49,266 bases of DNA, taken from assembly GCA_029834535.1 (NCBI GenBank), contig JAQMWT010000153.1, forward strand, positions 1 through 49,266, in the 5' to 3' direction. This DNA is from Chrysophaeum taylorii. Lineage: Eukaryota; Sar; Pelagophyceae; Pelagomonadales; Pelagomonadaceae. Below, one piece after another: positions 1 through 49,266 of the stretch. Position 1 is the first letter of the stretch. Each line of letters begins with the position of its first letter. Below the pieces are notes generated by a model, which was given only the letters and a program-made list of their open reading frames with translations, was not told the DNA's origin and made no database searches. The position numbers were made by a program, and so were the translations under genes.

Positions 1-13
1 CTAAGTGCGTTGT

Positions 14-238
14 TCAGGGGGAATTTCCCAGCTCCTGCACAACGTTGTCTTGTCCAACTTCTTCCTTGTAGAATTTTAACTTCATCGCTTCGTTTGTCCT
101 TGACATGCTCAGGAGCCTGCGGCAGTGGTGCACCTCGGCATCGCGCGGCGCATCTTTCCATGGCACATCGAACTTTTTCTCGTATTTTAGTTTCACTTCC
201 GGGTGGCTTTGTTGATCCTCTCGCCTTTGACACGACAC
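14..238 (-). pseudogene. pol linker between methyltransferase and RT (element A)
   Basis: An open frame of 74 residues includes the motif KYEKKFDVPWKDA. The same motif (KYEEKFDVPWKDA) occurs in element B at about 15830-15880, just before its reverse transcriptase fingers. This places the edge of the window shortly before the RT of element A and shows that the methyltransferase is followed by RT here as in B. Its function is unknown. The frame opens with a short segment rich in charged residues and has no known domain. Confidence 0.55.
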
Positions 239-544
239 CGGCTCGCTCTTATCTTCGGTTCCCGATCTCGCTCAGGATCTGGCGGAACGTCTAAATTTGT
301 TGTCGGGGGGGCCAGCAGAAGAAAAGCATGAGACGTCCCCCCGGCTCATCTGTTGCAGGCGGAATCAACGGTACCTCTGGAGGTTTCCATTTGTGTGTCT
401 TGAAGATCATCAGTCGACACCCATCTTTCACGTGTGCGCGTGTTTAACACGGAAACTTGTACGTGACGAAGGGTGGTTCGTCAATTTGTAAATAATATCA
501 AACGGTCGGTCTGCAGGACTCAACCCGCTGCGGCAAAGCTTCGC

Positions 545-1500
545 CGCTCAGGTGAATTCCTTGGTCACAGAGTTGTGCAGATCGACATTAATAAGGCCAT
601 CGTGTCAGGTGGCACGACGGACGCTAAAGTGTTTCAACGGGTCGTCCTGGAGAAGCCGGCCCAATCAAAATCAGGGGGATCGTCAGCAACTCCGAGTCAT
701 TGCCAGATTCAGATCTGTAATCGGAACGGTGCGGTCCTACGCGAAGCGGGACACGCGCAACGGTATAAGCTGCGTCTATCGCGGCTCGTGATGATCCTAA
801 ATTGTTCATCTGAAGTAAATGTCGTTCGTCGGCGTAGCCAAGTGCTGCGGCGAACTCTGCTGCATATTCTTGCAATTCTTTGGAACTGCGCGCAAATGGA
901 GCGGATGGCTGGAAACCAACAATCGCACGCGACAGCTCATCAAACTGGGAGTTATGTCGTAAAAATTGACGACGTAAAAAAATGTAATGGTGCAAACGTG
1001 CAAAAAACGTAAGAAATAATCGAAGCCTCCTGCTCTATCAACCACATGAAGAAACCAGCCATCTTGCATAATTTCATCGTCAGTGGGTAGCGGTGACTCC
1101 CTTCCCAACATCTCTGGAAGTCAAGTTGCACAGAGCGGAGTGTACGCAGGGTGGCGACGCGACACACATCGACGACGACCATTCCGCGTAGGGTAAATAA
1201 GATTCGATCAACCGTAAGGGTTGTAACATGCGACCACACTATGTTTGCTGCACCACAGGAATATTCGGAAAGTTCTTGTTGGATCTGGTTTGGCGTTGTC
1301 CGACGCATCGATTGCTAGCACGACATCGAAACGACGCCCCACACGTTTCGTTGGCTCGTTGGAGACCTAAAGTACTGCCTCCGGCTCCACTGAACAGCAT
1401 CACCACCTTGCGATAAATGATTGGAAGCCATTGAACCTTTTCATAACGGCGGCGGATCTCCGCTTCGGTGATCTCGCGGCATTCTTTTCATCTTTTCTGA
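545..1500 (-). pseudogene. retroelement cytosine-C5 DNA methyltransferase module (copy A), frameshifted
   Basis: Members of this family transfer a methyl group from S-adenosylmethionine to cytosine C5. On the minus strand a lead-in motif (RRRYEKVQWLP) is followed by motif I FSGAGG (1377-1394), which binds AdoMet, then by motif IV with the catalytic P-P-C (1146-1154). Further downstream come a motif VIII-like R-x-R-L-L-V-S-S-H-P block, and HLLQMNNLGSSR, also present in element B. Single-base shifts after motif I and after motif IV break the frame. The downstream part aligns with motif IX/X of copy B1 only weakly. The module sits between protease remnant and RT linker, exactly as in element B. 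Confidence 0.65.
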
Positions 1501-1713
1501 CCTTCGAGCGAAATCGTCGCTTGCCTTCGGGTCGTTTGAGGGTGGACTTGTTCGTCATACGGTCATAGCGTCCTTCTGCACCGTTCTCAGCAGCATCGGC
1601 GGGGAGATTCGGTCGCATCGCGTCAAGTGACTAGCGACAGAAACGGTGAAAGAAAGGTTCCCCTTGTCGTATCCTTCTTCAATTCTTTCGTAAGTTCGTT
1701 GATCGTAAGACGT

Positions 1714-2200
1714 TCAACTCTCGTACCTAACGATAGTCACCAATCGCAAGGGCTTCGCCTTGAGTGACGATCGTCGGCACTTCTTCCGTGGCAGTAACTG
1801 CCACCCGAGCAGCGGACCGTCGCGCTCTTCGCAAGAAGGACACATTCCTTCGACAACTCCCAACTGCTCGTTCTCAGCAAACGTAGCGACGAAACCTGTC
1901 CTTTTTCCATAGGCTTCGACAAAATACCCGTAGATTGTACTGTTCGCCCGGGCTCGATTTGAATCGTGCGCGCGGCATAAGCGATTTACTTCTCGCGCGT
2001 AGCGAAAGCGACCCGAAGGGCGATCCAACGATAGATCGTCGTCGTATTCAACCCTGATCCGTACAGCTTGCGCTTAATCGGAAGTTCGCCTTCATCGAAA
2101 ATCAACTGATCTTTGGTCAACTTTTTTTACCATTTCTCGGCAAATATAAGAAACATCTGCCATTCCATCGACACCAATGGTCGTCGGAATTTCGGTCCGT
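1714..2200 (-). pseudogene. retropepsin-like protease remnant (element A)
   Basis: The minus-strand sequence at 2184-2131 reads VDGMADVSYICREM. It matches FDGMADVTYICRDL of element B and occupies the position of the retropepsin active-site loop, where D-S/T-G-A is usual. The following flap region and the LLGRD-like second half seen in B are missing or unrecognisable in A, so about half of the protease is lost. Downstream, a stretch equivalent to B 14020-14100 (motif IEPGRT) can still be aligned in another frame. The protein cannot work as an enzyme in this copy. Confidence 0.5.
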
Positions 2201-3307
2201 CACGATTCCTGTAGATGTGACAGGCTATAAACGTTAAAGTACCCGTATCTAAGCAACTGAGGGTACTCAAAAGATCTTCGATCGTCTTGCCATCTCGCGG
2301 CGTCAGCGAAGTGTGAGCACATCGGGCTCTGATTCGCTCGTCTCCGGGGTTGGGCATCGATACCGCGGCTTGAGCTTTCGTATTATCTGTTGTTGGCGTC
2401 TTCGCCATAATGCTCGCGGAAGCCTCTTTATCTGGCGGCTTTCGCTCTTCCTCCAAGACAATCTCAGAGGGAATCCCGTGCTGGTAGGGGATCCTGGTCT
2501 TCGCAGTTCACGGAAGCAAAGGACCCCTCCCATAAATCATTCATTTCGTCTTTCCAGAATGCATCTGTAAATTCATTCGTCGCCTGCTGATCCTCATCAG
2601 CATCGGCGATCGGTTCCGTGTCAGCTGCGGTTTTGAGTCTGCAGCTGCGCGGTTGTTCTGGTGGCTTCTTCAGCAAGAAATTCTGAGCTTTCGTCCACCA
2701 ATCCTGCAGGTTCCACGTCTGCTCGTCTTCGTCACACTCGAGAACGCTGCAAATCATTCTTCATAAAATCTATCCTTTTCTTCCGGCGGCGTATCCGTGT
2801 CTCGACCGTAGTAATCGAAACCGTTTCGGGGGGTCCGCAGGAAAGATGGCGTCGTCCCCGACGTCAACTCTGTATAAAATCGTCCGTCTGCAATACTCGC
2901 GCTGGTCATCGTCTCTTCAGTCGAATGCGCGCACGAGCTATCACTGCAGAAATTCATGTCTGGCTCACAGCCCGTTCGGTCGCGTCGTCGGCGGTCGTCT
3001 CTGGAGGGTCCAAAGATAAGCCGATGGCATCGAGGGCTTCCTCATCAAAAATAAACGGTGGGTCGTCCATGGACGACTCGTCAAATAACGTTAACGCAGA
3101 CACTGGTTCACAGAGTGTAGCTTCTTCATCTTCCGAATCTGAATCGCCTTCCCAGTATCGTGTAGCTTCAAGTTCCTCGCTCGAATCTTCGAGCTCATCG
3201 CTCGACATCTGCTCATAAATCTGTGCCAAAGACCGACGATTGGTCAGCACGTCGTTGGTGGCTCGTCCATCGTGGGCGAGCAAGATCTTCGAATGCGGCC
3301 GCGGCAA
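2200..3307 (-). pseudogene. acidic Gag-Pol linker (element A)
   Basis: Three overlapping minus-strand frames (3307-2954, 2757-2464, 2456-2127) are rich in Asp, Glu and Ser and align piecewise with B 12202-13594. Shared landmarks are D/E-EALDAIGLSL against D-AALDAMSLYL, LKKPPE against AKKPPE, and DTGTLTFIACHIYR against DPGTLTFMPCQVYR just before the protease. No known domain is recognised. The conservation between two otherwise decayed elements suggests a real function, perhaps as a spacer or an interaction segment of the polyprotein. It is broken here by frameshifts. Confidence 0.5.
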
Positions 3308-3661
3308 GGGCGTCGGCTGCGTCGTCGGTGCGGGTGTCCATGTTCGGGTACCCCGTCACTCCTAATGGTAACTGTTGACCGCAAGGGGTCGTAAATGCGA
3401 ACGTTGCAGACGACTGTCCCGAGTCTTCTCGGTAACGACCATCGTCCGAATCTCGATCGCGAGATCTTCGTCGCCGGCGGCGGCGTGAATGTCGGCTGGA
3501 GCTCCTTCTATCTTTCCGTCGGCGCTGGCACGAGCTACTACGGCTCTTGTCGTGGCGTCGGGGGCTCCGGCTATCTCGACGGCCTGTTCGTGTCGAAGAC
3601 GATCGGCCGCGTCTATCTGTTAAGTGCTGCACGGTACTCATAACCGTGGTTAGCTGCGTGC

Positions 3662-4466
3662 TCATATCATTGAGTCTACTCTGAATATCGTGAGCAGCGC
3701 TCGAACCGAAGGTGGCATTAGAACTACCGTCGTCACGCGAATGATTATCTTTCCTTTGTCGCTCTCCCATCGTCCTCGCGATATGGGCTTTCTGCCGTCT
3801 GGGATGTATTTGCACATCGCTACATAATAGTCGTCGGGCTCGCGGTTGCAAATGACGCGGTTCCCGTGTTCGTCTTTGTCGTGGGTCGCTAAGAAAACCC
3901 ACAGTCCTGGCACGTCCTCCTCGAACCACTTTTTCGGATTCTCTTCGAGGCGTAAGGCTTCATATTTCGTCGTCTTTTCTTTCGTTCCCGAGACGAGAGC
4001 TCGTCCTCCGCGTCCAGGCGGCGGCTTCTGCGGCTTCCCGCTCGAGGGGTTCATCGAGTTTCGGCTGTTCTTCTCCGCCATGGCTGTTGCGAAGTCGTTT
4101 TCGAGCCGCGTAATCAGCGACAACGTAGACGTAAACGTCTTATACGTCATCGGGTGTCCGCTGCGCATCGTTCGCACGCGGGATTTCAATTCGCTGGACT
4201 CAGTCCACGTATCAAGTAAGAGATGATCTCCACGTCGTTGAGATCGCGGTGGCCACGGAACAGTATGCCATGGCTTCTTGCTGAAATTTAATGCAATATG
4301 TATGCACGTGACGTTCTCCAGAGCGTTTCGGAACGGTCGCTTGGGTCGTGCATTGTAACTTTCGTAATGATTCCTCTGCCGTCACCGGCAGCGGACAACT
4401 CTCTCGGAAATATTTCAAAATCTTGAGGCAATACTTCTCGTTCAATCGTCGTATCCGTCGTACCAC
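3662..4466 (-). pseudogene. Gag C-terminal part with unusual Cys motif (element A), frameshifted
   Basis: Two minus-strand frames continue the Gag of 5560-4442. The first (4466-4212) aligns with the helical capsid-like segment of B (RRLNEKYCLKILKYFR against RRLNYTYMQRILEYFR). The second (4189-3662) contains YYVAMCKYIPDGRKP, matching YYKAMYARVKGGRQP of B. Between them, in a third frame near 3898-3919, lies a C-x2-C-G-F motif equivalent to C-K-H-C-G-F in B. The shift that separates it from the downstream Cys is a decay mutation. This looks like a small metal-binding domain in place of a normal CCHC zinc knuckle. Confidence 0.5.
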
Positions 4467-5560
4467 GGAACCGTACTCCTCATCGTCGATATCCCGACAT
4501 AAATAGAAGACGCTGGGTGATCGAGGTCTTTACACAGGTCTTCATATTTCTTTAAGTGTTCTCGAAAAATCGGTGCGACCGTGTCGCGCAGGGTCGCAGG
4601 AAGCAGATATCGGAATTTCTCCAAGCTGAAATGGTCTTCGGCTAATGTACGCATCACCGCACCCGCATCTAAATCGAACTGATCCTGATCGCGTCCATCG
4701 AGAACCAGTTTAAAAGTTTCGGTTTTTAATCCAGAGGTTGATCGCCGCTCCTTGTTGCGATCGTGTTTAGCTAACGCGCTCGCGAGTCGATCCGTAAAAC
4801 CCATCAAGAACTCCTGGGTGTCGATCTTTCCGGTTCCGCGCGTCTCCTCCTTTTCTCCGTCATCATCGTCTTCATAGCGCGGCTTTCTAGCTTTCGCGCG
4901 TGATCGTGTAGTCGGCGGCTCTTCCTCAGCTCGGGACTCCGGGCTGCTCGCTCGCCTTGATCGACTCGGCGTACGTAACTCGTCTCTTTCACGGGTCAAC
5001 GAGCTTATTTGTTCCTGAAAGGCGTCCGTTCGAGCGTTGGCCCGGCGCAGTTGCTCTTTTAATTCTTCGTTCTCCTTCCGTTGTAGCCGTTCTTTTCGTT
5101 CGTTCTCTTCCCCTCTTTCACGGGTCAACGAGCTTATTTGTCCCTGGAAGGCGTCCGTTCGAGCGTTGGCCCGGCGCAGTTGCTCTTTTAATTCTTCGTT
5201 CTCCTTCCGTTGTAGCCGTTCTTTTCGTTCGTTCTCTTCCCCTATTTGTTTTAAAAGTCGTTCTTGCGCGCGTTCGTTCTCTTTGCGTAATGCTCGCAAG
5301 TGAGCTTCGTAGAACTCATCCATTTTCGTTGCATCCGGGGGTTCTGCACGCGTTGACGGAGCTGTCGATCGTCCTCCCGCCGGTCTCTCCGTGGGCTTGC
5401 CGTCGTTGTAGTTTAGCTCTTCTTCCTCGTCAACTTCTGTATCGTGCTCTTCTTCATCATCATCATTATCATCATCGTCATTCCGCTCGTTCGTCTCATC
5501 CTGACGGCTTGGCGGTTCTTCATATCGTAGCTGCTCGACGGCAGCATCATCGTCTTCCAT
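4442..5560 (-). CDS. Gag-like acidic coiled-coil protein, N-terminal part (element A)
   Basis: Retroelement Gag forms the particle that packages element RNA. The frame is open upstream to 5668, but the first ATG is at 5560 and the homologous Gag of element B also begins with Met just after a G-R-L-E-R-A motif, so I choose 5560. Order: a very acidic head of D/E runs; a 2 x 43-residue tandem coiled-coil repeat (KENEELKEQLRRANARTDAF in each unit); a basic, Ser-rich hinge; then a capsid-like segment (FKLVLDGRDQDQFDLDAGAV) matching FKLKVEDRDQKQFDLDAAAV of B. The frame ends early through a frameshift at about 4450-4500 and continues in 4466-4212. Confidence 0.65.
   Translation of the reverse strand: MEDDDAAVEQLRYEEPPSRQDETNERNDDDDNDDDEEEHDTEVDEEEELNYNDGKPTERPAGGRSTAPSTRAEPPDATKMDEFYEAHLRALRKENERAQERLLKQIGEENERKERLQRKENEELKEQLRRANARTDAFQGQISSLTRERGEENERKERLQRKENEELKEQLRRANARTDAFQEQISSLTRERDELRTPSRSRRASSPESRAEEEPPTTRSRAKARKPRYEDDDDGEKEETRGTGKIDTQEFLMGFTDRLASALAKHDRNKERRSTSGLKTETFKLVLDGRDQDQFDLDAGAVMRTLAEDHFSLEKFRYLLPATLRDTVAPIFREHLKKYEDLCKDLDHPASSIYVGISTMRSTVPWYDGYDD
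4985..5242 (-). repeat. 129-bp tandem duplication in the Gag coiled coil
   Basis: Two nearly identical units of 129 bp (period measured between 4985 and 5114) lie head to tail and encode two 43-residue heptad-rich blocks. The period is a multiple of three, so the frame is kept. Only a few substitutions separate the units, so the duplication is younger than the split between elements A and B, whose coiled coil shows no such repeat. Confidence 0.8.
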
Positions 5561-5651
5561 ATCGGCTCTGGCTCGTTCTAGTCGGCCGAGATCAGAGCGG
5601 GTCCAAAATGGTTGAGTCGTCGTCGTTCTCGTGCTCCTTCGGCTCGGAACT

Positions 5652-6200
5652 CTAATCGTCCACGACACGCGTAATATCGTCGTTGCGTGCGTCTTCCACC
5701 GACAAATCTATCCGTACGGTGGGCGGCAGAACTCGTCTCTGCCCGGCAAACAATGCCTTATCCGTGAGTTGCGATCTCACTCCGCTCGCCTGCGGCAGCG
5801 GTACCCGGGTTGCGCGTCGGTTAGCACCAAATCGCGCGTCGTCACTTCCGACGACAAACGTATCCGGCCGGGGAACTTTCCCACGGCAATGGTCCTTCTG
5901 GAATTCCTTGTCGGCGCGCTTGATCAGGGCGCGCACGGCTTGTCCGGACCGTGTAGAGAATGCAAGATGCACTAGTTCGTTGCGACCGATATAGTCGCTC
6001 GAATCTCGTATTCCTCCACCACCTGTGGCGTAAGGAGAATTTTAGGGGCTACCTGGCGTGCCTTCGAATCCTGGCTCGCCGATCGCGTCCGTGCCCTTGG
6101 TGGGATCACTGGACGAGGATGGCCGTTCTCCCGCCACGCGACCACAAACAACTCCTGCGCCTGGTCCTCTCAACTTGAGGATCGGTTGTTGCTTTATGAT
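5652..6200 (-). other. leader region upstream of Gag (element A)
   Basis: This non-coding-looking stretch is homologous to 9640-9920 of element B. Shared landmarks, read in element orientation, are a CCTCAAGTT box followed by GAGTTGTTTGTGGT, and further on a block CGCGCCCTGATCAAGCGCG (about 5922-5942 here, 9878-9898 in B). Such a block between LTR and gag usually holds the primer-binding and packaging signals, but I could not define a tRNA-complementary site. A 107-residue minus frame (5972-5652) is open across it but lacks a B counterpart and is probably not translated. Confidence 0.4.
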
Positions 6201-6251
6201 CAAGGATAATCGAAATCAGAAATCAGGGTGACACATGTCACGGAAAAGGAA

Positions 6252-6281
6252 GATGATGTCAGAGAAAACTCTGACATCATC
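6252..6281. repeat. perfect 13-bp inverted repeat with 4-nt loop
   Basis: The arms GATGATGTCAGAG and CTCTGACATCATC are perfect reverse complements and enclose AAAA. The hairpin lies just outside the leader of element A, near where its 5' LTR should end. It could be an LTR-terminal structure or a transcription-stop hairpin; the sequence does not decide between them. Confidence 0.8.
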
Positions 6282-6557
6282 GGAACGGAGTAGGGTGCCC
6301 CTGATGAGGGGGGGCCCTAGAAGAGGGGTAAGCCTTAGGAGGCGGGAGTTGCCGCCACAACACCCCTCCAGGCACAAGATGTTGGCGAGCTAGAGGGGCA
6401 ACAGCATGTGAGGTAGTTCGTAAGTCGGCTAGTAGGCGAGATCCTCCATCCACCACGCAAGAGTATGTTGCGGGGAAATTGGGGATACTAGTATGTATAT
6501 TTGGCGTGAGCCACCACGCCGAACTACTAGTACTCGGCAGCCACCCACCCTCCCTAA
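6282..6557. other. gene-free stretch, possible LTR of element A
   Basis: No frame here resembles a protein. The position directly upstream of the element A leader is where its 5' LTR is expected, but no second copy lies in the window to prove it. The DNA is G-rich near 6305-6345 and ends at the MITE. Confidence 0.3.
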
Positions 6558-6902
6558 TAGGGTCGGATAAGAAAACGAGACTAGCCCGCGCCGCAACGAC
6601 GGGTCCTACAACGCGTGGGCTTTTTCCTTTTTTTGCGTGAGGGAACGAAAGGATGCCGACTTCACTATGGGGACTAGTTCCATCGCGACGATCTCGCGGT
6701 GTGGCGGCACATACTGCTTGAGTACAAATGAACATAGCTCAGCGATCCGTTGAGTATGTCTTTAAATGTCGACTTCTAAGAGGGGGAGGTGTGTGTGGGG
6801 AGCATGAAGGATGTGGGTGGGTTTGTGGGGTATGAGGGAGTATGCCTTAGTACAAACTGAAACATAGTTAACGGCTCGTACGAACTTTCTTATCCGACCC
6901 TG
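6558..6902. mobile_element. MITE copy 1, carrying a nested insert
   Basis: The ends AGGGTCGGATAAG and CTTATCCGACCCT form terminal inverted repeats. Apart from a nested insert at 6761-6846 the sequence is almost identical to the 259-bp copy at 45911-46169. The flanks TCCCTAA and TCCCTAT look like a degraded 7-bp target-site duplication. It encodes no transposase. The right end lies about 140 bp before the start codon of the reductase-like gene, so it may have supplied part of that gene's upstream region. Confidence 0.8.
6761..6846. mobile_element. 77-bp insertion nested in the MITE, with 9-bp target duplication
   Basis: Comparison with the uninterrupted MITE copy shows an exact insertion. GAGTATGTC (6752-6760) and GAGTATGCC (6838-6846) flank 77 bp that begin TTTAAATGTCGAC. 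The first 50 bp match, inverted, the repeats at 25425-25475, so this is one copy of a short dispersed family. Confidence 0.7.
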
Positions 6903-7041
6903 TCCCTATGTACTTCTTTCCAAGACAGTAGTGTCGCCCAGAACATCCGTCACCGTTTCCATGACAATTACCCTCACATGCACAACGCCGTCGATGTGGT
7001 CGTTTCCGTTTTCGTCGAAGCGGTCTCAGTTTGTCGAGCGG

Positions 7042-7932
7042 ATGGGGTTCCACGCGAAAATCGCAAAAGGGAACCGGGCGTCCGAGGCGGCGACGGCGGA
7101 GGGGCTACGGCTCGCGCTCGCGAAAAAGTTTCGGCTCATCGTGGTCAATGCCGACGCGGCACTGAGCGCCGGGACGGTGCTGAATCCGCAGCGCAAGCTG
7201 CCGACGGCTTCGGCTGTGGTAAAGCGGGGCCAGGTGATGGTCATCGCGCGGCTTGGGGTCGAGTGCCACGAGCGGCCGGTCGCGGAGGCGACGGCGATGC
7301 TCGATGCGATGGGATTGGACTACGTGGACGGACTCGCAGTTCCTTGGCCAAAGACAAAGTGCGTCCAGGCGCGTGTCTTTGGCGAGACGTGGGCGCGACT
7401 CGGCGAACTCGTCGAGAGCGGCCGCGTGCGCGCGCTCGGCGCCGACCACCTTGAGATTGGGCAGCTCGAACGGCTCGTCGAGGCGCCGGCTTTCGAGCTC
7501 GCGACGGTCTCGACGATCGAGCCACAAAAGCGCACCGTGACCTGGTGTCACGGACGCGGCGTCGAGGTCATCGCGCTCCTCGTATCCCCTTCGAAGTGGA
7601 CCGACGCCGAGCAGGACGTGATACGGCGCGTTTCGATCGAACGCCACGTCGACGAAGGCCTTGTTGCTATTCGCTGGGCGATCCAGCGCGGTCTCATCGT
7701 CTGCCCCGACTTTGGAGAGTACGTTGACGCCGGCGCCTACCTCAAATCCGCCGACGAGTACCAATCCTGGCTCAATGACTTCCAGCTCGTCCTAAGCACC
7801 GCGACGAAGCATATCCATTCGCCGGCCGAGGAGGCCCGCGTCCACCTCCCCCCGGAGACTATGGCCCTCCTCGCCACCCTCGATCGGGAGACGAACGCCG
7901 CGAACGCGCGATTCGACGTTTTTATGTCTTGA
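7042..7932 (+). CDS. aldo/keto reductase-like protein, probably catalytically inactive
   Basis: The 296-residue protein follows the aldo/keto reductase (AKR) barrel. It has LGLDYVDLYLIHWP-like sequence (MGLDYVDGLAVPWP), then TWARLGELVESGRVRALGAD, which matches the conserved T-W-x-x-L-E-x-L-x-x-x-G-K-x-R-x-I-G-V segment, and a CHGRGVEVIAL strand. AKRs reduce carbonyls with NADPH using Asp, Tyr, Lys and His. Here the HWP histidine is Pro and the D-T-A-x-x-Y-G-N-E segment is not preserved. The protein is therefore either a non-enzymatic paralogue or degenerate. The frame is open from 6931, but I choose the ATG at 7042 because the upstream part is next to the MITE and unlike AKRs. It converges on the aminotransferase gene. 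Confidence 0.6.
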   Translation: MGFHAKIAKGNRASEAATAEGLRLALAKKFRLIVVNADAALSAGTVLNPQRKLPTASAVVKRGQVMVIARLGVECHERPVAEATAMLDAMGLDYVDGLAVPWPKTKCVQARVFGETWARLGELVESGRVRALGADHLEIGQLERLVEAPAFELATVSTIEPQKRTVTWCHGRGVEVIALLVSPSKWTDAEQDVIRRVSIERHVDEGLVAIRWAIQRGLIVCPDFGEYVDAGAYLKSADEYQSWLNDFQLVLSTATKHIHSPAEEARVHLPPETMALLATLDRETNAANARFDVFMS

Positions 7933-8027
7933 GGGGGGGGGCAACAGCCAGCACGGTAAAACAAACAAACAAACAAACAACCAACCTAGGTGGGGCAGGC
8001 GCTGTTCGTTCGCCGTCATCATCATCA
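7933..8027. repeat. (CAAA)n spacer between convergent genes
   Basis: The 95 bp between the stop codons of the reductase-like gene and the aminotransferase contain a poly-G run and a (CAAA)6-like microsatellite at about 7957-7983. Both transcripts must terminate within or beyond each other here. Confidence 0.8.
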
Positions 8028-9272
8028 TCATCGAATGGTCTCCTCCCCCACAATAGTGCGGAGGCCGACCGAGAGGCGTCGCGCCGCCTCTCGTACGTCG
8101 TCGATCGGGAGGTTGGCGTAGCAGACGCGGATGGTGCCCGGGGCGCCGCAGGCCGAGCCCGGAACCGTCGCAACTCCAAACTCGGTGATTAAACGCTCGG
8201 CGATTCTCTCGTCGTCTGGCGCGCCATCCGGCAGCGATCCCAGTAGGTAGATCGCGCCGCTTCCACCTCGAACGCTCGAAACTCCAAGCGCGTCAACCAA
8301 GGCATCCCGAACGAGGCGTTTTGGCTCCTCCAACGTCAGCAGTTTGCGCGATACCCAGGGCCTTCCCGCCGCCTCGAGCGCGCCGAGGGCAACGAGCTGC
8401 GAGGCCGCCGTCGGGCAAATCACCACCGTATCCTGGACCTTGAGGATCTCGGGACCGAGGGCCGGTGGGTAGGCGAGGTAGCCGACGCGCCAGCCCATCA
8501 TCCCAAAGGCCTTGGAGAACGAGAAAATGTTGACGACGTGGTCGCCCTCGATCACGTCGTGCGGGAGCCCCCACGCGAAGTGCTCGTACGTATTGTCTAG
8601 GACCAACCAAGCTCCGCGCCGCGCGCACAAGTCGCTTACGGCCTCGAGAATTTCGCGCGGGATCGTCACACCCGTCGGATTCCCCGGGTTGACGAGCGTC
8701 ACCATGCGCGCCGGGTCCTCCCGGTCGAAGGCTTCGCGCTCGAGAGCGGCGACGTCCGGCAAGAGCTCTGGTGTCGTCGACGCGAAGATCGGCTCGCAAC
8801 CCGTCATCTGGAGGGCCATAAGGTGGTTAAAGTAGTACGGTGTCAGCAATGCCGCGCGGTCGCCGCTGTCGAGCAGCGCGATAACGAGATTCGCGTACGC
8901 TTGGTTTGCCCCGGCCGTCACCATGATTTCCGACCGCGAGAGTCCGTTCTCGTCGCGAATCTTTCGCCGGAGGGCCTCCCGCAACGCGGGAAGCCCCTCG
9001 GCGGGCTGATACGCGTGCGACGACGACAGACCGGCAGCGCACGCAGCGATGGCATCTGCGGGCGGCTCCCAGTGCACGATGCCCTGCGCGAGCGACAGTA
9101 CGTCGCTCTTCCCCTCCATCAGCTCCTTCATGCGGACGATCACTGGTGGCTCGGTGCGCAAAACGCGCCCCGACACCGACAGCTGACGACACCTGACACC
9201 CCGCGCCGGCCGAGCCCACAGCCGGATCATCAAGGCGGTCAAGCTCAGAATATCCTTCCTCACGCTCAACAT
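8028..9272 (-). CDS. class I/II PLP-dependent aminotransferase, probably organelle-targeted
   Basis: The 414-residue protein has the fold type I aminotransferase landmarks: LSLAQGIVHWEPP near residue 58, an AYQPAEGLPALREAL segment, the NPGNPTG motif at about 195-201, DNTYEH at about 226, and SFSKAFGMMGWRVGY with the Schiff-base lysine at about 254. It moves an amino group between an amino acid and a 2-oxo acid; the substrate (aspartate, aromatic or kynurenine type) cannot be told from sequence. The first 35-40 residues are basic and hydroxylated without acidic stretches, which suits a mitochondrial presequence. The ATG at 9272 is the first in frame. No intron is evident. It converges with the reductase-like gene. 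Confidence 0.85.
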   Translation of the reverse strand: MLSVRKDILSLTALMIRLWARPARGVRCRQLSVSGRVLRTEPPVIVRMKELMEGKSDVLSLAQGIVHWEPPADAIAACAAGLSSSHAYQPAEGLPALREALRRKIRDENGLSRSEIMVTAGANQAYANLVIALLDSGDRAALLTPYYFNHLMALQMTGCEPIFASTTPELLPDVAALEREAFDREDPARMVTLVNPGNPTGVTIPREILEAVSDLCARRGAWLVLDNTYEHFAWGLPHDVIEGDHVVNIFSFSKAFGMMGWRVGYLAYPPALGPEILKVQDTVVICPTAASQLVALGALEAAGRPWVSRKLLTLEEPKRLVRDALVDALGVSSVRGGSGAIYLLGSLPDGAPDDERIAERLITEFGVATVPGSACGAPGTIRVCYANLPIDDVREAARRLSVGLRTIVGEETIR

Positions 9273-9287
9273 ACACCACCAGCAGGT

Positions 9288-9520
9288 GTGAAGGTGATTT
9301 TGCTAATAAGGGGGGGGTGCGAGCTGGAGCAGGGCTCTTAATTTGACTTTACGACTGCTAAGCACGGGCGTTGAGGGGCTTTAGATTGTGTGGTGACGCG
9401 AGAGATGCTCGAAAGGCGAAGGTATCCTGTTCAGGGGCTGGGGTTGTGTAGAGACGTGAGAAAAACGGCGTCAGGGTTTTTTAAGTCGACTGCTTAGAGG
9501 GGGGCACGGGCGTTCAGGGC
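9288..9520 (-). repeat. dispersed repeat with GTCGAC/poly-C terminus (tandem pair)
   Basis: Two related blocks lie here. One contains TAATAAGGGGGGGGGTGCGAG (about 9300), the other AAGTCGACTGCTTAGAGGGG (about 9486). Between them, GACGCGAGAGATGCTCGAAA and GGTATCCTG match 26205-26235 closely, in the same orientation. CACGGGCGTT also occurs in both halves, which suggests a local duplication. The block begins about 15 bp upstream of the aminotransferase start codon, so it overlaps that gene's promoter or 5' UTR. Confidence 0.6.
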
Positions 9521-9639
9521 CCACAGGCGCTTCCGACAACGCAAGGGTTTTGCGAGTGGTATGGCGGGAGCGAAAACAAGACGTAGCTCAGGGGGTTCAC
9601 ACCTCATAAGGAGTATCTTCTATCATAAACGTACTCCCA

Positions 9640-10178
9640 GCCTCAAGTTAGAGGTCATGGCAAGCGAGTTGTTTGTGGTGACGAGCGAGGCGTGTCCCCT
9701 TCTAGGCCGACTACCTCGCGTATTTGAGGCGCAGGCGTGTCTAGGTGAGTCCCCTGAGCTAGCCTTGTTTCGCTTACCGCCACAATTGGCGGCGGCCACG
9801 AGATCGACGGCCACATCGGATCGCCGACGAACAAGTGCTCTCGTTTTTCGAGCGGAGTATCGGGTCGAGAGAACTTCGCGCGCCCTGATCAAGCGCGCAC
9901 GGTTCTGAACATTCGCACGGGTTGTTTGCGCGTTTGAGTTTACGCGATATCGTACGTGTTCGGGTCGTACGAGCGTGCGCGATCGCGGCACGTGTATTTT
10001 CTTTGTTTTTCCGCTGCGTGAGTTCAGCGAAGGTAGTGTTGTGGCCAGCCACGGGCGTCGGAAGGAGCGTCGAAATCGAGGAAGTCCTCGTACGTTGCTT
10101 ATTGACGTGTTTTACGACCGATCGGGATTAGAGAGTCGTGTCGTGGGCATATCGTGCTAGCCCAACTTTACGCTGTGA
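9640..10178 (+). other. leader region of element B
   Basis: It shares CCTCAAGTT, GAGTTGTTTGTGGT and the CGCGCCCTGATCAAGCGCG block with the leader of element A at 5922-6170. It precedes gag and would hold priming and packaging signals. No gene is seen in it. A tRNA-like A-box match at about 9584-9595 is not followed by a B box or a cloverleaf. Confidence 0.4.
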
Positions 10179-10241
10179 TTGAAGACGGCGCTAGTTCCCC
10201 TTTGGAACCGCTCTTCGAGTGGACGTCTCGAGCGAGCGACG

Positions 10242-11587
10242 ATGGCAGCGGAAGAGCCGGCGGATGAGCCGACTTACGAGCATGAGGAGCAGTCAGCTCG
10301 ACGTTTTGACGATGATGGTGACGATGATAGTGATGATGATGATGATGTTGTTCGTGAGGATGATAATGATGACGACGACGGTGATGAACCTGTGCGCCAA
10401 CCGCCGACCGCAACGCGTCTCGAACCGATTTCGGCGCGACCTAGGACGACAGAAGTAGAAGAAGAAGAAGAAGAAGAAGACGACGACGACGACGACGGCG
10501 ACGACGAAGAAGATGAAGCTGTTGCTGCCCCTCGAGCAAGGTTCGTCCAACCATGACGGAGATACGCGTTCTCCGAGAAGAAGTGAAAGAGCGACGCTGA
10601 GAAGAGGCTGAGCTCGGGCAACGACGAGAGAAGGATGAACTAGAGAAAGAGCTGCGTCGAGTACGAGACGAGCTTCGCAAAACTCAACAAGAAGCCGAAC
10701 GATTACGTCGTGAAGCAGAACTGTCCGCGAGTAGAAGCGCTGAGGCGCCGACGGGCAGAAGACCAAGTCGACGGTATCCAGAAGAGCCTGCTGCGCGAGG
10801 CTACGAAGCCGATACCGCCGAAGAAGGAGGCGCTAGGCGTGGTGATGAAGATGATGAGGAGAAAAAGCATCTTCGTATCCTCAGCGAGGTCATGTGCACA
10901 GCGATGGCCCAGGCTGCCAAGTCGAGTCATAAGTCAAGTAGCGGCATCAAGACTGGGACGTTCAAGCTCAAGGTCGAGGACCGCGATCAGAAGCAGTTCG
11001 ACCTCGACGCTGCAGCAGTACTTAACTCGTTGGCAGACGACCACTACGACATTGAGCGCTTCAGGATGATCCTTAGTCCGAAGATGCGTGATATGGCGGT
11101 GCCGTATTTCGAGGAGCACCTCGACCAATACAACGCACTCTGCAATCAACTGCCACACCCGCCTCATTTTAATTTAAAGCTGGAGGAGCACGACGCTGAG
11201 TATGGGTCGATTGTTCGAGAGTTTCGCCGGCTGAACTACACGTACATGCAGCGTATTTTAGAATACTTTCGGTCGACTTGCCGACTGCCTCGTACCCAAG
11301 AGGAAATGCTCCGCAATCTACGCGGTATTGCGCAAGCGACGACACCGAAGAAGGATGGCCAACATCACGCTCAGACGTATTGTGTCGCCCATCAGAACGC
11401 GGCCCTTGCTTTTTGCGCTCTGTCTGGGCGCAAGATTGGCGATGTGGAAATTATCGACCACCTCATCAAAGGCGTAGAAAGCGAGAATTTGAGGCCGAGA
11501 GAGCGCAAAGCGCAATACTCGCACTGGGAATCCCGGAGACTACGCGAAATTGGCGGGGACGATGCCACTTATCCTGCGCCGCAATAA
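10242..11587 (+). pseudogene. Gag-like acidic coiled-coil protein (element B), frameshifted
   Basis: The ATG at 10242 opens a very acidic segment of D and E runs (to 10556). A heptad-rich part (KDELEKELRRVRDELRKTQQ) follows in another frame with an in-frame TGA near 10600. The open part 10892-11587 carries the capsid-like segment FKLKVEDRDQKQFDLDAAAV, then RRLNYTYMQRILEYFRSTC, both matched in element A. The protein would form the element's RNA particle. The acidic repeats are partly trinucleotide microsatellite, which explains the length difference from A. At least two disabling changes are visible. Confidence 0.6.
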
Positions 11588-12000
11588 CGATCATTGCACC
11601 GCTCTAGAAGAAGGGAAGGAGCGTACGCCGAGACCACCCCGGAATCCGAATAATCCTCGTTTGCGGAGTCGCGCCATGGCTTCGTCGCCTCAACCGGGCA
11701 AGGACTCCCCAGGAAGACCGACCCACGTCGATGGGTGGATTCTACGTGTAAGCATTGTGGGTTCTTCCTATCGACCCTCGATGACCAAGAGGACGGTACG
11801 CTAGTGTGTACTTGCGATCCGGATCCGTATTACAAGGCAATGTACGCGCGCGTCAAAGGAGGACGACAACCTCTCACCCGCCCAGCAGCAACGACGGCAG
11901 TAACGCCAATGCTACCGTCAATACGACACGAAACTCGCAATCTCGAAATTCGAAGAATTTTTGGGAGATTGTACCGAGTGGAAGTCGAAGAGTTCTAGTT
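11588..12000 (+). pseudogene. Gag metal-binding segment (element B)
   Basis: In the frame of 11735-11998 Cys codons at 11747, 11756, 11807 and 11813 give C-x2-C-x16-C-x-C, followed by D-P-D-P-Y-Y-K-A-M. Element A keeps C-x2-C-G-F, one of the later Cys and the D-D-Y-Y-x-A-M stretch. This pattern is not the C-x2-C-x4-H-x4-C knuckle of most Gag proteins. By position it probably binds nucleic acid. An imperfect direct duplication near 11998-12050 (CATACTTCATCGTCACGATC twice) follows. Confidence 0.5.
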
Positions 12001-12201
12001 CGCATACTTCATCGTCACGATCCCGCATACTTCATCGTCACGATCCCGCTCCACGAAGAAGCGCAACGACAGAGACAAGCGCCGCCGCGATGACGATAAG
12101 CGGGGCGAGCCCACCGATTATGCGGGTAGATATTTCGACGACCCCGATGAAGACTCCGGCCGTTCGAGTGCCACGTTTGCGGCACAAGCGTTATTTTCGA
12201 G

Positions 12202-13400
12202 ATGATCGATCATACCCAAACCCACCAACCCACCAAAATCACCACAGATGCTTCCGTGTCGGATCGCACACCGCCGCAGCAGTCGACGGCTAGTGTTTCC
12301 TTTGCGTCCACAGTCCCTTCCCACCCTTTTGACTCGGCACAGGTCATTGATGAGTTATCTGGCGGCGAGTTGGACTCTGCCTTGCGCCAAGCCGCTGAAC
12401 AGGAACTCTGCAGTGATTCGCATTATTGGACGAATGATACAGAGTCGGACGCTGATTCTCTCGTGGATCTTCAGACTGATGAGAGCACTGATCTTGCGGA
12501 CGTCACAGATTTCATGGATGATATCTCGGATAGTGGATTCGACGATGCTGCACTTGATGCAATGAGCTTGTATCTTGTTTTGCTCCGGAGTCCCACGTCG
12601 ATTGTGAGGACACTTCGATTCCCGAGTTGATCGAAGATACGTCGGAGAGCGAAATCACCGATCATGATAGCGCGCCCTTTGGCGCACCGATCGACTTTCA
12701 CGTGACCAGTGATGGCCACTTACTTTCGACTTTGTCGACGGGGACGACGCCATTTTCTTTTCCAGGGTCCCCGACGAGCCGAATATGAGCATTCTAAGCG
12801 AGAAAGCTGATTCCGCTTCGAGCAAAGCGACTGAGAAAACGAAGTCGAGAGTTCGTAAACACGACTATGCAGGAACCGTCTTTGGAGCCAGACGAAAGTT
12901 CGGACGTGTTGCCAAAAACAAATGAAATGGGCTGCCGCCCAGAGGAAAGGCTGGATTGGACTATCAGCACTGAGAAGCTGAAGTTGAGTGTAAAGAAGAT
13001 GTGGATGCGAGCACGAAGGTTTTTAGCGAAGAAACCACCAGAGCGGAAAGAAGTGCGATTTCGCCAGCAAGGCGAGAACTTATTTGCCGATGAAAAGCAG
13101 ATTGGCGTTTTATCTGACTTTGGCAAGAGAAGGATGTGTGTACGGACGCGTCGATGGAAAAGCTGATGGAGTCGCTCTGGGAAGATTCCGAAGCACTAGT
13201 CGATTGCCAAGAAGAAGCCGAGATATAGGTGATGTGCTCTGATGAGCCGACGCCAGAGAGATCCAAGGATTCTCAAGTTGAAGCGACTGAGAATAGCTCC
13301 GACTTTTGGACCAAAACGAAATCGTTTCTTTCGAGCATTGCGCATGTGTCGAAGCCAGACCCAGGGGGTGTTGAACCAGATGCTAGGTGTTATCGCACTG
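12202..13400 (+). pseudogene. acidic Gag-Pol linker (element B)
   Basis: Frames 12202-12630, 12867-13166 and the start of 13229-13594 are acidic and Ser-rich and align with the linker of element A, including DSGFDDAALDAM, FLAKKPPE and VDPGTLTFMPCQVYR. No known domain is found. The blocks are separated by shifts. The last landmark lies directly before the protease, so this is part of the polyprotein and not an independent gene. Confidence 0.45.
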
Positions 13401-13811
13401 CCTTCTCACCGCAAGACCGAAAGGTGGTTGAACAAGGCTTGGAAACTATTAGCTGTGTGGATCCAGGCACTTTGACATTCATGCCATGCCAGGTTTATCG
13501 GAAACGAACAAAACGAGAGTTTGCTACGACGATTGGCTTTGATGGTATGGCCGATGTCACGTATATTTGCAGAGATTTGGCTGCTCAATTCTAAAGCGAT
13601 GGCATGGTTATCGATAAGGGAGATTTACGAATGGATTACGTTACGTGTTGCGATTGCCGATAGAATCACAGCACCACTCGTGGCCATTGTCGCGGATACC
13701 AGCAGGCTGCTTCTGCTAGGAGGTCGCGATATTGGAGTGCTGGGGGCTGTGGTGGATTATCCGCATGATCGAATTTCCTTCTATCGAACTCAAATCGCGT
13801 ATGGACGTTGA
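13400..13811 (+). pseudogene. retropepsin-like protease (element B)
   Basis: The protease would cut the element polyprotein. The active-site loop reads GFDGMADVTYI (Asp codon at 13541), with Gly-Met-Ala-Asp after the Asp where retropepsins normally have Ser/Thr-Gly-Ala. After a stop at 13594 another frame gives a second half, ITAPLVAIVADTSRLLLLGG-R-D-I-G, which is the L-L-G-R-D strand that ends retropepsins. Element A keeps the same D-G-M-A-D. The shift between the halves disables this copy. I am fairly sure of the family because both conserved ends are present in the right order. Confidence 0.55.
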
Positions 13812-14500
13812 ACGATACGTTACCGAGGCGAGCTCGTCGACTCTCCGATTCTGCCGTAAAGCCTTATCGATGTGGAAACGAGAAAGTTCGCGAAGCCGTG
13901 CATTCCGGCCGACTTGCGACGGCCGCCGCCCGAGCGTCAGTTCGCATCTACGACGATTGGAGTACCGCCGGAACTACCAGCGCAGATGTCGTTAGAATCC
14001 GAATCTGATGTTGTTGCTTATGCCGCACGGACCCAGATGATCGAGCCCGGCAGAACCTACAATATTCCTGCGACTCTTTCGCAACGTTTGGACCAAGTCA
14101 AGTTTTCGTCGCAATGTCCTCTGGCTATGAGCAGTTAGGTCTGGTCAGTGGGATGTGTTCTTCGTGCGATGTCCGAGACTAGCACTCTGGTATGGTCACC
14201 GCGTCGTTTTACAGGGTGTTCCGACCACGGTGATGCAGGGAGAGATCCTGGCCCATGCGAACATTGTTCGTTGCCAAGACGAGTTACAAGTCCGCCGCTG
14301 ACTAGAAGAAAACGACCACGGATTCTGACGAGAAGGGAAACTATTTTTTCACCGTATCGGTGACCAGTCACCTCAATCAGGTCGAAGACTCTCCCGCGCC
14401 CATTCTGCTTGGCGCTATAATACGCTGTTCGCGTGTCTCTGATCAGTCAATGCCCTCACCCAGCGAAAAAGACGATGGAGACGAATCTTATCTTCGTCGA
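13812..14500 (+). other. segment between protease and methyltransferase (element B)
   Basis: Short broken frames align in places with element A 1714-2028 (for example IEPGRTYNIPATLS). The stretch CACCTCAATCAGGTCGAAGA at about 14372 recurs as a diverged copy near 18560 before the second methyltransferase. It therefore belongs to the module that was duplicated. No domain is recognised. Confidence 0.4.
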
Positions 14501-15418
14501 TCTGAAGAGGACGAACAGAGGTGTCGCTACGCTGCCGAGTGTGAGATTCGCCAGCGATATGAAAAGGTCCAATGGCTCCCGCTCACGTATATGAAAGTAG
14601 TCATGATGTTTAGCGGACCTGGAGGTAGTACTTTGGGACTGCAGCGAGCAAACCAGATGCGTGGCACGTCTTTTCGTGTAGTCTTAGCACTTGATTCCTC
14701 CGAAAACGCGAATATGGTTCACCGCGCCAATTTCCCAAACACTCCCGTTGCTCAGCACACTCTTTGTGGACGCTATGTGACGACCCTGCGATTGATTATT
14801 AATTACTTACCGCATGAAGAACGGTCGTCGTCTATGTGTATTGCCTCGCCTCCTTGCGTGCAATCTGCACTTTGCAACTTGACTTCCCGTGATATTGGGA
14901 AAGGTGTAACTGCGACCCACTGGACCATGAGGATACGAAAGAAGGCAGGTTTTTTTTTGCTTTGGTTGATCGAACAAGAGGCTTCAATCGTGCCTTACAT
15001 CGCCCGTTTACACCCGTTTGTTTACCTAGCTGATCTCTACGCGACCACAACTCAGCTGATGAGCCGACGCAAACGTCTGTTGGTTTCGAGTCATCCCTTG
15101 CACCTCGAAGAAGCACCCAAAACCTGGCTAGATATGCAGACATTGTTCGCCGAACAGTTAGGCAACGGTGACGAACCGCATTTGCTCCAGATGAACAACC
15201 TGGGCTCGTCGCGAGACGCTACCGACGTCTGCTACACGATTGCGCACATCCCTCTCCGGATGGGACCGCATCGTTCCGATACCAAACCGCTGACAGTGGA
15301 GATGACCGCCGAGTTGAGCTGACTATGCCGCCGGATTGTGATTGGGCTGGATTATCCAAAACCGCTATGTTCATACATTTGGCTTCTGTCTTTCCACCAC
15401 ACTCTCTTGCTATTTAGG
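14500..15418 (+). pseudogene. retroelement cytosine-C5 DNA methyltransferase module (copy B1), one frameshift
   Basis: The open frame (ATG candidates from 14360) shows the Dcm/DNMT motif order. Motif I is FSGPGG (14609-14626, AdoMet binding). An acidic motif II strand VVLALDSSE follows, then motif IV ASPPCVQSA with the catalytic Cys at 14855-14857, and a motif VIII-like SRRKRLLVSSHP. The frame stops at 15322. A one-base shift near 15316 restores motif IX-like KPLTVEMTAELTM and motif X-like LASVFPPHSLA (G-N-A-V-P-P in active enzymes), ending at 15418. The motif VI position reads W-L-I-E-Q in place of E-N-V. The target-recognition domain is short. It lies between protease and RT in pol. The copy is broken, but only lightly. 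Confidence 0.75.
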
Positions 15419-15518
15419 CTACTGACCTTTACAACTCTGTGCCCAAAGGACTCAGACATGTCGGCGAAGTCCATCCCAATGCACTGTGTCCTACTGATCA
15501 GAGCCTTATGATAGTTAT

Positions 15519-16003
15519 TTGCAGGTTGCTGACGCTGCCTACCGACATTTGCGCACTCCGTTGATCAACACTCGAGCACGTGTCATCACGTGGGTGTCAT
15601 CTGAAGATTTACAGGATCCTACTAAGTGGCGACCTCCTGAAGTGCCCTTGTTGCCGCCTAAGACAGATGCGACGGGGCCGTCACATGCTTCGTTTGCAGC
15701 CCCCCTCCCCCCCCGCGAACCGCATTGGACGTTCCGCTAGATCCGGAGCAGAATCGCGAACCGAAAATGAAGAGCGAACCAATCGCACAAGTCAAAGGCG
15801 AGAAGATTAACAAGAGTCACCCTGAGGTCAGATTCAAATATGAGGAAAAGTTTGATGTTCCTTGGAAAGACGCCGCGAGATGAGGATGGTGTACCTCTGC
15901 CGTAGACTCCGGAACACGTGAATGATAATGACGCTATGAAAGTGAAGCTTCCGACGAAAGAAGTCGAGTAAGTCGTGAAGTTGGAATACCAGATAATCCG
16001 CAC
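15519..16003 (+). pseudogene. pol linker between methyltransferase and RT (element B)
   Basis: The 73-residue frame 15519-15740 (KWRPPEVPLLPPKTD) matches KWKPPEVPLIPPATD, readable in element A near 310-360 minus. KYEEKFDVPWKDA follows at about 15830-15880. The two landmarks fix the collinearity of A and B on the RT side of the methyltransferase. A poly-C tract interrupts at about 15700. Confidence 0.45.
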
Positions 16004-16696
16004 TTGGATGAAGATGCGAAGCTTATGCTGAGTCTCTGCGTTCGATATGCATGGTCATTTCTCGATCCGATCATGAGATCAGTGGACTCGCCGCCAGTAT
16101 CGTTGCGTTTCAAGGACGCTAATCCTAAGCCGATCAAGATGACGCAGTATCGACTCACTCCGGCCAAGCTCGATTGCCTTCGCACGCAGATTAACGAGTG
16201 GTGTCGCGATGGAGTTATTCGCCCTGCGAATCCATCCTGAGGATTTCCCGTGCTCATGTTGCCCAAGAAGGGAGCTGAAATTGGAACGTCTAATGCTTTT
16301 CGTGCCGCTATGGATTTACGACAGCTCAATGATCAGTTGGTCATTGACAGTTTGCCGAATGTGCGACAGGATGATACCCTAGTATTTATAGCGAAGCGCC
16401 GATGAAGAACATGCATTGACATACGATGGGGATATCATAATCTTCGTTTGGACCCTGCAGCTCAGGACGCTGTCACGATGGTCAGCCCGCTTGGAGCTCA
16501 TAGTTTTCTGCGCTTGCCTTTGGGAGTAAAGACCGTTGGAGCTCTCTTATGCAAGCAGATGGCCAGTGATCTGTCGAAGTGGATGTACAAGGACTTGATT
16601 GCTTTCATCGACGATATTATGATGGAAACGGACGATCTCCATCGTCATTTGCAAGTTTTGATAGACGCTCTTTGCCACCTGGCTCAGCGAGGATAG
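16004..16696 (+). pseudogene. Ty3/gypsy reverse transcriptase (element B)
   Basis: RT copies element RNA into DNA. The fingers show KMTQYRLTPAKLDCLRTQI and a G-V-I-R-P-A-N-P-S turn. A stop at 16238 and a shift follow. MLPKKGAE and RAAMDLRQLNDQ continue, then DIRWGYHNLRLDP and the catalytic FIDDIM (16604-16615), equivalent to Y/F-x-D-D. At least three disabling changes lie between 16238 and 16696. The order and the gypsy-type LPFGVK-like LPLGVKTVGALLCKQM motif make the family certain. Confidence 0.8.
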
Positions 16697-16872
16697 AGTG
16701 GTAAACGTCAAAGTTTCATCTTCTTAAGGATGATATCGATCTTTTGGGCGATGTTTCTACGCCTGACTGTTTGAATCCGATTCCTACGACGCTTGAAGCA
16801 CGGCAGAATACTCTTATTCCAGGAACTCTGCCCGGCACTTCACCGAAGACTCAGTTTCGATCTTTCATCTAA

Positions 16873-17480
16873 ATGAGCAACTACTGCCGCCGATATGTGA
16901 AGGATTACTCCAAGATTGCAGAACCGCTGAGACGCATGTGTCTCGAAGGTGTACATTTCAAATGGACACCCGAGTGTCAGAGGGCCTGGGACACGATTAC
17001 TGCCGCTCTAGTCGACTCTCGCGGAGTGTACCATCCAGATTATGATTTGCCGTCCCAGATACGCTCTGACGCGTCTAAAGATTGTCTTGGCACATACCTT
17101 TCCTAGTTGTCGAAGTCAAAGGCGAGAACGGGCGAGTAAGTCGAGAGGAGCGAGTGATAGAGTACTGGAGCCGTGCTATGCCGAAGAAGATGCGACATGA
17201 GCCCCGCCGTTTGGAGTTGTTAGCTCTTATTCTCTCTCTAGAGCATATTTGAGCCTCCATCAAAGGTCACAGACTTTTCTTGAGACAGACCATCGCAATC
17301 TGACGTTTTTGGCGGAAGGCTACTCATTCGGCTGGCCAGCTCGCCCGATGGGCCTTGCGACTCGCGAACTTAATCCCGAACTTGGCTGCAAGCCGGGTAA
17401 GTCACCAGGAAAGAGCATACCTGATTGCTTCTCTCGCAATCCTCTAGATCACGTGATCGAAACGGACAAGTTTGGTGAGC
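16873..17480 (+). pseudogene. RT connection and RNase H domains (element B)
   Basis: The piece starts with NYCRRYVKDYSKIAEPLRRM, the usual Y-Y-R-R-F-I segment after RT. FKWTPECQRAW follows, then an RNase H start (IRSDASKDCLGTYL, normally T-D-A-S-x-x-G-x-G). After a stop at 17104 and a shift it resumes with ETDHRNLTFL and ends in the I-P-D-C-F-S-R-N-P motif. Element C has the same sequence with the domain nearly intact (48393-49016). RNase H removes the RNA strand after copying. Confidence 0.7.
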
Positions 17481-17689
17481 CGCCTAACCACGCTTATTTG
17501 GTTTTCCAAGAGCTGCCGAAGCCTACTGATGAGGACGGAGTACCCCTGCCTGGGTGTCATGTCATGTTGTCATTTACTACGACCGACATACCTGAGGAGA
17601 AAGGCGAATCTCGAGATGACCCTATGTTTCTTGCTGTTTCCAGTGCGACAACTCAACGTCAAAAGCTTCGTCTACAGACTCAACCTCAC

Positions 17690-18540
17690 CCTTGCACGAT
17701 GCTGCTGCTCCAAGAGCATATCGACAAGATTCCAGACAACCTTGCGCTTGATGAGATTATCCGGGCTCAGAAAGAGGATCCGATGTGCAAGAATATTCGC
17801 TCTCGGATGGCTCGAGGCCATTCTCTTCGTCGTTATGGAGCCAATGCTCGTTTTGAACAAATCAAGAAAGTGCTATATCGCATTGCTGTCGATTTGCATC
17901 CTATGATTGTTGGAGCTGCGAAGCTGCGCGACCGCATTATTCGACTGTACCACGACAGCCCTGTTAATGGTTGGCATATGGGTCGCGAGAGCACTGTTCA
18001 GGCTATTTTTGAGCGTTACTGGTGGCCGCACATGTCAAATGAAGTTGGTGCCACTATAGCTCAATGTATCGTTTGTCAGAAAGCCCGCACGCCCGAACCG
18101 AAGAAGTCTGGTCTCCTTAAGCAACCAGTTTATGAAGGTGATTGTTCTGTCTTTAGCTTGGATCTCTTCGGACCTTCGCCCAGTTCCGGTCCTGAGACAT
18201 ACACTATCGTATTCTTCGATCATTTTTCCCGCTTCTTGTTTTTTGATGTGCTTCATACTAAGACCGCCGAGGCTGTAATCGAGTTTTTTGTCGCGAACAT
18301 CTTGTCGCGTGGGTATTTGCCGCGAATGATTCGCACGGATAATGGTCGTGAATTCGTCAATAAGTTGATGGAAGAGTACTGGAATCTCTCGAACATGCGA
18401 TATCAGACTACGATTCCCTATCATGCTCTAGCTAATCCTGCTATACGCGTTAACCGTTCTCTCAAAGCTTTTCTTCGGGCATGTCTTCAAGGTTGCAGTA
18501 GGAAGAAAGATTTCGGGCGAAAACGGAAACGCATCTTCCA
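17690..18540 (+). pseudogene. Ty3/gypsy integrase with altered third catalytic residue (element B)
   Basis: Integrase inserts the element cDNA. The long open frame (17249-19090) holds an H2C2 zinc finger (YHDSPVNGWHMG, then CIVCQK), the first catalytic Asp in SLDLFGP and the second in IRTDNGREF. The third position, in element C HTERVNRFIKAF with Glu, reads PAIRVNRSLKAF here, with Ile at codon 18443. The integrase would therefore be dead although the frame is open. The C-terminal domain is missing: from about 18540 the same frame runs into a second methyltransferase lead-in. Confidence 0.75.
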
Positions 18541-18559
18541 CCATCTCAATGAAGAGTCA

Positions 18560-19690
18560 TCTCGATCATGTCGAGGACTCTCCCGAGCCGATGCTACTGA
18601 GGGCCAAGACGGGCTAGCCGGAAAAGCCGACTATTCAACACCGCCCATCGATAAGACGCTGGACACTTCAGAGGGCGATGGGAATTCTCCTCGCCACCAT
18701 CGGTCCAAGGAAAAGGAGCAAAAGTATCGAGACGCCACTGAGTGTGAGATTCGTCAGCACTACGAGAAGGTCCAATGGTTTTCGCACACTTACGTAAACA
18801 TGGGTATGCTGTTTAGCGGCGCCGGTGGTGCACTTTGGGGATTCAACGAGGTACCGAGTTGTATGGCACGTCTTTTCACGTCGTGTTGGCTCTTGACTCA
18901 TCGGAGGCTGCGAGTAAGATTCATCGCGCCAACTTCCCAAATTTGCCCGTGGTGCAGCGCACTCCCTTTGGACGCTATGATGCGACTTTGCGGTAGATTG
19001 GCTACTATTTACCGCGCAAGGAGTGGTCATCGTCTATGTGTATTGCTACGCCGGCATACATTCCGCACTTTGCAACATGACAGCACTTGATGTGGGCAAA
19101 GGCGTTACTTGCTGTTTAGCGGCGCTGGAGGGAGCACTTTGGGGATTCAACGAGCTACCGAATTGTATGGCACGTCTTCTCGCATCGCTTTGGATCTTGG
19201 CTCATTGGAGGCTGCGAATAAGATTCATCGCGCCATGTTCCCAAATGTTCCCGTGGTGCAGCACACTCTATGTGGCAGCTATGATGCGACTTTGCGGTTG
19301 ATTAGCAACTATTTACCGCGCAAGGAATGGTCATCGTCTATGTTATTGCTACGCCTCCGTGCGTAAATTCCGCACTTTGCAAAATGATTTCACGTGACGT
19401 GGGCAAAGGCGTTACTTCGACCCGCTGGACTATGAAGTTATGCAAGATGGCAGGCTTTATGCTATGGTTGATCGAACAGGAATCTTCTATTGTGGCTTCC
19501 GTGGCTCGACGACACCCGTTCGTCAACGTGACTGATCTTTACGCAATAACGCCCATGCTCATGAGCCGGCGCAGACGTATGCTGCTCTCGAGTCATCCGC
19601 TGAACCTCGAAGAGCCGGACAAAACCTGTTTGGACATGCAGACCAGGTTCGCTGACCAATTGAGATACGGGGATGCCCTCACCTATTTGA
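18560..19690 (+). pseudogene. second methyltransferase module (copy B2) with internal duplication
   Basis: The lead-in DATECEIRQHYEKVQW matches AAECEIRQRYEKVQW of B1. Motif I FSGAGG is then present twice, at about 18811 and 19114, because 303-307 bp covering motifs I to IV are duplicated in tandem. The first unit has lost the catalytic site (A-T-P-A-Y). The second keeps P-P-C at 19354-19362 and continues through WLIEQESSIV, SRRRRMLLSSHPLNLEE and DMQTRFADQL to about 19680, short of motifs IX/X. Several shifts separate the pieces. It follows directly on the integrase, unlike B1 and A. Confidence 0.65.
18809..19414 (+). repeat. about 305-bp tandem duplication of methyltransferase motifs I-IV
   Basis: CTGTTTAGCGGCG starts at 18809 and again at 19112. 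The block GTGGGCAAAGGCGTTACTT ends each unit (19092 and 19399). The units differ by scattered substitutions and small indels, so the duplication is old. Confidence 0.85.
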
Positions 19691-20019
19691 CGGCTTCCAG
19701 TTTTATCAATCAAGTCATAATACGCCCTGGTACTCATCAGCGTTCGGTTCCACCCCTTCATCCCTAATAAACCTCGAGGAGTTCCTTCTCGTCTCCTCGG
19801 TATACATTTCCAAAGTACTCCTCACGGAACAGCTTCTTGTTGTCCAACTAGAAGAAGACTCAACTACTCCTTCCGCTCTAACCTCAAACGCCTTACCTGA
19901 TGTTTTGTACACGTCCACATCTTCTCCCCCGTCCACTGTTGGCCATGACGAACATAAAGTCCAAGAGTCCGACGTCCAGATCGATGAATACAAGCTCAAG
20001 TGCCTTCAAGGCGTGTCCC

Positions 20020-21120
20020 ACTGAAGACAGACAAGCCTACCTCAAGGCCATCGCAAACGAGCTCCACGACATTGTTCGGTTGGTTGTTTCAAATTGTCCC
20101 TTCCGGACAGCAACACTCGCCCCATTGACTCTCGCCTTGTACTCAAAGTCAAAACTAACTCAGCAGGCGAGTACGTGAAGCACAAAGCTCGACTCGTTCT
20201 GCGTGGCTTTATAGCCTCGCTTGGTGTCGATTTTTTCATGACTTTCAGTCCCATGGCGAGGACAACTGCTATACGCGTCATCCTAGCCATTGCGGCATAC
20301 AACAAACTCCCGGTCTACCACTCCGACGTCCCCAACGCCATCTTCGAGTTTGACATCGATGCTCACGTCTTCGTACAACTACCGGATGGTATCGAGCTCA
20401 CCCGGCCCCGCAAGACGATGAATACCAAGGGCGCCGACTCCCCAAGCTGCTCAATACCCTTTATGGTCTCAAGCTATCTCCCTCGCTGTGGAACAAAAAG
20501 ATTGAGACAAGCTTTTCCATCGACTTGGCTACAAAAGGCTCCACTCTAACACTTCTTCGTACACAAAGGTATCATCGCTTGCTCGCTTTCTTCTCTGCAG
20601 TCTGTCTGTCGATGATATAGTCATCGTATCTAACGACGGTGATCTACAAGTTCTTCCATCGACTTGGCTGCATAACGTACCACTCTGACACTTGTTTGTA
20701 CACAAAGGTATCATCGCTTGCTCGCTTTCTTCTCTGCAGTCTGTCTGTCGATGGTATAGTCATCGTATCTAACGACGGTGATCTACAAGCTCTTCCATCG
20801 ACTCGGCTACAAAAGGCTCCACTCTGACACTTGTTTGTACACAAAGGTATCATCGCCTGCTCGCTTTCTTCTGTGCAGTCTGTCTGTCGATGATTTAGTC
20901 ACCGTATCTAACGACAATGATCAAAGCACTGAACTACAGAGCGCCCTCAGAGATCGCTACTCTGTGGACCATTTTAACCTTGTTCATTTTTGCTTGGTAT
21001 GAGTACATGTCGCGCTGCCGCTGGCTCTATTTCCATGGATGTACAAGCTAAACTCGACGCTTTCTTCGAGGAACACCCTATACTCAGGACGCAAACCCCG
21101 CTGAAGTACCTTATGAGTCC
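20020..21120 (+). pseudogene. copia reverse transcriptase, with triplicated active site
   Basis: The frame 20094-20549 shows RLVLKVKTNSAGEYVKHKAR, FFMTFSPMARTTAIRVILAI and SDVPNAIFEFDIDAHVFVQL, the usual copia order. Three tandem copies of a 139-bp segment encoding the F-x-H-R-L-G-Y through L-S-V-D-D block follow, then ELQSALRDRYSVDHFNLVHF and SISMDVQAKLDAFFEEHPIL. The active-site copies read S-V-D-D, S-V-D-G and S-V-D-D. Because 139 is not a multiple of three, the triplication destroys the frame. Confidence 0.75.
20515..20930 (+). repeat. 139-bp segment repeated three times across the copia RT active site
   Basis: The landmark CGACTTGGC (or CGACTCGGC) occurs at 20521, 20660 and 20799, exactly 139 bp apart. 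The TCTGTCTGTCGATGAT-like active-site block is repeated in step. The units are highly similar, so the amplification is fairly recent. Confidence 0.9.
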
Positions 21121-21479
21121 ATCGGCCCCTTACAATGAAGGCTCGCCCTCTACAGACACGGAAGTCTACGTTATTGGTCATTTCGCTACCGTATTGGATA
21201 AATTTGCCTTCATGCAAACCGCTTGCCCTCCTGACTTCTCTCAAGCATCGGGACGCTGTTCTCGAGATATGCACAATCCTACTTCTGGTTACCTGGTAAA
21301 TCCGGAGAACAGGGCCCTGCGCCTTTGTTGGTTTCATTCAAAGGACAACGCGATCGAAACCCATTTGCGCACTCTCACCACTAACAGAGTCGACCTTTCA
21401 ACTATTGTTGACTACGCTACAGACCAAATGGCCTCTGGTGACTTTGCCGTCGCTATGGTTGATGCTCCCTTTCTCTCTC

Positions 21480-22059
21480 AGGAGAACAGGAAGTCCACTA
21501 CAGGAACGTGTTTTGCCTCTTTGGCTACCTTATCTCATGGAAGCGTGAGCTCCAGCCAACAGAAACCTCTTCAACCCATGAGTCTGAACTCATTGCTCTT
21601 GGCATCTGCGCTGACGAAGCTGTCTGGCTCAGGAAACTCCTCTGGAATTGTCTTTTGTGGTCGAACCCCACCTCTTACGTTAACGCAGATCCTGATAAAG
21701 ACCCGCCAGCAGACTACGATAACGATGATAAGCCCGTTGCTGAGGATATGAGTTTTATCAGAAGTCTGCCTTTACTATTTGACAATGCTGCTGTGGTGCA
21801 CACCTCTAACAATCCTGATAGATCTTCGCGTAGCAAAGCTCTCTCTACTCGATGGCTTAATATCCGAGAGTGTGTTGCGTTACGCAAGATCAGAGTTCAT
21901 CACATCCCAGGCAAATTTCATGTTGCTGACGGCCTCACCAAGCCCCTTGCAAATGAGTTCGTTACGTTTCGTTCACTGTTTGGCATGCATCATGCCAATC
22001 CAAAGTCTGAACCGAACAGCCATGATTGTCGCTTACCCTGGGGACCGCAATGCCGTTAA
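21480..22059 (+). pseudogene. copia RNase H domain
   Basis: The open frame 21508-22059 shows LISWKRELQPTETSSTHESE, as in the copia I-S-W-K-S-K-K-Q-P-x-x-x-x-S-S-T-E-A-E segment. LLFDNAAVVHTSNNP, RWLNIRECVALRKIRVHHIP and ADGLTKPL complete the domain. The acidic insert near 21690-21740 (DPDKDPPADYDNDDKP) is longer than usual. It would remove RNA during replication. The domain itself looks intact, although its RT is not. Confidence 0.75.
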
Positions 22060-22283
22060 ACTAGCCCTTATTCTTGTTTTACCACAAGATCTTTAGCAGG
22101 GGACGTGAATCGCTGATGCCTCTTCAGCCTACGTTACGCACTTTCCCCCGTCCTCTGTCTCCTGGACGGAGAGAACTGCCTCGTACTCCCGGCTCATCTA
22201 ACCTAGTCCCATCAAATGATGCAGCAACACACAGAGACGACATTAAGCGAGACGATGCTCCACGTCTCCTAAATCGTTCTGCC

Positions 22284-22697
22284 TGATCGCCGACCGCATG
22301 GTTGCGATGGAAGACGGTGCCTCATGAATCCTGAGCCTAGCGAGGGCATCCGCCCTCCCGGCGTAGGTTGGCACTTGTTCGCCTCCCGGGCGGGCCGGTT
22401 GGTAGCCGGAACGTTCGCAGTGGGACGGGGTATGACGGGGGGTGCAGACGGTACGTTATCGACGAGTTGGTTGTCAGTCACATCTCGGTCTCCGAGTCGC
22501 ATGGCGATAAGCCTGATGATCACTCTCCGCCGACTCACCTTTCGGCGCCCCTCGTCTACTGACCCCCGTGATTCTGGACAGGCTCCTGTCGGCCCGGCCT
22601 GGCTCCCATGCTCGGGAGAGGTCTGAAGTTAGTTAGTTAGTTAGTTAGTTGGTTAGTTATTTAGTTATTTAGTTAGTTAGTTAGTTAGTTAGTTAGT
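22284..22697 (+). mobile_element. 5'-truncated LINE 3' end with (TTAG)n tail (copy L1)
   Basis: The insert is flanked by AAATCGTTCTGCC (22271-22283) and AAATTGTTCTGCC (22698-22710), a 13-bp target duplication with one mismatch. It ends in a (TTAG)n tail from about 22627. The frame ending at 22626 has the C-terminus GPAWLPCSGEV, identical to that of copy L2 on the opposite strand. A fixed 3' end, a simple-repeat tail and target duplications are typical of non-LTR retrotransposons. No RT is left. Confidence 0.7.
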
Positions 22698-22710
22698 AAA
22701 TTGTTCTGCC

Positions 22711-22940
22711 GCAGCGTCAAAGATCTCCACCCCATTAACAAGAGTCTCGCCCTGTCTGATATACTTACCTTCGACCTTGAACCGGACGCTCCGTCAATGG
22801 GGCATTTAGCGTCCCGGTTACACCGTTTCTGCAGTCAATCTCTCAGCCGACGATTTCGCTTAACGATGCCAAAGACGACATGCATTCCTCAGTTTGGTAA
22901 ATTTGAACGGCTCATCAAAGTATTGTCGTTCTTCTCAATG
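22711..22940. other. junction between copia tail and nad11 fragment
   Basis: The first part continues the copia 3' region after the LINE target site. I see no gene. Base composition shifts to AT-rich at about 22900-22941, where the mitochondrial-type sequence starts. Confidence 0.4.
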
Positions 22941-23893
22941 AGAGCACCTAGATTTTGTTTTCACGAAAAATTAGCAATAGCAGGCAATTGTCGAATGTGT
23001 TTAGTTGAATTAGAAAAATCACCCAAGCCTATAGCCTCTTGTGCGATGCCCGTTTTAAACAATATGCGAGTCTTTACTAATACGCCTTTAGTGGAAAAAG
23101 CAAGAGAAAAAGTGTCTAATAACTAACTAACTAACTAACTTCAGACCTCTCCCGAGCATGGGAGCCAGGCCGGACCGGCAGGAGCCGGTACGGAATCACA
23201 GAGAAAATTCACGCAGTTGGGGCAGAGGGACGAGGACGGACTTGTTGATGGTGGACCGCCACTGCGCGCAGTCTTGTGCGAGGTCGTGCAAAAGCGTCGC
23301 AGGTCGCGGACGTGTTGGTCCACGAACAATCGACCTGTCCGTCGCGTTCTGCCCAACCGAGCGAACTCCATCCCAGCGCGGACTTTCCGGGTGCTAACCG
23401 GCCAGCCCGGGAGGCGAGCAGGCACCGTCTCACTCCGGGACGGCCGGGACCGCCGCAGGGAGCAAGCGTGTTAGGCGCCGTCCTCCATCGCAACCAACGG
23501 TTAGCGATCGCAGGGTATGTCTAATAACTTTTATTGATAAATCATCCTTTAGATTGTCCTATTTGTGATCAAGGAGGAGAATGTGATCTTCAGGATCAAA
23601 CAATGACCTTTGGAAGTGATAGAAACAGATTTTTTGAGCACAAAAGAGGTGTTTCAGATAAAAATTGTGGGCCTTTGGTAAAAACGATAATGACTCGCTG
23701 TATTCATTGCACAAGATGTATCCGCTTCGCATCTGATATCGCGGGTGTTGAAGATCTTGGAACAACGAATAGAGGACGCGGAACAGAGGTAGGGACATTC
23801 ATTCAAAAAGTTCTTCAAACGGAGCTTTCCGGAAATGTTATTGACTTATGTCCCGTCGGCGCACTAACTGCAAAGCCGTGCGCTTTCAATTGT
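22941..23893 (+). pseudogene. nad11: nuclear fragment of mitochondrial nad11 (complex I 75-kDa Fe-S domain), split by a LINE
   Basis: Nad11/NuoG carries electrons through Fe-S clusters in complex I. Segment 22941-23124 encodes [20 protein letters not shown] and SCAMPV, the 2Fe-2S ligands. Segment 23518-23893 encodes [32 protein letters not shown] and [12 protein letters not shown], the 4Fe-4S ligands. LINE copy L2 lies between them, flanked by a perfect 12-bp duplication. Even without the LINE the frame is broken by one missing T in a T run just after the junction. Start and end are truncated. The AT-rich codon use differs sharply from the neighbouring nuclear genes and fits transfer of mitochondrial DNA (a NUMT). 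Confidence 0.8.
23125..23517 (-). mobile_element. 5'-truncated LINE 3' end with (TTAG)n tail (copy L2)
   Basis: The same family as L1 but in the opposite orientation. The (CTAA)n tail lies at about 23121-23140 and the frame 23425-23141 (minus) ends in GPAWLPCSGEV. TGTCTAATAACT occurs at 23113-23124 and again at 23518-23529, a perfect 12-bp target duplication inside nad11. L2 encodes a C-P-N-C-V-N-F-L-C stretch that L1 lacks, so the two copies come from different subfamilies. GC-rich sequence contrasts with the AT-rich host segment. Confidence 0.8.
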
Positions 23894-23896
23894 TAA

Positions 23897-24396
23897 AACA
23901 TGGGCGTAAGCCCCTTCTGTTCAGTCCACAATACTCTCGCGTGGATCTAAAAAAAGAGACTGGAGTCGTCAACGCATATTGTTCAGTGCTTTTCGTGCAA
24001 GGCGCACCGCTGCGCGTCACGTCAACTTCTTACAAATGGAGACCTGGCTCCAAACTGCCTGATGAAGTTGTTAAACACCTGGCAAGTCAGGAACACAAAG
24101 ACAACGACCTCCTGCCGATTAATACTCTGACCGCTCTGATATGCTTCGCTTGCCTGAACGTCGATCATATTGATGAGAGCATTGTTATTGTTTCGAGGAA
24201 CCAAACCTATTTATCTCTAACCGGTGCTGCATCTCCGGCTGAACACTTTAGGGCCACTTTGATTCGTACTTACTACTATATCTCGACCGACTTAAAGACC
24301 TTACTGTTAAAGTTGATTCCTAATCACGAATCGCCATTAAATTTAGCCTTGTATTGGAATCCTTCCCTTCTGCGGAGACAAACCAAGCTACTCTAG
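23897..24396 (+). CDS. unidentified open frame
   Basis: A frame open to 24396 reads, after the end of the nad11 fragment, about 165 residues without low-complexity runs (for example YKWRPGSKLPDEVVKHLASQ and LLPINTLTALICFACLNVDH). I recognise no family. No start codon context or neighbour suggests a function. Its moderate AT content resembles the surrounding transposon debris more than the GC-rich genes. It may be a degraded retroelement ORF or an exon of an unknown gene. Confidence 0.25.
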
Positions 24397-24507
24397 TCCT
24401 GCGTTTGAATCATCTTTCTCGTGTACAATTGGCGCATCTGTCCTTTTTGTAATAATATCTCGCGCGCATAATATTAAGAAATTTTTGTCATCAAACCTCC
24501 GATATAC

Positions 24508-24750
24508 GTGCCAGTGATTGAATTGCCTCCTAGCTCAATGCTCGCCCACATCTCCACCTCAACCGCAGCTGAAGACCACCCTCCTTTTATCCTTGAGGAG
24601 ATGCAATCCCCGGTTTACTCAGAGGCCGAAGCTGAGGAGTTTGTCAAGTCGCTCCAGAATCGCTTTCCACAGCTCTATAACGAGCTCCACTACAGGCTTC
24701 TTAAGGCAATGCCAAGCCTACCATCATATCACGGAGACTCAAAGCACTAG
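24508..24750 (+). CDS. small unidentified open frame (80 aa)
   Basis: The frame has balanced composition and a plausible amphipathic stretch (AEEFVKSLQNRFPQLYNEL). I recognise no family. The first codon listed is ATG at 24508; an internal ATG follows at 24538. It lies alone in transposon debris and could be part of a retroelement polyprotein. Confidence 0.2.
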   Translation: MPVIELPPSSMLAHISTSTAAEDHPPFILEEMQSPVYSEAEAEEFVKSLQNRFPQLYNELHYRLLKAMPSLPSYHGDSKH

Positions 24751-24933
24751 AAGCTTGATTAACAAACTGGTCTGCATATGCAATTTAAGTTTTAGCGGTT
24801 CTTTGTACAATGATGTCAAAGCAGATTCGCTCACTTACGTACGTAAAACCAAACGCAAAGGTCCTTTGCGCTTGAGGATAACCATCTTTCTCAGAGTAAA
24901 TATCTTGTAAATATCTTAATTACTTACCTTCCA

Positions 24934-25063
24934 GCTCCAAAGGTATGTGCTCCAAAGGTATGTGCTCCAAAGGTACGTGCTCCAAAGGTACGTGCTCCAA
25001 AGGTATGTGCTCCAAACGTATGTGCTCCAAAGGTATGTGCTCCAAAGGTATGTGCTCCAAAGG
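24934..25063. repeat. 15-bp minisatellite, about nine units
   Basis: GCTCCAAAGGTATGT is repeated almost nine times with single-base variants (TATG or TACG; one AAACG). The unit is a multiple of three, so two frames stay open through it by chance (M-C-S-K-G on plus, P-L-E-H-I on minus). Confidence 0.9.
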
Positions 25064-25412
25064 GCACTCCTCATATGCACCTATGCCTACTATTCGTGGT
25101 TCATGCAACATGATCATATTAGACCCACGAAACAGTCGCTTGCGACTTTGCACTTTGAAAGGGCTAGTTCGCACCAACAATTATAAGGCGCACCAAGCTA
25201 GTTTTCTTTTGTCATTACCACCTGACTTATGTTGTGACATGATTGCCAATTCTATACTTGCTGGTATTCATCATGTTGTGTACTCTAACTTGTGTCAAAT
25301 AGTCTATGACACACGAAAACGAGCTTTGTCTCCTTCGCTTGACCCCCGATCGAGCACACCTAACCAAAACTTACAGGTCACTTTGCTTTACAAAAGAAGC
25401 TCAAATAGTAAG

Positions 25413-25542
25413 TGACACACAAGAATCCTTCATGCTCCCCACACACACCCCCCTCTTAGCAGTCGACATTTAAAGACACACAAGAATGCACCACACACAC
25501 ACACCCCTCTTAGCAGTCGACCTTTAAAGACACACAAGAAAT
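25413..25542 (+). repeat. two short insert-like units bounded by GACACACAAGAA
   Basis: GACACACAAGAA occurs three times and separates two related units. Both units end in CTTAGCAGTCGACATTTAAA or the same with CCTTTAAA. The first unit matches, inverted, the insert nested in the MITE at 6761. The three GACACACAAGAA copies would be target duplications of two successive insertions, or the product of tandem duplication. Confidence 0.65.
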
Positions 25543-25639
25543 ATTCACGCTGAGTCCTCTTGTCATAAAAAATGTTCGAAGACCCTTCCAAGGAACACTC
25601 CGGATCTCGCCATATTCCATTAGTCACACGTCGTCTACT

Positions 25640-25938
25640 ACATGAAAAGCATACTATGTTCGATCGCAAAGTACACGCTCGAGAGGTACTCTCGCTTTTC
25701 GCAATGCTCGGGAACGCGCCAGTCGCTTTCACAATACTCATCATCATTGCTCCGACGCGTCTGCCATCAAAAAGCCATAAAGGCCATAGCACAACAAGGA
25801 CATTATGCGTCTGACGTACCATATCGTAAAATTTGTAGAGATTGCATTCTTCATAATAAACGCCAACCACATCCACGTCCTCTTACCGAGAACAGCCAAG
25901 CTTCGAAAACGTATTCCAAGCACGAAACAGACATCTGA
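25640..25938 (+). pseudogene. possible copia GAG-pre-integrase domain remnant
   Basis: The frame contains HQKAIKAIAQQGHYASDVPY followed by ICRDCILHNKRQPHPRPL. This resembles the copia pre-integrase segment, with a helix, then I-C-x-x-C-x-x-x-K and a basic Pro-rich end. Upstream frames are broken. It lies about 4 kb downstream of the copia RT in the same orientation, so it belongs to another copy. The family call rests on a short stretch only. Confidence 0.35.
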
Positions 25939-26139
25939 TAGTTCACAACCACCGCAGGAACAAAGGCTCCTCCTTCCCTGTCATTTTGTAGACTGCTATA
26001 ATTTCCCTTTATTAAAGGCACGGCCCCTGAAGTTTTTGGAACCAAACTGGTCTCTGCGAAGAACGACGATCCCTATTTTTTTTTGTCTCGTGTTTTGCGA
26101 TCCAGTATCTTTTCCCAATGCGCCATCGCTCAATTTAAA

Positions 26140-26262
26140 AGTCGACTGCCAATAAGGGGGGGGGGTGCAAGCGAGGTTTTGGTGGATTGAGGAGAGACGC
26201 GAGGGATGCCTGGAAGGCGGAGGTATCCTGGGGCGTAGTCGGGGTCATCGCCGAGCCGCGGG
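26140..26262 (-). repeat. dispersed repeat with GTCGAC/poly-C terminus
   Basis: TTTAAAAGTCGACTGCCAAT, a long G run, and then GACGCGAGGGATGCCTGGAA and GGTATCCTG match the repeat at 9288-9520. It marks the left border of the main gene island, about 180 bp beyond the stop codon of the PDZ-like gene. Confidence 0.6.
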
Positions 26263-26441
26263 GTAGGCGAAGAGAGGACGGGTCCCGCCCGTAGGTCATA
26301 CGCATGCTGCCGCCGGACGCACGTGCGACGAAGTGTGGCGTCCTGCTGGGCGCGGGCGGACTGAGTGGGACTGCCCGAGGCGGCGACATTCCTGAGGGCG
26401 GTGAGGGCATGGCGCGCCAGGCCCAACGCGGTGGCGATCCG

Positions 26442-27231
26442 TCACTCGCGGTAGATGCGACGAAATATCGCCGCCTTGGCCTCTGTGAAGTTGGCACAGC
26501 CACTTTCCATCCAAGTCCGCGCTGCGATGCGCTCCGATTCTACCTATTTTTTGGTAAATTAAACACATACGCGGCGTCCTCCCTCCCTCTCGGGCGCGCG
26601 CGCGGTTCCAGCTACTCGTTGATTTTCTCACCACGGCGGCGATGCGTTTGTAGTCGCCGCCTGGTAAATATGATAAGAGAGTATAAGAAACGCGAGCGAT
26701 GCGATTAAAGGTGAGACCTCGGTCAAGAGTCCCCTCTTCTTCTTCTTCTTCTTCGCTCGTGGACGCGCTCGCGCCGACCCTCGCGGTTAGTCTCCGATCC
26801 ATCGTTGCGCAGAGGCTCCTCCGCGGCAGCAGGCGAGCGCTTGGTCTCTTTGGGCGCCTTGAATGTGAGCTTAAGTGGCTTCTCGAGAGCGCGAACGAGA
26901 TCGAGCGTAGCCTGCGGGAGACAGTCGCGCTCGGCAAAGCGCGGAGTCGTACGTCGTATTTAATAGCTTTGCATTTGACGCCGGCGATCCGCGACAGGAG
27001 CATGCCCGGAACGACGTGCTGCACGATCTCGGGGCGCGCCCACGCGGTGAGGCCTCTCACAACGGGGCGACCGCTCGGATGTTGCTCAAAAATGATGCCA
27101 GCGTCGCGGTCGTCCTCGAGCGTAACTTCGACGCTCTTTGGTTTCTCTCGGCGGTCTTTGTCCGGGTTCGGGGCCTCCCGCGGCCGCGCCCCCGGGAGGC
27201 GCCTGTTGTGTGCTTCAGTGCTCTGGAGCAT
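26442..27231 (-). CDS. PDZ-like domain protein, four-exon model
   Basis: My spliced model gives 180 residues with consistent phases. Exons are 27231-26953, 26911-26779, 26660-26632 and 26543-26442. Introns are 41, 118 and 88 bp, all GT-AG (GTACGA..CGCAG, GTCGGC..ACCAG, GTGAGA..AATAG). Residues 45-115 read as a PDZ fold: GIIFEQHPSGRPVVRGL, GMLLSRIAGV, then ATLDLVRALEKPLKLTF across the first splice. PDZ domains bind protein C-termini. The remaining tail ends in FRRIYRE. The (GAA)n run at 26739-26757 falls into the second intron. Unspliced, one frame stays open for 311 residues but loses the last PDZ strand and reads Ser/Arg-rich filler, so I prefer splicing. Confidence 0.55.
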
Positions 27232-27511
27232 GGCACCTGCGGCCGCATCTCACGACGACGACTTGCGAAAGAGACGCACGCAGAAACCTTTCGTTATGGA
27301 GCGCGACGCGTCCCGAACGCGCGGGCGCGTCGTAGGGAATCGGAAGGACCTCGCGAGTGAGCAGTCGCGCCGCCGCCGCGCCCAGGGCTACATCTTCGCT
27401 ATCATGAGAGGGTTGGACCGGACGGAAGCGTTTTGCGGGCCTCATTGTTTTGTGCGAGAATCGGGGGTCGGGTAAAGCGAGTAATAGTAGCCCGGCAGCT
27501 CAAGCTTGACG
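27232..27511. promoter_or_regulatory. putative bidirectional promoter, PDZ-like / SAP-STI1 genes
   Basis: The two genes start 280 bp apart and diverge, so their promoters must lie here unless one has an upstream exon. A minus frame is open over most of it (27445-27215) and could be an unrecognised 5' exon of the PDZ-like gene. No TATA box is obvious. Confidence 0.3.
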
Positions 27512-28465
27512 ATGCACGTCGTCAGCACTGTCGCGGTCGCGCTCGCTTTGAGCGAGGCCCTCGTGCCGCCGCCGCCGCCCCGAGTGACACGACGCTGCCC
27601 GCCGCTCGAGCTCGCCGCTGTTGACGAGGAAACGCTGTCGTCGATTCGCAAGATGCGGACGAAAGAGATTCAAGCAGAGTTAAAATCCCGCGGCGTCAAA
27701 TACGACGATTGCTTTGAGAAGGAAGACCTCGTGAAGCGACTGGCCTCGAGTCGCGCCAGCGGCCCGCCCCCCTCGGAGGCAACCGAAGCGGCCGAGCAGC
27801 AGCCAAGACGACCGTCGCCGGAGTCGTCCTCGCCCTCGGCCTCGACCTCGTCCTCGTCGTCGGCGACCTCCACGACGCCGCCGTCGTACGACGAGGCGCG
27901 AGCCAAGGCCTCGGGAATGCGACTCTCTCAGCTGCAGGCGGCGCTCAAGGACATGGGCGTCAGCACGCGCGGGATGATCGACAAGAGGGAGCTCGTGGAG
28001 GCCTACGCGCGCGCTTTCGTCGAGGGTGTTGGTAAAGACAACGACGACGACGACGGCGGCCCCGTTCGCGAACTGAAAACCACCAAAATGAAAAAGGAGG
28101 GCGAGGACGCTGGTGGCGGTCGACCAGGTCGCGGTGCCTCGGGCTTCCCCGACGTGGGGGGCATGGGCGACTTTGGCGGCATCGACCTCGGTTCGATCCT
28201 TTCTGGGATGGGCGGCATGGGCGGTGGTATGGGGGGCTCTGGTGGACCGCGTGGATCGCGTCCCGGGGGCGCTTCGATCCAAGACCTCATGCAAAAGGCC
28301 ATGGGGAACCCCAAGCTCATGGCCGCGATTCAAAAGGCGGCGCAAAATCCTCGCACCATGGCGGCCATCCAGGACGTCATGGCCAACGGCCCCGGCGCGG
28401 TCAACAAGTACGCCAATGACCCGGAAATCCGCAAAATGCTTGACGAGCTCAAGAGCATCCTATAG
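27512..28465 (+). CDS. SAP-repeat / STI1-domain protein, probably plastid-targeted (Tic40-like C-terminus)
   Basis: I start at the ATG 27512, giving 317 residues. Residues 1-18 form a hydrophobic signal-like leader ending S-E-A before L-V-P-P, like complex-plastid targeting signals. Two SAP/ARMET-C-like helix pairs follow: RKMRTKEIQAELKSRGVKYD at about 45 and GMRLSQLQAALKDMGVST at about 135, separated by a Ser/Pro linker. A Gly/Met-rich segment leads to a C-terminal STI1 (Hop/Hip/Tic40) domain: LMQKAMGNPKLMAAIQKA, NPRTMAAIQDVM, YANDPEIRKMLDEL. STI1 domains bind Hsp70/Hsp90 systems. A role as stromal co-chaperone or import factor is inference. No intron is needed. Confidence 0.7.
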   Translation: MHVVSTVAVALALSEALVPPPPPRVTRRCPPLELAAVDEETLSSIRKMRTKEIQAELKSRGVKYDDCFEKEDLVKRLASSRASGPPPSEATEAAEQQPRRPSPESSSPSASTSSSSSATSTTPPSYDEARAKASGMRLSQLQAALKDMGVSTRGMIDKRELVEAYARAFVEGVGKDNDDDDGGPVRELKTTKMKKEGEDAGGGRPGRGASGFPDVGGMGDFGGIDLGSILSGMGGMGGGMGGSGGPRGSRPGGASIQDLMQKAMGNPKLMAAIQKAAQNPRTMAAIQDVMANGPGAVNKYANDPEIRKMLDELKSIL

Positions 28466-28947
28466 GTAAAAAACGCTAGTTAGATATGTAGCAAGAGGAA
28501 GGCGGCCGCGCCCTCGTGCAGGATATTAGTATATATGCGCCCTTCGTTGCTCGCACACGATCGATCGAGCGAGCCCAAGCCCACAGTGTGTTTGTTCTCG
28601 GCGTGCATCGACGTAGGTGGGTCTTTTGAGTGTGTCGTTGGAAAGATCAACAGGACGGTGCTAACAACAACAACCACAACAACAATGGATTATAATCTAA
28701 AATATAACCTTGGTCTCCTCCTCCTCAAGTGTGGTGGTGCAGGCGCCCGTAAAATATACGGAGCGACGACGGCCGTCTGTCTGTCAGTCAGTCAGTCAGT
28801 CTGTCTGTCTGTCTGTCTGTCTGTCTCGAAGAAGAAGAAGAAGAAGAAGGTGCTCGGGCGGCGGCGGGTGGGTGGCAAGGAGAAGTTGGAGCATGCAGCA
28901 TTCCACGCGGCAGGCAATTCGTCAGACATCCGTCCGTTCGCTCATCA
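28466..28947. repeat. convergent intergenic stretch with microsatellites
   Basis: The 482 bp between the stop codons of the SAP-STI1 gene and the deacetylase carry (CTGT/CAGT)n at about 28776-28826 and (GAA)n at about 28828-28850. I see no gene. An open plus frame across the repeats and into the deacetylase (28535-29386) is a shadow of the minus-strand gene. Confidence 0.7.
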
Positions 28948-31900
28948 TCATCGCTTGAGAAGGGTGGCGATTTTTTTGTCCGAGCCAAGCGTGTCTCCGA
29001 GTTGGGCGAGGGTTGCCGCGCTGAGGCTTTGGGATTTCGAGGTGGGTGCCGGCGGTTTTCGGAAGAAGGCGTCCGCGAGCGCGTCTCGACGCCCGAGAGC
29101 TTGGACGAGTTCGTCGTCGCGTCGTCGGAGGTCCCTCGACGCAGCAGCAGCAGCAGATAGGTGGTCCGATTGGTCGGTCGGTCTCTTCCTGCGCGTCGAG
29201 GGCGGCGAGAACGGCCTTTTGGCGGGCGGCGCGTCGAGCGGGGCGTCGTCGGGCTGGTCGTGTTCGGTCATCGCTACGAGGTGCGCTCGGAGGCACGAGT
29301 CGAAGGCCTCGCGTCGGATCGTCGGGACGTACTCGCCGGACGGACCGCAGTCGACGCCTAGATACGTTTTTTATCGCGCGTTTTAAAATAAAGCGCGCAC
29401 CGTAGCCGCCTTCGAGGACCGAGACGACGCGGCCGCAACAGAGGCGCTCGGCAAGCCCTAAAAACGCGATACGATAAAAAAGAGGCGGACAGACCTAGAA
29501 TCTGGCGCGTGATCTCGCCGTAGTCCGAGGCGTCGAGGCGGCCGAGGTTGACGGGGTCGCGGCGGTGGGCGTCGAAGCCCGCCGAAAGCACGATGAGGTC
29601 GGGGCCAAAGGTTTCGATCTCGGAGATAACTCGCGGCATCGCGACGCGCAGGAGCCAGTCGGGCGTGACCGGCGGGGGCTCCATCGGCAGATCGAGGAGG
29701 CCCGGGTGGGGCGAGAAGGCGAGCGAGGCGTTTCCGTCGGTCTTCTTGTGGCGCTGAGGTCGCGGCGCGTCCTCGGCGGCGCGGGTTGGCGGTTGCGTGA
29801 TCGAGGTCGATCGCTGTCTTCTGGGGGATAGGGGCGGCGCGTCCTTGCGACAGTTCTCGGGGAGTCGGCCCGTGCCGGGGAAAATATCCTCGCCGGCGGC
29901 GTGAACCGAAACGAACAAAAAGCACGGGTCGTAGGTGCGCGATAGGGCATCCTCGGTGCCGTTGCCGTGGTGCACGTCAAAGTCGAAGACGGCCACGCGA
30001 CGGAGTCCGCGCTCGCGCGCGGCGTACTTCGCGCCGAGCGCGGCGTGGTTGAGCACGCAGTAGCCGTTGGTCGGCGCGCCGAGGGCTCGGAGCGAGGGCC
30101 CCGCGTGGTGTCCGGGCGGTCGGACGGCACAAAGCGCGTTCTTGGCCTCGCCCGTGACGACGGCGTCGACGGCGGCGAGCACGGCGGCCGACGCGGCCAC
30201 GCTCGCGTCCCACGTCCCGCGATTCGCCGACGTGTCGTCGTCGTCGGCGCCGTAGAGCATCGTGGCGTCCGTCTCGAGATCCCCGCAACGACGCCGCAGC
30301 TCCGAGCAGTAGGCGCGGTCGTGCGTGTACGGGAGAAGCGCCGTCGCCCTCCGGACGTACTCGTTCGACACTCGACGCTCGACCCACAGCCGGCGCGCGG
30401 CCTCGACCGCGTGAGTCTCGACCACCGACGCGGCCGCGACGGCCCGCCGCGACTGCTCGACGCACTGGGGCTTGGTGCTGTGGAGCCGGCACCGCCGGTC
30501 GTAGATGGCGAGGGTCCGCGGGCGCCGCGACCGCTCCCAGGCGTAAGACGCGGTCGGTGGCCGCCGCGCGCCGTTCGCGTCCTCCTCGGGGCCTAGAACC
30601 ACCAAATCGTCCTCGGCTTGGTCTTCTTCAACGTCGTCGTCGTCGTCGTCGTCGTCGGAGAAAATGCCGCCGACGCCGTTCTGGAGGAGCTTTGGCGACG
30701 AGTCGGCGGCCGAACTCCTCGAAGACTTCCGCTTGGTGGTGGTACCCTCGCCGCCGCCGCCGCCGTTGGCAGAAGTCGTCCGTCGTCGCTTGGCGGGGTT
30801 TTGTTTTCGCGCATCCGACGACGACTTGCCCGACTTGCGCTTGACCGGGCGGGCGACGCCGGCACAGACGCGGCCGTGCAAAAGCGAGCGAGCTCGTCGC
30901 CAGCCGTTTCTGAGCGACGCGATTTCTTGCCGGGCGTGTCGCGCCTGCGAGAAGACGATAAGCAGCAGCAGCAGCAGTAAGCGGCTTCTTACCTCGTCGG
31001 CCGCCCTGCGAGCGGCGTGGACGGCCTCCTCGGCGGCGACGACGCGATCCTCGTCGTCGGCTTGGCGGCAGCGTCGCGCGACGACCTCGGCTTCGTTCGC
31101 GCGCGCGGCGGCTTGGCGGAGACGCCGTTGCTCGTCGCGGTCGTCGCGCATCAGGAGGTCGTCGACGGCCGAATCGACGCGCTGCAGGAGCCGGAGCGCG
31201 GCCACGCGTTCGTCTCGCGCGGCCTTCAACCGCGCGACGCGCGCGTCCTGGCTCGCCAAGGTCGTCGTATCGCCCTCCTCGTCCTCCTCCTCGTCTTCCT
31301 CCTCCCGGGCAGCCCAGGAATAATGGCGTCGGCGACCGTCGGTGCCGCCGCGCGACGCGCACGCCTGAGCGCTCGCGGCGGCAGCGGCGAGCACGACCGA
31401 TTCGAGCTCGCTCAAGAGCGCGGCCAGTTCGCGCTCGGCGATCGACTCGACCGCGTCGACCGTCGATCTTCGGTCCGGCGCGCCGGCGGCGCTTTGGTGG
31501 TGGTGCTTGGCCTCGAGCTTCGTCGACGCCCCTCGACGATGATCCTCCGGGGGCGCCCGATCCTCCGGAGACTCGCCCGGGCGCAGAGGCGCGCTCCGCA
31601 CCCGAGAGCTCTTGCGAGTCGGAGCGAGGTCTCGACGCGACGTCGGAAGGACGGCGACGCTCCTACGTTCCCGTCGGGAGACGCCGCGCGTAGCTAGATG
31701 CAGCCACAACTCTGGAAAGATGCCGTCGGCGCCCGTCGGCGATTTGTCGACGTCCCGACACCGCCGGACGTACGCCTCGGTCGTCGCGGTCGCCGCCTTG
31801 GTCGCCGCCGTCCGATCGTCGCCGTAGATCAGCTCGCGTTCGACGTCGAGAAGCGCCTCGCGAGGCGGCTCGAGCGACGGACTCCGGTGCACGGACCAGC

Positions 31901-32530
31901 GCTCGAACGCGGCGCGCGACATGTCGCTCTCGTCGTGCGCGACCGGAAGCGCCTCGAGGAATCGGTACCTTGGTTTCGGAGGCTCTGTCGCCTCCGGCGG
32001 CGGCCTCGGCGCGGCCGCCGGCGCGCCATCCTCTTCGGGAGGCGTTTCTTCGGTCGACGCCGCGTCTTCTTTTTTCGCGCCGTCGAAACTCGCGAGTTCC
32101 TCCTCGTCGTCGTCCGCCGCCGCCGAAGGAACCGGAACCGGAACCGGAATCGGCCCGTCGTCGTCGTCGTTCGCGAGATCTGCCTCGAGCGTCCGCAAGA
32201 GCCTATCGACCGGCTCGACTTCGTCCTCGTCTTCGCGCTCGTCGTCGAAAGCGCCGCTCTCGACGAGCGCCGTCGCCGTCGCCTCGTCGAGCCTGCGGCG
32301 GCGGCGCAAGATGAGAGCTGCATCTCGTCTTTTCTTACGCGTCGTCGTCGTCGTCGCTGGCGCGCGTCCCGCGGCGAGACGCGGAAGGACTCCTCGCTAA
32401 AGGCTTGGCGGTCGTTCGCGGCAAAGCGAGCCGCGGAGCGTCGTCGCCGACGCGCGACGACGACGACGATTGGTCCAACACGGTCACGGCGCGCCGGAAA
32501 CCTAGCACGACGACGAGGTCATGAAAAGAA
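28948..32530 (-). CDS. histone deacetylase (arginase/deacetylase fold) with long disordered N-terminus, multi-exon
   Basis: Exon model: 5' exon ending at 32339, then 32292-30993, 30944-29495, 29457-29401 and 29357-28948. Introns are 46, 48, 37 and 43 bp (GTAAGA..CGCAG twice, GTCTGT..TTTAG, GTGCGC..TCTAG), all in phase. The C-terminal half has the Zn-dependent deacetylase signature: AVRPPGHHAG, VFDFDVHHGNGT (Zn Asp and His), DIFPGTG, VLSAGFDAHRRDP (Zn Asp), and LEGGY, readable only after splicing. It removes acetyl groups from histone or other lysines. About 550 residues before it are acidic, Ala/Arg-rich and low complexity. The start is uncertain: the 5' exon has no clear ATG and is in frame with the upstream gene, so a fusion is possible. 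Confidence 0.75.
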
Positions 32531-32536
32531 AGGGTA

Positions 32537-34280
32537 TTATTCCGACCAGCAAAGCGCGTGCTGCTCGCCGGCGGCCTGCGAGAACATGAGCGGACGACGA
32601 CGACGTAAGCGGCGTCGTACTTGTCGTCGTCGCCCGCTTCTTCGGTTTTCGGAAGAATCGCGACGTCGGGCACGACCGCCGGCTTGAGGTCCGGCGGCAA
32701 CTCGTCGATGTTGATGGGCTCGTCGGTGGTGTCCACGATGCGTTTCCAATCGAGATTCAGCACTTCGGGCGGATAGTGAACGACGTCGAGGGGCGCGGTC
32801 GAGACGTCGAGCTTCAACTGGCGCTTGAAGGAGCTCGACTCTCGGAGCGCGGCGCGGAGCCGGGCCTTGCGTCGCGGCCACGCCTGCGGCCGCTGAGTAG
32901 TTTTCGAGGCTCGAACACCAACTCACGTTTGCCCAGCTGCAGGCCGACCGTTCCAGATACTTTTCGGCGAAGTCGACCAAGGATCGCGCGATCCGAACGC
33001 CCTCCGAGAAGCACTCGGCGGCCGACGTCGAGGCGGGCGCAACCGGCGGTTCGAGCTTCGCTTCCGCCTCGTTCTCCATCGCGTCCGTCACGATACCAAG
33101 GTCGTCGCCTTGCGCCGGTTTGCGAAACCGGAGCATCAGCCTCTTTTTGTCGCGGGACGAGGGCTGCTGCCGCGCTTCGTCCGCGAGAGCGCTCCGAGGC
33201 ACCGTAATTTTCAGCCGCTCCTGCTGCCGATCCGACGATCGCGCCTCGTCGGCGACCCCCGACAACTCCGACGACGATTCGTTGTAGTGGTCTCCCGCGA
33301 TGAGGCGCGCAAACGTGATTCCGTTCGCGTCGTCGCGCTGCTCGACGACGCGCGACGAAGGAGCCTCTTCGGGGAAGAGCGGACGCAGCGACGCCGGGCT
33401 CGCCTCGACCGCCTCGAGTTCAAACATCTTGGCGCCGCCCTCTTCGGCGACGTACTCCGACCACCAGGGCCGCAAGAACACCACGCCGACCGCGTCGAAC
33501 CTGGGACCAGCACCTTATTTTGGAGCCAGACACACTCTCACTTGGGGCGGAACCGCGCGAGCGTATGCGAGTAGTACTCGAGATACTCCTCGATGCTGAT
33601 CGCGCGCGCCGGCCACCTACCAAACGCGCGTCGCGTCGCGCGTAAGAAAGAACATCATTTTTGCGGTCGGTCGCACCACTGCTCCGCGCTGGTCACCGCC
33701 GCAGACTCGTGCGCGAAATGCTCCTTGAGCACGCGTTCCGCGACCTGTTTGTTTGTTCGTTCGTTTGTTTGTTTGTTTGTTCGCGAGGTTGTTGTTGTTT
33801 AACTCACGGCCGAGCGCGCCAAGAGCATGCCGTGCCACGGCCAATCCGAGCACCTGCCACCACATCTCAGCAGCAGCATTATTAGAGGGGCGCGAGCGCA
33901 CAGTATGGTGTCCGGGTACTCTTCGCCTGGAATGCGGTAGGTACCCGCGCGCAGGACCTGTCGCGCGGCGACGACTCCTCGAGATTCGATTCGCGCAAAA
34001 AAGGCACTCACGAGCTGTCGCTTCTCGCTGCGGGACAATTGGCGACGCCGCGTCGATCCCTGCGCACACACGATCCGATAAGTGTCCTGTCCAACGCGGC
34101 GTCTCTCGCGCGTCAAGGCAGCGGACGTGCTGAGACGCGATTTCGACGACGACGACACGAAGACCAACGAGGACAACCCACCTCTGCATCGTCATGGGAG
34201 CAATAGAAGAAGCGGGGAGTGTAGACCTCCAGGGAGGATTGGCGCACGCCGTCGGCCCGCTGCTCGTCGGACGTAGTCAT
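32537..34280 (-). CDS. unidentified multi-exon protein
   Basis: The ATG at 34280 opens MTTSDEQRADGV and LEVYTPRFFYC before a GTGGGT donor at 34181. Recognisable later pieces are VAERVLKEHFAHESAAV, SIEEYLEYYSHTLARFRPK and VVFLRPWWSEYV (joined by a 41-bp intron, 33541-33501), and LERSACSWAN joined to AWPRRKARLRAAL by a 43-bp intron (32926-32884). LDVVHYPPEVLNLDW and INIDELPPDLKP follow, then a possible 29-bp intron and a stop at 32537. Another intron holds a (GTTT)n microsatellite at 33747-33785. I recognise no family. Exon boundaries between 34180 and 33600 are ambiguous. Reading through the last donor keeps a frame open into the deacetylase gene. Confidence 0.5.
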
Positions 34281-34382
34281 TGTTATTATCAGTTGCGGCG
34301 GTCCTCCGCAATGGTGATAGCTTTTTGGCTCATCCTATAATAATAACAAGAACAACAAAACACTCGGGTCGTCGTCTCAAAA
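34281..34382. promoter_or_regulatory. putative bidirectional promoter, unidentified gene / archease
   Basis: Only 102 bp separate the two divergent start codons. A TATA-like TATAATAATAA lies at about 34336, some 45 bp before the archease ATG. It is A-rich against GC-rich coding flanks. Confidence 0.4.
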
Positions 34383-34991
34383 ATGGACTCCAACGCATGG
34401 CAAGCGCTGCCTCCGCGAAACAAGCGCCCGAAACGACCGACAGAAGAGACGACGTACGCGGCCCGCGCTGCCGACAACGCGGCCAAGGTCGACGACGCTG
34501 TTGCGCGACGCAGGACGCAGGTTCGGGCCAAGCCTCTAGACGTGTCGAGCCGCAGCGACGGTTGCTACGAGCACTTGGATCATACGGCCGACGTTCAATT
34601 CCACGCGTGGGGCGCAAACCTCGAAGCGGCGCTCTCGGCACTCGGCAACTGCTTCTTCGACTACGTGACGGAACGCGAGACGATCGACGTCGACGACGAG
34701 AGCGCGCAATCCTTCGAGGTCTCGGGGACTGACTCGAATGCTTTGGTGTTTCGATTTCTGGATGAGCTTCTTTTCCGCTTTTCGGCCGACGGGATCGCGT
34801 GCGCGACCGTTGATGTCCGCGATATTACGCGCGGGGAGCACTCGGTGTCGGCGCGCGTCGACACGACCGGCGAGCGATTCGACCTGGCCAAGCACCCGCA
34901 AGGGACCGAGGTCAAGGCGATCACCTACAGCAACATGCAGATCCATGAGACGACGGACCGTACCGACATCTTTGTCATCGTCGACATCTAG
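34383..34991 (+). CDS. archease (tRNA-splicing ligase cofactor)
   Basis: Archease activates the RtcB-type tRNA ligase by promoting its guanylylation, allowing many turnovers in tRNA splicing and, in some eukaryotes, XBP1-type mRNA splicing. The 202-residue protein has about 60 extra N-terminal residues, basic and polar, before the domain. The family landmarks are YEHLDHTADVQFHAWG, the central FRFLDELLFRFSADG, the diagnostic KHPQGTEVKAITYSNMQIH and the C-terminal FVIVDI. No intron is needed. The ATG at 34383 is the first in frame after the short shared promoter. This is the clearest functional call in the window. Confidence 0.93.
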   Translation: MDSNAWQALPPRNKRPKRPTEETTYAARAADNAAKVDDAVARRRTQVRAKPLDVSSRSDGCYEHLDHTADVQFHAWGANLEAALSALGNCFFDYVTERETIDVDDESAQSFEVSGTDSNALVFRFLDELLFRFSADGIACATVDVRDITRGEHSVSARVDTTGERFDLAKHPQGTEVKAITYSNMQIHETTDRTDIFVIVDI

Positions 34992-35325
34992 CCTCGTTTG
35001 CGCTGCTCGTAACGCGGCGCGGGACGAGGAAGAGCGAAAAGGATGGGTGCGAGTAGGGCGTAGTTCGGAGAGGCACTCCTAGCTTTAAGTAGTATTGAGA
35101 GAGAGAGGGAGGGAGGCGGTGCGCCAGCGGCAGCGCCCTCAGAAAAAGGGCGGGTGCGAGACACTTCGAAGAAGAAGAAGAAGAAGAAGAAGAAGAAGAG
35201 CACCGCCACGAGAAACAAGGTCAACATACAAAGAACAACAACAAACAAAAAGTGCCATGAGGTGCGATGCTGTTAAAAGAAGAAACGGAGAAGAATGAGA
35301 AGCGCAGGCGGCGTAATTATTGTTC
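34992..35325. repeat. convergent intergenic stretch with (GAA)n
   Basis: Between archease and the PX-DUSP-like gene lie a GA-rich run (35096-35120) and (GAA)9-like repeats at about 35170-35200. A CAACAAC-rich segment follows. No gene is seen. Confidence 0.7.
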
Positions 35326-36498
35326 TCAAAAGAAGAGGCTGGAACGCGCGGGCGACGTCTTAGATCCGTTTATCGTGATCTCTTGAACGTTTCGTTTCGG
35401 GCACGGGAGTTCGAGGGTGATATCGGGTTCGCCGTAGATGAGGGTGACGAGGGACCACTTGGCGGGGGAGTGGAGGACGTAGTCGTCGACCGGAGGAACC
35501 GCGTCGTCGAGGGTGCCGCGACCCCTGGATATCGCGTCCCGCGTAAGCTGCACGGCGAGATCTTTGTTCCTCGGCGGGCCGGGGTTCGCATAATAGGAAG
35601 TGTCGCTTCTCAAGAAGGCGAGCCAGGCGTCGTTCCAGTCGGCCGAGACGGCGTATTCGACCTCCGAGTCGTCGAGTTGAAGATCGTTGAGCTCGCAGAG
35701 CGCGAGACGAACGTCGTCGCAATGGATCTTGCGTCGCTCGCGCGCGTCGATATCAAGAAAGTCGAAGAGCGCGGCCGAGTAGAGGTTTTTCGAGCGGAGG
35801 TCATCGACGGCGCGACGGAGGTACGCGTCGACGGCGGCGATCGTCGTCGACGGCGGGCGCGCCTCGCCGCCGCCGCCTCCGCCGCCAAACGCAAGTGCCA
35901 GCTGGCCGGCGAAGCTCATGGCGGGGTTGGGCGGAAGCGGGGGGAGATTGGCGGGCCTCGATGCCTCCGGAAGGCGGCGGAGCGCGTCGTCGAGCGCTTC
36001 GAGCGCCGAAAAGTCGCGCACGACGTATTCCTGACGCGTCGAGCACTCGACCCGCAGCAAGAAGCCCGGAACGCCCTCGGTCCGTCGAATTCCCAAACAC
36101 GCGACCGACAAGAGCCGCGACATTGGAATCGACTCGGCCTCGGGCTCGGCGCACCTCATCTGCGGCAGCAAGTCGTCGCCGACCCACTCGACCACGCGGA
36201 GCTCGCTCTGGCGGTTGGCAAACACGTTGAAGGCGGTCACGGCCTCGTCGAAGCTCGCGGTACAATCGGCGACCTCCTTGATCTTTCCGCGGAGCCGATC
36301 CGACTGCTCCAACGCTCGCCGCATGAGCGCGGCGCGGCGCTGCGCGTACGACGACGCGGCCGGCACCCCGAGCACCTGTCCCGCCTCCTCCATGTCCACC
36401 ATCCCGATCGTCACGGACTCGTCGCCATCCAGCGCGGCGACCTCGTCGGGCACCAAGTTGCAGGCGCACGTCGTCGGTCCGCCACAGAGCGTGTCCAT
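35326..36498 (-). CDS. PX-like / DUSP-like domain protein
   Basis: The minus frame is open from 36621, but 36587-36622 is better explained as first exon of the divergent gene, so I start at the ATG 36498 (390 residues). The centre reads as a phox-homology (PX) lipid-binding domain: a GFLLRVECSTRQEYVVRDFS strand pair, LEALDDAL, the Pro-rich LPPLPPNP turn, and YLRRAVDDLRSKNLYSAALF. The C-terminus resembles a DUSP domain: WNDAWLAFL, YYANPGPPRNKDL, DDYVLHSPAKWSLVTLIYGE. DUSP domains usually occur in ubiquitin-specific proteases, but no protease domain is present. Membrane or ubiquitin-system adaptor is inference. A stretch of eight Gly (about 246-253) links PX sub-parts. Confidence 0.55.
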   Translation of the reverse strand: MDTLCGGPTTCACNLVPDEVAALDGDESVTIGMVDMEEAGQVLGVPAASSYAQRRAALMRRALEQSDRLRGKIKEVADCTASFDEAVTAFNVFANRQSELRVVEWVGDDLLPQMRCAEPEAESIPMSRLLSVACLGIRRTEGVPGFLLRVECSTRQEYVVRDFSALEALDDALRRLPEASRPANLPPLPPNPAMSFAGQLALAFGGGGGGGEARPPSTTIAAVDAYLRRAVDDLRSKNLYSAALFDFLDIDARERRKIHCDDVRLALCELNDLQLDDSEVEYAVSADWNDAWLAFLRSDTSYYANPGPPRNKDLAVQLTRDAISRGRGTLDDAVPPVDDYVLHSPAKWSLVTLIYGEPDITLELPCPKRNVQEITINGSKTSPARSSLFF

Positions 36499-36586
36499 CC
36501 AACAACGGAATAAGGAGATGTTCACCACGACGCGACGAACGCGAGCTTCTCGGTCGCTCAGCGACGACCCCTCGGCGGGAGGCGAG
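36499..36586. promoter_or_regulatory. putative 88-bp bidirectional promoter
   Basis: It is the whole space between the chosen start codons of the PX-DUSP-like gene (36498, minus) and the double-PDZ gene (36587, plus). An AAGGAGATG-like purine stretch and CGA-rich DNA are present but no clear element. If the longer minus start (36621) were used, the two coding regions would overlap. Confidence 0.3.
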
Positions 36587-37458
36587 ATGGTCGCGCACAA
36601 CCACTTCGCCTCGCTCGTCAAGGTGCGTGCGTCTTGCGTCGACGGCCAGCCGCTCTCAGGTCCAGGCGCCGCGTCGTTGCATCGGCACCGAAGTCCAGTT
36701 TAGGGACGTCGTCCGGCCGCCGCCGCGACGGATCCTGATCGATTCCCTCGGCGACGCGCCGACCTGCGGCGCGGCGATCGACGACGAGGTCGTCGCCTTC
36801 GACAACAAATCAGTGCGCCGGTCCTCGGCGGCCGAGCTCGTCGCTTCCGCCCGAGCCGGCGACGGCGAGATATCCATGCTCGTCTGGGGCCTCCGCGGCC
36901 ACCACGGCTGCTACGGCTTTCAGTTTCCTGTCTACTGCACCGCTCTCGACATCGACCTCGGCGAGATCCCGGCACCCCGCTGCGTCGACTTCGACGGCAC
37001 GGTCGTCGCGGTCGTGGACATGAACACCTCCAGACTTCGGGCCGCGCGCGGGCTCGGGATCGAGCGCGGCGACATCCTGATTGGTATCAACCACGAGCCC
37101 CTCCCCGACCACGAACCCCGCCACGTCGTCGTTAAGCGCATTCGCGACAACCTTATCCTCGGACCCGTCGTCCTCAACTTCTGGCGGTGCACCGACGACA
37201 ACGCGCTCTACGAAATACAAAGGAGCGCGGTTCGGGCCACAAGAATCGAACGAGCAAGACAAGGTATTCTCCACGCTTCTCGTCCTCGGTTATTTTATTG
37301 CAGGCGGCTTCGACGGCCGAGCCGCCCAACTTGAACTCTCCGCAGATAACTGCGTCTCCGTCGCTGGTTGTCAGACCGGCTTTTGCGCGTACCCGGCCCT
37401 GCGCGAAGTCGCGTCGCCCCCCCAGCCCGACAATGAACCTCCGCCTTTTCGCGCCTAG
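36587..37458 (+). CDS. protein with two PDZ-like domains, three-exon model
   Basis: Exons are 36587-36622, 36660-37263 and 37304-37458. Introns are 37 bp (GTGCGT..CTCAG) and 40 bp (GTATTC..TGCAG) and phases agree, giving 264 residues. Domain 1 reads RRILIDSLGDAP, GAAIDDEVVAFDNKSV and ARAGDGEISMLVW. Domain 2 reads VDFDGTVVAVVDMNTS, IERGDILIGINHEPL and IRDNLILGPVVLNFW. PDZ domains bind short peptides, usually C-termini. The unspliced frame stops at about 37332 after basic filler, so the second intron is strongly favoured. The C-terminus is Cys-containing (NCVSVAGCQTGFCAY). The partner is unknown. The other PDZ-like gene lies 9 kb away on the opposite strand. Confidence 0.65.
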
Positions 37459-38319
37459 CGTCAGATTCCTTGAACCGACCCGCTCTCCGACACTCTCTCT
37501 GGCTATCACCGTCTATCTCGAGGGAACGCGCCAAAACACCCGGCTCGACGACGACGACGACGACACCACCACAAACACCGCCAATCAGTGTCCCCCGCAG
37601 ACTCCATGAGATCATCATTTCCCGTGCCTGCTATGTTTTGTTCTGTTTGCCAAGAGCATTTTGATGTGAGCCGATCAGTATAATAATCTATAGCGCCTGT
37701 GTACTCATAGCCGACGTGGTCGACACCAGCGGGCGGGCGGGCGGGCGGGCGGGGTGCCCCGCTGGACTCCTTGGTTGCAATTTGGCGAGAAACAGCGGCG
37801 GAGTGCCTGCTGCTTGCGTGGAAGGAATTGCAAATAGACAAAGTCCCCTAGGTCCAGACATCTTGTGATGATTGCAGCGAATCACCACAAGCGTTCATTA
37901 CCGACACGGGCGGTATAATAGTAATCGTGAGTGGTCTTGCCTGGCTGCCACAACCATACCGCAGACCCTCGCCGTTTTCTTCGCTGAAAAGAGACCTCCC
38001 GGCATTTGCCCACGCCGTCGCCGGTGGTCTTTCGCGACCTCGCGAGGCCGCATTTAGCTCGGCCGACGCGCGCTAATTTGGCTGTGGGCGTCAGCGACTC
38101 AGCAGCTTCCCCGACTACGTTGTTGATCATTGGGGATCCGGGTCGAACCAGTCACGGTCGAACAGTTTTTAGGGTTGTGTCTAAATCTAAGACCCTATCG
38201 ATTATTATTCCGGGAACCTACGACACGCAGGCGTGCCCACCTACCAATAGTAGAGGGTCTTCTGACGTCGACATTTGTCGTGTGCGAAACTCGTACGGCT
38301 CACTTACGGCGTTTGCGAG
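37459..38319. other. gene-free border between gene island and transposon debris
   Basis: No frame here resembles a known protein. The only clear structure is the (GGGC)n tract at 37731-37755. GC content falls after about 37620. Confidence 0.5.
37731..37755 (+). repeat. (GGGC)6 tract, potential G-quadruplex
   Basis: Six G-triplets separated by single C are followed by GGGG. Such a run can form a G-quadruplex on the plus strand. Confidence 0.8.
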
Positions 38320-38606
38320 AGTAGTTCCCGCAGGACCCTGTCGAAAGCCTGACGAAATCAATGAATAGAGAACCCATGTTTCCATACCGTTCTCACGACG
38401 TTTCTTCAATGCCATCTTCAGGCTGAAGGTTGCATCGGCAGTCCCCTTTCCGGCCGAAAGCCGCACTGCGATTCGTGTTCTAGCTCAGCGGATATGACAC
38501 CGAGATGCGTGTGTATTATGTTGGAGACACTATTTTGAGCGACCTCGAGCATCATCATCACGCCGCGATAAAAACCTGGCAGCGAAAGGTCACCTTTCTT
38601 CGGCAA
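38320..38606 (-). pseudogene. LINE reverse transcriptase, N-terminal fingers fragment
   Basis: The minus strand reads MPKKGDLSLPGFYRG, LEHESQCGFRPERG (in one frame) and GTADATFSLKMALKKRREN (in the next). This is the fingers region of a non-LTR RT, normally followed by L-F-I-D-L-x-K-A-F-D. Here the sequence after ETWVLYS shifts (SLISSGFRQG is the remnant of that motif) and ends at about 38320. The catalytic palm does not follow. Confidence 0.65.
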
Positions 38607-38959
38607 AATACCAAGAAGGATGATATCTCATGCTTCCGGTTGTTTCGACCAGAAATCACGCACTACAGTTCTGAGGATCCTAAAGGTACTCTGACGTCCA
38701 TATCTCCGTACGAACGCCCGATGCTCCAGCAGCTGGAAGATTGAGCTCCCGTACAGCACAACTTTTCTCGTCATCTGAAGGCACAACACCAAGCTACGGA
38801 TTGGCCCATGTGCGATATCCTCATCGACTCCTGCATCAAAGAAAGGCTCGCGATGGTAGAGCTTCGCAGAGCGTGCGCAGAACAATTCGGCATTCTCCTT
38901 AGCGTACCATCTGACTTGCGCAGGAGCGTCTGACGTTATGGCCTCTCCTTGGACAAGCC

Positions 38960-39680
38960 GCTCTCAAGACGGCCGATAATCTCTCAATATGGCGACGTGC
39001 CGCCAAGCGACTCGCAGCCGGCATTGAGGCCTTCGCGGCAGCGGCCGAGTACCGAAAGCCGCTGTCGCGAAAGCCGCTGTCGCCTTCTTCAGGCGAGAGT
39101 CAACGTCCTCAGAGTCACAACAGCTGCGAGAGAGTACCGAGCCCAGGTATTTGGACGTCGCCACCACGGGGATATGACGGCCGTCACCCAAGTCTACGTC
39201 CGAGAGGCCGTCGGCACCATCGTAGGTTGCCTTGTCAGCGTAGAGATTTCCTGGCTTGGCAACAAACAGTATCTTGGATTTCGTTTCTTTCCCTGCTTGG
39301 CGGTCACCCGTGTGGACTTCCATACCCCATCATCTGGCAAAGTGCCGGATGAGACGGGGCGTCTCCTCATTCACATTCACAGCAAGACGATCGGGAACGC
39401 CACATAGTCTGCGTACGCTGACTCTTTCGAGTGTGACTTCATCAGTGCCGCGTTTTGCATTGTAGCGACGTCCAGTGAGTAAATCATCTTGCTTGGCCTT
39501 GAAAACGCATGCTGGTTCCCGACATTCACGTCGTAGCCGCGTAATGGTCAATGCCGCCAAGTATAGAACGAAAAGAACCGGACCTAGGACATCACCCTGC
39601 TTAGCGCCGATGATTGAGTCGATCGAAGCGGTAGCACAGCACCAGTAATGTCCGTGAAGTGGACTCGAGGACGAAAAGGC
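38960..39680 (-). pseudogene. LINE reverse transcriptase, palm/thumb fragment
   Basis: In order on the minus strand: IGAKQGDVLGPVLFVLYLAA (39615-39550), KAKQDDLLTGRRYNAK, a Y-A-D-Y where Y-A-D-D is expected (about 39415, in a shifted frame), then DGADGLSDVDLGDGRHIPVV and TSKYLGSVLSRSCCDSEDV. The Asp-to-Tyr change and the frameshifts make it inactive. Its position upstream, in element sense, of the N-terminal fragment means the two pieces are not one collinear LINE. Confidence 0.65.
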
Positions 39681-39836
39681 AGGTCTCACGTTGGCGAGTC
39701 TTGCAGCACGCAGACCTAAAAAAAGACGTCCCGACAGAGCGTGCACCTCGGATCCAGCAGAGTACGTTTCGGAAAAAGACGTTGCCTCGCTTGGTTCAGA
39801 AGTTGCACTGTGATTCGTACTCGCGGGACTCACCAA

Positions 39837-42800
39837 CCCCGCGGAGTCGAGTCGAGCGCGTGAGATGGCCAGCGATTAGATTCTGCTATATATCGCGAAC
39901 ACTGCGATGCCACGGCAAATCCAAAGAAGAGAGAAGTGCCGCCTGATTTTGGGAGATGCCAAGTAGGTTGATGTTCCATTCGAGCTGCTGAAAGTCGGAC
40001 TCTCGTACCGCCCACCACATGGCCGCCGACGCTCCTAACACGTCGTTCGTCGAGAAGCTTCTCAAGACCATTCCACTGGTTGCGTGGTCTTTGCCGCCAT
40101 CGATTTGGGGACTCAGAGATGCTGTGCTGCGTAAATTACCGTTCATCTGCAACGATCTCAGAGCCGCAATTCTATATCTTCGGTGACGTGTATTGTTCGT
40201 TATGTCTGCAATCTGACAACATTGTAGCCTTTTGATTGCATGCGCAGATCGTTTCTCCTGACGTTTCTACAACAAATGCAGCATGGTCTTGTCACGACGT
40301 CAGCACCCACGGCGCTAAGTTCATGCGGTGCCGCTAGGTCAAGCACCACCCTGCATTGCGTCACTCCATCTTGAGACGCCGCTTCGCAACTTCGCCTTCA
40401 TCTCCTGCCACCATCCCCTGCTTGCTGTGCTCGCCACAATTGCAAACTAGATGAACTGCTTTGCGGGCACATCTGCTCAGCTTTTCGAAAAATTAACTTA
40501 ATCTTCGAGGCAATGACGAGAGCACCAATGATGACATAGACTGCGTTTGGCTCGTCACGATCAATCGTCAAAATGGATCGATGCTAACGATGCTCTTCGT
40601 AGAATGGCGGGTGCGGTCTCGGGCACAGCCAGCTCTTGGTGAAGTCTGGTCGTAGGTTTCTTCAGGTTCGTCGAAGGAGACGTCACGTTGTGGGTTGCAT
40701 GGGCGCGCTCGGCTGGGCTCACGTCATCCTCATTGACATTGCTGGACAACATGATCCGGAGGAGGTTGTCGTGAGGTCATTGCGGCCAGCATTCCACTCG
40801 ATTTTGAAGAGGCTCTTCCTTAACGCGGGCGACAAGTCCAACACTTCGTCAAGCGCCTCTTCGTTCGTCTTCATATCATCTTCGGGCACAAGCTTCACAA
40901 GCTCCAGAAGCTTTTAAACGACGACGGATTGAAAAAAGAGCGCGAGCTGACACCGCACCGAAATCGGGATCTCGATTTTCCCCGTGGAATGGAATGGCGT
41001 CAAAGGCAAAGTCGACAAAGAACGCGCGCGTACCCTGACGACCAACGTTGCTCGATAATGTTACCAAGTGGTACAATCAAAGACTGTTGGCAGCGCGACA
41101 GCACCATGGATGTGGTATTCGTGTGCGCTCTGTATAGGCTACGACTGCAGCATGATAGTCGCAGCTATCTCCACACAGGCTATGACGGCAGCATGATGAA
41201 TCGCAGGTGCAACTTGGCTGCCATTTAATGTTTAGAAGCGGTTTTTCTGTTGGTTCCGAGAACAGTTAAGGGTCGTCGTCCAGCCTTATGTAGAAATAGT
41301 GGCAAGTGGGGGCGTTGATGCGGAAAGACTGGGCGCATGCAAAGGCAACTAACTGCCTTCTCGGTGGGATCGTAAAATTTAATGTCGGTTCCCGGCAGCT
41401 GTAGTAGAGAGGGCATGACGCACCGCCGATATATAAGGGTGCGCCGAGTGATTGGGGCTGTACTGCCTCGGAGGAGACTCCGCATCATGAACGACGAATT
41501 GCGCTCAGTACCGCATCACATAACGTGCTCTGAGACGAGAGCCACGTGGATGTATCGCATCTCGACAACCTCTGATCCCCCGAGCCCATCTGGCATCTCG
41601 ATGTCGAATCTACAAACTTCCACGGCCGGTTGCCTGGGCCTCTCCTTGATGGGACGCCGATAGGGCGCCCGCCCGTGTGATGAAAAACCAAGGTGACGAT
41701 GGATGCGTCGCCGCGGCTCTCTTAACGCTTCGATAGCTGCTGAAGGTTCAGAGTTTGCTAAATAGAAGGTATTTGAGGTGCGGCGGAGGGGTTTTACAAT
41801 TTTCGATGCGAGTGCTCGTTCTCGCTTTCTCCCCAGGTGCTCCTATCACTCCAAAGAGCCGACGTCATTTGCGCTCATGCAGCATCGTGGTGACGCATTG
41901 TGAAGTTGCTATTGCGCCTCGCATGTCTGAACACGAACGCGTGTAGCACAGCGTGTTGGCCCCATTCTTACGGGCTCGTAACGACTTTTCACGCCCGTCA
42001 CAACGCCATCACAACGAGTCTTGCCTACGCCAACGCGAAACCTGCAGTGTGATCCCGCTTTGTGGCATGCTGGTTCGAAATAGAGAGAAAAAATGAAAGA
42101 AATGAGTGTGTTTGTGTTGTGTGTAATCGCACACATAAGAGGCTGCATACTGCACCAGCACATGCTGGCCGCAGTCAGCACCTGCACTGGGATGCTGGAG
42201 TTCATACCCTACTTACCACGACGCACCACCACGAGCGCGTGCGTTCGCGACAGAACGTAGAATGGCTCTCGCCCCGTGGTCGACTCCCGGCGGTCACAAA
42301 GCAACGGCATACGACTTCGTCGTCGAAACCGACGTCGCCGTCGAATCCGTCACAATGCCCTCGACGATCCCAGGGAGCGCGATGATGGAGATTAATACCG
42401 ACGATGCGATGGCGCCGTCTTGCGTACGAGTACTCACATGGCGGCGACGCGCGAGACACAAAGGTCATCTGCTACGTGGGCGACTCGGCATCTGTTTCAT
42501 GAAGAGCCACTGAATCCAGTCGAGCACCGCTTTGAGTGCTCTTAAGCAGCAAAGACACCACGAAAAGGACGCCTGTGCACGAGTATGCTATGTCACTACG
42601 ATAGCCCTCGACATCCGCTCTGGTTCTTGTACAAGGTGACTCATCGTGCCGCATCAATAGTTCTTGCACTTGCTCCAGGTCTCTCCGATGAGCAACGACT
42701 GCGACCCGAGGCCTAGACGACTGCGGCGTTCACGAAAGGCAAATGCGATTTGCTCCGATGACTAAGCTGTGTGCGGTGCCAGGCGGCGAGGCGGCGACTA

Positions 42801-44412
42801 CCGACGACCCTCGTATCGTTGCCTCCGCCACCGCAAATAGATGTGTCGGTTCTTGCCGATACCTTGCCAAGATCGACAAAGTCTCGTGGCCATCCGTCAA
42901 ACAACTCACGCGACGCAGTGCCTGGCATCAGGCGCGCCGCAAAAGAGGAAGCAGCTTTAATTTGTGTGCGATTGCGCGGACATCGTCATATGGTCGGACT
43001 GCCTCACCGGTGCGCCCTGTCGACACCAGCAAGATGCCACTTGTTACCAGAGCCAAGATAAAGGCGCGCGCGCTGCAGGGGGCGACGATCCCGTGAGAAT
43101 CAGCCGAACAGATGCGCGAGCGAGTCCAGCCTGAAATCTAGGCGAGCATCGCGTCGCAAAGTGGACCTGCGAGAGCCATCGCCTACCATTGCTTTAATCT
43201 TGCTGCCACGATCACCTTTGACGACAATGTCAGGTCGCCTCCGATTCCCAGTGACGGACGGTCATTCACCACACCCTCTTACTTTTTGTTGTGCTCGAGA
43301 TCAATCCTGCAACGCGAGACCTGGGTGCTAGCGGATAGCGAGCAATTCGAGTCTATTACATTACACTCAAACATACGGCACACTGACACTCAGCGACGGC
43401 TCCTCGCCGTCCGCTGCCTCCAAAAACTCTGCGAGGATCCACCCCAGACACCGTTTTTTCGTCCATTAGTGTGCTTGTACTAGCAGCTTCGTCCATGCAG
43501 CTCATCATGACCTTAGATTTTGTGCTTTGCTCAAAGCCCTCGATGTTGACTACGGTGAGAGCTCGCAGTCAGAGCATCTCCTGGCTTTCTCTCTTGTGCC
43601 AGACAAAACAGCGAATCACAGCAACGATGATCAACGTCCATTTGTGTCTCGAGCTCACAAGAAACAAAGTCGATGCAAAGCACCGATGCTGCGGACATCA
43701 GCACTGTATCCTCGTCGCGTGGCACATGCACGTCACAAGGCCCGAATCCCAGCTACACGCCGATGGACATCAAGATAGGGCATTTAAGTAGTGAATTCAT
43801 TACACGAGGGGGAACTATCGAGAACCCCACGACGACCTATGTCCGATCTTAACGCTACGTCACCTGTAGCACCCAATCTGATTCTGTTATCGGGAATGCT
43901 GGTGTTGCAGGTATGTGGAACGACCTCACAATGCCCAGCAAAGTCTACGAGGAAGGAGCTGACTACCTGTCGTCTTGTGTTGGTTCGGCATATCTGTTCA
44001 AGCGGCTTACAGCTTTGTTTTGAGACCTTGCGCCGAGGTCGACGTCAAAAACGCCTAAGTAGGTTCAAGTCTAGTTTCGCTTTGGTTACAGGCTCCGAGG
44101 CCGAAAGAGTCAGAATGACGAGCCGGATATGGAAACGTAGAAGCAACGGCGAGGATGGTTGTAGGGCTTCCTACCAAGGGTGTCCGACTGACCACTACAA
44201 GCTAGCCACGAGTGGTGGGAGTATGAGGGGATTTGCGCTGATTGCGCTTTTGGATAATATTGTAGAGCCGAGTCTACCATTGATCAGTGCAAGGAGGCTG
44301 TCTCGCGCGAAAGCAATTAACGCACTACGTTGCGTCGGTCGATCTGTGACCAGATTCGCTGGGCGCTATGCTCTGCGATTGTGAGGTGACCGAAAAATCC
44401 ACGTTTGCCGAG
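39837..44412. other. long stretch without recognisable genes
   Basis: Only short broken frames occur. Several (39886-40152 minus, 41382-41663 plus, 42262-42513 plus, 43791-44384 plus) show no family and no codon pattern I trust. Composition is intermediate, like decayed transposon DNA. No RNA gene, LTR pair or inverted-repeat element was found by eye. Confidence 0.4.
40640..40917 (-). pseudogene. possible coding remnant
   Basis: The minus strand reads KLLELVKLVPEDDMKTNEEA and then LDEVLDLSPALRKSLFKIEW without low complexity, followed after a one-base shift by LLRIMLSSNVNEDDVSPAE. This looks like protein but matches no family I know. It is preceded by a stop at about 40917. It may be an exon or a relic. 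Confidence 0.25.
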
Positions 44413-45607
44413 TCAGAGGCATTCCTCTTGCCAGCGAGTTGCAGTGTCTTCGCCCACGATCGATGCGATCAGCCTCCGAGTTGAGATGAGGTTCGCGTTA
44501 ATCGCAGAACGTCTGATCTGATAGTTGCCACGAAAGGGGTCGTTGAGGTCAATCGCAAAGTTGAAGACCAGAAGATAGACACCTGTGAAGGCGGAAAACG
44601 CGACGCGGAGCACGGGGTCGTCGGCACACGTAGGGCTTTGAGCGATAGCGTAGACAAATGAGGCGAGCAACTGAAAGCTGAAGATGCTAAGGACGACGAA
44701 ATGTGCAGCTGGCAGCGACTTTGTTTCCTTACTCAACCGATCGGCGCGTACAGCGACAATTCTGTCGACGCTGTCATTGCAACCTGTGATGTCATTTTGC
44801 ATGCGTGAAATCACTGCACCCGAAGCCTCTTTCGAGATCGAATTGAAGAGCTGGAATAGAGCCCGACGGTATCTTCTGTACACGTCGTCGTTGGCAATCA
44901 CGATGAGTTCATCATCGCGGGGGCGTACGGCGAGCGTTGTGGTATGCTCAAAGAGTGGCATGAAGACATCCCTGATTTCAGCACGACAGCATCCTTCCGG
45001 CGCGTACTCAACGATGAGTGAAGTGCGCTCGCACAATGCCAAAAGCATGGCGCTCTCCTGTGTCGCGGTGCGTTGCAGCTGCCCAATGCGCTCTTCAAGG
45101 ATGTTGAAGGTGAGCCCGAGCCACGCTGCGTGGGCACACACCCAAGCGTCAAAATATCTTTATGCTTCAAGCAGGTTACGCACCGCCGTATAACAAAGAG
45201 ATAGCAGGAGCAAAGCCAGACGTGACGGCTGTCACATCGCCCTGCGTTGACGCGGGTAACACGCGCTCGACCATGTCGATAAGCTTCGGGTAGACGGCAT
45301 AAGCCAAACCCAATACGGTGATGCGGTATGGGAGTGAGATCCATATCGTGTACGGGTTGCTTTGCAAGGACAAGGGGGGGGTGAAGAGCTCATCGCGCGT
45401 AACCGGTCCGCGCAATCTTTGGAGCTTCGTCATATTCGCATAGATCCGATTCTTCCGGTACTGCGTTACATCTCGGGCCGTCGCGTCGTCAAGATATGGC
45501 GCAATGCTTTTCAATCCCTTGGAAAACGAATTAAAAATTGTCTGTTCGAGCGCTCCTCCGCGACAGTACCGCGAACCCGAAAGCATCCATAACCACATTA
45601 ATACCAT
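44413..45607 (-). CDS. DUF4239/bestrophin-like membrane protein, two exons
   Basis: Exons 45607-45184 and 45125-44413 join across a 58-bp intron (GTGCGT..ACGCAG, 45183-45126). The splice turns FAPAISLLYG plus AWLGLTFNILEERIGQLQR into one continuous hydrophobic-to-amphipathic stretch, as in DUF4239 proteins. Membrane segments are visible near YTIWISLPYRITVLGLAYAV, SGFAPAISLLYGAWLGLTF, and FVVLSIFSFQLLASFVYAIA with AFSAFTGVYLLVFNFAIDL near the end. The family signature N-x-P-F-R-G appears as DLNDPFRGNYQI. The function of the family is unknown; a channel-like role is only suggested by similarity to bestrophins. It is the only intact-looking gene in an 8-kb transposon-rich stretch. Confidence 0.6.
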
Positions 45608-45910
45608 GCTGCCGATGCACGGATCTTCTTGTTAGTGTTATTGTGGCGTTCGGAGCGAAAGCGATGCGGATTCTTCTAGCCTCGACCCGGCAAAACAGTG
45701 ACAAAAAACGAAATAAGCACTACTCCCAGTCCCGTATCAACCTGGCGTCTCGACTAAAGCGTCGTTTCTTTAATTCCAAAGGAACGAGGCCCCAACTTCG
45801 TGTCCTTCCGCAAGGACGTGACGTGCCGCCGCAAGGGTTTAAGATTCGTTTGATAAGCACCATCACAAAACCTACTTACCCCCTACACCTGAACTGGATA
45901 CCCCCTAATG

Positions 45911-46169
45911 TAGGGTCGGATAAGAAAACGAGACTAGCCCGCGCCGCAACGACGGGTCCTACAACGCGTGGGCTTTTTCCTTTTTTTGCGTGAGGGGACG
46001 AAAGGACGCCGACTTCACTATGGGGACTAGTTCCATCGCGACGATCTCGCGGCGTGGCGGCACATACTGCTTGAGTACAAATGAACATAGCTCAGCCATC
46101 CGTTGAGTATGTCTTAGTACAAACTGAAACATAGTTAACGGCTCGTACGAACTTTCTTATCCGACCCTG
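45911..46169. mobile_element. MITE copy 2
   Basis: It is 259 bp with ends TAGGGTCGGATAAG and CTTATCCGACCCTG, near-identical to 6558-6902 without the nested insert. CCTAATG flanks it on both sides (45904-45910 and 46170-46176), a 7-bp target duplication. It landed at the outer edge of the LTR of element C. Confidence 0.85.
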
Positions 46170-46174
46170 CCTAA

Positions 46175-46530
46175 TGATTGTGGGGGAAACCTACATTTGG
46201 GATTTTACAGCATTGTAGGCTGAACGTCAATTAGCCAAACGCGGCATATATTGTTATCCATCCTCGGACCCGAACCGCGGGCGAAACCACCACACGCCCG
46301 ATCTCGGCGTAATACCTCACGCCATCACGAAATCGGACAATCAAATGAGGGTAATAGCAAGAAGACAGCAAGAAAGCAATACAAATGCCCGGTACATTGG
46401 GTTCAGTGGGAGCGCAGGTGAGGGTGTCAAGATGATACCCCCCCATAAGTGCAAGGTCAATACCAGAGCAACAATCAGGGTAAGTCAGGTGGTAGGCAGG
46501 CAAGTGGGGGGAATGGGCGTTACTGCCACA
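46175..46530 (-). repeat. candidate 3' LTR of element C
   Basis: Read on the minus strand the segment starts TGTGGCAGTAACGCCC directly after a purine-rich AAGTAGGGGGCT and ends CCCACAATCA, giving the usual TG..CA ends. It begins 36 bp after the stop codon of the pol-like frame (46566). Its partner LTR would lie beyond the right edge, so this cannot be proved here. Confidence 0.4.
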
Positions 46531-46565
46531 GGAGCCCCCTACTTGAGATGAAGTCGCCCTCGACT

Positions 46566-46960
46566 TCAAGGGCGACGAAGGTCACGCTCACGAATGGTAC
46601 GATAAGCTCGTGCAGCTACATCAGCAGGAACTTTATCGCTGTGGAGACCGAAGTTAGTGACGAGGACATCGATTTTATCCGGGCGAAAATCAGTCACACA
46701 GGGTTCACAGCCCTCCATGTTTGGTCGTAAGTGTGTGAAGCCACCTCCGTCCGCATCTTTGTATTCTGGTCTTGAGCGTCGCTCAGCCAGAGGCTTAGTA
46801 GGATCAAAGACGCGAGGATCATCGCGCGGTCCCAAATCGGTATAGCGCAACTGTATCATTGTCGTGGTCATATTCTTCGTAGACTTCGGCAACATAGATA
46901 CGCTTCTTCCACGCGTTGGATCGTCCTTTCACCCTGAAATTCACGAACTTACCATGTTTG
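46566..46960 (-). CDS. integrase C-terminal extension with Tudor-like segment (element C)
   Basis: After the integrase core, FKHGKFVNFRVKG, then KKRIYVAEVYEEYDHDNDT, then (after a shift near 46850 into the frame ending 46566) LRYTDLGPRDDPRVFD follow the pattern of Tudor/chromo-barrel folds (V-x-A-x-V-x-E-x-x-x-x-x-x-x-T-V-x-V-R-Y-x-D). Such folds bind methylated lysine or arginine. Chromoviruses carry a chromodomain at the same place. About 65 further residues of unknown nature end at 46566 next to the polypurine stretch. The domain call is by pattern only. Confidence 0.35.
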
Positions 46961-48414
46961 AAACGGTCGCGTTCTGAAGGTAAATGCAGAGGGGCTGAAG
47001 AAGTGTCGATGGTTGGCACTTTCAAAGGCACAATCTGTTGTACAGATACTACAACCGATTCAGCATCATCGTCGTTGACGTCTTGAATTTCGTAAACGAC
47101 GGGAGAGATCTTTCTAGTAACCATGTAAGGTCCGCGCCAAATGGGCCGTAGCTTGTGGCGCGTCTTAGGCACGAAACGCAGAACATAATCACCTGGGGAA
47201 AACTGGATGTCAATTTGGTGGGCATCATAGTTGAGTTTTTGACTCTCCTGTGCTTTCTGGTGAGCTCGTGTAACGAGTCGACTATAAAATTCAAACTTGT
47301 TCTTAAAGTCCACCAAAATCTGATGACGTGATTGCGGTAGATCACGCTGTTCACTCAAAAGATTGTAATCGGGTGGTAACAGGGGTTGCTTGCCAGTACG
47401 CATCATGAAAGGTGAAATCTTCGTTCCCGGAATGTACATCCTATTGTACATGAATGACACATATGGGAGGAAATTCGACCAATCTGGCTGACGCTGTTCA
47501 TCGATCGCAGCTCGCAAGAAGGCTTTGATGAATCGATTGACACGCTCAGTATGATTACTCTGAGGGTGATACGGAAGGGTAGTACGATAACGTACGTTGA
47601 ATTGACGAACAAACGTGCGAAATAACCTGTTCGCGAACTCATTTCCATCCGTGACTATGCACCATGGGAGACATCCCTCAAGTAAAATCTTGTCCACAGA
47701 CGCGTTCAAAATCGAATAGTCATGTTTTGTGTTGATCAGAGCTAATTTCAAAATGCGATGCTGCATCGTACATTGCGAGTATGTACGTGTACAGGTCAGC
47801 GCTCGCAGAGGTCCAATCAAATCCATACCTAGGACATAGCAATCTCCGACGCGATTCGGTTGACAGAGCAAGCCATGACGCCTAGGCATGGTGGATCGAA
47901 TCTTCTGGCAAATAATGCAGGCATTGACGAACTCATTAACTGATGATGAGACGTTTGGCCACCAATACCGTTCTAAGATTTGATTCGCTGTGGAGTCTCG
48001 TCCTACATGGCCTCCGAACAATCCTCGGTGATGCATGGCGATCACACGCTTTCGCATAGACTGAGGGACCACAATAAGACGTTGAGAATCTGAATCATCG
48101 ACCTTATACAACACGTTGTCATCAACCTCATATGGTACGGATGACTGCTCGTCTTGATCTTTCTGTTCAGAGTCGAGCTTTCGTCTGATGCGCTTGCATG
48201 TTTCATCCTCAGCTTGTTCTTTCGCTATCTCATCGAGAGTAATCTCATCCTCCGCTTGATCCGCAAAAGGGAGACGTTCGACGGAGTCAACTGGCTCAGA
48301 CTCGTACGAGAATTGAGGCGGTTGTACGTTCTGTCGCGTACTAACTGCTACCATAGCTGCGGTGGGTCCGCTGTCCGTCAGCATAGGCATCGTCACCGAG
48401 AGAAGGTGAAGCAA
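46819..48414 (-). CDS. Ty3/gypsy integrase (element C)
   Basis: The open frame has the H2C2 finger (HHRGLFGGHVG, then CIICQK), catalytic Asp in GMDLIGPL, Asp in IVTDGNEF, and Glu in HTERVNRFIKAF (codon 47545-47547). PYVSFMYNRMYIPGTKISPF follows, and the GPY/F module WRGPYMVTRKISPVVYEIQD. It joins element cDNA to host DNA. Two nearby one-base shifts between the first and second Asp replace the central strands (YILAMYDAASHFEI is readable in the next frame) with unrelated residues although the frame stays open. The integrase is thus probably inactive. The front 80 residues overlap the RNase H frame by 22 bp through a further shift. Confidence 0.8.
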   Translation of the reverse strand: MLHLLSVTMPMLTDSGPTAAMVAVSTRQNVQPPQFSYESEPVDSVERLPFADQAEDEITLDEIAKEQAEDETCKRIRRKLDSEQKDQDEQSSVPYEVDDNVLYKVDDSDSQRLIVVPQSMRKRVIAMHHRGLFGGHVGRDSTANQILERYWWPNVSSSVNEFVNACIICQKIRSTMPRRHGLLCQPNRVGDCYVLGMDLIGPLRALTCTRTYSQCTMQHRILKLALINTKHDYSILNASVDKILLEGCLPWCIVTDGNEFANRLFRTFVRQFNVRYRTTLPYHPQSNHTERVNRFIKAFLRAAIDEQRQPDWSNFLPYVSFMYNRMYIPGTKISPFMMRTGKQPLLPPDYNLLSEQRDLPQSRHQILVDFKNKFEFYSRLVTRAHQKAQESQKLNYDAHQIDIQFSPGDYVLRFVPKTRHKLRPIWRGPYMVTRKISPVVYEIQDVNDDDAESVVVSVQQIVPLKVPTIDTSSAPLHLPSERDRFKHGKFVNFRVKGRSNAWKKRIYVAEVYEEYDHDNDTVALYRFGTAR

Positions 48415-49016
48415 GCTGTGCCAGGTACATCGGTGGGGATTTCTTGGAAAATCAAAAAAGCTTCATTGATCGGTTCCCCGTCTTCGTCTTTCTCGATCAA
48501 TTTGTCGATAGGGTTGCGCGACAGACAATCCGGAATACGCATGCCAGGGGAGCTTCCAGGCTTGTATCCGAGCTCCCGGTCGAACGCAGCAAGCCGCATA
48601 GCCCATCGTGCTAACTGTCCAGACGTATGATTCGAATCCCGAAGAAACGTTAAATTACGATGATCCGTCTCTAACTTCGTCTGATGACCTTCGATATAAA
48701 ATCGGAAATTTTCGAGAGCAGAGAGTACTGCGAGGAGTTCCAAGCGCCGAGGATCGTACTTCCTCATCGACTTAGGCACGGTTCGACTCCAGTACTCGAT
48801 AACTCTCTCTTCGATTCTTTCTCTTCCATCGTCGTCAACGACTGGTACCATTTGAAATAGGTAAGCACCCAACCCATGCGCGGAAGCATCAGTTCGAATG
48901 TAAAAAGGTAACGAGTAATCAGGATGATAGACGCCCTTCGAAGTGACAATAGCCTCGATGATGGCATCCCAAGCTTCCTGACACTCTTTCGTCCACTTGA
49001 ATTTCACGTCCGGCAA
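48393..49016 (-). CDS. RNase H domain and linker to integrase (element C)
   Basis: The frame starts PDVKFKWTKECQEAWDAI, then shows the RNase H core: YIRTDASAHGLGAYLFQ, EYWSRTVPKSMRKYDPRRLE, LAVLSALENFRFYIEG and KLETDHRNLTFL. ARWAMRLAAFDRELGYKPG and the I-P-D-C-L-S-R-N-P motif close it. All usual acidic residues (D, E, D) appear present. It stops at 48393 although the polyprotein should continue into integrase, so a shift separates the two. Confidence 0.8.
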   Translation of the reverse strand: MPDVKFKWTKECQEAWDAIIEAIVTSKGVYHPDYSLPFYIRTDASAHGLGAYLFQMVPVVDDDGRERIEERVIEYWSRTVPKSMRKYDPRRLELLAVLSALENFRFYIEGHQTKLETDHRNLTFLRDSNHTSGQLARWAMRLAAFDRELGYKPGSSPGMRIPDCLSRNPIDKLIEKDEDGEPINEAFLIFQEIPTDVPGTACFTFSR

Positions 49017-49017
49017 C

Positions 49018-49266
49018 GTCAGTTGTCTTAATGGCTCTGCAACTTTCGCAAAATTCCTTACATAACGCCGGCAAAACTCCCCATTCCAAGGAAAGATCGC
49101 ACTTGCTTCTTAGGGTCAGCATCCGACAAAGTGCCAGGAATTGGCATGTGTCTGATGGCTTCTAAAGACCTTGGTGATGGAAGAAGTCCGTTCGGGGTAG
49201 ATAAATGACCCAAAAACTCAATGACTTCTTGCATAAAATGAATCTTCTTGATCTTGGCGCTGTACC
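49018..49266 (-). pseudogene. C-terminal end of reverse transcriptase (element C), cut by the window edge
   Basis: KIHFMQEVIEFLGHLSTPNG is the end of the RT thumb (normally K-x-x-F-x-x-x-x-V-x-F-L-G-H). RHMPIPGTLSDADPKKQVRS and FLGMGSF follow, then after a shift near 49090 CRRYVRNFAKVAEPLRQL. The RT active site would lie beyond the right edge. Confidence 0.7.

Follow-up and report, generated by a model that had tools for sequence, protein, structure and literature searches.

In the pelagophyte Chrysophaeum taylorii, a family of Ty3/gypsy LTR retrotransposons carries a C5-cytosine methyltransferase (MTase) in its Pol polyprotein just before the reverse transcriptase (RT), and the domain is kept by purifying selection across the family. 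We regard this anatomy as practically certain. The initial annotation had read the order from a single copy and the genome (70.8 Mb, 697 contigs) bears it out, both by intact elements and by a spacing to RT that is kept in 85 of 150 scored RT copies. Two elements on contig C5, L031 and L032, consist of a single uninterrupted ORF of more than 3000 amino acids (L031: 3026 aa within the stretch analysed and 3067 aa in the full genome; L032: 3063 aa), in the order acidic N-terminal region, protease (PR)-like stretch, MTase (approximately aa 1370-1700 of L031), RVT_1, RNase H, H2C2 zinc finger and rve. RT, RNase H and integrase are thus in Ty3/gypsy order in one Pol ORF, with no interruption between the MTase and the integrase. 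The L032 element, the one copy checked for terminal repeats, has LTR-like direct repeats of 341 bp that start with TGTGG; they are 98.2% identical, which indicates a recent insertion. No clear target-site duplication was found at this copy.

The family is abundant. The numbers of genome matches are lower bounds: at least 121 with the L031 MTase as query (best 121 of 1053 candidates), at least 141 with the MTase of the window described below (best 141 of 930), and at least 116 at E <= 1e-20 with L073, a member of a divergent subfamily (best 116 of 916). Some ORF ends are common to several of 30 loci: an end at 1414, before the MTase, is found in four (L003, L005, L013 and L018) and an end at 2928, after it, in five (L005, L011, L016, L019 and L023). 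An ORF of exactly 1233 aa holds 5 of the 150 scored RT matches. These shared ends and sizes may reflect either a broken lineage that has multiplied or frameshift-based expression.

The window, by which we mean the whole 49,266-nucleotide stretch of contig JAQMWT010000153.1, contains a broken copy of the element. Its features are listed in Table 1 together with the main loci elsewhere in the genome. The MTase copy is frame-broken: ORF 14306..15319 stops at 15320 before it reaches motif X, and an end resembling that motif (HLASVFPPHSLA) lies in a different frame. According to the ORF translations, the ORF contains FSGPGG, IASPPC, an IEQE block and RRKRLLVSS, and motif I, the catalytic PPC and the R-R-x-R block are therefore present as first described. 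The motif IX/X ends that had been placed at 14500-15418 held up in part, since a motif X-like end is there but in the other frame, the range spanning two frames. By itself the copy is marginal, as its PF00145 score of 19.6 bits (E 6.7e-4) is under the curated cut-off of 22. The 16406-16693 piece of its RT matches PF00078 (RVT_1) with E 8.3e-5 and 22.8 bits, under the cut-off of 29.6; the 15932-16237 piece has no Pfam match and by eye resembles the RT start of L031. The gag-like ORF has no significant match to a Pfam gag family, and LTRs sought around this copy were not found.

Table 1. Features of the window and principal methyltransferase loci in the C. taylorii genome
Feature	Location	Strand	Basis or remark
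Gag-like ORF of gypsy element	10601..11584	+	ORF; by eye like ORF 4445-5707 of the minus-strand copy
Degenerate retropepsin-like (protease?) segment, two frames	13229..13808	+	By-eye pattern DGMADV.YIC ... LLGGRDIGVLGAVVDY
C5-cytosine methyltransferase domain, motifs I to IX	14498..15319	+	Motifs, PF00145, profile comparison
Motif X-like MTase end, other frame	15172..15414	+	Frame 0 ORF; compare HLASVVPPDTMA of L031
Gypsy reverse transcriptase, two ORF pieces	15932..16693	+	PF00078 on 16406-16693; by eye elsewhere
RNase H-like domain	16873..17103	+	PF17919, E 5.6e-9
Integrase, H2C2 zinc finger and rve core	17921..18424	+	PF17921, E 3.1e-15; PF00665, E 1.3e-9; ORF 17201-19087
Second MTase remnant, joined to truncated integrase ORF	18701..19677	+	Internal tandem duplication of ~304 bp
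Copia reverse transcriptase / RNase H remnant	20025..22056	+	PF07727, E 2.2e-19 on 20025-20546
Decayed main gypsy-MTase subfamily copy, cut by contig start	1..6367	-	Nucleotide identity to L032; frames
Host Dnmt2 candidate, single ORF of 360 aa	G000:C634:8824-9801 (L046)		Motifs, architecture
Host DNMT5-like gene, 2086-aa ORF	G000:C621:16800-22700 (L049 = start)		C5-MTase and SNF2 (PF00176)
Copia-type element with C5-MTase	L047:1-3807	-	Also L048, L075 (G000:C96:63000-70000)

Besides this copy, the window holds two further MTase remnants, one downstream of the integrase and one on the minus strand (~627-1314). The latter belongs to a decayed copy that is 93.6-98.0% identical to L032 at the nucleotide level over four blocks and 74% over a fifth, with an LTR-like end at 6019-6367; it is not among the matches listed in the genome searches with the window or L031 MTase. 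The order integrase then MTase in the window suggested that the MTase might belong 3' of the integrase. This was rejected because the MTase precedes RT in the whole-ORF copies, the piece at 18.7 kb being a remnant fused to an integrase that is itself truncated. Beyond 20546, the Copia remnant is without a Pfam match and was assigned by eye; it contains a 139-bp unit repeated three times (20507-20923). Further along the window are an inverted repeat at 22568-23199, with 80-nt arms that are 94% complementary and both match the flank of the C5 element, and beside it a gene piece (23528-23893) matching NADH dehydrogenase iron-sulphur domains. Tandem arrays were also seen, one of a 15-bp unit (GCTCCAAAGGTATGT) at 24904-25083 and one of two copies of a 54-bp unit at 25432-25539.

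Comparison with PF00145 and with known enzymes confirms in substance that the gypsy domain is a C5-MTase, for which enzymatic activity is predicted. While the window copy falls under the PF00145 cut-off, L073 reaches 34.1 bits (E 2.6e-8), its best stretch covering profile positions 260-321, motifs IX-X. Some places found with the window MTase also pass the cut-off alone at 22.3-23.3 bits (C456: 23.3); L031 and L032 are under it at 18.9 and 18.4 bits. We also built a reference profile from nine C5-MTases, namely the host Dnmt2, the host DNMT5-like enzyme and seven phage or plasmid enzymes. In hmmsearch against a six-sequence target this profile matched L031 with E 1.3e-8 and L032 with E 7.2e-9, and of three reversed-sequence controls just the Copia one appeared, at E 0.81. 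In hhalign, the gypsy MTase aligned to it with a probability of 95.4% (E 1.7e-8), with motifs I, IV, VI and VIII aligned. When the L031 polyprotein was divided into nine pieces of 330 aa, the seven without the MTase scored at most 0.2%, the first MTase part (1200-1530) 93.5% and the second (1500-1830) 0.1%, so most of the profile signal comes from the motif I-IV half.

The residues expected of a C5-MTase are well conserved. F41, G43, G45 and G46 of motif I and P121, P122 and C123 are invariant in the four-sequence alignment A4, as are the motif VI Glu and the R.R of motif VIII (R193, R195), across four subfamilies and down to 39% identity. The distance from the PPC Cys to the motif VI Glu is 38-40 residues in five gypsy sequences and 37-47 in the nine references; that from the Glu to R.R is 32 and 37-44 residues, respectively. 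Motif VI itself is EQE or EEE, not the canonical ENV, and the region between motifs VIII and IX, by which C5-MTases recognise DNA, is short at about 60 residues.

The enzyme had also been called Dcm-like, for which no support was obtained, as hhalign with single references resolved no affinity to one C5-MTase class: the phage C5-MTases Anaero and Hades gave 92% and 80%, and host DNMT2 44.5%. NCBIfam dcm matched the L031 MTase with E 0.0013 and 18.4 bits, far below its cut-off of 100.65. Sequence searches of the PDB gave weak matches. With the L031 MTase alone the two best were DNMT2/tRNA methyltransferases (E 0.07-0.08), with profile A4 two cytosine-specific methyltransferases (E 0.28 and 0.53) ranked above DNMT2 (E 0.93), and with the L073 MTase there was none at E 0.1. 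An AlphaFold2 model of the window MTase, aligned with the window's own remnants, was uninformative (pLDDT 31.9). The stretch upstream of the MTase, where the initial annotation placed a protease, shows the PR-like pattern VDGMADVSYI ... LLGGRDIRVLGAIVDF; this L031 region had no Pfam match at E<=10, nor did a PDB search match it to a retropepsin, so that the pattern alone suggests a protease.

Linkage of the MTase to RT was examined for the best 150 of 1020 RT candidates, of which 85 have the MTase 1.56-1.89 kb upstream. A scored MTase lies within 9 kb on the same strand in 74, and in all except two of these it is 1671-1821 bp upstream (72 matches; the other two are at 1359 bp and, on the other side, at 7450 bp). 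Among the other 76, thirteen have an MTase place from the PF00145 or L031 search at a distance of 1563-1885 bp. From the 63 RT matches without a scored MTase, we read 16 at the position expected for the MTase: it is present in 12, in ten of these as two matched pieces, two have the segment that lies upstream of the MTase, one of them in opposite orientation, and two are without any match. At a divergent-subfamily locus, a gypsy RT/RNase H (57% identity over 189 aa) again lies downstream of the MTase. The idea that other family members lack an MTase between protease and RT is contradicted by these counts (85 of 150, and 12 of the 16 sampled). The window is admittedly a patchwork, with another MTase remnant and Copia pieces after the integrase, as might be left if the MTase adjoined RT merely through insertion of a second element and were not a domain of Pol. 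Such an insertion is refuted as the cause by the uninterrupted ORFs of more than 3000 aa at two loci and by the fixed spacing, and we consider it extremely improbable.

Selection was estimated by the Nei-Gojobori method for four copies of the main subfamily (A) and two copies of a second (B). Between A and B, the MTase has dN 0.11-0.13, dS 2.0-2.6, where synonymous sites are near saturation, and omega 0.043-0.066. Against the window copy, dN is 0.19-0.21 and pS 0.74-0.78, which is beyond correction in five of six pairs. Omega is 0.076 within B and 0.21-0.35 within A, as expected if part of the divergence in A postdates insertion. The RT is more constrained (A versus B omega 0.014-0.021). Between L031 and L043, identity is 80-92% in the MTase core (aa 1381-1620), 67-68% in its last part (1621-1740), 67-73% in the PR-like stretch (961-1140), 47-68% over 1141-1380, and 15-46% before aa 961, a part that aligns with less certainty. 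Comparisons between subfamilies fall in the same order by MTase identity as by RT identity (A-B 79-82% and 95-96%; A-window 69-71% and 89-90%; A-L073 39% and 57%), which fits a capture before the subfamilies split. The arrangement first noticed in one element is family-wide and held by selection, with an A-B omega of about 0.05.

The PF00145 search of the genome also matched a second, different set of places (best 123 of 474 candidates), which belong to a Copia-type element. Its full order, as read at C96 alone, is protease-like start, C5-MTase, integrase-like stretch and RVT_2 (E 7.7e-39); the protease-like and integrase-like parts were assigned by eye, neither having a Pfam match. The Copia MTase scores 30.6 bits with PF00145 and 96.8% in hhalign, is within a frame of 1952 aa at C96, and has at least 107 matches genome-wide (best 101 of 615 candidates scored). 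No relation to the gypsy MTase was detectable (BLASTP E 0.11; hhalign 0.2%), and a PDB search gave nothing but a chance immunoglobulin match (E 0.97). Because its motif I is degenerate (AIIAGGLHQEG) and two copies have dN 0.065 and dS 0.135 (omega ~0.48), constraint is less clear than for the gypsy enzyme. A genome search with PF07727 (best 150 of 1670 candidates) did not make Copia RT near the MTase readable. It is probable that C5-MTases unrelated to each other were acquired independently by two LTR superfamilies of this alga and occupy the same position in the polyprotein, on the N-terminal side of the enzymes for replication and integration. If so, particle-borne methylation of nucleic acid would be a repeatedly selected trait of LTR elements in this host, and most C5-MTase genes of the host genome, by number, would belong to parasites.

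The host's own C5-MTases among the matches listed in the same intron-blind search are a Dnmt2 candidate and a DNMT5-like gene alone, both assigned by architecture and motif reading. PMC9998398 reports DNMT5a in several groups, among them diatoms, bolidomonads and pelagophytes. As to the source of the element enzymes, pattern searches of IMG/VR confirmed no relative of either MTase, and a pattern search of GTDB genome contigs confirmed none. The best matches among phage records have E 0.3 for the gypsy MTase and E 1e-3 for the Copia MTase.

How might the MTase serve the element? In the account we prefer, a Ty3/gypsy lineage would have taken a C5-MTase into a single Gag-Pol ORF, just N-terminal of RT, before the present subfamilies split, and selection has kept the enzyme since. 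The order of domains, the conservation of catalytic residues, the copy number and the purifying selection are observed. The place of the MTase in Pol next to RT suggests that it is packaged with RT and, inside the particle, works on nucleic acid of the element itself, most likely newly made cDNA. The copy would then be already methylated on entering a nucleus with a DNMT5-like enzyme, and might be disguised as host DNA, protected, or damped in expression. A Copia family would independently have taken up a second, unrelated C5-MTase. As a whole, we give this account slightly better than an even chance; methylation of the element's own cDNA, taken singly, we put somewhat short of one. Methylation of the cDNA at CG, if it persisted in the copies, should raise the rate of C>T changes at CG. 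No such rise was seen: across 28 of 30 loci of ~3.8 kb (all but L001 and L029; pairwise identity 0.970 at the median and 0.666 at the lowest, no locus being dropped on that account), polarised C>T changes were 81/15390 at CG (0.0053) and 154/30687 at non-CG sites (0.0050). CpG observed/expected in the gypsy-MTase loci is 1.29. By following base, the changes were 69/9891 before T, 55/11229 before A and 30/9567 before C, a twofold spread that is unexplained. The earlier suggestion of an element able to methylate its own or host DNA is thus not borne out by a deamination footprint, and methylation of element DNA remains inferential; young copies or good repair would be compatible with methylation despite this. 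Further points count against the account as a whole, namely the short VIII-IX region, the EQE/EEE motif VI, the negligible profile signal of the second half, the tighter constraint on RT, and the lost motif I and high omega of the Copia enzyme.

The missing footprint keeps alive the alternative that the MTase methylates RNA in the manner of Dnmt2, adding m5C to genomic RNA or to the tRNA primer and so aiding packaging or reverse transcription. The short recognition region and the two best PDB neighbours of the L031 MTase, both DNMT2/tRNA methyltransferases, agree with it, and de Mendoza et al. raised RNA methylation for SymbioLINE-Dnmt (PMC5890265). The likeness to DNMT2 is weak and not exclusive, however: profile A4 ranks two cytosine-specific methyltransferases above DNMT2, and hhalign favours phage C5-MTases over it. 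We consider this alternative rather unlikely. The domain could also be a methyltransferase fold that has lost catalysis and serves Pol as a structural module or to bind nucleic acid, as its motif VI without the ENV triplet, the degenerate motif I of the Copia enzyme and the lower omega of RT might suggest. F.G.GG, PPC, the motif VI Glu and R.R are, on the other hand, invariant in four subfamilies, and since a dead fold would not need such residues we hold it quite unlikely.

Cytosine methylation often silences retrotransposons, so an element with its own MTase is a paradox. Earlier descriptions are from dinoflagellates and a charophyte. To these C. taylorii adds another alga, in which the elements are of simple LTR type, number in the hundreds and carry two unrelated enzymes in two LTR superfamilies. 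Elements of this kind may chemically mark their own copies. With this setting and the few host C5-MTases found, it becomes testable whether the elements' own cDNA or RNA is methylated and whether they are helped or restrained by it.

A C5-MTase in a gypsy Pol is not new in kind, since KnitGypsy-Dnmt3 of Klebsormidium nitens was described by de Mendoza et al. 2018 together with SymbioLINE-Dnmt and SymbioDIRS-Dnmt3 (PMC5890265). As reported there, KnitGypsy-Dnmt3 resembles the present family in that a gypsy LTR element carries the C5-MTase within its Pol ORF, that key residues are conserved, that there are several copies and that selection is purifying (Ka/Ks < 0.2). It differs in grouping with eukaryotic Dnmt3, whereas the MTase here is highly divergent and assigned to no class; in its DIRS-like repeats, in contrast to simple direct repeats of ~340 bp (one copy checked); and in copy number, several against at least 141 scored. 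A capture independent of that in Klebsormidium is plausible. Among the papers listed in literature searches, no title or abstract opening named a C5-MTase-bearing LTR element in an ochrophyte, or a genome in which two LTR superfamilies carry unrelated MTases. A recent account (MBE 2025, PMC12344493) likewise describes MTases embedded in retrotransposons; the enzymes are of the DNMT3 class, the elements LTR Copia and DIRS, and the hosts named are streptophytes and dinoflagellates. The words pelagophyte and Aureococcus are absent from its main text. PMC6338049 includes stramenopiles among organisms whose Ty3/gypsy and DIRS elements bear Dam or DCM; the statement lumps these, does not specify the enzyme or element meant in stramenopiles, and names no Copia element. 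Anti-viral roles were also proposed there. In the stramenopile alga Ectocarpus, the ParB-MTase gene of Sola1-1_Ec32 is also a transposon-borne DNA methyltransferase, but the enzyme is predicted to be N4-cytosine or N6-adenine specific and Sola is a DNA transposon (PMC12477816). PMC5890265 also describes Symbiodinium, where a single alga likewise has hundreds of retrotransposon-borne DNMTs and the MTase of SymbioDIRS-Dnmt3 likewise shares an ORF with RT. SymbioLINE-Dnmt gave no DNA methylation in yeast and is CG-depleted, unlike the gypsy copies here (PMC5890265). The Symbiodinium elements are DIRS and LINE, whereas those of C. taylorii are LTR gypsy and Copia.
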